From Nitrospira sp. (GTDB taxonomy: Bacteria > Nitrospirota > Nitrospiria > Nitrospirales > Nitrospiraceae), in contig JAOUMR010000006.1 of assembly GCA_029881435.1 (NCBI GenBank), positions 1 through 64,000 of the forward strand: 64,000 nucleotides of DNA. Direction: 5' to 3'. Of this stretch, positions 1-64,000 are shown piece by piece. The first letter of the stretch is position 1. Every line of letters begins with the position of its first letter. The notes beneath the pieces were generated by a model. The model made no database searches. It had not been told where the DNA came from and saw only the letters and a program-made list of their open reading frames with translations. A program made the position numbers and the translations under genes.

Positions 1-10
1 CCTCTCTCCC

Positions 11-1045
11 ATGGTGGCGTATCCTTTCCCCTCGGCGGCAACCGAGGCGTTGGTTGATTGCTCAACCAAAAGGCTACGCCGCCTTTCTCCTATTTCCACA
101 CCTAAAGATGATACCTCCTTGGCTCTCCATACGCCAACCGTCTCAGCGGCCGAGGTCGCCATTTTCAAGTCGGCCGACGTCACCTATTACAATCACGCTA
201 TACAGGCCTTTCGTGAGACGCTGCCGTCGAACACGGCAATCACTGAATACAATTTTGAGGGAAACCTCGTGCGAGGCCGGGAGGTTGCCACCTCGTTGCG
301 CGCGGCGCCACCAGCCCTGGTACTGGCTGTCGGCTTGAAGGCGGCGCTTGTCGCAAAGTTGGAACTCGTCGATACGCCCGTGCTGTTCTGCTTGGTCCTG
401 AACCCGGAATCGCACGGGCTGTCCACGCCGAACATGACCGGAATCCTCACGCGCGTCCCTCCTGGCGCCCAACTTGCAATGATTCAAAACTTGGCGCCAC
501 ACGTCCGCCGCATCGGGCTCTTGTACGATCCTAGCCAGACCGGAGCGCTGGTCGCGGAGTCGGGTCGCGCTGCTCGCAACCTGGACCTCCAGCTCGTTGC
601 CGTCTCCGTCGAAAACCCATCGGACGTTCCCGGCGCGTTGCGCCGGGTGCTGCCGACGATCGATCTGTTCTGGTTGTTGCAAGACCGAACGATCATCACC
701 GAAGGTTCCATGGAATTCATCGTCCAGGCCACGTTGGAGGCCAAGGTGCCGATGTTCGGATTCTCACCGACACTCGTGCAGCAGGGGGCGCTCGGCGCTC
801 TGGTGATCAATGCACACGACATCGGTCGGCAGACAGGGAATCTGGCGACAGCAATCTTACAGGGCGGATCTCCGTCTCGGCATCCGCCTCAGGATCCCGC
901 GCATCCACAGTTGGCTCTTAACCTTAACTCCGCCGAATATTTTGGGTTGGGTCCATCCAAAGAAATACTGCGTGTGGCCACCCTGTTGTACGGCGGACCG
1001 GGACCCCTGGCTCAGCGAGAAATGACCACGAATCTCATTCCATAA
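11..1045 (+). CDS. ABC-type uncharacterized transport system substrate-binding protein (TrpX-like/PF04392-like), probably N-terminally truncated by the window edge
   Basis: 344-aa ORF; periplasmic-binding-like segments (IGLLYDPSQTGALVAESGRAA, GALGALVINAHDIGRQTGNLA). No signal peptide at the first ATG and the frame is open to the window edge. Confidence 0.7.
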   Translation: MVAYPFPSAATEALVDCSTKRLRRLSPISTPKDDTSLALHTPTVSAAEVAIFKSADVTYYNHAIQAFRETLPSNTAITEYNFEGNLVRGREVATSLRAAPPALVLAVGLKAALVAKLELVDTPVLFCLVLNPESHGLSTPNMTGILTRVPPGAQLAMIQNLAPHVRRIGLLYDPSQTGALVAESGRAARNLDLQLVAVSVENPSDVPGALRRVLPTIDLFWLLQDRTIITEGSMEFIVQATLEAKVPMFGFSPTLVQQGALGALVINAHDIGRQTGNLATAILQGGSPSRHPPQDPAHPQLALNLNSAEYFGLGPSKEILRVATLLYGGPGPLAQREMTTNLIP

Positions 1046-1051
1046 ATCACC

Positions 1052-2845
1052 TTGTTTCTGTTAGCGCGACAAGGAGCCGCCCTCATGACAACCCTCCCTA
1101 CATCGGCATCCAGCACTGTCCGCCTGACCCTGTGGGCCAAGTTGGTCCTGTTCACAGGCGTGATCGTGGTGTTGACCTGCTCCGCGCAAGGCTGGTTCTT
1201 CATCAAGGAACAGGCTGCCGTCGTCACAAACGGGCTCATCGACAACGGCGTGGTTCTGGCTCGGCATCTCGCCGCAGGCAATCGGTATAGCATCCTGGTC
1301 GGCGACTCGACGCGGATCCGTGAACAAATCGATGGGATACTCACCATCCCACATGTGGCGTATGTCGTAGTCCGGACTTCGGATGGCCTGGTCTTGGGTG
1401 CCGACGGCACCGGGGATTGGCACAGGCTCTTCGTCGATCAGCACGGCGCCGATCTTCTGTCGCCTCCTTCCGATCCGCTGCCGAATTCTGGTGAACCGGT
1501 GACGCGCCCGGTCCGTTTCGATCAAGGCGTTCCTCACCTCGTGGAGTCGGCCCCCTCACTGTTGAGCAATATCCCCGGACTCGTGCTCTACCACCTTGGA
1601 GTCGAGGTTGGATACTTCGACGTGGCGCTGCCGGTTCTCAGTCTGTCCACAGTCTACGACGACGACCCCGCATTGAGTCTCACCTTGAAGGAAACACCGG
1701 ACGTATCGGCGAAGGAAGCAGGCCTGCCGGGGACTCGCCTTGGGACCGTCCAGATCGGATTGTCTGACGCCCATGCCCTGACCGTGCTTCGCTCGCTGGT
1801 TGTTCAGGTCTTGATGCTCACCGGTTTGACCATCGTGCTCGGCACCTTCGGCGTGATCTACCTGGCCCGGCGGATCACTGCCCCGATTAAGTCGCTCACA
1901 GCGGCGGCGTCACGTCTCGAAGCCGGTGATTTCTCCGTCCACTCACCACCCGCTTCGTCCGATGAGATTGGGGACCTAACGCGCACATTCAACAACATGG
2001 CCCACTCGATCGAGCAGCATGAACGGGATCTTCGTGAATTGAACCAGACCCTCGAAACACGGATCCAAGGGCGCACCGCCGAATTGGAAGAGGCAAACCG
2101 CCGACTTCAGGAATTGAATCACCTCAATACAGCGTTGGTGTCAAGCGCCTCGCACGAGCTACGAACGCCCATAACCGCCATGGCCGTTCATCTCTCCAAC
2201 CTGCTTGCCGGGATCGCCGGTACGATCACGCCGCATCAAGGGGAGTCACTGCAGCGCATTCAGGAAAATACCGAGCGACTGCGGCGAATGGTCGACGACC
2301 TGTTGGATCTCTCCCGCCTTCAAGGTCGGCGAGCACCATTCAGTCCGACGCCGGTGCGACTCGACCGGATCATTCATGACACGCTGCTCGTGTTTCTCCA
2401 AGACCGGACGCAGAAAAAGTTGTCGCTGCAAGTGGACGTACCCCAGTCGCTGGATTCCGTCTGGGGCGACGGCGACAGGCTGCGGCAAGTGTTTGCGAAC
2501 CTGATCCACAACGCCATCAAGTTCTCGCCTCCTGGGGGCGCCATCCGTGTAACTGCCATAGGCTCCTGCGTAGGGGTCACAGTCTGCGTCGCCGACTCCG
2601 GCTGCGGGATTCCCTCCGAAGCGATGGGCAGGATTTTTCTGCCGTTCTATCGCTGCTCGAACGGCCCTCGCGCCAGGGGCGCGGGACTCGGTCTTTCCAT
2701 CGTGAAGGAACTCGTGGATCTACACGGAGGGTCGGTACGGGTCGAAAGCACGGTCGGAACAGGCACCCGGTTCTTTGTCGATCTTCCGGTTTCTGCCCCC
2801 TCGTGTACACCGGCCGATATCTCGCTTATAAGTCGGTCCGCTTGA
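1052..2845 (+). CDS. Membrane sensor histidine kinase (HAMP, HisKA, HATPase_c)
   Basis: TM segments, HAMP-like ARRITAPIKSLTAAASRLEAGDF, H-box SSASHELRTPITAM, N-box NLIHNAIKFSPPGG, G-box GAGLGLSIVKELVDLHGG. Start may be the ATG at 1085. Confidence 0.93.
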   Translation: MFLLARQGAALMTTLPTSASSTVRLTLWAKLVLFTGVIVVLTCSAQGWFFIKEQAAVVTNGLIDNGVVLARHLAAGNRYSILVGDSTRIREQIDGILTIPHVAYVVVRTSDGLVLGADGTGDWHRLFVDQHGADLLSPPSDPLPNSGEPVTRPVRFDQGVPHLVESAPSLLSNIPGLVLYHLGVEVGYFDVALPVLSLSTVYDDDPALSLTLKETPDVSAKEAGLPGTRLGTVQIGLSDAHALTVLRSLVVQVLMLTGLTIVLGTFGVIYLARRITAPIKSLTAAASRLEAGDFSVHSPPASSDEIGDLTRTFNNMAHSIEQHERDLRELNQTLETRIQGRTAELEEANRRLQELNHLNTALVSSASHELRTPITAMAVHLSNLLAGIAGTITPHQGESLQRIQENTERLRRMVDDLLDLSRLQGRRAPFSPTPVRLDRIIHDTLLVFLQDRTQKKLSLQVDVPQSLDSVWGDGDRLRQVFANLIHNAIKFSPPGGAIRVTAIGSCVGVTVCVADSGCGIPSEAMGRIFLPFYRCSNGPRARGAGLGLSIVKELVDLHGGSVRVESTVGTGTRFFVDLPVSAPSCTPADISLISRSA

Positions 2846-4250
2846 TATCAATGTCTTTCTGTTTGAGTAATTTCGTGAAGTAGGTCCGCTGCAGCATTAG
2901 CAGCGCCGCTGCTTTAGTTTGATTTCCTTCCGCCTTCCGCATGGCTTCCTGAATTAACCATCGGCTGTGCGACTCCATCGAGTGATGATACGAGATGGGT
3001 GTCGCATGTTCGGCATTATACGCCTTATCGATTGCCGGCCCTACGGCCGGCAGCCCGAGAAGCTCGGCCGGGATGTCTTGGCAATCCGAGAGAATCACCG
3101 CTCGTGCAACTACGTTCTCGAGTTCGCGGATATTACCGGGCCAATGGTAGTGGCAGAGCGCCTCCTGCGCCGGCGTGGTGAAGTGCTTCCTTTCGGCCCC
3201 ATATCGTCCTCCCTGACGCTCGATGACGTGCGCGGCGAGGGGCAGGATATCTTCCTGCCTGTCGCGTAAGGGTGGCAAGGTTATGGGCAGCACGTTGAAG
3301 CGGTAGTAAAGATCGTCACGGAATGTGCCTTGCCGGACGGCTAGAACCAAATCCTTGTTCGTTGCTGCGATGAATCGAACATCCACTTGAATCTGGTGCG
3401 TGCCGCCGACTCGGTGAAATTCCTTGTCTTGCAACAGGCGCAACATCCGGCTCTGGAGCGCCACCGGCATATCGCCAATTTCATCGAAAAAAACGGTCCC
3501 TCCCTCCGTGGCTTCGATCTTACCTTCCTGCATCTGGCTCGCTCCGGTGAAGGCTCCCCGCTCATGACCGAATAGCTCGTTCTCCAGCAGATATTCTGGC
3601 AGCGCCGCGCAGTTCACGGCCATGAAGCAGCGGTCGGCGCGCCCGCTCCACCGATGAATCGCCCGTGCCAGGAGTTCTTTGCCGGTCCCTGTTTCGCCCA
3701 GCACCAACACGGTGGCGTCCGACGGAGCGACTCTTTGCGCAAAGGCCAGCACGTCCCTCATCTTCCGACTCTCGGCCACGATTGTCGTATACCGAGATTC
3801 GACCTGGGAGCGCAGTTGTCTCACCTCCTTCGCAAGCGATTGCCGGTCCAGGACATTGCGAATAAGGCATTCCAGGTGATTGAGATCGAAGGGTTTCGTC
3901 AAAAAATCTACGACTCCCAGCTTCATGGCTTCGACCGCCCGATTGATGGTCCCGAATGCCGTCAACATGATGACTGGAGGCGTGATGGTCTGGCCAACGG
4001 CTGGCGCGTGGTGGATCGGCTCTGCGCCGGGATTCCCGTTTCTGAGACGTTCCAGGACTTCGATCCCGGTCATGATCGGCAGTTCAAGATCAAGCAGAAC
4101 GAGAGACGGCCGTTCCTGCTGGATAGCCGACAGAGCTTCAGCTCCATCTTTCGCCGTTATGGTGTGATGGCCGGACCATTCGAGGCGTTCTTTGAGACCA
4201 GAGAGGATATCGGGGTCGTCATCGGCGATGAGAATTCGCGCCGGCATCAT
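2826..4250 (-). CDS. Sigma-54-dependent response regulator (NtrC family: REC, AAA+, Fis HTH)
   Basis: Receiver ILIADDDPDILSG...LVLLDLELP...LTKPF; Walker A GETGTGKE; GAFTGA motif; C-terminal Fis-like HTH GNQTKAAALLMLQRTYFTKLL. Confidence 0.95.
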   Translation of the reverse strand: MMPARILIADDDPDILSGLKERLEWSGHHTITAKDGAEALSAIQQERPSLVLLDLELPIMTGIEVLERLRNGNPGAEPIHHAPAVGQTITPPVIMLTAFGTINRAVEAMKLGVVDFLTKPFDLNHLECLIRNVLDRQSLAKEVRQLRSQVESRYTTIVAESRKMRDVLAFAQRVAPSDATVLVLGETGTGKELLARAIHRWSGRADRCFMAVNCAALPEYLLENELFGHERGAFTGASQMQEGKIEATEGGTVFFDEIGDMPVALQSRMLRLLQDKEFHRVGGTHQIQVDVRFIAATNKDLVLAVRQGTFRDDLYYRFNVLPITLPPLRDRQEDILPLAAHVIERQGGRYGAERKHFTTPAQEALCHYHWPGNIRELENVVARAVILSDCQDIPAELLGLPAVGPAIDKAYNAEHATPISYHHSMESHSRWLIQEAMRKAEGNQTKAAALLMLQRTYFTKLLKQKDIDIKRTDL

Positions 4251-4583
4251 GGCACCCGTCTATCGTGGAGATAGAACAATACGCAGGACCCGGTCAAAAG
4301 ATCAAGTACAGCCGAGAACAGATGGACACCGGCATCGGGACAATGTACGGACCAGAGGTGCACAGGTATTAAATGGCCTATACACGCTTAACAAGGGGCC
4401 TGGAGCAAGATGTGTGCTCGAGGTCATCATAGAAAGTGTGATGCGGCAAGAATGTGGGCATCCAGGATCGAATGGGAACCGATGCCCATGAATCGAATAC
4501 GATTCATCTCATGACCCGGGCTTGGGATGTATTGGACTCATTCCTGGCTAGGCAGTTTCCCGTCGATCCAACATGGAATGACG

Positions 4584-5213
4584 CTATCGCCGTTCGTAGA
4601 ACAGCTCAAGCGCCGAGGCAACGCCGTGGACTCGGCCTTGACGAAAGGCCGTTTCGAGACCATTCCGAAGCGCTCGAATCCCGCCTTCATCGACGGGCTT
4701 CGTCACCCCCTGTGACACCATCATCTCAACCGCCACTTCAACCAGACGTTGTTTTCGTCCGTCCATTACTTCTGTGATGAAGTCACCCATAATTTCTGTC
4801 GCTCGCACCGTGACTACAGATTCCAAGAACGAATCATACCCCTGTTCGGCCACAGTTCGTTCTCGAATAATGGCCAACTCCGCCTTCACCCGCTTCACAT
4901 CTTTCATCAAGAGTGCGAACAGTTCTTTCCTTCCTTCGTCGAACAGCTTCTGCTCCATTTCCTTGAGAATGATGCCGGGATCAGCCGCCGCAGCACGTGG
5001 CTCATCTCCCCAGGACAGTCGATCGTAGCTCTTACGCTTTTCCGGGTCACCGACGATTTCATAGGCGGCATTGATCTCTCTGATGCGTTCGTCCGCGTTC
5101 GTCTTGTGCGGGTTACGGTCGGGGTGGTGGGCAAAGACTAGCTTCCGATAAGCCTTTTTGATGTCTTCGTCGGAGGCGTCACGGGAGACACCGAGTACTT
5201 GATAGTAATTCAT
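4584..5213 (-). CDS. DnaJ (J-domain) protein
   Basis: MNYYQVLGVSRDASDEDIKKAYRKLVFAHHPDRNP with HPD motif. Start chosen at the ATG at 5213 rather than the longer ORF start. Confidence 0.9.
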   Translation of the reverse strand: MNYYQVLGVSRDASDEDIKKAYRKLVFAHHPDRNPHKTNADERIREINAAYEIVGDPEKRKSYDRLSWGDEPRAAAADPGIILKEMEQKLFDEGRKELFALLMKDVKRVKAELAIIRERTVAEQGYDSFLESVVTVRATEIMGDFITEVMDGRKQRLVEVAVEMMVSQGVTKPVDEGGIRALRNGLETAFRQGRVHGVASALELFYERR

Positions 5214-5354
5214 TCGTGCCACGCGAAAGACTATAGCATGGAGGTTCGGCCGCTTCACCTTGACTGTGGCCAAGATCCTCCTTAGCCTGGCGCAGGCGGT
5301 CATGTGGACCATGGAACAGGTTGGAGCACCTCAAGTAAGAGGCACGTCGGCAGT

Positions 5355-6622
5355 ATGAGCAGTCCCTCCTGGCGATTCGGCGTGACTCGTTACCAATGGT
5401 TGGTGCTTTTCGTCGCCTGGCTTGGTTGGGTCTTCGATTCCATGGATGCGACGATTTATGCCATCGTCTTACATCCCGCCTTGCACGAATTGTTGAATGC
5501 GGAAACCGGACCGCCGACCACCGAACAGATTGGTTGGTACGGCGGGATTATCTTTTCCATCTTCCTCATCGGATGGGCGATCGGTGGCATTACCTTCGGT
5601 ATTCTGGCTGATCGATTCGGACGCACCAAAGTTCTGATCGCCACGATCATCATCTACGCTGTGTTCACCGGAGCTGCCGCGTTGGCGGAGACCTGGTGGC
5701 ACCTCGCACTTGCTCGTTTCCTCACCGCCCTTGGCATCGGCGGCGAATGGGCGGCGGGGGCCGCGATCGTGGCTGAAACATGGCCAGAGGATAAGCGTGC
5801 CAAGGCGGCCGGCATCCTCCAGTCGGCTTGGGCCGTTGGATTTTTTCTGGCGGCCGCGCGATAAACCTCACCTTGAAGGAAGCCTATGGATGGCGCGGGT
5901 TGTTTCTGGTTGGTATCCTTCCCGCGTTCGTCGCCCTACTCGTTCGTTGGTGGGTCAAGGAGCCGGAACGCTGGACCCATGCGCATGAGCAGCAGGCCAT
6001 CCCTCTGACAGCCATCTTTCATGGCGACTTACGGCGTGCGACATTGGTCGGTTCAGCCTTGGTGTTTGTAGCGGTTTTTGGCTTCTGGGGGTCGACGAAT
6101 TGGGCTCCGACACTGATCCGTGAGCTGCCGGACTTAAAAGGACAGGACCCGGCGACACTCACCAAATATGTCAGCTACGCCATTATGGCGCTGAATGCCG
6201 GGGCAATCTTTGGATACCTCGGCTTCGCTCCCCTCGCCGATCGCTTCGGACGGCGACCAGTGTTCGCCTTCATGTGCCTCGGAAGTGTTATCATGTCGCC
6301 CGTCACGTATCTGATGCCGTCGAGTTATGTCGGGGTGTTGATGCTTTTGCCGATCTTAGGGTTCTTTAATAGCGGGATTTTTAGCGGATTTCCAATCTAT
6401 CTCCCAGAGCTGTACCCGACGCAGTTACGGGCCACCGGATTGGGCTTCTGCTTCAATGCCGGTCGCGTGTTGGCGTCAGCTGCTCCATTCTTGACCGGCT
6501 GGCTGGTCACGACTCTCGGCACCTTTGGTCGCGCGGCCAGCACCATCTCCTTGATCTATCTACTTGGACTAGCAGTACTTTTCTTCGCTCCCGAAACCAA
6601 AGGCCGACGCTTACCAGACTAA
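5355..6622 (+). pseudogene. MFS transporter interrupted by an apparent frameshift near 5841-5864 (ORFs 5304..5864 and 5828..6622)
   Basis: N-terminal ORF has MFS motif GILADRFGRTK and ends ...SAWAVGFFLAAAR*. The overlapping downstream frame continues INLTLKEAYGWRGLFLVGILPAFVALL...LADRFGRRPVF. Could also be an assembly error. Confidence 0.8.
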
Positions 6623-6663
6623 CCGTACTTCTAACCCTTGACTTTCCATTTACCAGACTTATT

Positions 6664-7314
6664 ATGAGATCCATGGATACAAACTTGACTCCCAGGATGC
6701 TCACTCATGACGAACGAAAGGCCGCCGAAGCGGCATTTGCTGGTCGTCCATTCAATCCTGCCTGGTCAGAATCCGCCAAGAAAGTCTACGAAGGATTGAC
6801 CGAGGCGATGCCGACCCTGCCGAGCGAGGCAGGCACACCAGGGACAGAGTCTTTGCCGATAGCTTCAGAGTCACAGACTGATGCACTTCAACCATCAGAA
6901 GAGATCCCAATTAAAGCCGCCACCCCTGAAACTCAGATGGCCTCTCGGCAACAAGCCATCGACTCAGGAGTGTTAATCGATGTCACGACCGATGCGAAAA
7001 AACTCGGCCTGAGTTTCTCCGTCACTGTCACCAAACCGCTGTGGGAGGTCGGCATTGCTCCGAGTCAGGAGCTTTCTGAGGAAGACAAATCAGCTCGGCT
7101 TCGAGATGTGCTGATGGCGTTTCGGCTTCGGCTCGCCAATCAAGGAACACTCTCACCGTTGCTCGACTTTCCGGCGATGTTGTCGATGCCGCCGGGAGCA
7201 ATTCCTCAGCCAGTACCATTGTTCGCATTGATTCAACCAGGCGAGCACAATCAGGCGATGGTCACGCTCTTGCTACCGAATGAAATATCAACGACAATCA
7301 TTCCGATGAACTAG
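6664..7314 (+). CDS. Hypothetical protein
   Basis: 216-aa ORF filling the gap between neighbours; no family recognised. Confidence 0.65.
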   Translation: MRSMDTNLTPRMLTHDERKAAEAAFAGRPFNPAWSESAKKVYEGLTEAMPTLPSEAGTPGTESLPIASESQTDALQPSEEIPIKAATPETQMASRQQAIDSGVLIDVTTDAKKLGLSFSVTVTKPLWEVGIAPSQELSEEDKSARLRDVLMAFRLRLANQGTLSPLLDFPAMLSMPPGAIPQPVPLFALIQPGEHNQAMVTLLLPNEISTTIIPMN

Positions 7315-9956
7315 CAGGTTCTTTCTACACTGGCTAGTTTGTTCGCGAGTTTCCGCTCATCAGACTCGGTTGTCACCTCTCCATTCAAGCGCGCGTCCAG
7401 TAACCGGGCGAGGATCTTCTTGAACTGTGGGCCGGGTCGCAATCCCATGATCTTCAGATCGTGGCCTGTTAGGACCGGTTTCACGTGCTGGTACGTCGTG
7501 AGAAAGGCCGAAACTTGCCGCTTGACTGATTCTCCTTTGCTCTTGGCCATGATGATCAAAAGCGTTTCATCCGAGAGTTCAGACAACACACGATACACCT
7601 CTGCCGGTTTGAGCGGCGATCGCGTTCCGAGTCGGCGAATCACCGTATGGCAACCCCTGCGAGCCGTTCTTAGCTTGGTCTCTTCTGACTCAGAAAAAGG
7701 AAATCGTTTCAGAACCTCGGAGACGGCTCGCTCCGGCAAGACTTCCAACAGTGCCATGAGATACACCACCCACACGTCCATTTTCCGATCGAGATAGGAG
7801 AGTCGATACCAGTCGACCGCCTGATCGACGGCATTGAGCAGCACACTTAAACGATTCGACCACGACAGCTTGGGATGGAAGAACTTCAGCAGGTCCAAAT
7901 CTGCCAGTCGTTTGATGGTCAGCTTTGGTTCGCGTTCTGTGAGGAGCAACTTCAGTTCTTCCAGTACACGATGTCCGGACAATCGATTGAACAGGTTCAT
8001 CTTCACGGCTCCCTCGATGAGGGCCGTGGTGTCGCGCCCTAAGCGGAACCCATAGCGAACCTCAAAGCGAACCGCGCGAAAGACGCGGGTCGGATCCTCA
8101 ACAAAACTCAGTCCATGCAGCACCCGGAGAACCTTGTCATTCAGATCCCGTTGCCCACCGTAGAAGTCCAGAATTTCTCCAAAGCCATTCCCGCTCAAGC
8201 AGATAGCTAATGCATTGATGGTGAAATCTCGTCGGTACAGGTCCTTTTTGATTGAACTTTGCTCCACGGTCGGCAGGGCAGTGGGATATTCGTAATATTC
8301 CGTTCTCGCCGTAGCGATATCCAACCTGAACCCATCCGGTAACAACAAGATAGCCGTGCCGAATCGCTCGTGCGCCTTCACGCGGGCATGCAAGACTTCA
8401 GCGAGTTGTTTGGCGAACGCGATTCCATCACCCTCCACGACCAGGTCCAGATCGAGGTTTTCAATGCTCAGCAATAGATCTCTGACACAGCCGCCGACGA
8501 CATACAGCGATACCTGGTGGCGATCAGCGAGGTGCCGGACTTCTTCCAGCAAGGTCATGACGTGCTTCGGTAGACGGCTCCGAAGCAGTCTCGTGACGTT
8601 GCGATGTGGTCCCCTGCCGGTCTGCGGGGAAGCGACGGACAACGTGGGCAAACCAGAAAACGTGACGACATCCTCATGCATGGTCCTCAGCAAATCCGTC
8701 CTTGTCAGCACCCCCACGACTTTGTCTCCTTCCAGGACCGGTACAAACCGCTGATTCCGCTCAATCATGGCCATTTCAATATTATGAAACGGTGTCTCCT
8801 GTTCCGCCGTATAGGCGTCGGTCTGCATCATGTCCCGAACAGCCGCCTTGCCGAGCCGGTGAAACAAGGCTTTTTGGATCAACTCTCGGCTGATGATCCC
8901 GACGAATCGCTCGTGCTCATCGACGATCGGAAAGACATTGACCCCATACGTCGTCATTCGCTGTCCGGCGGCGGAGATGCTCATCCCCGCCTCAATGGAC
9001 TTGACCGGCTTAGTCATGACGTCGCGGGCGAAAAGCGTGGGGCGATAGCGAGTCGTGAGTAATTCGACAAGGCGCTCTCGGACTTGCACGAGGGTCTGTC
9101 CTTTGATTGTCGCCGCCGCAGCGACGGCATGACCTCCGCCTCCAAATTCTCGCGCGATCCATCCAACGTCGATTTCAGACCGGCGGCTTCTTCCGATCAC
9201 CTGGACTCGGTCTTCCATCATCACGGCGACGAGGACGGCATCGATGTCGTGCATCTCAGCGAGTCGGTGAACGACGCCGGCCGCTTCACCACGGAGCCGA
9301 TCGCTGGTGCTGGTTGCGATGAGAACTTTGCGCCCCTCCAAATAATGGATGTCGCTATGTTCCAACAGATCGTTCATGAGCGCCACGGTATCGGCATCCA
9401 GTGGACGGCGAAGAACGTCCATGACAACCGTCAGATCAGCTCCGGACTCCAACACAAACATGCCGGCTTGGAGGTCTCGAGCAGTTGTGGAGACAAAGCC
9501 GAACGAGCCGGTTTCTTCGTAGAGGCCAAGTGCCATCACAGTCGCTTCGAAAGGCGTGACCGTCATAGTTCTCTGGCGAAGTTGTTCTATGAGCAACGTC
9601 GTCGTTGCGCCGACGGTCTGCACAACCGACAACGAAGAACGACCGGCGCATGGAGAGACCTCGTCAACATGATGATCGAACACCACCACCTCGACGGAGA
9701 GATCATCGACACAAGCCTTGAGTGATCCGATTCGATCGGAATCTTGGGTATCGACGAGGATCAGTCTGCTGATTTGAGAATGGTCGATCGTTTTGAGCTT
9801 GACGATGTCTAGATCGTGCTCGGCGAGAAAATTACGAACCGTTTCCTGTGCGCCAGCCGGCAAGACCAGCTTGGCTTCCGGAAAGAGTTTTCGCGCAGCC
9901 ACCATCGAGGCCAAGCCATCGAAATCGGCATTGCTGTGCGTGGCAATTACTTCCAT
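7311..9956 (-). CDS. DHH-family phosphoesterase / CBS-domain pair / CCA tRNA nucleotidyltransferase (poly(A) polymerase-type) fusion
   Basis: DHH motif VVVFDHHVDE, DHHA1-like GGGGHAVAAAATIKG, tandem CBS (ARDVMTKPVKSIEAG, VRDMMQTDAYTAEQ), class II nucleotidyltransferase VVGGCVRDLLLSIENLDLDLVVEGDG. Confidence 0.93.
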   Translation of the reverse strand: MEVIATHSNADFDGLASMVAARKLFPEAKLVLPAGAQETVRNFLAEHDLDIVKLKTIDHSQISRLILVDTQDSDRIGSLKACVDDLSVEVVVFDHHVDEVSPCAGRSSLSVVQTVGATTTLLIEQLRQRTMTVTPFEATVMALGLYEETGSFGFVSTTARDLQAGMFVLESGADLTVVMDVLRRPLDADTVALMNDLLEHSDIHYLEGRKVLIATSTSDRLRGEAAGVVHRLAEMHDIDAVLVAVMMEDRVQVIGRSRRSEIDVGWIAREFGGGGHAVAAAATIKGQTLVQVRERLVELLTTRYRPTLFARDVMTKPVKSIEAGMSISAAGQRMTTYGVNVFPIVDEHERFVGIISRELIQKALFHRLGKAAVRDMMQTDAYTAEQETPFHNIEMAMIERNQRFVPVLEGDKVVGVLTRTDLLRTMHEDVVTFSGLPTLSVASPQTGRGPHRNVTRLLRSRLPKHVMTLLEEVRHLADRHQVSLYVVGGCVRDLLLSIENLDLDLVVEGDGIAFAKQLAEVLHARVKAHERFGTAILLLPDGFRLDIATARTEYYEYPTALPTVEQSSIKKDLYRRDFTINALAICLSGNGFGEILDFYGGQRDLNDKVLRVLHGLSFVEDPTRVFRAVRFEVRYGFRLGRDTTALIEGAVKMNLFNRLSGHRVLEELKLLLTEREPKLTIKRLADLDLLKFFHPKLSWSNRLSVLLNAVDQAVDWYRLSYLDRKMDVWVVYLMALLEVLPERAVSEVLKRFPFSESEETKLRTARRGCHTVIRRLGTRSPLKPAEVYRVLSELSDETLLIIMAKSKGESVKRQVSAFLTTYQHVKPVLTGHDLKIMGLRPGPQFKKILARLLDARLNGEVTTESDERKLANKLASVERTC

Positions 9957-10135
9957 GAGGGCATTCTAGCAGGGGATTTCATGAGGTGAAATGGATCTTA
10001 ACCTTCCGCAGGTCGGGAAGTCTCTTCTGTATGCAACGGGGTGTTTCACATACAATAGAACCCACAGCACATTACTGGGAGGCGTGAGCGTTGTCGGAAT
10101 TCTTGGCCAGCAGGAAACAACTGATTCTGGCCTGG

Positions 10136-11029
10136 TCAGTCTCTGCCGCGGCCCGAACGATCCAAACGATCAGGTCGTTCTATTTTGTCAGGGTGCTCTA
10201 TCCGGTCCGGCCTGTCCCCGCGTCCGGACCGATCCGACCGATCTGATCGATCCAGCCGCTCACGGTCTGAGTCATCCCTTCCGCCACGGTCTCCACGATC
10301 ATCGCGGCCGCCCCGATCGCCGCGCCCTGATCCACTATGGTCATCCCGGAAGAGACGATCGCCGCGTTCTCCGCGGCGGACTTGCTCACGAAGGACTTTC
10401 AGACTTGCGCGCCCCTCTTGAAAATCTGATCCACGCCGTTTCACTTCACGACTCAAGTCCAGAAGGTCAGAAGGACGATAGCCTTGTTTGATGCCTTCAC
10501 CGACCAATGCTGTTCCATCCTTCGACGGAATCTTACCTTCTTTCATCACGGCGAGGCTTTTCGCACCGGCCGCCAGGACTTCTTGAGTCGCTTTGTGTTT
10601 GCCGTCGTGTTGTGAGATTCGAGCCAGTTCGCGGACTTCATCCAGGGTGGCTCCTCGTGCGAAGGCCTCTGCCATTGTTTCGATGGCGCGATGGTGATTC
10701 CCCTCCTCGACTCCACGGGAACCAGCTTCTTGTAACACATCATGGGCAGACTCAAGCCGGGAAGTCATTTGTCGAATGACGGGGTCGATCCGTTTTGGGT
10801 CAATCCCTTTGGCTAATCCTTCTTTAACTTTGTTGGCCAGCGATTCGACAGGGAGCCCTCGTTCACCCGCTTTGTTCACGTGTTCGAGTAATGGGCTAAT
10901 ATCGTCAGGAGAATGACCTTGCGCCGTCCGCAGTCGATTGATCTCCGCTCGATCTTGAGCCGAGAGGGATTCGGCCTGGGCTGGGTTGGCACAGAGCGTC
11001 AGTGCCAGACTCAGGACGATATTTCGCAT
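10136..11029 (-). CDS. Secreted helical protein with Arg/Asp-rich low-complexity C-terminal tail
   Basis: Signal peptide MRNIVLSLALTLCANPAQAES (Met within ORF 10136..11047); tail RGDRGGRDDRGDRGGRDDSDRERLDRSDRSDRSGRGDRPDR. Confidence 0.75.
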   Translation of the reverse strand: MRNIVLSLALTLCANPAQAESLSAQDRAEINRLRTAQGHSPDDISPLLEHVNKAGERGLPVESLANKVKEGLAKGIDPKRIDPVIRQMTSRLESAHDVLQEAGSRGVEEGNHHRAIETMAEAFARGATLDEVRELARISQHDGKHKATQEVLAAGAKSLAVMKEGKIPSKDGTALVGEGIKQGYRPSDLLDLSREVKRRGSDFQEGRASLKVLREQVRRGERGDRLFRDDHSGSGRGDRGGRDDRGDRGGRDDSDRERLDRSDRSDRSGRGDRPDRIEHPDKIERPDRLDRSGRGRD

Positions 11030-11051
11030 GACGGTTCCATTACCCATTGCA

Positions 11052-11435
11052 TTACCGTACGACCACTACTCCGTTTGTTTGCCCGAATCCATCGGTGACA
11101 AAATCGTCAGCCTGTGGAGGTGTCACCCATTGATCTTGGTCGATGACGTACATGAAGAAATACTCGCCTTCCTTGAGCGGCACGATCACTGACCATAGGG
11201 TCCCGCCCACACTCGCCATTGGTGTCGCGCTTTGTACCCATCCATTGAAGGATCCGACCAGACAGACGGCCTTGGCCCCCGGTGCGGACACCGTGAACCG
11301 AACACCTTCGGGTGTGAGGCTCGGTGGTTCGGGTATCATGGTCCTGGCACAGCTCCACGTTCCGAGTAACGCGACGAGTAGGCTCAAGAGCGCGATTGAA
11401 TTGAAAAAACCATTGCGCCTCTGTTCTCTGCGCAT
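11052..11435 (-). CDS. Lipoprotein-like protein with glycogen-binding / isoamylase early-set (CBM48/AMPK-beta-like) domain
   Basis: Signal/lipobox-like LLVALLGTWSC; domain VRFTVSAPGAKAVCLVGSFNGWVQSATPM...LWSVIVPLKEGEYFFMYVIDQDQWVTPP. Confidence 0.82.
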   Translation of the reverse strand: MRREQRRNGFFNSIALLSLLVALLGTWSCARTMIPEPPSLTPEGVRFTVSAPGAKAVCLVGSFNGWVQSATPMASVGGTLWSVIVPLKEGEYFFMYVIDQDQWVTPPQADDFVTDGFGQTNGVVVVR

Positions 11436-11488
11436 GGGTGCAAGAGTAATGTAGGTGTCGCATGGTTGCAAGGGACCGGTGAGAGACG

Positions 11489-12172
11489 TTAGATCGCTAC
11501 ATCAAGCACCGCATTGTGTGCACCGAAACCATCGGTAGTTTCTTCAGCTGCCAGCGGATCGGCAATCCATTCTTTTCCGTCGATGACGAACATATATTGG
11601 TATCGGCCGGGATTTAGCGAAATCGTGGCAGTCCACATTCCGCCATCGGACCGTTCCAATGGGGTTCGCGCTGGATTCCATCCGTTGAAGTCTCCCGCGA
11701 CAGAGACCGAGTGTGCCTCCGGCTGCAGTAGGATCAGGCGGACAAACACCTTCGGCTCCTTCTGCTCCGTACGAGTCGCGATCGTGTGTGCCGGGGAAGT
11801 AGGCACCGTTACCTCCACAACTCGTGAAGGCATCACGGCGAACAAGCCCACCACCGACACGATGGCAACACAAGCTGCTGCGATGGCACCGGCAAGGTTC
11901 CACTCCAACGTCCGTGGTGCACGAACAACGGAGGACAGTCGTTCCCACCAGCCAAGCGGGCGCGGCTCTATCTTGGCCCTGAGCTCGCTATAGAATCTGG
12001 CTGACGGGGTAATTCTGGGCAGCTGACCCGCTTCCGCCACCACCATTTCCAAATTGAGCCAAGACCTGCGCAGTGCGGGATCTGCGTCGATCATCTGCAG
12101 AAACGTGACTCGTTCATCCGGAGCAAGATCGTGATCGAGAAAACGTTGAATCAGGAGTTCTTGTTCGTCCAT
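11489..12172 (-). CDS. Anti-sigma-factor-like single-pass membrane protein with C-terminal glycogen-binding (CBM48-like) domain
   Basis: N-terminal helical region MDEQELLIQRFLDHDLAPDERVTFLQMIDADPALRRSWLNLE, TM AAACVAIVSVVGLFAVMP, then VRLILLQPEAHSVSVAGDFNGWNPARTPLERSDGGMWTATISLNPGRYQYMFVIDGKEWIADP. Directly downstream of an ECF sigma gene. Confidence 0.82.
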   Translation of the reverse strand: MDEQELLIQRFLDHDLAPDERVTFLQMIDADPALRRSWLNLEMVVAEAGQLPRITPSARFYSELRAKIEPRPLGWWERLSSVVRAPRTLEWNLAGAIAAACVAIVSVVGLFAVMPSRVVEVTVPTSPAHTIATRTEQKEPKVFVRLILLQPEAHSVSVAGDFNGWNPARTPLERSDGGMWTATISLNPGRYQYMFVIDGKEWIADPLAAEETTDGFGAHNAVLDVAI

Positions 12173-12199
12173 ATGGCCACCGTCCGGACTCGAGATTGC

Positions 12200-12814
12200 C
12201 TATTGGGTGGGGTCCAGTGCCGCCAGTTCCCGACTAAGCTGCAATCGGCCTTTATAGACCCTCATTTTCAACGTGTCACTACTCACACCAAGCACTGCTT
12301 GCATCTCTTCGTAACTGCAACCTTCGACGTGCTTCAGCACAAATGCCTCGCGATAGAGAGGCGGCAGTCGCTGGATCGCCTGTTCCAGCTCTTGCGCCAC
12401 CTGCTGCTGTGAAAGCAGCCGCTCAGGCGTCCGCATTTCGGCGACATGAGTGTCCAACGCCTCATCCACATCCAGATCGGCTGGTCCCTTTCCCGGACGC
12501 TTGGCTCGCAGCCAGTCCTTACACTTATTGACCCCGATCCGGTAGAGCCACGTCGAAAACTTGGAATCCGAGCGAAATGTCGACAGGGCCTTGAATGCCG
12601 TGAGAAATGCTTCCTGCGCCAGATCTTCTGCTTCCGCACGATTGCCCACCATCCGATAGGCCAGGCTCACAATCGTAGACGCATGTCGCTCGATCAGTTG
12701 TCCGAACGCCTCATGATCTTGCTTGAGGCTGCGGGCAACTAAATGCGCATCATCGGGTCCTACCTGTTGATCCTGTGGCATGCTCCGATTCCGGTTAGTC
12801 TGGTCTGATGCCAC
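12200..12814 (-). CDS. ECF (RpoE-type) RNA polymerase sigma factor
   Basis: Region 2 AYRMVGNRAEAEDLAQEAFLTAFKALSTFRSDSKFSTWLYRIGVNKCKDWLR; region 4 LPPLYREAFVLKHVEGCSYEEMQAVLGVSSDTLKMRVYKGRLQL. Confidence 0.95.
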   Translation of the reverse strand: MASDQTNRNRSMPQDQQVGPDDAHLVARSLKQDHEAFGQLIERHASTIVSLAYRMVGNRAEAEDLAQEAFLTAFKALSTFRSDSKFSTWLYRIGVNKCKDWLRAKRPGKGPADLDVDEALDTHVAEMRTPERLLSQQQVAQELEQAIQRLPPLYREAFVLKHVEGCSYEEMQAVLGVSSDTLKMRVYKGRLQLSRELAALDPTQ

Positions 12815-12844
12815 AGGACCGTCTGCTTTGGCCTACACATATCA

Positions 12845-12874
12845 TTAGACGCAGAGGTCTGAGGGGCGTAAACA
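12845..12874 (-). promoter_or_regulatory. Putative ECF-sigma promoter TGTTTAC-N16-CGTCTAA upstream of the ECF sigma gene
   Basis: Minus strand reads TGTTTAC GCCCCTCAGACCTCTG CGTCTAA. Same two boxes and same N16 spacer occur at 16663-16692. Confidence 0.6.
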
Positions 12875-12897
12875 GCCTTACACGATGTAGAGTTTGG

Positions 12898-13812
12898 CTA
12901 GAATCGATAACTGGTACCGATTGAGACGACATAGTCTGGTGCGCCATTGGAGACGCCGACCGCCACGCCACCGTTGAATCTCCAGGCAGCAGACGCTTTG
13001 TAATTCATCGCGAAAAAGAAATCTCGAATATTCACAAGGCCCGGTACCAATGCCCGGTACTCTTCAAAATAGACGCTCGCCAGGAGGTTCTTGCTGAAGT
13101 AGTAGCCGGCACCGACGTCATACCAATACTGATTTTGTAACTCTCGACCATCTGGATCCCCGATGAAGTTGTACCCGCCGTCAAGGAATGCCAACCACTT
13201 CTCCCCTATGAGCTTGGACATCTCGATGCCATACCCGTGATCAAGGGCGCCGGTTCCCAAGCCCTTTCCTTCACTGGCGGTGGGAAGCTTTAATCGCCCC
13301 GTAATCGCAATCAGTGGAACATAGTCACGTTCTTCCACGAGATAGTAGCGCCCCCTGAGGATGATATCGCCCAGGCCGGAATTCGTCACTATCTGTGCCG
13401 CCTGTCCGGCAACTCCCTGACCAGCATTGAGCAGGGCAAGACACTCTGGCTTGTCGGTATCAATTTCTGTCCCGCCCTTCTTGAGACACCTTCCAGGCAA
13501 CGTCTGAATAGGTTGACCTCCTACCAACGTTACCGTGCCATCACTTGTGACAGAAACAAACGGAATAACCAACGACACATCGCCGTCTCGAAAGTATCGA
13601 CGCACCGAAAACGGGAGGTACACAAATTCGCTGGTGGTAGTGGTGTCAAAATTGCCGCTGCTGTAACTGGGAGTCACCCCAATCTGCCAGTTTCGTTCAG
13701 ATGTGGGCTGCGGTCTCTTGTCGGTTAGATCTGTTGCATGCGCATGTTCTATCAGGCATCCAACGATTCCCAGCATTGTCACCACTGCGACCAACCACCT
13801 CTGCATCTTCAC
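12898..13812 (-). CDS. Outer-membrane transporter-like beta-barrel (MetA-pathway-of-phenol-degradation-like)
   Basis: Signal peptide and alternating barrel strands (WQIGVTPSYSSGNFDTTTTSEFVYLPFSVRRYF...YVVSIGTSYRF terminal aromatic). Confidence 0.7.
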   Translation of the reverse strand: MKMQRWLVAVVTMLGIVGCLIEHAHATDLTDKRPQPTSERNWQIGVTPSYSSGNFDTTTTSEFVYLPFSVRRYFRDGDVSLVIPFVSVTSDGTVTLVGGQPIQTLPGRCLKKGGTEIDTDKPECLALLNAGQGVAGQAAQIVTNSGLGDIILRGRYYLVEERDYVPLIAITGRLKLPTASEGKGLGTGALDHGYGIEMSKLIGEKWLAFLDGGYNFIGDPDGRELQNQYWYDVGAGYYFSKNLLASVYFEEYRALVPGLVNIRDFFFAMNYKASAAWRFNGGVAVGVSNGAPDYVVSIGTSYRF

Positions 13813-13941
13813 TCACCATCCCTTTCTGAGTGCAGGAATCTTCTGCCATATCATATCTTACAAACAAATACCTAACTTGTAGATTAGCGACGGACCTTGC
13901 AAGGTGCAACCATCCGACTCCGACAGACAGCTAGCAGACAC

Positions 13942-13978
13942 GGCAAAACGGCGTCGAGACGGTCTCGGCGCCGTTGCC
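13942..13978 (-). terminator. Putative intrinsic terminator for the Arg/Asp-rich protein gene
   Basis: Minus-strand GGCAACGGCGCCGAG-ACCGT-CTCGACGCCGTTTTGCC: long GC-rich stem (one G-U wobble) with a TTTT after the stem core, just downstream of the CDS ending at 14006. Confidence 0.5.
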
Positions 13979-14005
13979 ACTCAAAACCGTAATGGTCGAC
14001 AGTAT

Positions 14006-14650
14006 TTAGTTTCTTCCAGAACGTTCGGGTCTCTCCGGGCGTTCGGGCCGCTCCGGTTTTTCGGGGCGATCCGGGCGTTCTGGTCGGTCAAATCGCTCCA
14101 TCCGTTCTGGTCGGTTCGGCCGATCCATCTGCATCATGCGGGCATTCTCTCGACCTTCCCTGCCATGCTCGCCGGCCACATAGTCGGCCCGATCCAGTCC
14201 GCGGAGCTCGCCGCCCGCGTTCGACCTAGGATTGTCCCGGCGATCCTCTCGCCTGTCCATCCGCCGATCTTCTCTCCGGTCTTCCCGCCTGTCTTCCCTC
14301 CGATCCTCACGACGATCTATCCGGCGATCTTCTCGACGGTCCTCTCTTCTGTCCACCCGTCGGTCGTCGCGCCGATCTTCTTGGCGCACGTCATTGGCTT
14401 GGGCCACAACCCTATAGTCCCTCCCTTGTCTCGCTCCCGGATCTCCGCCCTTCCGACCACTGTTTATGGATCCAGGACCACTATGCAGCGATCCCGGCCC
14501 GCTATTGAGCGAACCATGCCCTCGGTTGTCGACCCGTACGTCCGATCCTTCAGCGGGACCATTCATCTTCCCCACGGCCGGTGAGGCCATAACCGAGAGT
14601 GCCGCTAGAGACCCCACAATAATTTCTTTCCAACTGATCCGGTTCATCAT
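14006..14650 (-). CDS. Secreted protein with R/D/E-rich repeat region (DRREDRRxDRREDRR)
   Basis: SD AAGGAGAAG before the ATG at 14650; signal-like IIVGSLAALSVMASPAVG; repeated REDRR/VDRR units. Confidence 0.75.
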   Translation of the reverse strand: MMNRISWKEIIVGSLAALSVMASPAVGKMNGPAEGSDVRVDNRGHGSLNSGPGSLHSGPGSINSGRKGGDPGARQGRDYRVVAQANDVRQEDRRDDRRVDRREDRREDRRIDRREDRREDRREDRREDRRMDRREDRRDNPRSNAGGELRGLDRADYVAGEHGREGRENARMMQMDRPNRPERMERFDRPERPDRPEKPERPERPERPERSGRN

Positions 14651-14710
14651 TCTTCTCCTTATGTGAATCATAATAGCCACAGTCTAGCTCGCGTACCGAC
14701 TGACGACTAG

Positions 14711-16162
14711 CTAATCTTCCAATTCTGCTTCGTCCCAGACCGCCACAGTTCCGTTCCGCTCACCCTTCACCTTCACAAGTGAGTTCACTCTCACCGCTGC
14801 CAAGAATCCCTCACGGCTCATGGACGTACCGCTCACGCTCTCGAAATGATTGATCGCGCTCGTAACCACTGACACACCCAAGATCACGATCTCATTTCCG
14901 GCGATCGACTGAACCGGCCCTTGGAGATCCACATCAGTATCGGGTGAGCGCAGTTGGATACGGGTCGCAATAACAGTATTCTTACCTGTCACCCGGCCAC
15001 GCACCCTGACATGATTGCTCTGCAGATCATTCAAGGTTAGTGTATTCCCACCGTCCTTCACCTCCGTCTGGCTGTTCACAGCAATGGTCACACCAGACAG
15101 TCCTGTGAGTCGCAGCGTGCTGCCGATGACCGTTGCATCTCCTTCTAGCCGTACACTGTCATGGAACTTCACATGCTTCGCTATAAGCGTGCTGCCATCG
15201 AACCGGCCTTCCGCAGACATCTTGACACCGACCACGATCTCATCAACGGTCCCACCCCGGAATTCCGTGTTTTCCGTCGTCCTCACCGGAGTGGTCCCAA
15301 TGGTGAAAGCAATGACGTTGCCATTAGACGCACCGGCGCGCGTGACGAACCCCTCGACCTCAAATTCATCGATCGCCTGACCGATACCCTTGGTCTCAGG
15401 TTCGACCTTCGTTGCAATGAGCGTCGTCGAGGCGCTGACGAAATTCGTTCCTTTGACCTCCACAAACAGACCATCCCAGTTGTTGACATTAGGGACCGGC
15501 ATATCACTGATGTCCGCTCCACTGTAGTTCACCGTGAGGTTGCCGATCCGGAATGTCGTAGATCCAGAAGCATGGTCGTTCACGAACCCACGCACCTCCG
15601 GCGTCACCCCGACCAACTTCCTTTCAATGAACGTCGCCTGAATAATCCCGTTCGGACGGATATGGCCGTTGACTTCAACATTGTCTGTCCCAGGCACAAG
15701 ATTCAGGATGTTTTGCCCAGGGATGTTGTTGTCAATGATCGTGGTGGTATCCACCAAAACGGTCTGTCCCATCACCACGAGGCTCAAGCCATCCACTGCT
15801 ACTGAGTGCACCAATCCTTCCACCGCATCCTTTTGCTGAACCAAACTGGCCGTATGGTGATCGCCGTTGAACGAGCCGTGAACCGTGACTACCATCCCCT
15901 TCTTGACTCCGCACGTCGTAACGGGATTGATGGTGCATCGCTCCGTTACGCCGTCATGCCGCACTTCTACGTTTTTCGTCTCGAACTTCTTTCCATTGAC
16001 AAACAGGCTCCCAAAATTCGTGACTGTCCCGGATGCTGACGCCGACCCGCTTCCTGATCCGCTCGCCGATACAGATGGCGCCCCATCGCTGCCACAGGCC
16101 CCGAGTAATCCGGTCAACCCGATCACGCCCACCAAACGGAAGACACAAGATGATGTTCTCAT
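14711..16162 (-). CDS. DUF5666-like repeat lipoprotein
   Basis: Lipobox LTGLLGACGS; repeated OB-like units such as GTVTNFGSLFVNGKKFETKNVEV and VEGLVHSVAVDGLSLVVMGQTVLVD. Confidence 0.75.
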   Translation of the reverse strand: MRTSSCVFRLVGVIGLTGLLGACGSDGAPSVSASGSGSGSASASGTVTNFGSLFVNGKKFETKNVEVRHDGVTERCTINPVTTCGVKKGMVVTVHGSFNGDHHTASLVQQKDAVEGLVHSVAVDGLSLVVMGQTVLVDTTTIIDNNIPGQNILNLVPGTDNVEVNGHIRPNGIIQATFIERKLVGVTPEVRGFVNDHASGSTTFRIGNLTVNYSGADISDMPVPNVNNWDGLFVEVKGTNFVSASTTLIATKVEPETKGIGQAIDEFEVEGFVTRAGASNGNVIAFTIGTTPVRTTENTEFRGGTVDEIVVGVKMSAEGRFDGSTLIAKHVKFHDSVRLEGDATVIGSTLRLTGLSGVTIAVNSQTEVKDGGNTLTLNDLQSNHVRVRGRVTGKNTVIATRIQLRSPDTDVDLQGPVQSIAGNEIVILGVSVVTSAINHFESVSGTSMSREGFLAAVRVNSLVKVKGERNGTVAVWDEAELED

Positions 16163-16191
16163 GTGGTACTCCTGGTTAAGACAAAGCGTCG

Positions 16192-16632
16192 TTACGACTT
16201 GTGGTTTCTAGAGTCATTGATCGACACACCTGCCGGCGGTGGCATATCGGCGAGAACGTCCGCGGACCATGTAATGTGCGCGGGGCACCATTGCCAGACG
16301 CCCAGGGTGATAATCCTGGTTAGACTGGCCGGAATGCAGGCAAGGCGATTGACCGATACATCGCGATTGACGATCCGGGTGGACGCGCCACAGCGACTCA
16401 CATAGAGCTCACTGGAAAGGTTGCGGAGATCGATATGAGGAGTCACAAAAGCAACAACCGGGACCGGCAGGACGGCAATGGAAGAATCGTCCACCCACTC
16501 ACTGCCGGAACAATGCCCCTCTAGTCCGGCCGTTCGCTTCACCTCATCACGGACCAAGGTCGAGGTACAGCCAGATAACAGCAGCGTAGTGGAAAGAATA
16601 GACGCGCACACTCTTGAACGGAATGGTTGCAT
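16192..16632 (-). CDS. Hypothetical lipoprotein
   Basis: MQPFRSRVCASILSTTLLLSGCTS lipobox (start at 16632 with GGAGGGGG SD); no family recognised. Confidence 0.65.
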   Translation of the reverse strand: MQPFRSRVCASILSTTLLLSGCTSTLVRDEVKRTAGLEGHCSGSEWVDDSSIAVLPVPVVAFVTPHIDLRNLSSELYVSRCGASTRIVNRDVSVNRLACIPASLTRIITLGVWQWCPAHITWSADVLADMPPPAGVSINDSRNHKS

Positions 16633-16662
16633 AACCCCCTCCATCAAACCTTGTCTAGTTGG

Positions 16663-16692
16663 TTAGACGGAGAGGAGAGCAAATTGTAAACA
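16663..16692 (-). promoter_or_regulatory. Putative ECF-sigma promoter TGTTTAC-N16-CGTCTAA upstream of the lipoprotein gene
   Basis: Minus strand reads TGTTTAC AATTTGCTCTCCTCTC CGTCTAA; identical boxes and spacer to 12845-12874. Confidence 0.6.
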
Positions 16693-16827
16693 GGAGTCTA
16701 GGAAGCGTTTATCCCCGCTGAGGTAGGGGCAAATGGAGGTGGCAATCCAGCCGGTCCATTGAACGCGGCTCGATTGCTGCCCCGTCCATCGTTGGGCTAT
16801 GGCTGCGCTCCATTGGCTGAAAGCCGG

Positions 16828-18267
16828 TTAGTTATTTCCAGGTCGGACTTGCTGCGATTGCCAGGCAGCCGACCGAATCATGTTGCCCCATTCCGCTTTG
16901 GTCCCTCGAACCCAGCGAATCAGGCCCACTAGTCTCCAGTACGAATTGAGCTGCCGATAGCCAAAGTTTTCAAGGAAGGCGACCAGCAACATTTTCCAGA
17001 ACTCCGATCGCCGTTGGTACAGATGAAACGTCATTTCTTCCATGAGGAAGGCACTCAACGACAGGGTGACGCCGAGTCCGACGACGACGCCCAGACAGGC
17101 CAACCAGACTTGCCATGAGACGATTCCCAGGATCAGCCCGATCACCAGGAACACGTATCCAATAATCTCGAACACGGGCCCAAACCACTCAAAGATGGTC
17201 ATGAAGGGAAAGGCGAGCCAGCCGACCGCCCCGCTCTTGGGATGACAACATAACTGGAAGTGGCTCCCGAGGCTGTCGCATAACCCGCGTTGCCACCGGA
17301 TGCGCTGATTCCTGAGGGTGCGAAAATCCTCCGGCACCTCGGTCCAACAGACCGGATCCGGCACGTAGGTGATGCGATAGGGTTGCCCGCTAAGCCGGTA
17401 ATGGTGATGCAGGCGCACCACCAGTTCCATGTCTTCCCCGATCGTGTTCGTGCGATACCCTCCGACTCTCAAGACGGACTCTTTCCGGAATAACCCAAAG
17501 GCGCCAGCAATAATGAGCATCGCGTTGAGAGGCGACCACCCCTGACGACCGGACAAGAAAGCACGAAGATATTCGACCGTCTGCAGAAGTGCTAAGAAGC
17601 TTGACGGTAGGCCCACTTTTTTTAGCAACCCATTTTCAACCACACAGCCATTGGCCACGCGGATCGTCCCGCCGGTCGCGATGGTGCGGTGATCAAGCAA
17701 GAACGGCTGCACGACTCGATACAAACTATCTTGGGCCAAGATGGAATCGGCATCGATGCAGCAAAAGAGCGGATACACGGAAAGATTGATGCCGGCGTTC
17801 AGGGAATCAGCTTTGCCCCCATTGTCCTTATCAATCACACGCACGTTGGGATGTTTTGAAGAGTGATATATGGCACGCACCGGCTGAGTCGGAAGATCAT
17901 GACTATAGGCCTCGGGAAATGGTTTCAATCCAAACTCTTGCCTCAGCACGTCCATAGTATCGTCTGTAGAACCATCGCTGACCACGATGATCTCGTACTC
18001 AGAATATTGGAGCTGTAACAAAGATTGAATAGAACTCGCGATCGTGGCGGCTTCATTGTATGCTGGCATAATGATGCTAATTTGCGGCTCGTACCCAGTG
18101 AACGCACCAGGCAAGCGATCACCGGTCCGCTCTTCAAAATACTGCCGGAGCGACATCAGTGAGATGACATTGAGCGCCAAATATCCCCCGGTCAACGCCA
18201 CGAGGTACAACAGAAACGACAATTGGACGAGGCTGTAGACAACTTCAAGGGTCATGAGCGATCGCAT
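16828..18267 (-). CDS. Processive family 2 glycosyltransferase (PgaC/BcsA/NodC-like), membrane
   Basis: SIIMPAYNEAATIASSIQSLL, DNGGKADSLNAGI, CIDADSIL, GEDMELVVRL, QRIRWQRG plus C-terminal TM helices. Confidence 0.92.
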   Translation of the reverse strand: MRSLMTLEVVYSLVQLSFLLYLVALTGGYLALNVISLMSLRQYFEERTGDRLPGAFTGYEPQISIIMPAYNEAATIASSIQSLLQLQYSEYEIIVVSDGSTDDTMDVLRQEFGLKPFPEAYSHDLPTQPVRAIYHSSKHPNVRVIDKDNGGKADSLNAGINLSVYPLFCCIDADSILAQDSLYRVVQPFLLDHRTIATGGTIRVANGCVVENGLLKKVGLPSSFLALLQTVEYLRAFLSGRQGWSPLNAMLIIAGAFGLFRKESVLRVGGYRTNTIGEDMELVVRLHHHYRLSGQPYRITYVPDPVCWTEVPEDFRTLRNQRIRWQRGLCDSLGSHFQLCCHPKSGAVGWLAFPFMTIFEWFGPVFEIIGYVFLVIGLILGIVSWQVWLACLGVVVGLGVTLSLSAFLMEEMTFHLYQRRSEFWKMLLVAFLENFGYRQLNSYWRLVGLIRWVRGTKAEWGNMIRSAAWQSQQVRPGNN

Positions 18268-19900
18268 GTGGAATCTGGTTGCAATTCAACTCGTTCCCAC
18301 TATCTGCATGTCACCCTGCATGGTCCTGCCCCTCTGGGCAGCCGGGCTGGTGATGCTGCTGACCGTCTGGCTCCAGCCATCACCATGCGTGGCCCAAGAC
18401 ATCCCTGTTCCAGGGCAGAATCCGCTGGCTGAGACCCAGGAAATCGAATTGATCTATATTGGCACTGGATCCGTCCCTAAGATTATAGTCCGTGGTCGGC
18501 AGCCCACAAATGTATTTCCAGCTTTTTCCTATCGTCCAGCGCACGACCATCATGTGGATTTGTTGTCCCTCTCCGACGGAGGTCAACCGGTTGGTATCTG
18601 CCGGGTAAGACAAGAGAACCTGCTGCCGCAGCTTCAACTTCACTTTGATCAGGTTAGGACATCCCCCTGCGGGTTTGTATGGTCCTTGCAGTCAGCAAAC
18701 AAGAGCTTGGATGTCTTGTCCTTCCAGTCTCTCCGAATACGCGGGACAGCCACGAGCCTTGTGACGATTGAACTGGTTGAAGGTTCTGTTGATCAGCGGA
18801 AGACCCCTACGGTGGTGGGCCGAGTCCTTGGGCCGTTCGACGTCGAGATCCCCCTTGCCCCACTCGCGCGACGAATCGATCTTCGGCGACTCACACAGGT
18901 AATGCTGTCGGTGGAAGCTGATGCGGAGGTGGTGTTGCGGGAGAGCGTCTTGCTGCCTCACAAGTCGACCAGCTATCCATCCCCCGCCGTTGGATTTTGG
19001 TATTGGGATTATCGAGCGGCGATACGCGACCCAGAGGGAATGGTAGCCGTCTGTCGGCAACTGCAGTGCCGACGGCTGTTGCTCCAGCTTCCTGATCTGC
19101 GTGATTCCGATCAGGTCTGGGCGGACTACGCCACGCTGTTTGCCCAGACCAAAGCGGCTGGGATCGACTTGTATGCGCTCGACGGCGCTCCAGACATGAT
19201 CGATCACCCCACCGTCGTGACCGATAAGCTATCCCGGCTGCTGAGGCTGGTGGATGGAGGAATCCCCGGTCTGCAACTGGATATCGAGCCGTACCTGCTA
19301 GACGATTTTCCAGAGGATGAGACCATCTTTGACCGATATCTTCGTACGATCGAGCTGGTACGAGGGGCGCTATCCGGCCACGGACGATTGTCCGTCGTCA
19401 TTCCGTTCTGGTTTGCCTCGGCGATCCATCAGGGACGTTCCATGGCATTCTCCGTCATGGACCGAGCTGATGATGTGTCCGTGATGAGCTATCGAACCGA
19501 TGTCGACGAATTGGTAGCCATTAGCGACGACGTGCTGCGCTACGGCGTGCTTACAGGGGTTCCTGTCTGGCTTGGTATGGAGACGACTCGACTGCTGCCA
19601 GAACGGCATATGCTCCTGAAACGTGAACCCGATCCTGCCCTGGCCGACGGAACACTCGACCCGGTACGCAGGATGTTGACGTTGGGGAGGCCTACCGAAT
19701 CTGAGAAGCATGGGGTCGATCAGATCTGGCTTCGCATCCATCACCATACAACCCTACGCCCCGAACGCATCTCGTTTGCCGATCGCCCCCAGCACGAGGT
19801 CCGTCACGCGATTACTCAGGTCTTGGACCAGGTTCGACTGCCAAGTTTCTCCGGGCTGCTCATTCACGACCTCCCCGGTTATCTGGAGCTTACCCAGTAG
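18254..19900 (+). CDS. Putative secreted TIM-barrel glycosidase-like protein
   Basis: 548-aa ORF; signal-like segment MVLPLWAAGLVMLLTVWLQPSPCVAQ (likely start 18308 or 18320); GFWYWDYRAAI..., GLQLDIEPY resembling a degenerate GH18 signature. Confidence 0.7.
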   Translation: MSDRMWNLVAIQLVPTICMSPCMVLPLWAAGLVMLLTVWLQPSPCVAQDIPVPGQNPLAETQEIELIYIGTGSVPKIIVRGRQPTNVFPAFSYRPAHDHHVDLLSLSDGGQPVGICRVRQENLLPQLQLHFDQVRTSPCGFVWSLQSANKSLDVLSFQSLRIRGTATSLVTIELVEGSVDQRKTPTVVGRVLGPFDVEIPLAPLARRIDLRRLTQVMLSVEADAEVVLRESVLLPHKSTSYPSPAVGFWYWDYRAAIRDPEGMVAVCRQLQCRRLLLQLPDLRDSDQVWADYATLFAQTKAAGIDLYALDGAPDMIDHPTVVTDKLSRLLRLVDGGIPGLQLDIEPYLLDDFPEDETIFDRYLRTIELVRGALSGHGRLSVVIPFWFASAIHQGRSMAFSVMDRADDVSVMSYRTDVDELVAISDDVLRYGVLTGVPVWLGMETTRLLPERHMLLKREPDPALADGTLDPVRRMLTLGRPTESEKHGVDQIWLRIHHHTTLRPERISFADRPQHEVRHAITQVLDQVRLPSFSGLLIHDLPGYLELTQ

Positions 19901-19901
19901 C

Positions 19902-21731
19902 ATGCTGACCCTGTCCATCTCACCACGAACGGTTCCACATGCGAGGGTGGTACTCCTCTTCTTCTGTCTGCTGTTCGAGAACGGCGGAGCGGATTCTACC
20001 CTCGCTCAGACCACGGATGCACAGTCCGCACGGATGCTACGTGAACAGGCTCAACAGTTCGAAGCCACGCAACGGTATCAGGAGGCCATTGCCCTCTACC
20101 GAGAGATGCTGCGGCGTGAACCGGAACAGGACGATGTCCGTGCCGCCCTGGCGCGGCTTCTGTCTTGGCAGGGCTCCTATGCAGAAGCCGTTGATCTGTA
20201 CCGAGACATCATCCAGCGACATCCCGTGGACTTGGATGTGAGGACCGCGCTCGCGCGCGTGCTCTCGTGGCAGAAGCAGATGACAGAGGCGAAGTCACTC
20301 TACGACGCGGTGGTCCGCGAAGAGCCTCGTCATGCTGAGGCTCTCCAAGGACTCGCAGACGTCTTATTTTGGGAAGGACGATCTGAGGAGGCTCTGCCCT
20401 ACTACGAACGAGCCTATGCTGTTTCACAGGATTCCGCTCTTGCAGCGCGTATGGCGTCGATCCGCAGCGGGTTGGCTGAACAAGCGAACAAGTCTTCGGC
20501 TGCGGGCCAGTCGGCCGTCGCTGAACGAAAGGCTGGGGTGATCGCACGGGCGCGGGCATGGGAACACCAGGCCGAGTACGCTCAAGCCATTGCGGCCTAC
20601 CAGCAGGCACTCGCGGAACATCCGGAGGACGACGAGTTGCGCAGTCATCTCGCGCGTACCCTGGCGAAAGCTGGACAATTCGAACAAGCCGTTGCACTCT
20701 ACCGAGAGATCCTGACGCGTCATCCCACCGACGTCGACATCCAAGTTGAATTCGCTCGGGTGCTCTCCTGGCAGAAACAATTTGATGTCGCAATCCCTCT
20801 GTATCAGCAGGTGCTCAAGCAGGACCGTGAGAATCGAGACGCCTTGCGAGGATTGGCCGATACCCTGTTCTGGAGCGGAGCCACCCAGGACGCCCTGGCT
20901 CAGTATTCTCATTTATATCGATTAACCGGCGATCCCGATATTGCAGCGCGCGTACAGGCGCTGACAGCTTTGCTTGAAACCTCCCCTCGGGCACCGCTTG
21001 GCCTGCGGGATTCGATCGTCCGTTTGCCCTATCGCGACTATCTCAAGGTTGGTTACGGGCAGTCTTCCTACACGCGCGGGATTCCAGACGAACGGAATGG
21101 GGTCATCGAGTTTTCGAAATCACTTGGCGCGCAAACGCTGATCGGGAGGGTTGAACCGCTCCACCGATTCGGCTTCCAGGATACTCCCGTATCAGCCGAG
21201 CTCTACAGCCCGCTGTGGCGGCGCGCGTGGGGATACGTCGCTGCACAGGGGACAATCAACCCACACTTCTCACCAAATTACTCGGTTGTTGGGGACGTCT
21301 CGCAGGGTTTGGGACTCGTCCATCCACTACTCTCGGCGATTGAAGTCTCCATTGGCTATCGACGTCTTTCGTATAAGACGGATGACATCAATCTCCTCAT
21401 GCCTGGCCTGACCGTCTTTCTCCCGTTCAATATGTGGCTGACCGAAAAGCTCTATTATGTCCCGGAAACCGGCGCGATCACCCTTGCCTCCAGGCTCACA
21501 TGGCGCCCCACCGCTCGTCTGCAGCTCTTCGCCTCGGGGTCATTCGGTACGTCGGGCGAACGGATTTTGGCCACACAGGACGTGACACGGATAAGCAGCC
21601 GGACAATCCAAGGAGGCGTGATCCTCCCCGTCACCGGACATATTTCTCTTGAAGCGACGGGATACTACGAAGACCGGGGTGACCTCTATGTGAGACGAGG
21701 AGGCAGTTTCACTATCATTTATCACTGGTAA
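19902..21731 (+). CDS. TPR-repeat protein with C-terminal YaiO-type outer-membrane beta-barrel
   Basis: Repeated TPR units (YQEAIALYREMLRREPEQDDVRAALARLLSWQG...); barrel-like C-terminus ending DLYVRRGGSFTIIYHW. ATG at 19902 is in frame. Confidence 0.85.
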   Translation: MLTLSISPRTVPHARVVLLFFCLLFENGGADSTLAQTTDAQSARMLREQAQQFEATQRYQEAIALYREMLRREPEQDDVRAALARLLSWQGSYAEAVDLYRDIIQRHPVDLDVRTALARVLSWQKQMTEAKSLYDAVVREEPRHAEALQGLADVLFWEGRSEEALPYYERAYAVSQDSALAARMASIRSGLAEQANKSSAAGQSAVAERKAGVIARARAWEHQAEYAQAIAAYQQALAEHPEDDELRSHLARTLAKAGQFEQAVALYREILTRHPTDVDIQVEFARVLSWQKQFDVAIPLYQQVLKQDRENRDALRGLADTLFWSGATQDALAQYSHLYRLTGDPDIAARVQALTALLETSPRAPLGLRDSIVRLPYRDYLKVGYGQSSYTRGIPDERNGVIEFSKSLGAQTLIGRVEPLHRFGFQDTPVSAELYSPLWRRAWGYVAAQGTINPHFSPNYSVVGDVSQGLGLVHPLLSAIEVSIGYRRLSYKTDDINLLMPGLTVFLPFNMWLTEKLYYVPETGAITLASRLTWRPTARLQLFASGSFGTSGERILATQDVTRISSRTIQGGVILPVTGHISLEATGYYEDRGDLYVRRGGSFTIIYHW

Positions 21732-21760
21732 AATGGCCCGACGTTAGGACGGATGGTCCC

Positions 21761-22852
21761 GTGCTCGCTCTCAGCCACACAGACCTCACACTTGAAATCT
21801 GGCAGTTTGCCGCCCTGTCCATCGGTGGCGTTGTCCTGCTTCTCGTGGTCTCGATTCTCATTTTTCAAGCGCAACGACGGGCGAAGGCATGGAGACGACA
21901 GCGCGTCACGCGCGTGTGGCAACCTCTCTTGGAACAATGTCGGCGCGATCCATTGGAAACACTGCCATCCCTCACGCGTCGAGAACATATTGTCTTCCTC
22001 TACCTCTGGAATGACCAGTATGAGTCCTCACCTGACGCAGCGAGTGCTCACCTGATTCGCATGGCCTGGCAGGTCGGTACCGATCGCCTTGCCAAGGATC
22101 TCCTGGGCGCACGGCTACTGCGCCGCAGACTTCTCGCCGTCGTGACCCTTGGACGGCTACGAGACCGATCGGTCTGGTCACAGGTGAGTGCCCTAGTGAC
22201 ACACCAGAATTCGTTCTTGGCATTCAATGCGGCCCAAGCCCTACTCCTGATCGACGCACAAGCCGCCATTCCGCTCATTTCGCCGCTCATCGGCCAGCGA
22301 AAGGATTGGTCTCCCCTCCGAATTGCCTCGATGCTGAGCACCGCAGGGCCTGATCTCGCATCGGAAACGATCGCACAGGCAGCGATTACCGGTGACCCGG
22401 TCATCAGGCCACGATTGATTCGCCACCTCCCCATCACACATAGCCCTCGCGGCCTCTCGATCTTACGCCAATTCATTCGTGAGCAATCGCCGTCGGATGA
22501 CACGCTTGCCGCTTGCTTGTATGTGTTCGGAGAATTTCGAGACCAGATGGATCTTCCTTTCGTCCGTCTCCACATTTCCCATCCTGCCTGGTATGTGCGG
22601 GTTCAAGCAGCCACCGCACTTGGAAAACTGGGGACTCAGAACGATGAGGCCCGATTGATTGCCCTTTTTGAGGATGAACAATGGTGGGTGCGGTATCGAG
22701 CGGGCGAGGCCCTCGCGAGTTTACGTTCCATGACGGAACACAAGCTTGAATTGCTACAAGAAACTCTCACCACCCCGGAGGCACAAGAAATCCTAGCTCC
22801 TATCTTGGCGAAATTCCGCGCCCGCCGTTCACCCACCTCGATGGCAGCATAA
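21761..22852 (+). CDS. Membrane-anchored HEAT-repeat protein
   Basis: N-terminal TM FAALSIGGVVLLLVVSILIFQ; HEAT-like HPAWYVRVQAATALGKLGTQNDEARLIALFEDEQWWVRYRAGEALASL. Confidence 0.82.
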   Translation: MLALSHTDLTLEIWQFAALSIGGVVLLLVVSILIFQAQRRAKAWRRQRVTRVWQPLLEQCRRDPLETLPSLTRREHIVFLYLWNDQYESSPDAASAHLIRMAWQVGTDRLAKDLLGARLLRRRLLAVVTLGRLRDRSVWSQVSALVTHQNSFLAFNAAQALLLIDAQAAIPLISPLIGQRKDWSPLRIASMLSTAGPDLASETIAQAAITGDPVIRPRLIRHLPITHSPRGLSILRQFIREQSPSDDTLAACLYVFGEFRDQMDLPFVRLHISHPAWYVRVQAATALGKLGTQNDEARLIALFEDEQWWVRYRAGEALASLRSMTEHKLELLQETLTTPEAQEILAPILAKFRARRSPTSMAA

Positions 22853-22962
22853 ACCTCCACATGTCTTGCTCCTGCCGTCAACGATGGTTTTGCAAGGGAG
22901 CACTCCCCTCTTCACGTGCAGCCCCCAGCTACAGCACTGGCGTTCAGGTGATCAAGTATCGG

Positions 22963-23640
22963 TCAGCGGACGTCCTGAAAGAACACGCGAGGCAGAACCG
23001 GCAGGCGATATTCAACATGGAGAATGATCAACAAGACTCGGACAAAGCTACGCCAAATGCCCATCTTCATGAATTTACGAGCGTCGGTCACCACAGGCGG
23101 ATAGAGCAGGAGCGGCTTGGTGACCTTGATGAGTCGTTCGCAAAAGGCAACATCCTCAAGAATCGGTTGATTGGGAAAACCACTCAGATCCTCGAACAAC
23201 GTTCGCCGAACGAACAGGGCCTGGTCACCATAGATGATCCGACTGCAGGTGCAGCGAAAATTATCCAAGAAGGAGATGAATCGAAGCCGCCAGTCGTCTC
23301 CTGAAAATTGGTGCATGAAGCCGCCGGCCTGAACCGTCAGATCGTGCTCCATCCCATTGAGTCGTTGGAGCGCGTCAACCGGCAGGATGGTATCGGCATG
23401 GAGAAAGAGGAGCCATTCACCAGTGGCTGCTTTTGCGCCGGCATTCATCTGCAAGGCTCGTCCCTTCGACGCAGTCAGCACACGGATCTGAGGAAATCTC
23501 CGAGCGATTTCGCATGTCCGATCGGAACTCTTTCCATCGACCAGGATGACCTCAAAGTCGCCGGTTTGGGCGAAGAGGGCTGCGAGCGTGCTCGGCAGTA
23601 CCTTTTCTTCGTTGTACGCGGGTATGACGATGCTGATCAT
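22963..23640 (-). CDS. Family 2 glycosyltransferase, TIGR04283-like
   Basis: MISIVIPAYNEEKVLPSTLAALFAQTGDFEVILVDGKSSDRT...LLFLHADTILP; short GT2 resembling the TIGR04283 'arsenosugar biosynthesis' family. Confidence 0.8.
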   Translation of the reverse strand: MISIVIPAYNEEKVLPSTLAALFAQTGDFEVILVDGKSSDRTCEIARRFPQIRVLTASKGRALQMNAGAKAATGEWLLFLHADTILPVDALQRLNGMEHDLTVQAGGFMHQFSGDDWRLRFISFLDNFRCTCSRIIYGDQALFVRRTLFEDLSGFPNQPILEDVAFCERLIKVTKPLLLYPPVVTDARKFMKMGIWRSFVRVLLIILHVEYRLPVLPRVFFQDVR

Positions 23641-24272
23641 GCCACGCACCAATCGGGCAAGAAGATGCGTACATCGGCTGCCCAGGCATCCGCATCTTCA
23701 TCGATACTGTCGAAAAGATCGCACAAGGTCAACACCATCGCATCCGTCAAGGCTAGATAGCGCTCAGCCTGTCTCCTGAGTGTCTGCGGATCCGTCTCGC
23801 CTCGCTCAACGGCTCGTTCGAGTTGCCGCCGTCCGAAGCCGTGATGCGCTTCTTCCTGTCGCAACAAGATCCGGCGGAGGCGTCCAAACGGTGCAGCCCG
23901 CTTCGCCAATCCTTGCTCTATACGTGTCAGGATGGCTTCACCCAAGCCTTCGAGGACCACTTGCTCGCCAAGGAACGTCTCCATGAGATCTCGGCATGCC
24001 AGCGCATCGTTCAGCATCCTCCGGTATTCTTCTAACGCGGGAAGAAATGGAGAATCACGGAGGTGTTTTGGCGACAGCCACACAATGGCTCCCTGAAAGA
24101 CCCGTGCATGCATGGCTTCCTGCCTGGCCTGGCTGAGAAGGAATCGGCGCGCTCCGGAGTCTTTGGACAAGGCGGCTTGGGCCTTTGCGCAATCATGGGC
24201 CATCCGCTCGCCATGCTCCAGAAAGGTCAAGAGGCGCGCGATCGGGACTTTCTCATCAGGATGGGCCAACAT
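23637..24272 (-). CDS. Ferritin-like (putative di-iron) protein
   Basis: Two helical metal-ligand-like motifs: EAMHARVFQ and EEAHHGFGRRQLE. Start at 24272 overlaps the upstream gene end. Confidence 0.65.
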   Translation of the reverse strand: MLAHPDEKVPIARLLTFLEHGERMAHDCAKAQAALSKDSGARRFLLSQARQEAMHARVFQGAIVWLSPKHLRDSPFLPALEEYRRMLNDALACRDLMETFLGEQVVLEGLGEAILTRIEQGLAKRAAPFGRLRRILLRQEEAHHGFGRRQLERAVERGETDPQTLRRQAERYLALTDAMVLTLCDLFDSIDEDADAWAADVRIFLPDWCVA

Positions 24273-25092
24273 GATTTTGCTCCTTGGGTGAGATTCCATT
24301 GAGGTTCCAGTCATACTCGAGGTACTCGATGCGGTATTCCGATTGCAGGAGGTCCTGAACCAGTTCCGGATCGTTGACGTAACGCGCGATGTAGACCAGA
24401 ACCGACCCCGCAGCTCGTGTGAAATCCTCATCAAACCACTTGAAGATCATCGAGAGCGATGCCACCTTCTTCACACGATCAAACCGATTCCGCGTCGGGT
24501 CGTTGATAAACTCCCTGGCGACACGATTCAGCTGGAGTTCAAGCTGTTCCGGCTCGAACGCCCAAGATTGAAGCCTCGGACAGGACAACGACGCGCATAC
24601 GATGGCGAAGTGGATCCGCGGCTCATGGAATTGCGCAATCAGCACCTTTCGTTCCAGATCGTAGAGATTCAGGATTCCTCCGCCGACATGATAGTCCCGA
24701 TCGATAAAATAGCGATACCGTCCCCAATAACTCATGGGTGAGTACCTATCGAGAATGCCCTTGATGGCAAAGGCGTTGTAGGCATTGATCCAGAAAGCCA
24801 ATCGCTCATTCTTCGTCTTGAGCGCATTGGGGTCTACGCGGTCGAGCTGCGCGAGATAAATCGATAGCCGATCATCAGACTGGATCGCAGGATAATCGAC
24901 GCTGCCATCTGTAACATGGGCCTGTACCACATCATGAAGCACCTTGTGCGAGAACTCTTCTGGCGGAATCGAATTGGGAGGCGTGAAGGATGTCGGAACC
25001 GTGGAACATCCCGCGAGGACAATCGCGAGGCTCACAGTGACGCATTTCATGAAGCCCGTCGTCTTCGTCACCATTGCACCGGGGTTTGCCAT
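24256..25092 (-). CDS. DUF547 domain lipoprotein
   Basis: Lipobox-like VSLAIVLAGCST; FWINAYNAFAIKGILDRYS...IHFAIVCASLSCPRLQSWAF. Confidence 0.85.
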   Translation of the reverse strand: MANPGAMVTKTTGFMKCVTVSLAIVLAGCSTVPTSFTPPNSIPPEEFSHKVLHDVVQAHVTDGSVDYPAIQSDDRLSIYLAQLDRVDPNALKTKNERLAFWINAYNAFAIKGILDRYSPMSYWGRYRYFIDRDYHVGGGILNLYDLERKVLIAQFHEPRIHFAIVCASLSCPRLQSWAFEPEQLELQLNRVAREFINDPTRNRFDRVKKVASLSMIFKWFDEDFTRAAGSVLVYIARYVNDPELVQDLLQSEYRIEYLEYDWNLNGISPKEQNHVGPS

Positions 25093-26162
25093 GCCGCAAT
25101 GGGGTGTCGTAGTACCGACCCGATCACGCGTCCGTCTAGCCTGTTACAGGACGATCGATCGGAACAACGTTGAATTGCTTGTCGATCAAACCGCGCCAGG
25201 ATTTCGCTCAGTGAAGACTCGAGAAGATTCCCGGCCTCAGGGAGTGACAAGCAGGGGGAGACATGACCCGATGCATCGATGGCAATACTATACCGTCCGG
25301 CATCGCACGGGCTGAGCGTTTCGCCGCTGAGCCATGCTACGTTGTCCTTCGCGTATTGCCGCAAATACCCAGGTGGGAGGGCATTCTCTTTCAGCAGCCC
25401 CTCAAATACGGCGCGTGCCTGTTCACGCTCATACATCAACAAGGGTTCCTGCTTTCCGTACAGTCCGACGTCCCAATGATAGGCGCCGACAACCGGTAAG
25501 AAACCCCGCTCTTGAGCAAACCGAACCATCTGGGTGACTTCCTGGCGATTGATTTCACTGACGATACAGGTCAGAAACTTGGGATGACGATAGCCTTCCA
25601 GTAGCTTGAGACCAGCGAGCACGTGATCAAGTTGATCGGCACCTCGGATACGTTCATATGTGAGAGGGTCCAGCGTATCCAGGCTAATCGAAAGTGTGAC
25701 CGCAAGGGCATCGAACGTTTGCACGAGACTCTCGGTCAATCTGGTGCCGTTTGTAATGAGTGTAATGTGAAATCCAATCTGAACCAAATCTTGAAGAATT
25801 GGCACTAAGTCCTTTCGTAGTAATGGCTCTCCACCCTGCATGAAGACGAACCGAACGCCCTCCCTGTAGAGTCCTGTAAAGACTTGCCGAATCTCCTCGC
25901 GGGACATTTCATACCGACCAACGTTCAAGGGAAGGTTGCAGTATCCGCAAGAGGAATTACAGCGAAGGCACGCCTGGAAAATAGCAAGCACCGGTCGTTG
26001 ACAAACCAGATTGGTTAACCCACCCCAGAAGGCTTGGAGGAGACCAGGCTTCTTGCCCTCGAACGTCGAAGGCTGGCTACCGCGATCATGAAGTGTTTGC
26101 TTAGCTCGTCCAATTTGTATCAGCATGCGCTCCGTCGGGATACCCTGCCCAGATCTGTACAA
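25068..26162 (-). CDS. Radical SAM protein with SPASM-like C-terminal region
   Basis: CxxxCxxC motif CNSSCGYC, then FMQGGEPLLRKDL, TLITNGTRLTESL, ISLDTLDPLTYERIRG; C-terminal Cys-containing PCLSLPEAGNLLE...CSDRSSCNRLDG. Confidence 0.9.
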   Translation of the reverse strand: MYRSGQGIPTERMLIQIGRAKQTLHDRGSQPSTFEGKKPGLLQAFWGGLTNLVCQRPVLAIFQACLRCNSSCGYCNLPLNVGRYEMSREEIRQVFTGLYREGVRFVFMQGGEPLLRKDLVPILQDLVQIGFHITLITNGTRLTESLVQTFDALAVTLSISLDTLDPLTYERIRGADQLDHVLAGLKLLEGYRHPKFLTCIVSEINRQEVTQMVRFAQERGFLPVVGAYHWDVGLYGKQEPLLMYEREQARAVFEGLLKENALPPGYLRQYAKDNVAWLSGETLSPCDAGRYSIAIDASGHVSPCLSLPEAGNLLESSLSEILARFDRQAIQRCSDRSSCNRLDGRVIGSVLRHPIAAWQTPVQW

Positions 26163-26324
26163 TCACGGACCGTTTTTTTACCACGCTTCAAAGGCTGTCT
26201 CTCGTGTCCCTTCTAACAAGCCTTGTAACACCTTGAAATTCATAGTCCATGGGTTTTGTGCTACCGGCATGTGCCTTGCTGAGAACTTCCCGGCCAAGAT
26301 GATTTCTTCCACAGGAGGTTCATC

Positions 26325-26702
26325 ATGAAGCAAGATCAACAGAAAATCCACCTCGTGACAATCGGAGGACTGACCGCAATCTTGTTGGCTGCACCCTCTT
26401 TCACCATGGCAGGCCAACAGCATGAGAAAAGGTCAGGTGCCGCGTCACCTTCATCTCCTACCGCACGTCACACCCCAGCTGTTGCGCACCATTCCGACAA
26501 TAGGCCAGGCCCAGCCTGGAGGACAATCGACGGGACCGTCACGCACATGAAAGATACGGTGTACACAATCGAGGACTATGAGGGAAACCAGGTGCAACTC
26601 TTCGTGAGCCGAGAAACCAAACAACTGGGGGGTCGTAAGAAAGTTGGTGATCATGTTCGTGCTGAAATCACCCACGGCGGTTTTGCCAATTCAATTCACT
26701 GA
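26325..26702 (+). CDS. Small secreted hypothetical protein
   Basis: SD AGGAGG before the ATG; signal-like segment; VDGTVTHMKDTVYTIEDYEGNQVQLFVSRE-type beta-rich region. Confidence 0.7.
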   Translation: MKQDQQKIHLVTIGGLTAILLAAPSFTMAGQQHEKRSGAASPSSPTARHTPAVAHHSDNRPGPAWRTIDGTVTHMKDTVYTIEDYEGNQVQLFVSRETKQLGGRKKVGDHVRAEITHGGFANSIH

Positions 26703-26713
26703 TCGGTTCATAC

Positions 26714-26741
26714 GCAGCCCGGCTCGATTGAGCCGGACTGC
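26714..26741. terminator. Hairpin between convergent genes (possible bidirectional terminator)
   Basis: GCAGCCCGGCTC-GATT-GAGCCGGACTGC: 12-bp stem with one mismatch; no clear T-run. Confidence 0.4.
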
Positions 26742-26839
26742 GCTGTCCCGAGTGTTTGTCGGCCACTGATTCAATTTCTTACAGAGCTGTTTCAGGCACG
26801 CTGTGCACCGAGTGAGTAGGTCAATCTCTCGGTGAGTCG

Positions 26840-27934
26840 TTACTGCGCCACAAGGCCGTTTACCCCTGCAGGCAGACCAGAGATGCCGGTCAGAAGAGTA
26901 AGCTCCCCGCTGCCACGATTGACACGAAACACATCGATCGTACGTGCAGTTGCATTGAGCACATAGAGGAACTTGCTGTTTCGGTTTAAAGCCATATCGA
27001 TTGGAGTGGCCCCGGTACGTCCTGCTTCGGATGCGAGCAAGGTCAGACTTCCAGCGCGCCCCACGCGATAGCTCGAAACGGTATTGCTGCCCGTATTGCT
27101 TGTATAGGCAAATTTCCCATTTTTGGTTATGACGATCCAACAGGCTGCTGATTGAAAATCGGGGACCGACCCGCTGCGAAGTGACAACTCGCCGTTTTTC
27201 AGCGTATATGAAGATACTGCACTGGCATTCGGCGCTCCACCAAATGCTTCGCTTACAATGAGGACGCCTCGTTTATTGAAGGAAAACCCGAATGGAGTGA
27301 CGCCGGACGAGGGTTGAGAGGCTGGCCCCACCGCAACGCCGTCGTCGTCCACCGTATAGGTGTTGATAATTTGAGTGGCTTTTTCTGTTACTACCAACGT
27401 ATTTCCTTCGGGATTAAACTCAATTTGTGCTGGCGCTGTTGCAGGGCCACTGAGCGATTGAGTCGACCCAGGGATCGGCTCCAACGTATTGCGACTAGTC
27501 AATGTAAACCCAGTAATATTGCCAGGTCCGCCCGCGTTTAACACGTAGACCCAGTCTTCGTGCAGCGCGATGCTGATCGGACGCACTCCACCGGAACTCA
27601 CCTTACACGTGAGCGTTAGGCCGTGATCATGGATCTGAAACACCGACACCTCGTCACTTCCTGCATTCACAGCAAAGAGGGTCTCTCCGTCGTCGCTAAT
27701 CGCGATCGCACCTTGATTGCCTAGGCCATCTCCTGATCCGGCACCCTGAGTGGGAAAGCTTCCAGCTGGAATCAATGTTTCACCACGCTGTTCAAACGCC
27801 AAAACCGCATTTCCGGAGGTGGCATTCGACATGGTATACACCATCCTCCCATTCTGACCGGCAAGGACGTCGCCGATCATCCACTCAGATAGGGCTATTG
27901 CCACTGCTATCATGCGTACGAACGTTTGTCCCAT
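26840..27934 (-). CDS. Lactonase-type seven-bladed beta-propeller protein (secreted)
   Basis: Perfect AGGAGG SD; repeated blades (VFQIHDHGLTLTCKVSSGGVRPISIALHEDWVYVLNAGGPGNITGFTL). Confidence 0.85.
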   Translation of the reverse strand: MGQTFVRMIAVAIALSEWMIGDVLAGQNGRMVYTMSNATSGNAVLAFEQRGETLIPAGSFPTQGAGSGDGLGNQGAIAISDDGETLFAVNAGSDEVSVFQIHDHGLTLTCKVSSGGVRPISIALHEDWVYVLNAGGPGNITGFTLTSRNTLEPIPGSTQSLSGPATAPAQIEFNPEGNTLVVTEKATQIINTYTVDDDGVAVGPASQPSSGVTPFGFSFNKRGVLIVSEAFGGAPNASAVSSYTLKNGELSLRSGSVPDFQSAACWIVITKNGKFAYTSNTGSNTVSSYRVGRAGSLTLLASEAGRTGATPIDMALNRNSKFLYVLNATARTIDVFRVNRGSGELTLLTGISGLPAGVNGLVAQ

Positions 27935-27998
27935 GAAGAACCTCCTGTGTTGACTAAGTGCACTGTCACCCTTGACGAACCACCATAGTGATGAGATG

Positions 27999-28036
27999 TC
28001 ACAAAACTTTCACATCTCGATCACATAACAGTCACA
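27999..28036. promoter_or_regulatory. Four TCACA direct repeats at exact 11-bp spacing (putative OmpR/PhoB-family operator)
   Basis: TCACA at 27999, 28010, 28021 and 28032; located 65-102 bp upstream of the beta-propeller ATG. Confidence 0.65.
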
Positions 28037-28173
28037 AACCGAAACACTCAGATTGATTAAAGGGTGGTCACGCGCTCAGCCGTGAGGGAGGCTTGGGAAC
28101 AGTTTTGCAGGTGGTTGGTAGCGTCATCCCAAGAGTGAATGCAGACCCTCTTGATCAGAATCTCCTTGAGGAG

Positions 28174-29703
28174 CTACGCCTTAGGTGACGAATCACGAAT
28201 CTCGATGGATGGCTGAACCGTATGCAGATGAAATGTGAAGGTTGTTCCGTCATTCAGGATACTGTGAGCTTCAATGGAACTTCCGTGAAGCTCGAGGATT
28301 CGTTTGGAGATGGCCAGACCAAGTCCTGCCCCAGGTGCTCTCCCTTGCTCACTGTTGCCAACTCGATAGTAGCGATCAAAGATGTACGGGAGGTCCTCTG
28401 GTGGAATCCCGCAACCGGTATCCGTAACCTGAGTCACCAGCTTCTCATTCTCAAAACTCAGGGTCACGATGACAACGCCTCTTTCGGGAGTATGTCGTAT
28501 GGCATTGACGATGAGGTTTTCAAGCACTCGTTCGATCAGCCCAATGTCAGCCGAGACAAATGGGAGACCGTCCCGTATATCCGTCTGAAGATGCACCTGC
28601 TTCTTCTCGGCCATAAACCTGAGCTCTTGAACCACATCTTGGACCAACTCGCTGAGGGAAAACGGTTCGATATGAGGCATCATTTCCGGAGAATTCAATT
28701 TGGCCAGTTCAAATAGCTCAGCAATCAACTTACTTAACCGCTCGCCATGCTTCGTGGCAATTTCAAGATAGGTGCGCTGCTCCTGTGGGGACAACGTGCC
28801 TTCCTTCATGCTCAGGGTCTCAAGATAACCCTGGAGCGATGTGAGAGGCGTGCGAAGGTCGTGGGAGACATTGGCGACCAGTTCGCGCCGTAACTGATCA
28901 GTCTGATTAAGCTGCGTGACTTGCGTGTGAATGCGATCGACCATTTGGGTAAAGATTGTACCCAATTCGTCAATTTCATCTCGCGGCTCAGCGCGCATCG
29001 GTTGCAGATGAGATTGGTCGGTCACCACTGATTGTTTCAAGAAATCGCTTCGTTTGAAGCGCTCCATCGTCACGGCGAGCGCCCTGAGCCGGTGAGTCAA
29101 GACCCTGAGTGTGAAGAGACCAGTCACAAGAGCAAACAGCATCGTTGCCAGCACGGCCCACAGGCTCAATCGGAGAATGTAACTCCCTTCGAGCATCTGC
29201 GATACGGAGTCAAATTCCTCTCCGCCCAAGATTACGTACAGATACCCCTGGATTGAACCACTCAGAGATTCGATGGGAAATGCTGAAAAAATTTTTTTGC
29301 GACTGAGATCACGAGGGTCGTCACCTAAGATGGGGAGGTCCTCGGCTCCCGACAAGAACTGTTTGAGTGGGTCGAGAGTGATACTCTGTCGCTTCACCTT
29401 TGAGGGGGGGGCCGAAAAGGTCAGGATCCTTCCCTGATCATCGAGCAGATAGACTTCGATACTGGGATTGATCACCATGAGTATGTGAAAAATATCCTTG
29501 ATGGCCTCCTCATTCACCAGTCCTTCCTGCATCAAGAGCTTTTCAGACACGATGCGTTCGGCCAACGTCCGGTTAAGCTTTTGGTTCACCTCTTGGAAAT
29601 GCAACCTGGTCGTATACAGAGTCAGTACAATGGCCCCAGCGCCTATGAGGCAAAATAGCCCGATGAGAACACTTGCAAGCTTTCCGTACAGAGTAGTGAA
29701 CAT
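28174..29703 (-). CDS. Sensor histidine kinase (two TM, HAMP, HisKA, HATPase_c)
   Basis: VANVSHDLRTPLTSLQGYLETL, NLIVNAIRHTPERG, DTGCGIPPEDLPYIFDRYYR, GAGLGLAISKRILELHG. Confidence 0.95.
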   Translation of the reverse strand: MFTTLYGKLASVLIGLFCLIGAGAIVLTLYTTRLHFQEVNQKLNRTLAERIVSEKLLMQEGLVNEEAIKDIFHILMVINPSIEVYLLDDQGRILTFSAPPSKVKRQSITLDPLKQFLSGAEDLPILGDDPRDLSRKKIFSAFPIESLSGSIQGYLYVILGGEEFDSVSQMLEGSYILRLSLWAVLATMLFALVTGLFTLRVLTHRLRALAVTMERFKRSDFLKQSVVTDQSHLQPMRAEPRDEIDELGTIFTQMVDRIHTQVTQLNQTDQLRRELVANVSHDLRTPLTSLQGYLETLSMKEGTLSPQEQRTYLEIATKHGERLSKLIAELFELAKLNSPEMMPHIEPFSLSELVQDVVQELRFMAEKKQVHLQTDIRDGLPFVSADIGLIERVLENLIVNAIRHTPERGVVIVTLSFENEKLVTQVTDTGCGIPPEDLPYIFDRYYRVGNSEQGRAPGAGLGLAISKRILELHGSSIEAHSILNDGTTFTFHLHTVQPSIEIRDSSPKA

Positions 29704-29713
29704 TCAGCTACTC

Positions 29714-30454
29714 CTACTGGTGTTCCTCGGTAAAGCTGTAGCCAATACCCCAGACCGTCAAAATATACTGAGGATGGCTCGTATGGCGTTCGATTTTGGC
29801 TCGTAGACGATTGATGTGAGAGTTCACGGTATGTTCGTAGCCGGCGTGTGCATACCCCCACACCAAATCGAGTAATTGCGAACGGGTATACACCCGACCT
29901 GGGTGTTGGGCGAACTGAAGTAAGAGATCGAACTCTTTGGCTGTCAGGTCTAGGACGTTGCCGCATAATGTAACTTTACGTTTCTCGCAATCAATCATGA
30001 GATCGCCCGCTTGAATTATGTGGTGCTTGTCGGAGGCTCGTTGCGCTTCAAGCGCCTCCATGCGACGAAACAATGCCTTCACCCGAGCCAGGAGTTCACG
30101 AATGCTGAATGGCTTCGTCAGATAATCATCTGCGCCGACCTCGAGACCAAGGACGCGATCCAATTCAGTCGACTTCGCCGTCAACATCAGAATGGGTGTG
30201 TAGTTGGGTTTCGTGCGTACATTTCTGCATACTTCCAACCCTTCCATCCCTGGAAGCATGAGATCGAGAACGATTAAATCGTAGGCATGAGACAGTGCTT
30301 GTTTGAGGCCGGTCGCGCCATCCTCCGCCAGATGGACGTCATACCCTCCATCATGGAGATGGAGCTCCAGCAGACGAGCAATGTCCCTGTCATCTTCAAT
30401 TACAAGAATATTTCGTGGCTTTACGCTTTGCCGATGCGGTGCTTCATCTGCCAT
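29714..30454 (-). CDS. OmpR/PhoB-family response regulator
   Basis: ILVIEDDRDIARLLELHLHDGGYDVHLAEDG...LIVLDLMLPGMEG...YLTKPFSIREL; winged-helix C-terminus LTAKEFDLLLQFAQHPGRVYTRSQLLDLVWG. Confidence 0.96.
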   Translation of the reverse strand: MADEAPHRQSVKPRNILVIEDDRDIARLLELHLHDGGYDVHLAEDGATGLKQALSHAYDLIVLDLMLPGMEGLEVCRNVRTKPNYTPILMLTAKSTELDRVLGLEVGADDYLTKPFSIRELLARVKALFRRMEALEAQRASDKHHIIQAGDLMIDCEKRKVTLCGNVLDLTAKEFDLLLQFAQHPGRVYTRSQLLDLVWGYAHAGYEHTVNSHINRLRAKIERHTSHPQYILTVWGIGYSFTEEHQ

Positions 30455-30467
30455 GATTGCTAGGATA

Positions 30468-30494
30468 TCAGGCGATTATCACGAAAGCATCACA
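30468..30494. promoter_or_regulatory. Three TCAnn repeats at exact 11-bp spacing upstream of the response regulator gene
   Basis: TCAGG at 30468, TCACG at 30479, TCACA at 30490; same 11-bp phase as the 27999-28036 array. Confidence 0.45.
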
Positions 30495-30567
30495 GATGGC
30501 CGGAGCTGATGAGTAAGATATTCACACGCTTAGGCAGGGATCGGTGGAAGGATCAGACACCGACAGC

Positions 30568-31332
30568 TTAGTGGGCCGCTTTTTCAAAAATGATATCACC
30601 GTAATAGGCGGTCGCTCGTTCCTGTGTATTATCCGTATCGCTCATGATGGCGATGCCGTTGATCATCGGCGGTTCTTCTCCGAATGCTTTTGTATAATCT
30701 TTGTAGATATTGCGCGACTCTTTGACCCATATGCCGAGATTGTGTGGACCACTTTCCACGACCACCATTTTGACAAAATCGGTATAGGCGTTATCAATAA
30801 TCTCGCCGACCGGTGCCTTCCGTTCCCAGACATAGTTGATCGCCCCGATCGGAATGTCTCCGAACAATACTTGGCCCGCCTTGTACTTGAGCTTCTTCCC
30901 AAAACTCACCTTATCGGGGTCGTATTCAAAGGTGATGTAGAGGCGGGCTGGATAGTCGTCGCCGTCTTTGCGCGTGGCATCGCTATTCTGCAGCAGGTTG
31001 TCGACTTTCCAACGCCATCGCACGATGGGAAATTCCTTGGGGTCGATCTTGACTTCCTTGGTCAATCCCGATGCGGACGCATCGCTCGTGGCCTTGATGA
31101 CGACATGTTCACCGTCTCTCACCAACTCGTATGATGTGAGCGTGTGGATGTTTTTGAAGGTTAAGGGCTTCCAGCCATCCGGTAGACGGCCGCCTGGTTC
31201 GCTTACGGAAAACTTTCCGACTTCAAGCACAGGCGGACCCTGCGCCAAGAGCCATGCTGGAGCGATAAACAGCCAGATGGCAACAACTACGCCTATGACT
31301 ATCAGCACCGTGCTGCCTCCTTCAGGCGCCAT
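30568..31332 (-). CDS. DUF3047 domain protein
   Basis: TM anchor then VLEVGKFSVSEPGGRLPDGWKPLTFKNI...VRWRWKVDNLLQNSDATRKDGDDYPARLYITFEYD. Confidence 0.85.
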   Translation of the reverse strand: MAPEGGSTVLIVIGVVVAIWLFIAPAWLLAQGPPVLEVGKFSVSEPGGRLPDGWKPLTFKNIHTLTSYELVRDGEHVVIKATSDASASGLTKEVKIDPKEFPIVRWRWKVDNLLQNSDATRKDGDDYPARLYITFEYDPDKVSFGKKLKYKAGQVLFGDIPIGAINYVWERKAPVGEIIDNAYTDFVKMVVVESGPHNLGIWVKESRNIYKDYTKAFGEEPPMINGIAIMSDTDNTQERATAYYGDIIFEKAAH

Positions 31333-31336
31333 CCCC

Positions 31337-32890
31337 TCATCCTCTTCTCATCCAGGTGAACAACTTCACCAGGATATTCTTCGTACCCTGTGAGAAGTGC
31401 GCCTTGCGCCAAAGATTGACGACTTTTTTGTTTACCTCGGCCTGGGTGGGATAGGGATGGATTGTACTGGCTACTATTTTGGCTCCTCCTGCTTTCATAG
31501 CGACGGAGAACTCGCTGATCATGTCGCCGGCATGACGTGCGACGATCGTCGCCCCCAGGATCTTGTCAGTCCCCTTTTGGATGTGAACCCGTGCAAACCC
31601 TTCCTCGTCTCCATCGAGAATGGCCCGATCGACCTCGTCGAGTTTGTAGGTATAGGTTTCCACTTCGAGACCCTTTCCCTTGGCATCCTTCTCGTACATG
31701 CCGACGTGAGCAATTTCCGGATCGGTGAAGGTGCACCATGGCATATTCAAAGACTCGACACTGGCGTACCCCAAGCCGAGGGGATGAGGAAAGAGGGCAT
31801 TCTGAATGACGATTTGAGCCATCGCGTCGGCGGCATGTGTAAACTTGTATCGCGAGCAGATATCGCCCGCCGCGTAGATCATGGGATTCGTCGTTTGCAG
31901 CTTCGCATTGACCTTGATTCCGTTCCTATCGTAGTCCACCCCCACGGCTTCCAACCCAATCCCCTCTACATTCGGCGTGCGTCCCACTCCAACAAGGATT
32001 TCATCAACGGTGACATCGTACTGTTGACCATGTGAATCGATTGTTAGGCGTTTGCCAGCAGCGGTCTTCTCCACATGCAAGTCCTTCCCGCAGCAGAGTA
32101 GCGTCACTCCATCTCGAACCATCGCGTGCTCTACAATGTCTGCAACATCTCGATCCTCATTTGGCATGATGCCGTGTGTGGTCTCGATGAGATAAACGTG
32201 GCTTCCGAACCGAGCGAATGACTGCGCCAGTTCACAGCCAATAGGACCGGCACCAATCACACCGATGCGTTGCGGCAGCTCGGTCAGTGAAAAGACGGTT
32301 TCATTCGTCAGATAGCCAGCCTCCTCCAGGCCAGGGGTGTTCGGGACTGAGGCTCGTGCCCCAGTGCAGACGGCGGCTTTCGCAAATGTCAGGATTCGAT
32401 CGCCAGCAGGACCAACGACTTGGATCGTATCGGCACCGAGGAACCGTCCACTGCCGACATAGACATCGACTCCAAGTTGTGCATAGCGATGGACAGAATC
32501 GTTCTGGCTAATACGTGCCCGCAGTCGTCGCATCCTTGCCATCACAGCGCCGAAATCGTATTTCACACCAGGCGGGATTTGCAGGCCAAACTCTGTTGCT
32601 TTTCGCAAATCTGCCCACGCTCTCGCGGCTCGGATCACACCTTTGGATGGCACACACCCGACATTCAAACAGTCGCCGCCCATCAGGTGTTTTTCGATTA
32701 AGGCGACTTTCGCTCCGAGACTTGCGGCCACGACCGCCGTGATCAAGCCCGCAGTTCCAGCACCGATCACCACGATGTTGTACCGACCGGTCGGTTTCGG
32801 GTTGACCCAGTCGGAAGGATGCACATTGGCGACAAGCTGTCGGTTGTATTCATCGTCAGGACGGACCAGATGCTGATCAGGCTCAGTCAT
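31337..32890 (-). CDS. FAD-dependent pyridine nucleotide-disulfide oxidoreductase (mercuric reductase/dihydrolipoamide dehydrogenase-like)
   Basis: VIGAGTAGLITAVVAASLGAKVALIE; redox motif GGDCLNVGCVPSK; C-terminal dimerisation domain HPYPTQAEVNKKV. Confidence 0.92.
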   Translation of the reverse strand: MTEPDQHLVRPDDEYNRQLVANVHPSDWVNPKPTGRYNIVVIGAGTAGLITAVVAASLGAKVALIEKHLMGGDCLNVGCVPSKGVIRAARAWADLRKATEFGLQIPPGVKYDFGAVMARMRRLRARISQNDSVHRYAQLGVDVYVGSGRFLGADTIQVVGPAGDRILTFAKAAVCTGARASVPNTPGLEEAGYLTNETVFSLTELPQRIGVIGAGPIGCELAQSFARFGSHVYLIETTHGIMPNEDRDVADIVEHAMVRDGVTLLCCGKDLHVEKTAAGKRLTIDSHGQQYDVTVDEILVGVGRTPNVEGIGLEAVGVDYDRNGIKVNAKLQTTNPMIYAAGDICSRYKFTHAADAMAQIVIQNALFPHPLGLGYASVESLNMPWCTFTDPEIAHVGMYEKDAKGKGLEVETYTYKLDEVDRAILDGDEEGFARVHIQKGTDKILGATIVARHAGDMISEFSVAMKAGGAKIVASTIHPYPTQAEVNKKVVNLWRKAHFSQGTKNILVKLFTWMRRG

Positions 32891-32959
32891 TGCGGCGATC
32901 CTTGAGATAGGCTGAATGATCATAGGGTGTCACCATTCTTTGTGTACCGTCAATCGGTG

Positions 32960-33697
32960 TCATTGGGAGGATTGTGCCATGTATTTCTTGTAGAGCACCG
33001 GCATCAACGCAAGAAGTCCCAGCAACACAAAGGCTGCGATCACATTGGGCGATGCGATTTCTTTCAAGGAATTGATGGTACCCAGTTGTCGCCCCGCATA
33101 GGCGTAGACAAACGAGCCGGGAATGATTCCGATCGCCGTGGCTGCGACATACGTCCCGACGCTCACGCGTGTGAGGCCCGACACAAGGTTCACGATGAAA
33201 AATGGAAACAAGGGGATCAGTCGCAGGGTCAACAGGTAACTGAAGGCGTTCTTGGCGAATCCTTCTTGGAACGGCCCCAGCCATTTCCCGAATTTCTGTT
33301 CCACGGTGTCCCGTAGCAAATACCGTGCAGTTAGAAACGCCACGGTTGCTCCGGTTGTCGCTCCGACATTCACAAACACAGTCGCCAAGCCAGCGCCAAA
33401 CAAGAAGCCGCCTGCCAACGTGAGGATGACCGCCCCTGGCAGCGACAACCCTGCCACCATTGCGTAGGTCCCGATAAAAATAGCCACAGCCGCCACAACG
33501 TTCGCATCTGTGAACGCCAATAAGCTGTCCCTATTTTCTTTTAGCACGGTCAGCGATAAGAACCGTCCGAGATCGAAATAGAAAAACGCTCCAACAGCCG
33601 CGGCGATAACAAGGACGATAACAATTTTGCCAGCATTCGAACTGTTGGATTCAGGGTGATTCGAGAGCTGCGTCATGGCGATATCCTGCGGTATCAT
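32960..33697 (-). CDS. TVP38/TMEM64 (DedA-like/VTT) family membrane protein
   Basis: LPGAVILTLAGGFLFGAGLATVFVNVGATTGATVAFLTARYLLRD...LRLIPLFPFFIVNLVSGLTRV; start at 33697 with GAGGAG SD. Confidence 0.9.
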   Translation of the reverse strand: MIPQDIAMTQLSNHPESNSSNAGKIVIVLVIAAAVGAFFYFDLGRFLSLTVLKENRDSLLAFTDANVVAAVAIFIGTYAMVAGLSLPGAVILTLAGGFLFGAGLATVFVNVGATTGATVAFLTARYLLRDTVEQKFGKWLGPFQEGFAKNAFSYLLTLRLIPLFPFFIVNLVSGLTRVSVGTYVAATAIGIIPGSFVYAYAGRQLGTINSLKEIASPNVIAAFVLLGLLALMPVLYKKYMAQSSQ

Positions 33698-33919
33698 GGG
33701 GGCTCCTCTTCGTTGTGTCAATGCGCTAGACGGTTCGGTGTTTTGTCGGGCGAGATTGCCAAATCTTACGTGCTTTGTGAAAACTGACACCTGAGCTCCC
33801 ATTGGGACTATATTGGGGAGAGAACTTCAGCTCGTCTGAATTCCGCCGCAACCACCACCACCTAGAAAGGAGTTGCCAGATTGGCTGGAATTCTCGTAGT
33901 CTGTCAGAAGGAGATCACA

Positions 33920-34564
33920 ATGGATGAATCGAGCAGACTGACCAGGACCAAAGAACAGTGGGCAAAGGCTCGGCGGGGTGGAGAAGAACGAGAAGTCTTT
34001 TATGAAGGCGATGATCGATTACCTCCAGGCCAACACCTCGTCGACAATTTTCCTGTGCTGGACCTAGGCTTCAAGCCGGAGCTTCCATTAAGTGAATGGA
34101 CGCTCAGTATCGGCGGGTTTGTTGCTGAGCCCATGACATGGACCTGGGAGCAATTCTTGGCACAGCCCCAAGTCAAAAATCGGTCGGATTTCCATTGTGT
34201 CACGTCATGGAGCCGTTACGACAACGATTGGGAAGGTGTCAGCTTCAAGCACCTCATCGCGCTTTTGAAACCGCTCTCACTTGCACGATTTGTCTTGTTC
34301 AAGTCCTACGACGACTACACCACGAACCTACCGCTTGATGCCTGTGACGATGACGATGTGTTGCTCGCCCATAGCTGGAACGGCAAACCGCTCTCCCGAG
34401 AACATGGCGGGCCGGTTCGTGTGATCGTTCCCAAACGGTATGCATGGAAGGGAGCGAAGTGGGTGAAGGAGATTACCTTTTCAGATCGGGATGAAAAGGG
34501 GTTCTGGGAAGTTCGTGGCTACTCCAACACAGCGTTTCCCTGGAAGAACGATCGTTACGGTTAA
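33920..34564 (+). CDS. Sulfite oxidase-like molybdopterin-dependent oxidoreductase (YuiH-like)
   Basis: SD AGAAGGAGA before the ATG at 33920; DFHCVTSWSRYDNDWEGVSFKHL with Mo-ligand-type Cys; HGGPVRVIVPKRYAWKGAKWVKEI. Confidence 0.92.
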   Translation: MDESSRLTRTKEQWAKARRGGEEREVFYEGDDRLPPGQHLVDNFPVLDLGFKPELPLSEWTLSIGGFVAEPMTWTWEQFLAQPQVKNRSDFHCVTSWSRYDNDWEGVSFKHLIALLKPLSLARFVLFKSYDDYTTNLPLDACDDDDVLLAHSWNGKPLSREHGGPVRVIVPKRYAWKGAKWVKEITFSDRDEKGFWEVRGYSNTAFPWKNDRYG

Positions 34565-34567
34565 CCG

Positions 34568-34903
34568 TTATTTTTTTATCCAGCCGCCCGGACCTTCGAC
34601 GAAGTTTCCCGGTTTAGTGTTCTGAATGGCTTTTTCGCCTGCCAGTGTCTCTACCGCGGTCCGTGGCGTTCGGTTTTTCTTGGCAATATCCTCATATGCC
34701 TGCCGACGTTTTTGATTGATATCCGAGATTAGTGCTTGGGCGTCGGCATTGGGCGTATTGACCGCCCCAAGGTAGCCGTTGGTTCGTTCCCCGACCACCC
34801 CCATTGCTTTGGCTTCGTCCAGTGACAGTGCGGAAACCGGGGATGCCATCGTTGCCCATAGGATCGCAATACATGTTGCCATGACTAACCGCATTATCAA
34901 CAT
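34568..34903 (-). CDS. ydbL: YdbL family protein (DUF1318)
   Basis: LDEAKAMGVVGERTNGYLGAVN...INQKRRQAYEDIAKKNRT...GEKAIQNTKPGNFV; third gene of the ydbH-ynbE-ydbL arrangement. Confidence 0.88.
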   Translation of the reverse strand: MLIMRLVMATCIAILWATMASPVSALSLDEAKAMGVVGERTNGYLGAVNTPNADAQALISDINQKRRQAYEDIAKKNRTPRTAVETLAGEKAIQNTKPGNFVEGPGGWIKK

Positions 34904-34918
34904 CGTTCCCTCCCGCAG

Positions 34919-35149
34919 CTAAAACAATCCGCTATCATTCGAGATGACTTCATCGAGATCTTTCTCTACTTTCAGTCGGATCTCATGATCAATCTTCACG
35001 TTGAGATTGATCGTAATCGGCTTGTCTGATGGAGCTACCTCGACACGTGGAGTACATGCGCCCAGGGTGGTGAGCAGAGCTCCCCACAGCAGCACTCCGG
35101 CACTGATCAGTCTCACGCGACTCCGCATATTGCGCCTCATGATGGTCAT
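34919..35149 (-). CDS. ynbE: YnbE-like lipoprotein
   Basis: Lipobox LTTLGACTP; PITINLNVKIDHEIRLKVEKDLDEVI; start overlaps the end of ydbH. Confidence 0.88.
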   Translation of the reverse strand: MTIMRRNMRSRVRLISAGVLLWGALLTTLGACTPRVEVAPSDKPITINLNVKIDHEIRLKVEKDLDEVISNDSGLF

Positions 35150-37935
35150 AATCGTCCATACTTTCTCTCAATAGAGCCACGAATCTCATCAACCAGACGC
35201 AGACTCTTCAGGAGCGTGGGAATGTGTTCTTGCACGGTTAAATTGAAATGAATCGGCGGAGTATTCTTCAAATCCGGATTCTTCCCTTCGAGCCGAGCGC
35301 TCAGATCTAACATCCCCGTTTCTTCGTATTTCAGACCGACTCGTAAGAGTGTATAGTGAAAGTTGTTCAGCGCCTGTTCTACAAGCTGAAGTTGATGGCC
35401 TGATTCCGAGACATCTCTTGACGGTTCTGCTGCCGAGATATACCGCAACACTCCTCCCGGAGGTTGCGCCTCGATGCGACCATCTTTCACAATGACCCCG
35501 CTGGACGTGAAGGTCACAGGTACCGTCCCATTGAGCGTTCCAGTCCCATGAAGTCCCCGTTGCTGTTCCACGCTCAGAACTTTCGCAAGATCTAGTTTAT
35601 GTAAGAAGAACGTGCTTGAAAAGGGCGGCCTGTCTAAGTCTACCACAAGACCAGGGTTCGTGACCCGTCCTCCGAGCACGTCGCATCCAAAATCTTTTAC
35701 ATCGATGACGGGCAACGTATTTGCGAATGGCCATCGGATCTGGTATAGAGCTGCCAGATTGGATATTTCAAGGCCGCTGCGCATCGATGTCACGACGATG
35801 GCGGCCGGTTGAATCATGGCAACTGCATCAGCTTCGTCCATGTGCAGAGCCATCGTGGTACTGAGACCCTTCACAACATAGTCCGAGTAGTATCCCGACA
35901 GTTTTTCCGCCACGACCTTGGCATCGGTTGAGGTGATTTTCATTCCGCTCATTGAGTTGCCGAAGTCGCCGGACCAGGACGCATCAGCCGTGACGCTGAA
36001 TGTACCTTCGACGATATCTGTCGATGGAGGGAGTCCCGTGATGATGTTGCTCAGCCGACCTTCGGCATCGTTAAACGTGAGCGGACCAATTGTCCCGTGG
36101 AACATCCCCGATTTCCCTTGCAGTGGCTGTTCGATCCTTCCCGTCATAAATTCGGCCTGTGTCGGCAGATCAATACGAAGGTTGGCATTGATCTTGGTCT
36201 GATCTGCAGCAAACTGAACGGCCCACGTACTTGGTGACATGGCCCAAGCGCTTGAATTCAGGCGTACGCCATCGACTGATACCGTCCCTTCCGCCTGCCA
36301 TTCAGATCCTCTGGTTTTCATGTGCTCGAAACGCAGGAGGCCTTGACTGGTGTGAACATTCCGACCGTTTATCGTAACAGTGGGTGCATGCACGGTCGCG
36401 ATCATCGGTCCTCCGTCACAATGCAGCGCCGTCAGATTGCAGTCAACCGTCATCGGCTCCAAAAGCTGTAGCGTGAGACCTGGAATGTGTGTCGTCCCTC
36501 TTTCGATCTGCTTCATTGTCACTGAAGACTGAGGCAACAGCACTCCCTCTATCTGCGTGCTGCTCATTTTCACGGTGCCTCGAACACCTCCCATCGCTTC
36601 TTTGGCCGAGAAGACTTCAGTGACGGCTTTTGGAAGGGCTCCCTCCAGATCATAGGTTCCTTCGGCCAGGACCAACTCATGGCCCACCCCCTCAGCACGG
36701 GTGGATTGGAATTGTGCGACCAATGAGCCCAAGCTCTGACCATAAGTGACAAGCAGCGGGCCCTGAACGATCATTCGAATGGGCGTTTCTCTCCAGTATA
36801 AAGTCCCTTGCACGGGTTTCGTATTTTCCATCCGTACGGGTTGATCACCATCAGGAAGAATCAATCGAATCATCTCAGGGATGATCTGCGGTTGGGTGTT
36901 GACAGTCGCTGTCAGTAGAACACCAGGACTCAGAGACCATTCGAGCTGAGAGGCATTCCCTCCAAATGTTCCCTCATACGCAATGGCGATATCCTTCGCA
37001 ACCTCCTTCAGACCTGGCAGTGTGGCATTGACTCGAACAGTGCCTTCCACATGTGTTTGTGCATCCTGCTTGAGAGCACTGAGGGTGGTATCTGTGTCGG
37101 CCTGTCCAGCCCAATCGATTGCTACGTGGCCTGTCACTTTTCCCAGTTCTGGGCCGATAGGGACCAATAGTGCGATAAATGGAGCGAGTTCCTGTACGTT
37201 GACCTGTAGACGTCCGGTGATCTGAATCTGTGAGCCGCTTGGATGGGCCTGCGACTGCCATGCCACTATCGGTGTTGCTTGCGGCCGTTGGGATGCCAAG
37301 ATTGCCGACCACGTGCTGGCAGAATTCCCCACGACCACCAGTCCATACGAGGCCGTATCAAGGCCTCGAAACGATAAACGACCGCCTAACTCTGCGCCAC
37401 TGTACGTCAAGCTTCCGGTAATCGTGACCCTACGGAGGGGGCCGGTCGCTTGCTCGCGAAAGATGGTGAGATGATCAAGCTGCAAAACATCGAATGGGAG
37501 AATCGGCAAACTTCGTAAGAGATCACCGGCTGTAAGCCAACTCCAGGGTGGCTGTTCGTGATCGGGCTGGTTGACATGTCTGCTGTCTTCGTTGAATGAT
37601 CCCATTGAGGGAGCATTCAGCACCTGAACGGCTGCGTCTCGAAGCACAATGCGGCTCACGCGGCCTTGAAGCAACTGAGACAGGTCATATCGGAGTTCCG
37701 CGTTCATCACCGAGACAATCAATCGCTCCCCATTCAAATCTTCCTGGAATGAGACGACGGGGATGTGCAGTTGTTTCCATCCGGGATAACCCAATTGCAG
37801 AATCACATGGCTATATCCGCGGTTACGAAGGCCTTCTGCCAGAAGATAGGACGCTCCCAACGGCAGCAGAAGATAGCAGCCAATGATGACGACTAGTCCA
37901 AATAGTACGGCGACCTGGTATCGTTGAGTCAGCAT
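35146..37935 (-). CDS. ydbH: YdbH-like AsmA-type intermembrane lipid transport protein
   Basis: 929 aa, N-terminal TM, repetitive beta-rich body; C-terminal GRIEAQPPGGVLRYISA...; gene order with ynbE and ydbL. Confidence 0.85.
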   Translation of the reverse strand: MLTQRYQVAVLFGLVVIIGCYLLLPLGASYLLAEGLRNRGYSHVILQLGYPGWKQLHIPVVSFQEDLNGERLIVSVMNAELRYDLSQLLQGRVSRIVLRDAAVQVLNAPSMGSFNEDSRHVNQPDHEQPPWSWLTAGDLLRSLPILPFDVLQLDHLTIFREQATGPLRRVTITGSLTYSGAELGGRLSFRGLDTASYGLVVVGNSASTWSAILASQRPQATPIVAWQSQAHPSGSQIQITGRLQVNVQELAPFIALLVPIGPELGKVTGHVAIDWAGQADTDTTLSALKQDAQTHVEGTVRVNATLPGLKEVAKDIAIAYEGTFGGNASQLEWSLSPGVLLTATVNTQPQIIPEMIRLILPDGDQPVRMENTKPVQGTLYWRETPIRMIVQGPLLVTYGQSLGSLVAQFQSTRAEGVGHELVLAEGTYDLEGALPKAVTEVFSAKEAMGGVRGTVKMSSTQIEGVLLPQSSVTMKQIERGTTHIPGLTLQLLEPMTVDCNLTALHCDGGPMIATVHAPTVTINGRNVHTSQGLLRFEHMKTRGSEWQAEGTVSVDGVRLNSSAWAMSPSTWAVQFAADQTKINANLRIDLPTQAEFMTGRIEQPLQGKSGMFHGTIGPLTFNDAEGRLSNIITGLPPSTDIVEGTFSVTADASWSGDFGNSMSGMKITSTDAKVVAEKLSGYYSDYVVKGLSTTMALHMDEADAVAMIQPAAIVVTSMRSGLEISNLAALYQIRWPFANTLPVIDVKDFGCDVLGGRVTNPGLVVDLDRPPFSSTFFLHKLDLAKVLSVEQQRGLHGTGTLNGTVPVTFTSSGVIVKDGRIEAQPPGGVLRYISAAEPSRDVSESGHQLQLVEQALNNFHYTLLRVGLKYEETGMLDLSARLEGKNPDLKNTPPIHFNLTVQEHIPTLLKSLRLVDEIRGSIERKYGRL

Positions 37936-38185
37936 GAATCGCTCTCTTCTAGAGAGCTACTCGGTGGTACTGTGGCAATGGTTCTCGGGCAAATGCACAG
38001 GCTCTGTCAAGAGGTCCAAACGGCTCTGACCTAGGACAAGGCCCAATCGGGCCTCCCTCAAGCCATCAGATTCGAGATCACATGATCGTCTGATCACCGT
38101 TCCGTACAATACATATGCGGAAAGAAGAGCTTCTTATGCAACACCTATTATTTTTCCTATCCACTTTCTTAAGGAAGGCCAATGA

Positions 38186-38413
38186 CTACGGGAGTGTCTG
38201 CTGTGGGAGTAGAGGCGTGTTCGAACTTGGTTCCTCGCATTTCTTGCAATTGAGATACGTACCGAGATGCTCTTCGCGTCCGGCAGCGCCAACCACCCAT
38301 GGACGATTGATAAACGGTGGCTGATGTCGCACATGCTGTCCATGGCCGCAGGCCAACTCAGCCACCCAGTCTCCGTATTCGTCTTGGTGATACCCAGTGA
38401 TCGCTTGGTGCAT
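38186..38413 (-). CDS. DUF3565 domain protein
   Basis: QAITGYHQDEYGDWVAELACGHGQHVRHQPPFINRPWVV...GTYLNCKKCEE. Confidence 0.85.
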   Translation of the reverse strand: MHQAITGYHQDEYGDWVAELACGHGQHVRHQPPFINRPWVVGAAGREEHLGTYLNCKKCEEPSSNTPLLPQQTLP

Positions 38414-38513
38414 ATACCAGTACGTGTTCTATTGAAGGAATCGATCGAGGCTGCTCAACATGCAGCTCAGACTCATGACTGGTCCATTGTCAATGTCATA
38501 ACTGCCAGCGCAT

Positions 38514-38969
38514 CTAGCGTTTTACAAACGGCAGTTCAGGACGCTGAGCAGAGGAGAAATACCTCCATTGCTTTTCCTCATCCTGATCAAAGCTTCCAAG
38601 GAATATCACCTCTCGATCGAGATGCCGAAACTCTGAGAGACTTGTTCGACACGTCTGGGCATCAATGACTCGCGCATCAAACTGTCCCACGACATACACC
38701 ATGCCCTTGGCAGCCTGATACACATTTCGCCTTCCTGCGTAGCCGGTATCAGGAAACAACTCGGTTGAGGACGAACACCCTTCGGCTCCGCTGATATTCA
38801 TGGTGAGATTGAAACGCTGGAGGAATGGGTCGGTCGCCATCCTAACGATTGTCAACCGAAGTCTCGCAGAGGGGATGTCTGCTGATGCAGGCTCAGGCGT
38901 ATTACTATTGCACCCTATGCACAGCAGTAGCACGCTCCCAATGATAAGCAGACCTGCTGGTGTGCTCAC
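38514..38969 (-). CDS. Hypothetical lipoprotein
   Basis: Lipobox SVLLLCIGC; overlaps the start of the upstream GlcG-like gene end by 4 nt. Confidence 0.65.
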   Translation of the reverse strand: MSTPAGLLIIGSVLLLCIGCNSNTPEPASADIPSARLRLTIVRMATDPFLQRFNLTMNISGAEGCSSSTELFPDTGYAGRRNVYQAAKGMVYVVGQFDARVIDAQTCRTSLSEFRHLDREVIFLGSFDQDEEKQWRYFSSAQRPELPFVKR

Positions 38970-39541
38970 TGTGCCGTAGGCACCTTGGGAGCCGCACCAA
39001 TCGCATCAAGGCCTTTCTGAGCGCAGGCATCATCCAGGTGGGTACCCGGTGCTCCACCGACGCCAATCCCTCCAACCACTTCCCCTCCGATTTCAATCGG
39101 AAGCCCACCACCCAAAATCAGAATCTCGCCATTCATGTCTCGAAGAGCCTGCAGCGTGGGAGCTTTTGCGATCAGCTCAGCTAATTCGCTCGTGGTGCGG
39201 CGCACACTCGCCGCCGTATAGGCTTTCTTTCGGCTGCTATCGACCGTATGTGGCCCCGCTCCATCAGCACGTCCCATTGCGCGAAGGACGCCGGCACGAT
39301 CCGCGATGGAAACGCTTACTCGATATCCATCTTTTTTACAGGCATCGACGGCCGCTTGAATTGCCGTATTGGCAAGGCCAAGTGGCAACTGAGATTCTTT
39401 CAGTAGTCCATCAGCAGCCCCAACGTGAGGTGTATCGAGACTCCATGTCACGCATGCCAACATGCCGACTACGAAGAGTCGACTCAATTGTACCTGTCTG
39501 AGCGACTGTGTCATCTGGCGACCTCCGATCTTCGTGCTCAC
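38966..39541 (-). CDS. Secreted GlcG/HbpS-like (DUF336) heme-binding family protein
   Basis: AIQAAVDACKKDGYRVSVSIADRAGVLRAMGRADGAGPHTVDSSRKKAYTAAS...GGLPIEIGGEVVGGIGVGGAPG. Confidence 0.9.
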   Translation of the reverse strand: MSTKIGGRQMTQSLRQVQLSRLFVVGMLACVTWSLDTPHVGAADGLLKESQLPLGLANTAIQAAVDACKKDGYRVSVSIADRAGVLRAMGRADGAGPHTVDSSRKKAYTAASVRRTTSELAELIAKAPTLQALRDMNGEILILGGGLPIEIGGEVVGGIGVGGAPGTHLDDACAQKGLDAIGAAPKVPTAQ

Positions 39542-39581
39542 ACTACGGCTGCAGGGGAAATGCTGTCAAGAGTGCGGTAGG

Positions 39582-41633
39582 TCACTCCCCTCGACGAGTG
39601 TCCGATACGGTCGTGATCGGTAGTCCAAGATCTTCCACCATCACACGGAGAGGCTCCGCGATGGACCAGGCTTGGGCCGGACATCCTCGCGGACGGTGTG
39701 GAGGTTCTCCATCGAAGATTTCGGAGATCTGCCCCAGGCAGGTTTCGTGTATGTGATCTTCTAGTCCGTGGAGAAACGACCGCGCCACGTTTTTGCCATC
39801 AACCGTCGATCCGAATATCCTCACCCAGGAGGTGAGGAACGGCCCCAAAAGAAACGGCCAGACAGTTCCTTGATGATACGCGCCATCTCGTTCCACCGGA
39901 CCGCCTTCATATCGTGGACAATATCGCGCATCCTGAGGTGACAAGGTTCTTAATCCGACGGGGGTCAGGAGGTGTTCTTTGACAATCTGAAGGACCCGAC
40001 TCGCCTGCGCTCTCGTGAGTACATCATCACAGAGAGAGACCGCATATACCTGATTTGGGCGTATCGATGTATCGTCGCCCGTCGGCCCATCTATCGTGTC
40101 GTACAAATACTGGCCGTCCTCATACCAGAATCGTGTACGAAAGGATTCCACCGCTCGCGCCCGATCTTCGCGACAGCCTCTGGCGTAGCTGGCTTCCCGA
40201 AACCGTGTCGCAAGTCGGGCTCCAATGTCCAAGGCTTTCATCCATAACGCTTGAATCTCGACCGGCTTCCCATGCCGTGGCGTGACAACCCAGTCGCCGA
40301 CTTTTGCATCCATCCACGTGAGTTGGGTGCCTGGTGTTCCACCTGCGATAAGCCCATCGATGTCCATGTGGATGGAATATCGCGTACCCCTTCGATAGCC
40401 GTCGAGAATCTGTTTGATCGCGGGCCAAGCCACTGATTGCACGCGTCTCACATCATGGCTATATGCAAGGTATCGGTCAATGGCGTCGATGAACCAGAGG
40501 GATGCATCGATGGAGTTGTATTCTGGGTCCTTGCCAGCGTCGGGAAAGCGATTCGGGACCATGCCTTCTGACACAAAGGAGGAAAACGATCGAATGATCT
40601 CCCAGGCCACCTCGTACCGACCGGTTACGAGACAGAGGCCTGGGAGCGAGATAAACGTGTCTCGCCCCCAATCTGTAAACCATGGGTATCCGGCTATCAC
40701 GGTCTGCTTGGTCCCTTGTTGAACCACATAGTGAGTTGTGGCTTCACGAAGCGATTCAATCAAGCAATCAGCTCCTGTCGTTCCCGTGTGTACATTCATT
40801 CGCTGATTGTGTTCACAGTGAATGAGCTTCATCACGTCGCCGGTATCCATTGGTTCACTTGTAAATGCGAGCACGTGCTCCTTGCTCGCACCGAACTCGA
40901 AGGCAAACTCACCTGGAGACCACCAGTCTTCTTGAAAATCCAAGCCCCGTTCTTTTTCAAGAGGAAACTGCACCTGCCGGTACCAGTCAGGAGTATGGCG
41001 GTAGCGTCCGGTGTGAAAGCTATGCACGGGTGGGAGACTGTGATAGGGCTGCCAGCTCACCCATTCTGGTGTCACTGTGGAGACTGACAAAAGGTGTCTG
41101 TTTTCGTGGTGCAGGGCATGATAGTCACGGCCTGTCAACATTGGCCGTACCATGAGGGTGAGGATCTGACTTGCTGATTCGACGACCGTCCAACGCACAA
41201 CGACGAGATCGTAGCCCTGAATACAGATGATTTCACGCCGACATGCCGTGCCGTTATACATAAACATCCATGTTGGCCATGGTGTCGATGTAAACGAGAT
41301 GCAGTGACGGTATCCGTGAGGATGAACTGCTCCAGGATACAGGTTTGTTGAGAGGGACCACGCCTCTCCGTCGATCTGGAGCCATTCCTCAATCTGATTG
41401 ACCAGCACGTAACGGGTGCGTCCTGAGTCCGGTGATGTGAGTAATAGGGCATGGTACCGTCTGGTATTGGCGCCCGATATCGTGCCAGACGAAAATCCTC
41501 CACGACCGTTTGTCTCTAGCCATTCGAGACTGAGCGCACGATCCAATTCCTGACAGTCTTGTTTCCCAAGCTTCATATCCTGAGCCGTACCTTGGATTAC
41601 ACCCGATTCAGCCGTATGTATTGGCTGAGACAT
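39582..41633 (-). CDS. Amylo-alpha-1,6-glucosidase / glycogen debranching enzyme
   Basis: EWLETNGRGGFSSGTISGANTRRYHALL; AGYPWFTDWGRDTFISLPGLCL; YNSIDASLWFIDAI. Confidence 0.93.
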   Translation of the reverse strand: MSQPIHTAESGVIQGTAQDMKLGKQDCQELDRALSLEWLETNGRGGFSSGTISGANTRRYHALLLTSPDSGRTRYVLVNQIEEWLQIDGEAWSLSTNLYPGAVHPHGYRHCISFTSTPWPTWMFMYNGTACRREIICIQGYDLVVVRWTVVESASQILTLMVRPMLTGRDYHALHHENRHLLSVSTVTPEWVSWQPYHSLPPVHSFHTGRYRHTPDWYRQVQFPLEKERGLDFQEDWWSPGEFAFEFGASKEHVLAFTSEPMDTGDVMKLIHCEHNQRMNVHTGTTGADCLIESLREATTHYVVQQGTKQTVIAGYPWFTDWGRDTFISLPGLCLVTGRYEVAWEIIRSFSSFVSEGMVPNRFPDAGKDPEYNSIDASLWFIDAIDRYLAYSHDVRRVQSVAWPAIKQILDGYRRGTRYSIHMDIDGLIAGGTPGTQLTWMDAKVGDWVVTPRHGKPVEIQALWMKALDIGARLATRFREASYARGCREDRARAVESFRTRFWYEDGQYLYDTIDGPTGDDTSIRPNQVYAVSLCDDVLTRAQASRVLQIVKEHLLTPVGLRTLSPQDARYCPRYEGGPVERDGAYHQGTVWPFLLGPFLTSWVRIFGSTVDGKNVARSFLHGLEDHIHETCLGQISEIFDGEPPHRPRGCPAQAWSIAEPLRVMVEDLGLPITTVSDTRRGE

Positions 41634-41708
41634 ACCACATTGCGATGTATGGTAGTAGACCGAACAAGTCGCTAGACACGTGAAGATACAATGGATCTGG
41701 GCTGTAAC

Positions 41709-44390
41709 CTATTCCCCGGATTGCTGGATTAACTTGGCGACAAGCCCGGTCCATCCTGTCTGATGGCTGGCTCCGAGACCGGCGCCATTGTCGCCATGGA
41801 AGTATTCGTAGAAAAGTATCGCATCGCGCCAGAATGGATCCTCCTGAAACTTCCTGGCCCCTCCAAAGACAGGGCGTCGTCCAGTTTCATCACGAAGGAA
41901 AATATGCGTCAGTCGTCGCGAGAGCTCTGAGGCAACTTCGTTCAAAGAGATGAATTGGCCGCTTCGAACCGGGTACTCAACCTGGTAGCTATTGCCAAGA
42001 AAGTAATGGAACTTCTGGAGCGATTCGATCAACAGATAGTTGACTGGAAACCAAATGGGACCACGCCAGTTTGAGTTGCCTCCGAACAACCCGGTCCTAG
42101 ACTCGGCAGGCTCATAGTCTACACGGTACTCACTTCCCATGATGGAGAGTACATAGGGGTGGTCTCTATGGTAACGAGAGAGCGCGCGGATGCCATAAGG
42201 CGACAGAAACTCCTCCTCGTCGAGCATATAGCGCAACACGGACTTAAGACGCGTAGGATTGACCAGTGATAAAAATCTTCGTACCTCGCCATTAAGGGAC
42301 TGGGCCTCCACGTGGGCACTAAAATCGGGACGGTGTTCGATAAACCACTGCATGCGATGCTTGAACCGTGGAAGCTTGTCGATCAACTCGGAATCCAGCG
42401 TTTCGACGGCAAACAAGGGGATCAATCCGACCAGAGAGCGAACTTTGAGTGGGTAGGTTTGTCCATCAGGCAAGTGCAGCACATCATAGAAGAAACCGTC
42501 TTCCCTATCCCATAATTCGATCTTTTCCCCGCCGATGTTGTTCATCGCCCTGCAGATATAGACGAAGTGTTCAAAAAACTTGCTTGCGACATCTTCATAC
42601 GCTCGATTGTCACGTGCCAACTCCAGTGCGATTGAAAGCATATTCAGGCAATACATCCCCATCCAGCTTGTTGCATCCGACTGTTCGATATGGCCACCCG
42701 TTGGCAAGGGCGCACTTCGATCGAATACCCCGATATTATCGAGTCCCAAAAATCCACCTTGGAAGATGTTCTTGCCCTCGGCATCCTTTCGATTGACCCA
42801 CCACGTGAAGTTCAAGAGCAGCTTATGAAACACACGCTCGAGAAAGACCCGATCACCGACTCCTTTTCGCTTCTTCTCAATCTTATAAACTCTCCAGGCT
42901 GCCCAGGCGTGGACCGGAGGATTGACGTCGCCCAAAGCCCATTCATACGCCGGGATCTGACCATTCGGGTGCATGTACCATTCTCGCAGCATCAGAATCA
43001 GCTGTTCCTTGGCGAACGTTGAATCGACTAGGGCCAAGGGGATGCAATGGAATGCCAAATCCCAAGCGGCATACCACGGGTACTCCCACTTGTCCGGCAT
43101 GGAGATCACATCGGCATTGTAAAGATGAGACCAGTCTGAATTTCTTCCATGCAGTCGTTCAGGGGGAGGGTCCGGCATCCCCGGATCACCCACAAGCCAG
43201 CGCTTCAGATCGTAGTGATAGAATTGTTTGCTCCACAGCAATCCAGCAAAGGCCTGTCGCTGGACTTGCTTTGCATCGTCGGAGAGATCGGGTGGCGCGA
43301 GTTCGTCATAGAACTCATTGGCCTCCTGAATCCGTTGTGTAAAAAGACGATCGCACTCCGCAGCATCGAATCCACCCACCCCTACCTTGTTCGTTAATCG
43401 TAGCCGAATCAGGTCAGATTTCCCTGGGGGTAAGGTGAAGACATAGTGGGCGGCAGCCTTTGAGCCAAACTTCTCATGGTTAATCGCATCAGTTTGGCCT
43501 CCGATCACATAATCATGAAAGCTGTCTTTCACGTACTTCGCACCCTCTTGATCGCCGTATAAGCGTCTGGAGTTTGTCTCATTTTCGGTGAAGAATATCG
43601 GAGGGTTTCGTTCGCACCAGAGTCGGCGTTCACCGTAGTACTCATGATCCAGCTCGATCACACTCCAGTTATCGACTGCGATGCCCTCACGCATTCTCGG
43701 TCGGCGAGCATCCAGTCCCCACGACCAGGTATTTCTGAACCACAGTGTGGGCAGAAGTGTGAGCTCCGCAGAATCTGGCCCGCGGTTGGCGACGTGTATG
43801 CGGACATGTATCTCCTCGGGTGTTGCTTTCGCGTACTCCACGGTGACATCAAAGTAGCGATTCTCGTCAAAGACGCCGGTATCAATCAGCTCATACTCCA
43901 ATTCTCCGCGTTGGCGACGTCGATTCTCTTCAGCAAGTTGTGCATAGGGAAACTCATTTTGCGGATACTTGTAGAGATACTTCATGTACGAATGGGTCGG
44001 GGTTGAGTCGACATAGAAATAATATTCCTTGGGATCCTCCCCATGGTTACCCTCGTTTCCCGTCAGCCCGAAGGTCCGCTCTTTCAAAATGGGATCGCGT
44101 CCGTTCCAGAGGGCAATGGCGAAACAAATATATTGATGGCGGTCGGAGATGCCGGCGAGCCCATCTTCGTTCCAGCGGTAGGCGCGTGAGCGGGCATGAT
44201 CATGGGGAAACGATTCCCATGCCGTTCCATGGGGACTGTAATCTTCACGTACCGTTCCCCAGGCACGCTCGCTCAAATATGGCCCCCACCGTTTCCAATG
44301 TTGTTTACGGACGGCGTCCTCCTCGAGCCTCTGACGCTCAGCTCCTTGAGCGGCATTAGCTTGAGCCGACGTCCGATCTTTTTTTCCCAC
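41709..44390 (-). CDS. MGH1/GH63-like glucosidase
   Basis: 893 aa; [82 protein letters not shown]. Confidence 0.9.
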
Positions 44391-44653
44391 GAGACCTCAT
44401 TCAGCGGTGCCATGACGAGCCGACGCTGGCCACCATGCACCTGCTCATGACGAGAATCAAGCCGAGCCTCAGTTGATAGAAGACCTCGTTCGATTCTTCT
44501 TCGGTCTTTGAGGCGTGTGACTGAATCGCACAGTAGGAGGGGGGCTCAGGGAAGAAGCCTTCGGCTCGCAGGATACAATCTCAGCAACGAGAAGTGGGAG
44601 TCTCTAGTGTTGTGCGAGAAGTCACGGAATAGGAGGGCCGACGAATCGAACGG

Positions 44654-44839
44654 TCAACTCCAGACGACGCGTTCCTGATTTAAGAGGTAGTCGATCACTT
44701 CGATACTATTGCGCATCTGGATCTGTGCCTGCTCAGACATAGGCAACACTGCACCGACCAACTTGCCGGATTCCATATCCATGAGCGAAGGAATTCCCTC
44801 ACCCGACAGTTTTTCAAGATCGCCGCGGAAGCTAGCCAA
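44654..44839 (-). CDS. Small hypothetical protein
   Basis: 61-aa ORF MASFRGDLEKLSGEGIPSLMDMESGKLVGAVLPMSEQAQIQMRN with AGGAGGTCTCC-like SD upstream. Confidence 0.6.
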   Translation of the reverse strand: MASFRGDLEKLSGEGIPSLMDMESGKLVGAVLPMSEQAQIQMRNSIEVIDYLLNQERVVWS

Positions 44840-44986
44840 GGGAGACCTCCTGGTTGAATCCTTCTCGGCACGCTTACGTCGATACTTTAGGGAGATGACT
44901 CAGAAGCTCATCCACCACTGGGAAAGCATACCATACGCATTCCCCCCAGCATGACAAACCGCTATCCAATTGTTTGTAATAGGATA

Positions 44987-46027
44987 TTAGCGTTTCGAGA
45001 CAGGTGGAAGGACAGGAGGGAGAGCGCCAAGGTAACGAAACCTACCGCGATCGACCAGCGTCGTGTCGGATTTTAAGCGGAAGTCATCATGCTCTGCATC
45101 GACAAAATGCGGATCAGCCGTAATATCCGACTCGGCCTTGAGCTCCGGGGCATGAAGATTTGGCGATCCGGGCCTCATGTAGTTGGCCTCTTTATTGAAG
45201 AGTGCGTTATAGGACGTCTTGGTGTGACTCGAGGAAGCGATGAGAAAGCCGATGTTGTTCAGACTCAGAATGTTCCCCGATGCCTCATTCGTTGACAGGC
45301 CGAGAAATGCTGCTCCTCCGCCATTCTTTACGAGGGTGTTGTTAATCAAGACCGCTTTCGCCTGATCACTCACCACAATAGCCTCGAACAGACTTCTTGT
45401 GATGATGTTTCGTTCAAGCCGAATGGTAGACTTCCCGCTCACATGGACGCCATGATCGTTGTCGTGGATAAAATTTCCGATCAGGGTGGCCTGAGAATCA
45501 GCGAAGTGGACGCCCGTCGTCTCGCTCCCGCCGATCACACAGTCTTCGATGCGAACATCTTGCACCTGCTGACCGAAGACCATTCCCCTCACACGAACCT
45601 GACGTAGTGTGATCCGGTTCCCATTGAAAATTCCGAGGGCGTGCCCTCCACGTTCGTTGATCGTGAGGCCGCTGATCTCGATATCCATTACCCCATAGGG
45701 CCACCTTCCGACATGCAGCACTCCAACCATCTCTCCCCGTCCCTGTAAAGTAACCTTATCGACCCCGGCACCAATAAGCCTGATGTTCTCTTTACTATGG
45801 ATGGTCACGTGCTGCGCGTAGGCTCCGGCCTTAATCATCACCGTATCGCCTTTCCCGGCACTGTCGACGGCCTCCTGAATGGATGTGAAATCTCCCGAGC
45901 CGTCAAGCGCAACCGTGATGATCCGTGATCCAGGCAGGGTGGCCTCGGTTCCGGCGAGGCCTAACCCAGTCCCGATGAACCAGAAGCCGATCATTATCAG
46001 GAGCGCTGTTCGCATACAGAAATTCAT
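44987..46027 (-). CDS. Secreted right-handed parallel beta-helix (NosD/pectinesterase-like) protein
   Basis: ITVALDGSGDFTSIQEAVDSAGKGDTVMIKAGAYAQHVTIHSKENIRLIGAG followed by beta-helix repeats. Confidence 0.9.
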   Translation of the reverse strand: MNFCMRTALLIMIGFWFIGTGLGLAGTEATLPGSRIITVALDGSGDFTSIQEAVDSAGKGDTVMIKAGAYAQHVTIHSKENIRLIGAGVDKVTLQGRGEMVGVLHVGRWPYGVMDIEISGLTINERGGHALGIFNGNRITLRQVRVRGMVFGQQVQDVRIEDCVIGGSETTGVHFADSQATLIGNFIHDNDHGVHVSGKSTIRLERNIITRSLFEAIVVSDQAKAVLINNTLVKNGGGAAFLGLSTNEASGNILSLNNIGFLIASSSHTKTSYNALFNKEANYMRPGSPNLHAPELKAESDITADPHFVDAEHDDFRLKSDTTLVDRGRFRYLGALPPVLPPVSKR

Positions 46028-46096
46028 ACAAGCTAGAAACTGGGGATGTCAATCACGGTTTCGTGCAGGATATGCCACGTGATAAGCTCTTGGACC

Positions 46097-46696
46097 ATGA
46101 TTCTGATCGGACTTACAGGGGGTGTTGCGACTGGGAAAAGCACGGTGGCGAAGATGTTCGAACGGTGTGGTGCCGTCGTGATCGACGCTGATCAGTTGGC
46201 GCGGGAGGTCGTCCGGCCCGGCAAACCAGCCTGGCGCGAGATCGTGAGCACGTTCGGCAGAAGCATTCTCAACCCAGACCGCAGCATCAACCGTCATGTG
46301 CTCGGCACGATCGTGTTCCACGACAAAACTAAACTGCGCCGGCTTGAACGCATCATCCACCCCCGCGTAGCTCGCGAGCAGGCCAGGCTGACAAGGCAGG
46401 TTGCACGGAAAGATCCCGATGCAGTGGTGATCTATGATGTACCACTCCTCTTCGAATCCGGCATCGACAAACGCGTGGATAAGACCATCGTCGTGACCGC
46501 TGATCGAGAGACCCAGATCACCCGTCTCAAGAATCGCAACAGCCTCACACGCTCTGAAGCCCTTCGACGGATCAAGAGCCAGATGCCGCTCAGAATGAAA
46601 CGACGTCGTGCAGACCACGTGCTCGACGGTACGAAGCAGCCTCGAAGACTTGCCCGAGATATTAACCAGCTGTTCAAGTACGTTCAGTCCCTATGA
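46097..46696 (+). CDS. coaE: Dephospho-CoA kinase
   Basis: MILIGLTGGVATGKSTVAKMFERCGAVVIDADQLAREVV P-loop and CoaE signature. Confidence 0.95.
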   Translation: MILIGLTGGVATGKSTVAKMFERCGAVVIDADQLAREVVRPGKPAWREIVSTFGRSILNPDRSINRHVLGTIVFHDKTKLRRLERIIHPRVAREQARLTRQVARKDPDAVVIYDVPLLFESGIDKRVDKTIVVTADRETQITRLKNRNSLTRSEALRRIKSQMPLRMKRRRADHVLDGTKQPRRLARDINQLFKYVQSL

Positions 46697-46795
46697 TACA
46701 TACGCTGGCCCGGTCCCTGTACAGACGCTCCGCTTAGGTACACCTCGAACATCCTTCTACCCTCTCCCTTCTACCCTGTGATAAAGTCAGGGACT

Positions 46796-47719
46796 ATGCG
46801 CAATGTTGCCATCATTGGTTCCGGTCCCGCCGGTCTGACCGCTGCAGTCTATGCGGCGCGAGCGAATCTCTCGCCCTTACTCATTGAAGGCTGGCAATCC
46901 GGTGGCCAACTCACTACGACGACAGAAGTCGAAAACTACCCCGGCTTTGCCAAGGGCATCATGGGGCCGGAACTCATGAAGGAAATGCGGGGGCAGGCAG
47001 AACGGTTTGGCACAGAGTTTTTGACCGGTGACGTCACGGCTGTAGACTTTGCACAGCGACCGTTCACCATTACCGTTGATGCTGAACAGACCATCCATGC
47101 CAAAACCGTCATCATCGCCACTGGGGCATCGGCCATTCAGATTGGACTGCCGAACGAAAAACGGCTGACAGGACATGGCGTCTCCACATGTGCCACCTGC
47201 GACGGATTTTTCTTTAGAGGAAAAAAACTGATCGTGGTCGGCGGGGGTGACAGTGCGATGGAAGAAGCGACGTTTCTCACCAAGTTTGCGACAAAGGTCT
47301 CGATTGTCCACCGGCGTGACAAGCTTCGGGCATCGAAAATTATGCAAGACCGGGCCATGAAGAATGAGAAAATCACGTTTCTTTGGAATTCAGTGGTGGA
47401 CGATATTCTTGGCTCCGATGTTGTGACGGGGGTTCGGCTCAAGAACACGGTGACCGGTAAAACGTCGGAGCTGGCTTGCGCCGGCGTCTTTGTTGCAATC
47501 GGCCACAGACCCAACACCGCATTGTTCAGCGGCCAACTTGACATGGATGAGAAGGGCTACATCTGCACTCACGCCGGGACAGCCACAAGCGCTCCTGGTG
47601 TCTTTTCTGCCGGAGATGTACAAGACTCCACCTATCGTCAGGCCGTTACCGCTGCGGGGTCTGGCTGCATGGCTGCCATCGACGCGGAGCGGTTTCTTGA
47701 GGGGATGGGTCAACACTAA
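46796..47719 (+). CDS. trxB: Thioredoxin reductase
   Basis: [29 protein letters not shown] redox motif; [32 protein letters not shown]. Confidence 0.96.
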
Positions 47720-47756
47720 GCTCAACCGTTCTCCAAACCTTTCCCTACACCAACAC

Positions 47757-48944
47757 ATGCGTTGCGCTATTGTTCACTATCATGAGCTTGCACTGAAGGG
47801 GCGCAACCGCGAATACTTTGAGCACTGCCTCATCCGCAACATTCGAACCGCCCTCAAGGATGTCGGAGTCCGACAGGTCGAGAACCTCCATAGTCGCATC
47901 CGCATCCGACTCCCGCTGGAGGCACCTCCCGAAGTGGTACGAGACCGGTTACGACGTGTCTGCGGTATCGCGAACTTTTCACTAGGGCGAGTGATTCCGC
48001 TCCAACTTTCTGATCCCAATCTGGATACGCTCATCGCCGCTGTCATTGAGGAGATCGCCCCACACTCATTTTCGACTTTCAGAGTGACAGCCAGACGAGC
48101 CGACAAGCGTCTGACTTTGACTTCAATGGATATTGAACGAGAGATAGGTGCGGAAGTTTGTAGAAGAACCGGAAAGAAAGTCAGTTTGAAGACTCCTGAC
48201 GTGACTATTCATGTCGAACTCTTGTCGAAAGAGGTGTACTGCTCCGCAGAGAAAATCGAGGGGCCTGGTGGTATGCCGGTTGGCGTCAGCGGCAAAGTTG
48301 CCTGTTTGACCTCGGGTGGAATCGACTCCCCGGTTGCTGCTTATCGAATAATCAAGCGCGGGTGTGCTGCGAGTTTCATACACTTTTCAGGTCGCCCTTT
48401 GGTCAGCCGAGCCTCCGAGGAAAAAGCCCGTGACCTCGTCCGAACCCTGACTGCCTACCAGTACAATTCCCGCCTCTATGTTATTCCGTTTGGAGAAATC
48501 CAACGTGAAATTGTCCTAGGCGCACCCGCCCCGTTCCGGGTCGTGCTGTATCGGCGGATGATGGTGCGAATAGCTGAGGAATTGGCCAGAAAGGAGCACT
48601 GCTGGGCGCTCGTGACCGGCGATAGTCTCGGTCAAGTTGCTTCACAGACTCCTCACAATTTGTGCGCGATTGAAGACGCAGCAGAATTTCCGATTCTCCG
48701 ACCGCTGATCGGAATGGATAAACGCGAGATCATCGATGAGGCGAAACGTATCGGCACCTACGACATTTCAATCGAACCAGACCAAGACTGCTGCAAACTC
48801 TTTGTGCCTCCCCACCCGAGTACCAAAACTCGGATAGACGATGTGAAGAAGATTGAGCGCATGCTGGATATTCCTACCTTGGTCAAACGAGGGCTGGAGA
48901 ATGTTGAGCTGACCGAATTGTCGTTTCCTCCAGCAACAGGATAG
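47757..48944 (+). CDS. thiI: tRNA 4-thiouridine synthase ThiI (no C-terminal rhodanese domain)
   Basis: THUMP region; PP-loop CLTSGGIDSPVAAYRIIKRG; GDSLGQVASQT; ends at about 395 aa. Confidence 0.94.
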   Translation: MRCAIVHYHELALKGRNREYFEHCLIRNIRTALKDVGVRQVENLHSRIRIRLPLEAPPEVVRDRLRRVCGIANFSLGRVIPLQLSDPNLDTLIAAVIEEIAPHSFSTFRVTARRADKRLTLTSMDIEREIGAEVCRRTGKKVSLKTPDVTIHVELLSKEVYCSAEKIEGPGGMPVGVSGKVACLTSGGIDSPVAAYRIIKRGCAASFIHFSGRPLVSRASEEKARDLVRTLTAYQYNSRLYVIPFGEIQREIVLGAPAPFRVVLYRRMMVRIAEELARKEHCWALVTGDSLGQVASQTPHNLCAIEDAAEFPILRPLIGMDKREIIDEAKRIGTYDISIEPDQDCCKLFVPPHPSTKTRIDDVKKIERMLDIPTLVKRGLENVELTELSFPPATG

Positions 48945-49092
48945 ATTTGAGTTTTTCCATGCAGCGAGTCAATCGTAAGTGAGCGAAGTCAAGCCATTGC
49001 AAAACCTCATCGGCCAAGGTAAGCTCAACACGCTCCTTGACCCCACTGGCTTCACTCTGGCGATAGGCCAACCAGCCGAGCATCGACAAAAC

Positions 49093-49182
<90 letters not shown>

Positions 49183-49243
49183 TAATGGCTTAAGATAAAA
49201 TAACGCTGATTCTATCGTTGAACCACGCACGGCTCATGGATCA

Positions 49244-50785
49244 TTACGGCCCGACTTGTTTGTTCTTCTTTGCCAGCGCCCTCCGCAATTCCACCATGGC
49301 CAACGTATCTCTTGCGCAATAGCGCAACAACGACTCCCGTAGCGCAGCCTGTTCCACCCAATCGGTTTCGACGAAGACCATGCGGTAGTATTCGGCGGCG
49401 GCTTGCCCTCCTGCTTGAATCGCAAGATCATCGTATCCAAGCGATGGCACAACAGCCGGCAACACCGATTTAATCGAGTAGGATCCATTGAAGTCGGGAT
49501 GGTAATAGTGCTCTCGAATAACAGGGAGGAGATCCCACAACCGTTTCAAAATTGATTTGAATGCCGATTTGAACTCAGGGAAGGTCTCTGCAAGTTGTCG
49601 GATGATTGCTTCTTCGTACGCGGAGTACACAACAATACTCCCTTTCTCCCCAAGTGATTCGATCAATGCCTGGGCCCACTGTTTACGCGGCTCCGACGCC
49701 TCGTTGTGGAGAAATTCCTGATGGGATAGTTCACCGGATTCCAGTTCGATGTGATTGGACCATTGGACAGGAATGGGCTGGTAGGGCCTGGTCAAGGGAA
49801 ACCGCGGCAACGCCAACATGACAGTTTCGATGTCCAGGTGGTGCACGGGATACGTGACAGAACGAAGGACTTTCCCCAATTCAGAGGACATCCACTCGAC
49901 ATTGTCTTTCACCCGTCGCTGCGCATCTGACAGTCGTGTGCCATTAGGAATGTCGTCGATCGTCGTAATGCCCTGTTGGACAAGCTGGTTCACAACCTCT
50001 TTTTTCCCCGGCAAGTGATAGATCCAGCGCGACGGCTTTCTCTTGGTGCAATGAGCCCAGAAAGGGCACTCGTAGGGCACATGACAATGCTGATCTGGTT
50101 CAATGTCAGGGGGATCAGATTTGAGGAGTGCGGATTTCATGACCGGTAACTGCTCATAGACCTGTCCCCGTCGAAGCGTCACCGATTCCGACATGTTTTT
50201 AACTGCGAAAAGAGCTCGTAAGTCGACCTCTCCACCTTGGTAGAGATATCCCGTATCGATGTGCATCAGACAGGTCGCATCGAGGGTCAATCCGACCCCT
50301 TGGACGACATGGCTTTGAACGGACAGATCGTCGAGGTGCACATCTTTCACTCGTGTTGATGACTTCACTTCGATTAATCGCCAAGACAAGGGTGCATCCT
50401 CACTAGTTCTCACCCGCTCCAAAATATCCACGCGCACCAGCACTCCGTCATGTTCAAACGCTCCTTCAAAGATGGACGGAATACTAGGATTGTGAACCAG
50501 AGCCGCCGTCTCTGCGACCGCAGCCTCCCGCTGGCGAAATCCTGCCTTCACCAATACCCCACCAGGAAAGTACTGCTGCGCAAGCCTGCCAATCTCAGTT
50601 CCCATATCCAGAATAGCCTGAGTCGACGCATCAGGCGGCGTCGCCAATTCAGGACGGTGAATCTCGAGATACAGACGTTTGAGACATTGCAACCCGGAGA
50701 GATACTTGGATTTCGATAAGCGGCGCGAGGGTGGCGCAGCGAATAGCCCCTCGTGTGAATCGGTCATTGTCACATTATCCATCAT
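49244..50785 (-). CDS. DUF2779 protein (RecB/Cas4-like plus RNase H-like fold nuclease family)
   Basis: LSKSKYLSGLQCLKRLYLEIH N-terminus, Cys cluster CHVPYECPFWAHC, YPVHHLDIETVMLALPRFP, YSAYEEAIIRQLAETFP, LLRYCARDTLAMVEL. Confidence 0.88.
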   Translation of the reverse strand: MMDNVTMTDSHEGLFAAPPSRRLSKSKYLSGLQCLKRLYLEIHRPELATPPDASTQAILDMGTEIGRLAQQYFPGGVLVKAGFRQREAAVAETAALVHNPSIPSIFEGAFEHDGVLVRVDILERVRTSEDAPLSWRLIEVKSSTRVKDVHLDDLSVQSHVVQGVGLTLDATCLMHIDTGYLYQGGEVDLRALFAVKNMSESVTLRRGQVYEQLPVMKSALLKSDPPDIEPDQHCHVPYECPFWAHCTKRKPSRWIYHLPGKKEVVNQLVQQGITTIDDIPNGTRLSDAQRRVKDNVEWMSSELGKVLRSVTYPVHHLDIETVMLALPRFPLTRPYQPIPVQWSNHIELESGELSHQEFLHNEASEPRKQWAQALIESLGEKGSIVVYSAYEEAIIRQLAETFPEFKSAFKSILKRLWDLLPVIREHYYHPDFNGSYSIKSVLPAVVPSLGYDDLAIQAGGQAAAEYYRMVFVETDWVEQAALRESLLRYCARDTLAMVELRRALAKKNKQVGP

Positions 50786-50840
50786 CTCATCACGGATTTC
50801 TTACTGGGTGTCAGGGGAAAGTCTGTTAGGATTACGCGCC

Positions 50841-52166
50841 ATGATCAAAGATGTCGGCCAGATCAGACGGTCTGTGATGACGCTCGCATTCCCCATTACA
50901 GTCAGTAGTTTTCTTCAGCGGGCAGAAGGTATCGTCGCGATATTCCTTGTCGGCGGGCTGGGCGCCACGTCGATTGCAGCAGTCGGGTTGGGCCAACTGC
51001 TCGCATTTATCGCGACAACCGTGGTTTCGGGGCTTTCGGTCGGCACCAACGTCATCGTCGCCCAGCTCTGGGGGGCTCGACGGCGACAGGATGCAGGAGA
51101 AGCCGCGCGCCATTTTCTCTGGCTGTCCATCGGGATCTCGCTTCTGTTGGCCGCGTTAGGGGTATGGAGTAACGCTTTTGTGATGCACCACTTGGGAGCC
51201 GAACCGGGCGTCATCGAATTGGCTCTCCCCTATTCGACACTCATCTTTCTCGTCATCCCTTGCACGGTACTTATACAGGTGTTGTCCTCTATTCTCCAGG
51301 GGACGGGTGATACCCGCACTCCAATGTATGCCATGATCGGCGTGAACCTTCTGCATGTCTCCTTTGCCTACCCCCTCATCTATGGACGATGGGGCCTCCC
51401 TAGTCTAGGCCTCACGGGGGCAGCCATCGCTGTCGGTTTTGCTGAGGCAACCGGTGCTCTTTATTTGCTCATGCGTTGTCGCTCAATTCTGAAGCAGTCG
51501 TTACGGGTGCGCCTTGACCTCATCAGGTCGATTTGGGAAGTCGGGGCATCGGTTTCCGGAGAACGGATCATTCAGCAAGCCGGAGTCTTTGTCTATACGA
51601 AGCTTGTGCTCCTCTACGGTACCGTGGCGTATGCTGCACACCAAGTCGGCTTATCGATCGAATCATTCTCATTTCTACCAGGGTATGGGCTCGCCATCGC
51701 CGCGGCCACCATGGTGGGTCAGAGCATTGGAGCAGGAAAGTATGCCAGGGCGAAACTGGAAAACTGGGAGGCCAATCGAATCGCCATGGCTCTGATGGCC
51801 GGCATGGGCCTGATCTTTTACTTGTTCCCAGATGCGTTGCTACGCGCATTTACGACAGACGAAGCGGTCATTGAACTTGGAATCACGTTTCTGAAAATTG
51901 TGGCTCTATTGCAGATCCCATTGGCCGTCACCATGGTGTTAGCTGGATCACTCCGTGGTGCGGGCGATACCCGGTTCATCATGGGTACCACCGTCGTCGG
52001 CATGTGGGGAGTGCGCGTGCCGTTGGCCCTAATGGCAGCGCTGTGGTTAGATCAGTCGGTGTTCTTCATCTGGGCAGTAACGATCGCGGATTGGTCGGTA
52101 CGCATGGGTCTGTTGCTGTGGCGTTATCGATCTGAACGTTGGCGGCAGATTCAAGTCATCCGGTAA
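50841..52166 (+). CDS. MATE family efflux transporter
   Basis: 12 TM-type sequence; GQIRRSVMTLAFPITVSSFLQR...LIFLVIPCTVLIQVLSSILQGTGDTRTPMYAM...AGSLRGAGDTRFIM. Confidence 0.94.
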   Translation: MIKDVGQIRRSVMTLAFPITVSSFLQRAEGIVAIFLVGGLGATSIAAVGLGQLLAFIATTVVSGLSVGTNVIVAQLWGARRRQDAGEAARHFLWLSIGISLLLAALGVWSNAFVMHHLGAEPGVIELALPYSTLIFLVIPCTVLIQVLSSILQGTGDTRTPMYAMIGVNLLHVSFAYPLIYGRWGLPSLGLTGAAIAVGFAEATGALYLLMRCRSILKQSLRVRLDLIRSIWEVGASVSGERIIQQAGVFVYTKLVLLYGTVAYAAHQVGLSIESFSFLPGYGLAIAAATMVGQSIGAGKYARAKLENWEANRIAMALMAGMGLIFYLFPDALLRAFTTDEAVIELGITFLKIVALLQIPLAVTMVLAGSLRGAGDTRFIMGTTVVGMWGVRVPLALMAALWLDQSVFFIWAVTIADWSVRMGLLLWRYRSERWRQIQVIR

Positions 52167-52179
52167 CGGCAAAGCGTTA

Positions 52180-54444
52180 TCACACGGTTTGCAGCAACGG
52201 CATTTCCTCCAGTCCCTCTTCCACCAGGAACTCGATATCGCCGGTGACGACATCGTACATTGCTCCGACAATCGCGATACGCCGCTCTCGGACGAGTCCG
52301 TCGAGCGTCTTACTCTGCTCGCGCATCTCTCTGACCACCCGTATGACGTTGTGTCTGGCCACGGCATCGACCCGTGATGCCATTTGAGGCGAGCGTGGTT
52401 CCTCGGTCCCCTGACAGAGGATTCCCTCAGCAGATCGATGAATCTCGTTCACAATGGAATCAAGATGTTCACATCCTGTCGCTTCAACCGCCGTCATGGA
52501 CGAACCCAGGAGTTTGACCGCGGCCGAAACTGCACCGCATCTGGTATGCCCGATCACGATCAGGAGTTTTGCCCCTGCTACGGCGCAACCATATTCTGCG
52601 CTGGCCAATACCTTTGGGCTGTTCACATTCCCGGCAATGCGGATACTAAAAATGTCTCCCATACCGAGGTCGAAGATCAATTCAACGGGAGTGCGAGAAT
52701 CAATGCAACTAAGCGCGACGGCGAAGGGATGTTGGCCCTCGGCTGTCGCGCGGACCTGACGATTGAAGTCTCTCGTGAGGCGCCGCCCCGTGCGGACGCG
52801 TTCATGGCCATCCTTCAGGAGTTGCAAGACCTGCTGCGGTGTGAGTGCTGCTTGGAGTTCACGGGTCGAATAATCCACATATTGAATCTGATCTTTGAAC
52901 TTGTACTCGTTCCGAAATCCGATGAGGCTTACATCAATACCGCGAGCCGGTCCTGTCTGTTCTTTGAAATCACGAATAAGGTCGAGCACGTCCGGGTCGA
53001 TGTAGTCCGTATTCTGGGCATCAAGCAGCACGCGCCCATTGCGTGGTGCTTCAGCTAGTACGCGAGACAAGGCCGCACGATTGAGAAAGCTCTCCTGGTT
53101 GGCCAGTTCGATATGGAGGACGTCGCCGCCGAGATGCTTTTCCACGAAACGGCGCACCGGGCGTTGTATATTGCTATTGAGAATAAACCCAATGGCCACG
53201 ACGAGCCCAATCACGATACCGATCAAAAGGTCGGTAAAGACGATTGCCGTCACGGTCGCCGCGAACGGAATGAATTGATAGCGGCCTTCAGCCCACATCT
53301 GCTTGATCAACGCAGGACTGGCCAGCTTTACCCCCGTCATGAGCAAGATCGCCGCGAGACACGAGAGTGGAATCATGTTCAGATAGGTTGGGATGAACGG
53401 GACACTGATCGCAATCAACAGACCATGCACAAGAGTCGCCATTTTTGTTTTTCCGCCGGTGGTGACGTTGACGGAACTGCGGATGATCACCGATGTGACC
53501 GGAAGACCACCGACCAATCCACAGGTTACGTTTCCAATCCCTTGCGCCAATAACTCTTGGTTCGGTGGCGAAGTCCGTTGTTGTGGATCTAGCCGATCAA
53601 CCGCTTGCAGATTGAGGAGAGTTTCCAAAGATGCGACCATGGCGATGGTCAATCCAGCGATATACACAGCTGGGTTGGTCCACTGGGTATGATCGTGAAA
53701 TTGCAGTAAGCCCAGGAATTCGCCCAGGCTATCGGCTATCGGTACCTGGACGAGATGGCTTGCGCTGATCAGCCAAGGATCTCCAAGTTGCTCAAACCAT
53801 AGGCTTACACCGACACCGAACAGCACCACGGCCAGCGGAACCGGCACGGCGGAGTCTTTCAGAGGTTTCCAGGTGCTCCACAGGACGAGCAGAACGAGGG
53901 ATGCCAGACCAATGATGGAAGCACCAAGTTGAAAATCCCCGAACATATGGAAGAATTCGGAAAACGTCGTTTCGAGGTCCGGTTGAAAGAAGGACATTTC
54001 TCCTTCCGGATCCGGGTCATGCCCAACCAGATGCGGGATTTGTTTCAAGATGAGAATCACGCCGATGGCAGCCAGCAATCCCTTGATCACGCTGGTTGGG
54101 AAGAACGCCGCGATGAATCCTCCTTTTGCGACACCAAGGCCGATTTGAATCACCCCTGCAAGGACAACCGCGGTTAGAAAGGCTGAAAATGAGCCGAGTG
54201 AGAGGATTTCCGCCGCGACGACTGCCGATAATCCGGCGGCCGGGCCGCTTACACTGGTGTGGGAACCACTGAAAAGCCCCACGACGATGCCGCCGACAAT
54301 TCCCGCTACTAATCCCGACAGCAGCGGCGCGCCGGAAGCGAGCGCAATTCCGAGGCATAAAGGCAAGGCCACAAAAAAGACGACAAGACCCGATTTTATG
54401 TCGGCTAGAAGGGTGCCCACGGACATGCCATTGGTGGTACGCAT
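52180..54444 (-). CDS. SulP-family anion transporter fused to a C-terminal beta-carbonic anhydrase domain
   Basis: SulP core AASGAPLLSGLVAGIVGGIVVGLFSGSHTSVSGPAAGL; STAS-like region; beta-CA motifs ALSCIDSRTPVE and VIGHTRCGAV. Confidence 0.93.
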   Translation of the reverse strand: MRTTNGMSVGTLLADIKSGLVVFFVALPLCLGIALASGAPLLSGLVAGIVGGIVVGLFSGSHTSVSGPAAGLSAVVAAEILSLGSFSAFLTAVVLAGVIQIGLGVAKGGFIAAFFPTSVIKGLLAAIGVILILKQIPHLVGHDPDPEGEMSFFQPDLETTFSEFFHMFGDFQLGASIIGLASLVLLVLWSTWKPLKDSAVPVPLAVVLFGVGVSLWFEQLGDPWLISASHLVQVPIADSLGEFLGLLQFHDHTQWTNPAVYIAGLTIAMVASLETLLNLQAVDRLDPQQRTSPPNQELLAQGIGNVTCGLVGGLPVTSVIIRSSVNVTTGGKTKMATLVHGLLIAISVPFIPTYLNMIPLSCLAAILLMTGVKLASPALIKQMWAEGRYQFIPFAATVTAIVFTDLLIGIVIGLVVAIGFILNSNIQRPVRRFVEKHLGGDVLHIELANQESFLNRAALSRVLAEAPRNGRVLLDAQNTDYIDPDVLDLIRDFKEQTGPARGIDVSLIGFRNEYKFKDQIQYVDYSTRELQAALTPQQVLQLLKDGHERVRTGRRLTRDFNRQVRATAEGQHPFAVALSCIDSRTPVELIFDLGMGDIFSIRIAGNVNSPKVLASAEYGCAVAGAKLLIVIGHTRCGAVSAAVKLLGSSMTAVEATGCEHLDSIVNEIHRSAEGILCQGTEEPRSPQMASRVDAVARHNVIRVVREMREQSKTLDGLVRERRIAIVGAMYDVVTGDIEFLVEEGLEEMPLLQTV

Positions 54445-54529
54445 GAGAAGAGTGCTCCTATTGTAACCGATTCGCCGGTTACAGATGCAGGAACGAGAGT
54501 GAGAAACGCTGGAGGGAGATCGAAGAAGT

Positions 54530-54889
54530 TCAGGTCATTCGCTGATCAGACCAGGCATAAGCAGCACCGAAACACACGCCAGCCACAGCCGACTGGATGA
54601 ACACATTTTCCGCATGAATAGCCATCGCCCACCACACGATGGCGGCCAAGAGCCCTGCAACAGCTCCGAGAAGAACTTTCCCACCTGCAAGTCGAAGCCA
54701 GTCGGTGAAGAGCACCCAGGCTGCCATATACAACGCACCAGCAGTAGCTGATGCGCAGAGGTACATGAGATCGCGCTTGAAGAACCAGACTTGGACCGCT
54801 CCGGCAAGCGCACCAAGAATCAGGCCAGTCACAACCCGCTTAATCAAGATGGAATAATGAAATGAGGTATCGGCCAATGCATCCTCCAT
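54530..54889 (-). CDS. Small integral membrane protein of unknown function
   Basis: Four hydrophobic segments (ILIKRVVTGLILGALAGAVQVWFF etc.); start chosen at MEDALADT. Confidence 0.7.
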   Translation of the reverse strand: MEDALADTSFHYSILIKRVVTGLILGALAGAVQVWFFKRDLMYLCASATAGALYMAAWVLFTDWLRLAGGKVLLGAVAGLLAAIVWWAMAIHAENVFIQSAVAGVCFGAAYAWSDQRMT

Positions 54890-54947
54890 TGTGCTCTGCC
54901 CAAGTATCACAGGGGGCAAGGTGTTGCGCAGAATCTATTGCAATCAG

Positions 54948-55697
54948 TCAATACAGCCATACCTGACCGCCGGATCGTAGTGCAAGCCCTGACTGGGGAG
55001 CCCACTGCTCCAAGCCAAACAGCCAACGTCGCTCGGGACGCATGAAGTATAGCTTTACGCTCTCAACCGCCGATCCACCAGACTTCTTCTGAGGCTGAGC
55101 GCCAAGAATTTTCTGCCAGGCTGGACGCCATTGCGAAGGGCGCACATGAATGGGATCAAAGCCGTACCACGCGGGATCGAGCCTAAAGAATTGGGCGCCG
55201 TACGTTTCAGCCAACTTGGCCAGCCCTTCGTTGACCAATTCCGATCGGTCGATCACTTGAGCGAGAGACAACCTGCAGGACGGTACCAGAATCGAACGAA
55301 AGGCCAGAAATTTCAGATTCGACAGGCGGGAGATGCTGGCGAGAGGCAGGTCCGTCACCACAATATCCTTCGTCACTCGACTCAGGCGAATGAGTGTCTC
55401 CTCCACCCACCCCAGCGTTCGTTCAACTGAAAAGCCGTACAAGATATCGTTACCGACATCGGTCACCAGGCCTCTGGTGGCCAGTGGAGGTCGGCGTTCC
55501 AGCTCAGCCCACAGGCCTGACCTGAGGATGCCGGGCAGCGTACGAAAAATAATCCGACTCGGAGCGCCATAGGATCGCCCATGACCGAGCGCCGCCAGCA
55601 CTTCCACGTGTGGTCCCCACACCGATCTCGCCGTCGAGACGACGGTCTGGAATCCACGTGTCAGATTGCTGGCGCCAAGCGCAACGACACGAACCAT
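54948..55697 (-). CDS. SGNH/GDSL hydrolase-like protein
   Basis: VVALGASNLTRGF block I-like, TDVGNDILYGF block III-like, FDPIHVRPSQWRPAW D-x-x-H block V-like. Confidence 0.65.
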   Translation of the reverse strand: MVRVVALGASNLTRGFQTVVSTARSVWGPHVEVLAALGHGRSYGAPSRIIFRTLPGILRSGLWAELERRPPLATRGLVTDVGNDILYGFSVERTLGWVEETLIRLSRVTKDIVVTDLPLASISRLSNLKFLAFRSILVPSCRLSLAQVIDRSELVNEGLAKLAETYGAQFFRLDPAWYGFDPIHVRPSQWRPAWQKILGAQPQKKSGGSAVESVKLYFMRPERRWLFGLEQWAPQSGLALRSGGQVWLY

Positions 55698-55719
55698 CGC
55701 TCGTGCTCCCCCGGCTTGA

Positions 55720-57069
55720 TTATGGTTTGGGCGGACAGGTTGTCTGCCTCGTGTCGCGGCCAGGCCCTTTCGTGACTTCGATCCGTCCGACGCCCTTCAC
55801 GTTTGCACAGAGGTCGCCCAATCCCGGCGTGATGAGCCTAAATGGCCCACCCTTTCCATCCGGCAACGGCTGGCCATCGAGCTCATACAGGAGGAGCCCG
55901 AAATCACGAGCTTGCTGAAGCGTCAGTGTCGAAGCATACGTGCCATCCACCGAATGAAACGTGACATGATCGACATCGATGTGCAGAGCCGGCACTTCCA
56001 GCAGTCCCTTAAGTTTGACGGCGCGTCCCTGCATGCCCGGCATCATGGTAGTGACGTCGGCGACCTGATGGTCTTCTGGTAACTGTCGGAGCGCCTCGCG
56101 ATCGAATGAAACAGGCTGGACGACAGCGCCGTCGATCTTCACGACACCGGGGCCGACCTTTTCTTTCTCCGTCATCGCCTTGATCATCGCCGTCAGTGCT
56201 TCGTTCACTGGCGTCGGAACGCCCAGTTCCCGTCCCTTCTCCACAATATACCCATTCAAGTATGCGATTTCTGTCTGGCGTCCCACCTTCCAATCGTCAT
56301 ACATCGAGGTATGGATATCGCGAATCTCCTGCGTGGCCTTCACGACTCGTTCCGGCATATCCAGCGGTAACGGCACTTTGAGGGTTGCCGAGATTGCCGT
56401 GACTTCCCCCACGATTTGCCTGATCACGCCGAGCATTTCCGGGTGGTCCAGCGCCTTCGCCACACAATCGTTGATGAGCACGGTGATGGGATTGAAGACA
56501 CAGTTCCAGCACATCTTCTCCCATTTGCTGCGGCGAATATCTTTGGACAGCTGGCAGGGAATGCCCGCTGCAACGAAGCGGTCGCGGATTTTCAGCAGCC
56601 GTTCGCTCTCATACCCCATCAGTTCGCCGATCGCCACGGCCCCCTTCTTATAGTGATCAATCACGCCAGGCTCGGCGATCTTCGAATAGATAAAGGCCAC
56701 CCCACCCACGACACAGTCGCGATTGAATCGGGCGATCAGCCGATCTTCGGTATCGATTCCATTCTGTAGGGTGAGGATGACCGTCTGCTCTGAGAGCACA
56801 GGCTCAATCTGGTCCATGACCTCATCGAGATCGTAGGCTTTCACTCCCAGGACAATGAGGTCGGGTTTCGGAAACTCTCGAGCCTCCGAGGCCACCCTTG
56901 GCCGGACGGTGAACGACCCACTGGCACTACGAATGGTCAGGCCGTTCCGTTTGACAGCGTCACGTGTTGTGGGCCTCAGCAAAAAGGAGACATCCGGATT
57001 ATTCTTTGCTAGATGTGCTCCAAAGAACCCGCCGACCGATCCGGCACCGACCACTAAGATCTGTTTCAT
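55720..57069 (-). CDS. 2-dehydropantoate 2-reductase-like protein with C-terminal sulfite-oxidase-fold-like extension
   Basis: N-terminal ILVVGAGSVGGFFGAHLAK and PanE/ApbA C-terminal domain to about residue 305; extension VTFHSVDGTYASTLTLQQARDFGLLLYELDGQPLPDGKGGPFRLITPG. Start at 57069. Confidence 0.85.
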   Translation of the reverse strand: MKQILVVGAGSVGGFFGAHLAKNNPDVSFLLRPTTRDAVKRNGLTIRSASGSFTVRPRVASEAREFPKPDLIVLGVKAYDLDEVMDQIEPVLSEQTVILTLQNGIDTEDRLIARFNRDCVVGGVAFIYSKIAEPGVIDHYKKGAVAIGELMGYESERLLKIRDRFVAAGIPCQLSKDIRRSKWEKMCWNCVFNPITVLINDCVAKALDHPEMLGVIRQIVGEVTAISATLKVPLPLDMPERVVKATQEIRDIHTSMYDDWKVGRQTEIAYLNGYIVEKGRELGVPTPVNEALTAMIKAMTEKEKVGPGVVKIDGAVVQPVSFDREALRQLPEDHQVADVTTMMPGMQGRAVKLKGLLEVPALHIDVDHVTFHSVDGTYASTLTLQQARDFGLLLYELDGQPLPDGKGGPFRLITPGLGDLCANVKGVGRIEVTKGPGRDTRQTTCPPKP

Positions 57070-57169
57070 GCTCGTCTCCACTCGCGTCACATAGGTTGCG
57101 TGAGCAACGGCGGTACTATAGCATGAGCCGACGAGGAGGCGCAGCCGTCTCCCCGCTCTGTGACGATCT

Positions 57170-57904
57170 ATGACGCATGGTTCTGATCTCGGGATCCTCA
57201 AGGACAAACTCGCCAACGCGCGATCCATCACGGTGCTCACCGGTGCCGGCATTTCCGCTGATAGCGGCGTGCCGACCTTTCGTGGTACCGACGGCCTATG
57301 GCGGAATTTTCGTGCAGAAGATCTTGCGACGCCGGATGCCTTTACGCGGGATCCTCGGCTGGTGTGGGAATGGTACAACTGGCGGCGTGAACTGATCGCG
57401 ACAAAGCAACCGAATGCTGCTCATCAGGCAATCGTCGAGTTGGAACGCCGTTGTCCACGGTTTTGGCTCATCACACAAAACGTAGACGGGCTGCACCGAG
57501 CGGCGGGATCACGAAGACTGTCCGAGATTCACGGCAACATTTGGATGGTGCGCTGCACGGCCTGCGGACACGTTTCTGAAAGTCATGAGGTTCCAATCCA
57601 GATCCTGCCTCTGTGCAGCCTCTGTCGGAATCTTCTACGACCCCATATCGTGTGGTTCGGAGAATCACTCGCGGAGGAGGACTTGCGGCGTAGCTATACC
57701 GCCCTTCAATCGAGCGATGTGTGCCTGATCATCGGGACGTCCGGTATGGTCTATCCCGCTGCCGGATTTGCGTCGATTGCAAAAGAGGCCGGCGCCTTCG
57801 TGGCCGAGATCAATCTCGACCCCACACCGCAGTCAGCGCTGGTCGATATGTCCCTCCAAGGCCGTGCGAAAGACATCGTACCGTTATTGCTCGAGCCGTG
57901 CTAG
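57170..57904 (+). CDS. cobB: NAD-dependent protein deacylase (Sir2/CobB family)
   Basis: VLTGAGISADSGVPTFRG, ITQNVDGLHRAAG, EIHGNIWMVRCTACG, CSLCRNLLRPHIVWFGE; WYNWRRE Tyr/Arg of SIRT5-like type. Confidence 0.94.
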   Translation: MTHGSDLGILKDKLANARSITVLTGAGISADSGVPTFRGTDGLWRNFRAEDLATPDAFTRDPRLVWEWYNWRRELIATKQPNAAHQAIVELERRCPRFWLITQNVDGLHRAAGSRRLSEIHGNIWMVRCTACGHVSESHEVPIQILPLCSLCRNLLRPHIVWFGESLAEEDLRRSYTALQSSDVCLIIGTSGMVYPAAGFASIAKEAGAFVAEINLDPTPQSALVDMSLQGRAKDIVPLLLEPC

Positions 57905-58609
57905 AAGTAGGACTACTTCCTCTAAATTTCTGATGACCTGAACGCCTTCTGGTTGCTGCTGCCCTTTGCGGTCCAACAGAACGGCGTGCAGTCCAGCCTT
58001 CCGCGCGCCTTCCACGTCCTCTCGAAAACTATCTCCCACATGCAGAGCTTCTTCTGCATCGACTGCGTGCTTCTCCAACGCGAGGTGAAAAATCTTGGGA
58101 GCCGGTTTTGCCGCTTGGGCCAAACTCGAGATCGTCACCGTGTCGAAACTGTCAGCGATACCTAGTCCGCGCATCACCGTGAAAAGACGGGAGTCAAAAT
58201 TTGAGATGATGCCGAGCTCCAGATCCTGCGCTTTGAGTCGCGCCAAGATGGCCGCTGTTTCAGGAAATAAGCGCCATGATTGATGATCTTCAAACGCGTG
58301 AAAGACCTGATCGAAGAACTCGTCGAATCGTTGGAACATGCCCACACGGTAAAAGACGTTATGAACAATATCGAACCACCAGAGCCGCTCGCTCTGTTTG
58401 ATCTGCGCTGGCTCGGTGATGGCGAAGACCGGAGGCGGAGCTTCTTGGAACGCACGGCGGAATGCCTGGGCGATCTCGGTGACGGAATCCGGTTTCTGGC
58501 GAAACCCGAATTGAACTGCATGATGAAGGTACATCTCCGCCACCGAACCGTGCACGTGAAACAGGGTATCGGCAGCGTCAAAAAATACGACTCGTATTGA
58601 ACGACTCAT
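57884..58609 (-). CDS. HAD-superfamily hydrolase
   Basis: VVFFDAADTLFHVHG, LGIISNFDSRL, AAKPAPKIFHLAL, LHVGDSFREDVEGARKAG. Confidence 0.93.
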   Translation of the reverse strand: MSRSIRVVFFDAADTLFHVHGSVAEMYLHHAVQFGFRQKPDSVTEIAQAFRRAFQEAPPPVFAITEPAQIKQSERLWWFDIVHNVFYRVGMFQRFDEFFDQVFHAFEDHQSWRLFPETAAILARLKAQDLELGIISNFDSRLFTVMRGLGIADSFDTVTISSLAQAAKPAPKIFHLALEKHAVDAEEALHVGDSFREDVEGARKAGLHAVLLDRKGQQQPEGVQVIRNLEEVVLLLARLEQ

Positions 58610-58751
58610 GCTTCCCCAATCATGGCCTCAGTAAGCAGCCTGCCTTCATGCCCAAATACATCATGAATACAATCACCTATCCATCGTTTTCTTGACAAAG
58701 AATACCCCCCTTGCTAGCTTCGAAGAAACAAAAAAGTAGGGAGACTGTTTC

Positions 58752-59891
58752 ATGCCATCGCCGATCTTCGTTGTGGATAGCAGTCCTGCCGTCAGACGGA
58801 TGGTGGAACAGATCTCGATCCCGGAAGGGTTCGAAGTCGTTGGGTTTCAGGATGGACCAGCCGCGCTCGAGGCTGCTCGTCAAAGCACCCCATCGCTCAT
58901 CATTGCCGACTACCATCTTGACAATATGACCTTTTCAGGGTTTTGCAAAGAGATCAACAAGCTGGAGAACCTGACGGAAACCTCTCTTATTTCGCTGATC
59001 AATTCGGCCGATCATCCCGACGAAAATCACCTCCGTACCCTTGGTGTGAAAGTGTTTTTAAAAAAACCGTTTCAATCAGAAGATTTGCTGGAGGTTCTCA
59101 AGTCACTCGGGAAGACGCCATCCGGATCTTCAACCGGCAAAGGTCTCAAGCGGCGTGTCTGGCCTCCGACATCGACTTCGACTGACACCGATTCTGATGA
59201 GTCGGGAGACACTGTCGCAAGTCGTGAGGGCCAAGAGGAGGCGCAGAGTCAGGCCGGTCGCGCAGCCATCATACCACCGGCTTCTTCTGCAGGACCGGAA
59301 GACGCGATGAAGGGGCTCTTTGATCAGCTCTTGCAGTCGATGACCAAACGGAGCGAGCAGCGTCTCGCCGACCTCCTTCCGAAGGTGATTGATGCAAAGC
59401 TGAGCACTCACGTCCGCCCGATCGTCGAAAAGGAATTGCAGGAGCAGCTTGGGAACATCCTTTCTCAGGAGTACCTCACGTCGCTCATGCAACCGCTACT
59501 CGCTCAAACCGTGCCCTCTCTGATCAAGAAGGAGCTTGCAAGCTGCGAACCGATCATCCGGCAAGCCGTCGCCGACCTGGCCAACCCTACGATCGGAGAG
59601 AACGTCGATCGACTCGTACGGGAACAGGTCGAATCCGGCGTCCATCAATACTTACCGGCGGTCGTGCGAGAACAGGTGGGGACGATCGATCAGATGGTCA
59701 AAGACGAGCTTCACCAGGCGGTCTCACAACACGTTCCGATACTCGCTGACGACCTGGTACGAGCATGCGCGAGAGAGAGTGTCGAACAGGCCGTGCTACG
59801 GATTGTGCCCGATGTCGCGGAGCAGCACATCAAGGCGGAACTCAAACGACTGATCGAGACCGAGGAGGCTCCACGTCCTTCTAAAGGCTAA
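58752..59891 (+). CDS. Receiver-domain protein with long alpha-helical repeat C-terminus
   Basis: IFVVDSSPAVRRMVEQISIPEGFEVVGFQDG...LIIADYHLDNMTF...VFLKKPFQSEDLLEVL; C-terminal repetitive helical region. Confidence 0.85.
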   Translation: MPSPIFVVDSSPAVRRMVEQISIPEGFEVVGFQDGPAALEAARQSTPSLIIADYHLDNMTFSGFCKEINKLENLTETSLISLINSADHPDENHLRTLGVKVFLKKPFQSEDLLEVLKSLGKTPSGSSTGKGLKRRVWPPTSTSTDTDSDESGDTVASREGQEEAQSQAGRAAIIPPASSAGPEDAMKGLFDQLLQSMTKRSEQRLADLLPKVIDAKLSTHVRPIVEKELQEQLGNILSQEYLTSLMQPLLAQTVPSLIKKELASCEPIIRQAVADLANPTIGENVDRLVREQVESGVHQYLPAVVREQVGTIDQMVKDELHQAVSQHVPILADDLVRACARESVEQAVLRIVPDVAEQHIKAELKRLIETEEAPRPSKG

Positions 59892-60001
59892 CTCTTCTTG
59901 CCCCGCCTGCCTCGCCGAGCCTTCGCCAACGCCTTCACTCGCTTGACGTTCTTCCGATGTTTCTTCCTCGTTTTCCGATCCTTCTCACGACCTCGTGCCA
60001 T
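59888..60001 (-). CDS. 37-aa highly basic protein
   Basis: MARGREKDRKTRKKHRKNVKRVKALAKARRGRRGKKS; AGGGAGG SD-like sequence upstream. Confidence 0.65.
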   Translation of the reverse strand: MARGREKDRKTRKKHRKNVKRVKALAKARRGRRGKKS

Positions 60002-60148
60002 AGTCCTCCCTACGGTAGTGTGATGGGTTATGGATGACGGGCGACTGTATAGCACATGCCTTATCAGGTCACAAGCTGAGACTCCTGCCATTTTCTGATC
60101 GACATAGACGTGGTATGATGCCAACCGTTTATTCTTGGATAGTCCGTA

Positions 60149-62890
60149 ATGGCTTCATTCCAACTCGACAAAACCTACGATCCGAAAACCGTCGAAGCTC
60201 GATGGTCGCAGGAATGGATCGCTCAGGGTTACTTCCGTGCCTCACCGGAACACCCAGGTCAGCCATACAGCATCGTGATTCCCCCGCCGAATGTGACAGG
60301 CTCTCTCCATGTCGGACATGCCCTCAACCATTCGTTGCAAGATATCCTGATCCGGTGGCGACGCATGCAAGGACGCAACACCCTGTGGCTTCCAGGGACT
60401 GATCACGCCGGAATCGCGACACAAAACGTCGTCGAAAAACACGTAATGGCCGAAGGCGCTTCGCGTGAGTCGCTCGGACGGGAGCAGTTTATTGAGCGAG
60501 TCTGGCAGTGGAAGGCCACCTCGGGCAACACAATCATCAATCAGCAGAAACAGCTGGGTGAATCCTGCGACTGGGATCGTCTCCGTTTTACGATGGATGA
60601 GGGGCTGTCAAAGGCAGTACTCGAGGTGTTCGTCCGATTATATGAAGATGGCTTGATCTACCGCGGTGAACGGCTAATTAATTGGTGTCCGCGCTGTTTG
60701 ACGGCGCTGTCCGATATCGAGGTGGAACACGAGGATGTCAAAGGCAAGCTCTATTCAATCCACTATCCACTGGAAGACGATCCGTCGACGCGACTCACCG
60801 TTGCCACGACCAGACCGGAGACCATGTTCGGTGATACGGCCGTGGCCGTCCATCCGGAAGACGATCGCTTCAAGCATCTCATAGGCAAGCGACTACGCCT
60901 CCCGCTGACGAGCCGTACTATACCGATCGTGGGTGATGGCATTCTCGTCGACCGGGAGTTCGGTACCGGCGCCGTAAAAATCACTCCGGCCCATGATTTT
61001 AGCGACTACGAAGCCGGAGAACGGCATGCACTGCCACGGCTGGCTATTCTGGACCACCACGCCCTGCTCGATGCGGCAAATCTGCAGAAAGCCGGGGTCG
61101 ATCAGGCCACCATCGATCTGCTGCACGGCCTTCCCGTGCCGAAGGCCCGACCAAAGGTGGAAGAACTACTGAAGGAGCGCGGGCTACTTGAGAAGGTCGA
61201 AGACCACAAGATGGCGGTGGGGAAATGCTACCGCTGTAAGACCGTTGTCGAGCCCTCTCTCTCTCCACAATGGTTCGTGAATATCAAGCCGCTCGCAGAT
61301 CCGGCGATCACCGCAGTTGAACACGGGCGCATTCGCATCATTCCTGAGGGGTGGACGAATAACTACTTGGGCTGGATGCGAGATATCAAAGACTGGTGTA
61401 TTTCTCGGCAGATCTGGTGGGGACATCAGATTCCTGCGTGGTATTGCCTCAGTTGCAATGCCGATCACATCATCCGCACTGGTGATCGTCTGGCTATTTT
61501 GCAAGGGGCTTCCCCGATCGTCTCAGAAACTGCTCCTGCGAAGTGTCCTGCCTGTAGGGGGGACGAGCTGTATCGTGACCCCGACGTCCTCGATACGTGG
61601 TTTTCGTCTTCGCTCTGGCCTTTTTCGACCTTAGGATGGCCAGAGCACACACAAGAGCTCAAGACCTACTACCCGACCTCGGTGCTTGTGACCGGCCTCG
61701 ATATCCTCTTCTTCTGGGTAGCACGCATGATCATGATGGGGCTGAAATTCATGGGAGAGGTTCCCTTTCGTGATGTCTATATTCATGCGCTCGTGCGTGA
61801 CGCCGAGGGCAAGAAAATGAGCAAGTCGAAAGGGAACGTCATCGATCCACTCCATGTCATGAGCGAGTTTGGAACCGATGCGCTTCGTTTCACCCTCGCC
61901 TCGATGGCTTCCCCTGGTCGGGACGTCAAGCTGGCGGAGGAACGGATCGAGGGGTATCGGAACTTCGCCAACAAGATTTGGAATGCGGCTCGTTTTGCCC
62001 ATATGTATCTTGATGGCCCGCGGGTCACACTTCCTATCTCCCAACGAACCATTCCAGATCGTTGGATTCTCAGTCGACTGAACCATACTATCAACACCGT
62101 CACCGTGGAATTAGAGAGCTATCGCTTCGATCGGGCCTCCAACGCCCTGTATCACTTTATCTGGCATGAGTTCTGCGATTGGTACCTGGAGCTGATTAAA
62201 CCTGTCTTACAGACGTCGGATCATCCGGACGGGCCTAGCACACGAGAAACACTCGTGCAACTACTCGAAACAACTATGCGGCTGCTGCATCCGTTCATGC
62301 CGTTCATTACGGAAGAGATCTGGCAGACGATTCCCCATCACGGCCACAGTATCGTGACCCAAGCGTATCCCATGGATGAACCATCATGGGACTCATGCGA
62401 AGCCGAGCACCTGTTTGCTCTTATTGAACAAACGGTCAACCTGGCTCGGACTGGTCGTGTGCTTCTGAATTATCCACCGGCGCAGCCGATCATGTTGTAC
62501 GTGGCGCATGAGGACAGTACGAAACAGGACCTTCTCTGCCGAGTCATCCCGCATGTGGCCCATCTTGGTCGAGGCACGGCAGAGACTATCGCGAACTCTG
62601 CCTGGCCGGCGCAGCAACTGCTGAGGTTAGTTGCAGAGGGCCTCTCAGTCGGAATCAACGTGTCCGGTGACGTGGACCTTCAGAAAGCTGTCGATCGATT
62701 GGATAAGCAGCTCTCCGAGGTGGCAAAGGAATCACAGCGCCTGAATGGAAAACTGGATAATCCCGACTTTGTCTCGAAAGCTCCTCCAGAGGTGATCGCT
62801 GATCATCAGGACCGTCTACGCGCGCTCGCGCAAGATTACAGCATGTTGATCAGTAGCGAACAGCAATTGCAATCCATGCTGGGGCAGTGA
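60149..62890 (+). CDS. valS: Valyl-tRNA synthetase
   Basis: PPPNVTGSLHVGHALNHSLQDIL (HIGH-type), KMSKSKGNVIDP (KMSKS), C-terminal coiled coil. Confidence 0.97.
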   Translation: MASFQLDKTYDPKTVEARWSQEWIAQGYFRASPEHPGQPYSIVIPPPNVTGSLHVGHALNHSLQDILIRWRRMQGRNTLWLPGTDHAGIATQNVVEKHVMAEGASRESLGREQFIERVWQWKATSGNTIINQQKQLGESCDWDRLRFTMDEGLSKAVLEVFVRLYEDGLIYRGERLINWCPRCLTALSDIEVEHEDVKGKLYSIHYPLEDDPSTRLTVATTRPETMFGDTAVAVHPEDDRFKHLIGKRLRLPLTSRTIPIVGDGILVDREFGTGAVKITPAHDFSDYEAGERHALPRLAILDHHALLDAANLQKAGVDQATIDLLHGLPVPKARPKVEELLKERGLLEKVEDHKMAVGKCYRCKTVVEPSLSPQWFVNIKPLADPAITAVEHGRIRIIPEGWTNNYLGWMRDIKDWCISRQIWWGHQIPAWYCLSCNADHIIRTGDRLAILQGASPIVSETAPAKCPACRGDELYRDPDVLDTWFSSSLWPFSTLGWPEHTQELKTYYPTSVLVTGLDILFFWVARMIMMGLKFMGEVPFRDVYIHALVRDAEGKKMSKSKGNVIDPLHVMSEFGTDALRFTLASMASPGRDVKLAEERIEGYRNFANKIWNAARFAHMYLDGPRVTLPISQRTIPDRWILSRLNHTINTVTVELESYRFDRASNALYHFIWHEFCDWYLELIKPVLQTSDHPDGPSTRETLVQLLETTMRLLHPFMPFITEEIWQTIPHHGHSIVTQAYPMDEPSWDSCEAEHLFALIEQTVNLARTGRVLLNYPPAQPIMLYVAHEDSTKQDLLCRVIPHVAHLGRGTAETIANSAWPAQQLLRLVAEGLSVGINVSGDVDLQKAVDRLDKQLSEVAKESQRLNGKLDNPDFVSKAPPEVIADHQDRLRALAQDYSMLISSEQQLQSMLGQ

Positions 62891-62896
62891 CCACCG

Positions 62897-63775
62897 GTGA
62901 CGCTTCCTGCTGTAGAAATCCGTCGTGCGGTGCGTCAAGGGCTGGACGAAGACCTCGCTCGGGGGGACGCGACGACCTCGGCGCTCTTTTCGTCTCCAGT
63001 ACCGACTCAGGCCAGAATCATTGCCCAACAATCCTTGATTGTCGCCGGAATGGCGGCGGCTGTTCAGACTTTTCTGCTCGTTGATCCCTCCATCCGGTTA
63101 TCGGTTTCCAAACACGATGGGGAGCGAGCCAAGAATGGAGAGTCGCTCATCTCTCTCGAGGGTGATGGCAGATCGATTCTGCAAGCCGAGCGGGTTGCCT
63201 TAAACTTTCTTCAACACCTGTCCGGTATCGCCACGCTGACACAGCGATTCTGTCGGGCCGTACGAGGCTACCCGGTCAACATTCTGGATACGAGAAAAAC
63301 TCTTCCAGGTTGGCGCGCACTTCAGAAGTGGGCCGTCTCGCTGGGAGGAGGGATGAATCATCGTCAGTCGCTGAGTGATGGCATTCTCATCAAGGATAAC
63401 CATCTGGCTCTTCTGCAGAAGGATCGGCGGCCGGTAGAGAAGGCCTGTCGATTAGCGCGTGCGCATCGGTCGCCCACCCGCTCGATTATTGTGGAAGTGG
63501 AGTCTCTCGCTGAGGTTCGTCAGGCCTTGGCCGGAAGGCCAGATATCATTCTGTTGGACAACATGGCCCCAAGCATGGTCAGACGTGCCGTGGGTCTGAT
63601 CAACAAGCAGGCGCTGGTCGAAGTGTCAGGCGGCATCACACTAACAAATGTCAAAGCCATGGCTGCTGCCGGCGCCGATCGTATCTCAGTCGGAGCACTC
63701 ACCCATTCTGCTCCAGCTGCTGCCATGAGCCTGGTCTTGACGCTGCCTCTGCGATCGCGCAGCCGACGTTCCTAA
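62897..63775 (+). CDS. nadC: Nicotinate-nucleotide pyrophosphorylase (carboxylating)
   Basis: GTG start; LNFLQHLSGIATLTQRF, ILDTRKTLPGWRALQKWAV, GGGMNHRQSLSDGILIKDNHL. Confidence 0.97.
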   Translation: MTLPAVEIRRAVRQGLDEDLARGDATTSALFSSPVPTQARIIAQQSLIVAGMAAAVQTFLLVDPSIRLSVSKHDGERAKNGESLISLEGDGRSILQAERVALNFLQHLSGIATLTQRFCRAVRGYPVNILDTRKTLPGWRALQKWAVSLGGGMNHRQSLSDGILIKDNHLALLQKDRRPVEKACRLARAHRSPTRSIIVEVESLAEVRQALAGRPDIILLDNMAPSMVRRAVGLINKQALVEVSGGITLTNVKAMAAAGADRISVGALTHSAPAAAMSLVLTLPLRSRSRRS

Positions 63776-63778
63776 CCC

Positions 63779-64000
63779 ATGCCTCTTTCTGCCCCTCTCA
63801 GCGTCGACGCTATTCGCAGCACCCTGGAAACCGAGGCACTCGGTCATCCCCTCTACATTCACCAAGATCTCCCCTCGACAAATAGGGAGGCGCACACACT
63901 GGCACAGAACGGTGCCACGCACGGGACCGTCGTTCTCGCCGAAAGCCAATCTGCCGGGTACGGACGACATGGACGTCCTTGGTTTTCGCCACCAGGGTTG
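63779..64000 (+). CDS. birA: Biotin--[acetyl-CoA-carboxylase] ligase, truncated by the window end
   Basis: MPLSAPLSVDAIRSTLETEALGHPLYIHQDLPSTNREAHTLAQNGATHGTVVLAESQSAGYGRHGRPWFSPPG. Confidence 0.9.
   Translation, partial: MPLSAPLSVDAIRSTLETEALGHPLYIHQDLPSTNREAHTLAQNGATHGTVVLAESQSAGYGRHGRPWFSPPGL

Follow-up and report, generated by a model that had tools for sequence, protein, structure and literature searches.

A probable synthase-dependent exopolysaccharide locus of Nitrospira sp. with a HEAT-repeat protein beside its GT2

Four neighboring genes of Nitrospira sp. (GCA_029881435.1) probably encode a synthase-dependent exopolysaccharide system, whose product, export and enzyme activities we infer from the gene parts. 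They occupy positions 16828-22852 of the window, i.e., the whole stretch of 64,000 nt that was analyzed (contig JAOUMR010000006.1, positions 1 to 64,000, forward strand). The conserved core of the module is the pair of HEAT and GT2 genes, and the TIM-barrel and YaiO parts are variable add-ons, a division that the earlier note on this DNA had missed. We put at about even the chance that this pair marks an undescribed class of synthase-dependent polysaccharide machinery, in which a GT2 and an obligate membrane-anchored HEAT partner span bacteria and archaea, while exporters (YaiO/TPR), hydrolases (a new TIM family) and deacetylases come and go from lineage to lineage. If this is true, the HEAT protein would represent a novel kind of co-subunit or regulator for such synthases.

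In soils and sewage works, Nitrospira are the chief nitrite oxidizers (and also comammox bacteria), and they grow as dense, slime-bound clusters. To our knowledge, their matrix machinery is poorly defined, and with a named candidate operon it can be put to the test. The EPS classifications that we know of (Pga, Bcs, Pel, and Alg) do not include a GT2-HEAT synthase complex. No description of a HEAT-GT2-YaiO system was found in the open-access full-text literature. In a 2020 systematic survey of synthase-dependent operons, there were 0 matches to HEAT, YaiO or Nitrospira (PMC7112194).

Gene organization

The four genes of the locus are:
16828..18267, minus strand: processive GT2 polysaccharide synthase, 479 aa (PF00535/PF13641, catalytic motifs)
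18254..19900, plus strand: secreted two-domain TIM-barrel protein (AlphaFold, Foldseek, alignment)
19902..21731, plus strand: TPR protein with a YaiO-type outer-membrane beta-barrel, 609 aa (TIGR04390, PF19413, AlphaFold)
21761..22852, plus strand: HEAT-repeat protein with one N-terminal transmembrane (TM) helix (PF13646)

The earlier note had described a processive GT2 with DxD, ED and QRIRW motifs that is divergent from three co-directional genes, which were said to encode a secreted TIM-barrel-like protein, a TPR protein with a YaiO-type outer-membrane barrel and an inner-membrane HEAT protein. All four ORFs were found at these positions, which confirms the four-gene locus as real, and the analyses below agree with each of these identities. 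The mechanical ORF of the TPR/YaiO gene opens at 19710, and its start is likely at 19902. The mechanical starts of the GT2 and TIM genes overlap head to head by 14 bp, and the real start of the TIM gene is probably at about 18308-18317, directly ahead of the signal peptide.

Components of the predicted system

In the GT2, which matched PF00535 with an E-value of 2e-24 in the profile search and has TM helices at both its N- and C-terminus, the complete motif set of processive GT2s (D, DxD, ED, QxxRW) is found. The residues D98, D172-A-D174, E278-D279, and Q321-R-x-R324-W325 are invariant across 17 relatives. The top NCBIfam model was PgaC_IcaA, with 142.6 bits under a cut-off of 422.3.

The HEAT protein matched PF13646 with 62.8 bits. 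Its single TM helix (residues 16-34) is followed by six K/R, from which the HEAT domain is predicted to be cytosolic; the charge pattern beside the helix was also examined in relatives as a basis for this prediction.

The TPR/YaiO protein belongs to the YaiO outer-membrane barrel family, as it exceeded the curated cut-offs of both TIGR04390 (84.3 bits, cut-off 32) and PF19413 (42.6 bits, cut-off 23.9), and its AlphaFold model consists of a TPR superhelix and about 12-14 strands. Its scores were 67.4 bits against a cut-off of 366.65 for PgaA (TIGR03939), with the TPR part only, and 41.6 bits against 858 for the BcsC equivalog. When the full model was searched with Foldseek, the matches were mostly to TPRs, BcsC (9b8a) was among the structures found, and the YaiO barrel alone had no match of its own. 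The barrel appears smaller than those of PgaA and BcsC. The TPR/YaiO protein is likely the polymer exporter; we know of no YaiO protein that is a proven exporter.

The TIM protein had no Pfam or NCBIfam family match even at E<=1, yet its AlphaFold model (pLDDT 84, pTM 0.80) consists of an N-terminal beta-sandwich that is CBM11/CBM22-like and a C-terminal (beta/alpha)8 barrel. The invariant D343-x-E345 lies at the end of strand 4 (339-342 in the model) and the invariant E443 at the end of strand 7, so that the barrel has an acid residue at the end of strand 4, as is typical of GH18. Foldseek matched the model to CBM11, class V chitinase and GH84, with TM-scores of 0.25-0.45 for the barrel part. 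Comparison with GH18 by hhalign gave an E-value of 0.019, only D-x-E of the GH18 motif DxxDxDxE is retained, and none of 19 members of the TIM family matched PF00704 (GH18). The kinship of the TIM protein with GH18 is thus only suggestive. The protein is likely a periplasmic glycan hydrolase. The only solved structure that matched it by sequence is PDB 10yv of Cellulomonas fimi (E 9.7e-13), which shares the LD-[IV]-EP motif. This structure, which was deposited under the name "putative GH97," is of a barrel alone (275 aa), whereas the window TIM protein has a CBM-like domain too. No TIM relatives were found in the viral contigs searched.

Co-occurrence and phylogenetic spread

Among 198 Nitrospirota genomes surveyed, GT2, TIM, and HEAT all occurred together in the same 20 genomes of the window's family, and no genome of this family had only one or two of them. 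About 20 Nitrospira genomes share the gene order GT2 / TIM-TPR/YaiO...HEAT with almost no variation. The window's genome may also carry a second, fragmented copy. In the further Nitrospirota loci outside the family, HEAT adjoins GT2 or, in one locus, lies one gene away from it in 14 of 14. No appendage genes were seen in the Nitrospira loci.

The module is also found in other phyla, for which the survey rests on plasmid records. HEAT adjoins GT2 in 10 of the 11 plasmid lineages of the HEAT clade, and additionally in Devosia; the lineages with the pair belong to Pseudomonadota, Deinococcota, Bacillota, Bacteroidota, and haloarchaea, and carriers of the module include Mesorhizobium ciceri, on a plasmid, and Deinococcus radiophilus. 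The HEAT-associated GT2s form one clade (support 100/100), and the window GT2, with a HEAT gene at the same locus, falls inside it and into the HEAT-GT2 class as defined here. The sister clade (support 86/85) consists of GH18-CE4-GT2 single-chain fusions, beside which the HEAT gene was absent in 4 of 4 loci; that the closest GT2s lacking HEAT are such fusions had likewise escaped the earlier note. PgaC and YaiP fall outside both clades, each on a long branch. YaiO barrels are present in Gram-negative versions of the module, and none was seen in the archaeal or Bacillota versions examined. The conservation of a GT2 with a HEAT partner from haloarchaea to Bacteroides suggests a synthase complex and provides a sequence signature with which it might be found elsewhere.

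A fifth gene that encodes a CE4-like deacetylase, also missed by the earlier note, is found in the operons of many relatives. In Nitrospira, this fifth gene is only weakly assigned to CE4: it scored 20.1 bits against PF01522 (cut-off 23.1; best member E 2.4e-5), and its comparison with canonical CE4s by hhalign gave no deacetylase match. In the window's genome, PF01522 (CE4) matched nowhere, while 11 of 14 controls matched. The CE4 genes of relatives, together with GlmS, which adjoins a haloarchaeal locus along with a sugar nucleotidyltransferase, favor an amino-sugar polymer. Hints of amino sugars were also seen in PgaC/IcaA as the best family, the GH18+CE4 sister fusions and the nearness of the TIM fold to GH18/GH84. 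These indirect hints make UDP-GlcNAc or another hexosamine the most likely GT2 substrate. If the polymer is one of N-acetyl-hexosamine, that of the window's organism should stay acetylated, given the lack of CE4 in its genome. The Legionella version is accompanied by a nucleotide-sugar dehydrogenase and epimerases, which suggests that substrates may vary.

Proposed mechanism and alternatives

In the proposed exopolysaccharide system, GT2 would polymerize a UDP-sugar on the cytosolic face and extrude the chain through the inner membrane. HEAT, anchored by its TM helix and with its repeats in the cytosol, would be the obligate partner of the synthase, acting as a scaffold or regulator in the place of PgaD. 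The TPR superhelix would then lead the chain across the periplasm to its exit via the YaiO-type barrel, and the secreted CBM+TIM-barrel protein would bind and trim the chain. The earlier proposal of an undescribed polysaccharide secretion system is supported by the co-occurrence and the spread to other phyla, with "polysaccharide secretion" deduced from the parts. Of the two outcomes that the note had named as refuting it, a lack of conserved co-occurrence in other genomes and best matches of all parts to a characterized EPS system, neither was observed.

The alternative that survives best, although we consider it rather unlikely, is that of a chitin-/chitosan-like (beta-1,4-GlcNAc) or mixed hexosamine polymer, for which the locus would be the operon counterpart of the GH18-CE4-GT2 fusions. 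The sister position of these fusions, a match of GT2 to PF03142 chitin synthase (31.8 bits, cut-off 27) and the Foldseek resemblance of the TIM fold to class V chitinase and GH84 are consistent with it, but the TIM-GH18 homology is not significant, the barrel TM-scores are as given above, and sequence cannot reveal the substrate. A little more doubtful is a divergent PNAG (Pga/Ica) system, in which GT2 would be PgaC, TPR/YaiO would be PgaA, PgaB would be split into TIM and CE4, and HEAT would replace PgaD. Such a parts list fits Pga logic, as do the top NCBIfam model of GT2, the PgaA score of the TPR part and the CE4 genes in relatives. Every Pga equivalog cut-off was, however, missed by a wide margin, PgaC branches elsewhere, the PgaB C-terminal Pfam match was not found in the TIM protein, CE4 is missing from the genome, and HEAT-GT2 is found also in archaea and Bacillota.

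A role of the module in glycosylating a surface appendage, a lipid or a protein, with the YaiO barrel as an anchor and not an exporter, seems improbable to us. Although the Erythrobacter version sits within a flagellar cluster and the alphaproteobacterial and archaeal versions have response regulators, Hpt, and PAS kinases at their flanks, the GT2 bears TM helices and the QxxRW signature of processive enzymes, the TPR+barrel architecture fits PgaA/BcsC logic, and no appendage genes are visible in the Nitrospira loci. Chance clustering of unrelated envelope genes, to which nothing points beyond TPR, HEAT, and GT2 being common generic domains, has a negligible probability and is refuted by the all-or-none co-occurrence, conserved order and recurrence in other phyla.

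Comparison with known systems

As the earlier note had claimed, the parts parallel Pga/Bcs logic (synthase, periplasmic hydrolase, TPR-porin) and include no standard pga or bcs gene: no such equivalog threshold was reached, and the PgaC/IcaA, PgaA, and CelA scores all lie far under their cut-offs, so the parts do not match a characterized EPS system.

BcsABCZ also combines a GT2 with a TPR-barrel (BcsC) and a periplasmic hydrolase (BcsZ), but no BcsB-type partner is found at the window locus. A cellulose system is rejected by the scores of GT2 against CelA (36.7 bits, cut-off 699.1) and of TPR/YaiO against BcsC. Two separate CelA-like genes lie elsewhere in the window's genome, with 561 bits each, under the cut-off.

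In the E. coli yaiO-yaiX-yaiP-yaiS locus, a YaiO-type barrel is likewise accompanied by a GT2 (YaiP) and by YaiS, a putative deacetylase, but HEAT and TIM are both missing; the YaiO of this locus has 257 aa and no TPR, and YaiP, which is 26% identical to the window GT2 over 240 aa, is outside the clade. The GH18-CE4-GT2 single-chain enzymes of Bacillus mycoides and Prevotella, with relatives in Sphingomonas and Sulfitobacter, share the same three proposed activities (hydrolase, deacetylase, and synthase), but combine them in one polypeptide without a HEAT partner. Of three fusions scanned, two had a GH18 match in Pfam, unlike the window TIM protein.

With PgaABCD/IcaADBC, the system has in common the broad GT2 family (E. 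coli PgaC is 26% identical to the window GT2 over 281 aa), the TPR outer-membrane porin and the periplasmic deacetylase/hydrolase logic. Plain PNAG membership is nevertheless rejected: no gene in the window's genome passes the TIGR03937 (PgaC/IcaA) cut-off, the PgaA cut-off is likewise not reached, and CE4 is absent from the genome. The systems also differ in that Pga has PgaD where the window system has HEAT, the window barrel is YaiO-type, its hydrolase belongs to another TIM family and carries a CBM-like domain, CE4 is separate or absent in HEAT-GT2 systems, and their core pair also occurs in archaea. On the best reading, the window system would work like Pga, but with a HEAT partner on the cytosolic side, a TIM-barrel hydrolase that is a protein of its own and an exporter of the YaiO type.

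Composition and conservation of the module

The four open reading frames that the earlier note had placed in the window were confirmed at their positions:

16828-18267, minus strand: GT2 synthase with PF00535 and PF13641 domains
18254-19900, plus strand: TIM-barrel protein (TIM), second gene, divergent from GT2
Likely start 19902: third gene, TPR protein with a YaiO barrel
Fourth gene: HEAT-repeat protein, TM helix at the N-terminus

The GT2 catalytic motifs D, DxD, ED and QxxRW are invariant in 17 relatives, and the proposed YaiO-type barrel was matched above curated cut-offs by both TIGR04390 (84.3 vs. 32 bits) and PF19413 (42.6 vs. 23.9). The named relatives of the locus are without exception Nitrospira MAGs.

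Among the 198 Nitrospirota genomes searched, the TIM gene was found in 20 family members and one other genome. GT2 (>60% identity) and HEAT genes occurred in exactly the same 20 family genomes; all three are missing from 20 or more further family members among those listed, and no family genome carried just one or two of them. Conserved co-occurrence, for which the earlier note had suggested a neighborhood survey, was found, and for GT2, TIM and HEAT it is all-or-none in the family. Gene order, read in 19 of these carrier genomes and at the named-MAG loci, is a divergent GT2, TIM followed by TPR/YaiO, and HEAT downstream. The exception is genome G074, in which GT2, TPR/YaiO and HEAT lie together (locus L094) and TIM lies apart (L051), adjoining a CE4-like gene.

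In g2 and some g1 genomes (two genome groups), a fifth gene between TPR/YaiO and HEAT encodes a secreted protein of 630-656 aa that looks like a divergent CE4 deacetylase. PF01522 was matched in all 11 members (best E 2.4e-5), in whose alignment the motifs T-H-D-V-D, S-H-T-x-x-H and I-H-P-N are invariant; the one member scored in full reached 20.1 bits, under the gathering score, and profile comparison against canonical CE4s gave no match. The gene is not in the window genome, where PF01522 had zero matches (11 of 14 control genomes were positive), and it appears from these comparisons to have been lost repeatedly within Nitrospira. Broken pieces are found in two Nitrospira (L035:3014-4453 and L036:1260-4492), and the gene is missing in others.

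The window genome (3.72 Mb, 206 contigs, 99.85% complete) also contains a second, fragmented module copy on the small contigs C201, C59 and C88 (L006, L002 and L005; 69-76% DNA identity), with two stops within the TIM reading frame and flanking HDOD-like and ABC-F genes resembling those at L033-L036. This copy may derive from a second, contaminating Nitrospira or represent a genuine additional locus; a single HEAT copy is present in L029, the closest relative. Other features of the genome were:

10136-11047 and 14006-14680: two ORFs with long charged low-complexity tails (DRREDRR / RGDRSD)
11052-11471: another CBM48-like glycogen-binding domain (by eye)
11489-12814: ECF-type sigma factor, then an anti-sigma-like protein with a glycogen-binding (CBM48-like) C-terminus (by eye)
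22963-26162, minus strand, downstream of the module: TIGR04283 arsenosugar-type glycosyltransferase (above cut-off), ORF, DUF547 protein and radical SAM/SPASM protein; cluster kept in L029 and L030, partly in L040
C103:23678-25606 and C161:43647-45581: two CelA-like synthases (561 bits vs. cut-off 699)

The HEAT-GT2 pair beyond the family

In an IQ-TREE phylogeny of 23 GT2s, the HEAT-associated GT2s form a single clade (support 100/100). Single-chain GH18-CE4-GT2 fusions form a separate clade (100/99) neighboring it at 86/85, and PgaC and YaiP, the GT2 of the E. coli yaiO locus, fall outside both, on a tree with long branches and a midpoint root only. Pfam gave CE4 and GT2 in all three fusions scanned and GH18 in two; no HEAT gene lies beside the fusion loci examined.

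All 14 GT2 loci examined in Nitrospirota outside the family and in G074 contain HEAT. Five of these loci resemble operons (HEAT, GT2, TPR, CE4, TPR); their CE4s have invariant TFDDG and HxxxxH motifs (5/5), and the three scanned by Pfam matched PF01522 at 62-88 bits, well over the cut-off. With the window GT2 as query, plasmid GT2s of 30-46% identity were found across phyla, adjoined by a HEAT gene at all the loci below except that of Emticicia.

Cross-phylum loci
Mesorhizobium plasmid: RR, RR, YaiO, HEAT, GT2, Hpt
Erythrobacter: HEAT adjoining GT2
Devosia: all four of TIM, TPR/barrel, HEAT and GT2
Legionella: YaiO, HEAT, GT2
Deinococcus: TPR, HEAT, GT2
Planococcus and Paenibacillus: TIM, HEAT, GT2
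Bacteroides: HEAT, GT2, TPR/YaiO
Three haloarchaea: HEAT, GT2
Emticicia plasmid: GT2 and YaiO, HEAT gene not recognized

The Planococcus maritimus plasmid locus (L063) is a Gram-positive version with additional genes, in one run: TIM, polyphosphate polymerase domain protein, DUF4956, CotH kinase, a 689-aa protein, HEAT and GT2.

Putative activities and mechanism

Pfam and NCBIfam profile searches with the TIM protein gave no match at E<=1. Its AlphaFold model (pLDDT 84, pTM 0.80) bears out the guess of a TIM barrel, with a beta-sandwich followed by a (beta/alpha)8 barrel. In Foldseek searches, the sandwich matched CBM11 (by target, TM of about 0.6), and looser matches to class V chitinase and GH84 were obtained for the barrel. 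D343-x-E345 (end of strand 4), M411-x-Y413-R414 (strand 6) and E443 (end of strand 7) are invariant across 19 members, and hhalign aligned D-x-E and MxY to GH18 motifs, at an E of only 0.019. Given these fold matches, invariant residues and alignment, the TIM protein is plausibly a glycoside hydrolase, with either the GH18-like D-x-E of strand 4 or a clan GH-A-like Glu pair of strands 4 and 7 as candidate catalytic pair. The sole solved structure related to it by sequence is 10yv. A beta-N-acetylhexosaminidase is encoded two genes away from a distant TIM homologue at L052.

In each of the 18 aligned Nitrospira HEAT proteins, the 15 residues preceding the TM helix include no more than one K/R, and at least six follow it. 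The positive-inside rule therefore predicts a cytosolic HEAT domain, facing the GT2 catalytic domain; some non-Nitrospira members are less clear. HEAT may serve as a scaffold or regulator, and the response regulators flanking Alphaproteobacteria and haloarchaeal loci hint at the latter.

We propose that GT2, with HEAT as its partner, would synthesize and extrude a polymer that would pass along the TPR and out via the YaiO barrel, with trimming by the TIM protein and deacetylation as an optional step. A hexosamine is the most likely sugar, because PgaC is the nearest family and because of the CE4 genes, the GlmS neighbor in Halosolutus and the GH18/CE4 fusions. The nucleotide-sugar dehydrogenase at the Legionella locus warns that the sugar may vary among carriers.

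Comparison with known systems

The module resembles Pga in its way of working, but membership tests placed it in neither Pga nor Bcs, consistent with the earlier note, which had recognized no standard pga or bcs gene. The TIM protein likewise failed the GH18 membership test by PF00704 and DxxDxDxE, while membership in the YaiO barrel family and the processive GT2s holds. No description of a HEAT-GT2-YaiO module was found in the open-access literature searched. Given the Pga-like working, these failed memberships and the lack of a description, we regard the module as a variant, previously undescribed in the open literature searched, of an already known kind of system, and there is a fair chance that it represents a broad, undescribed class.
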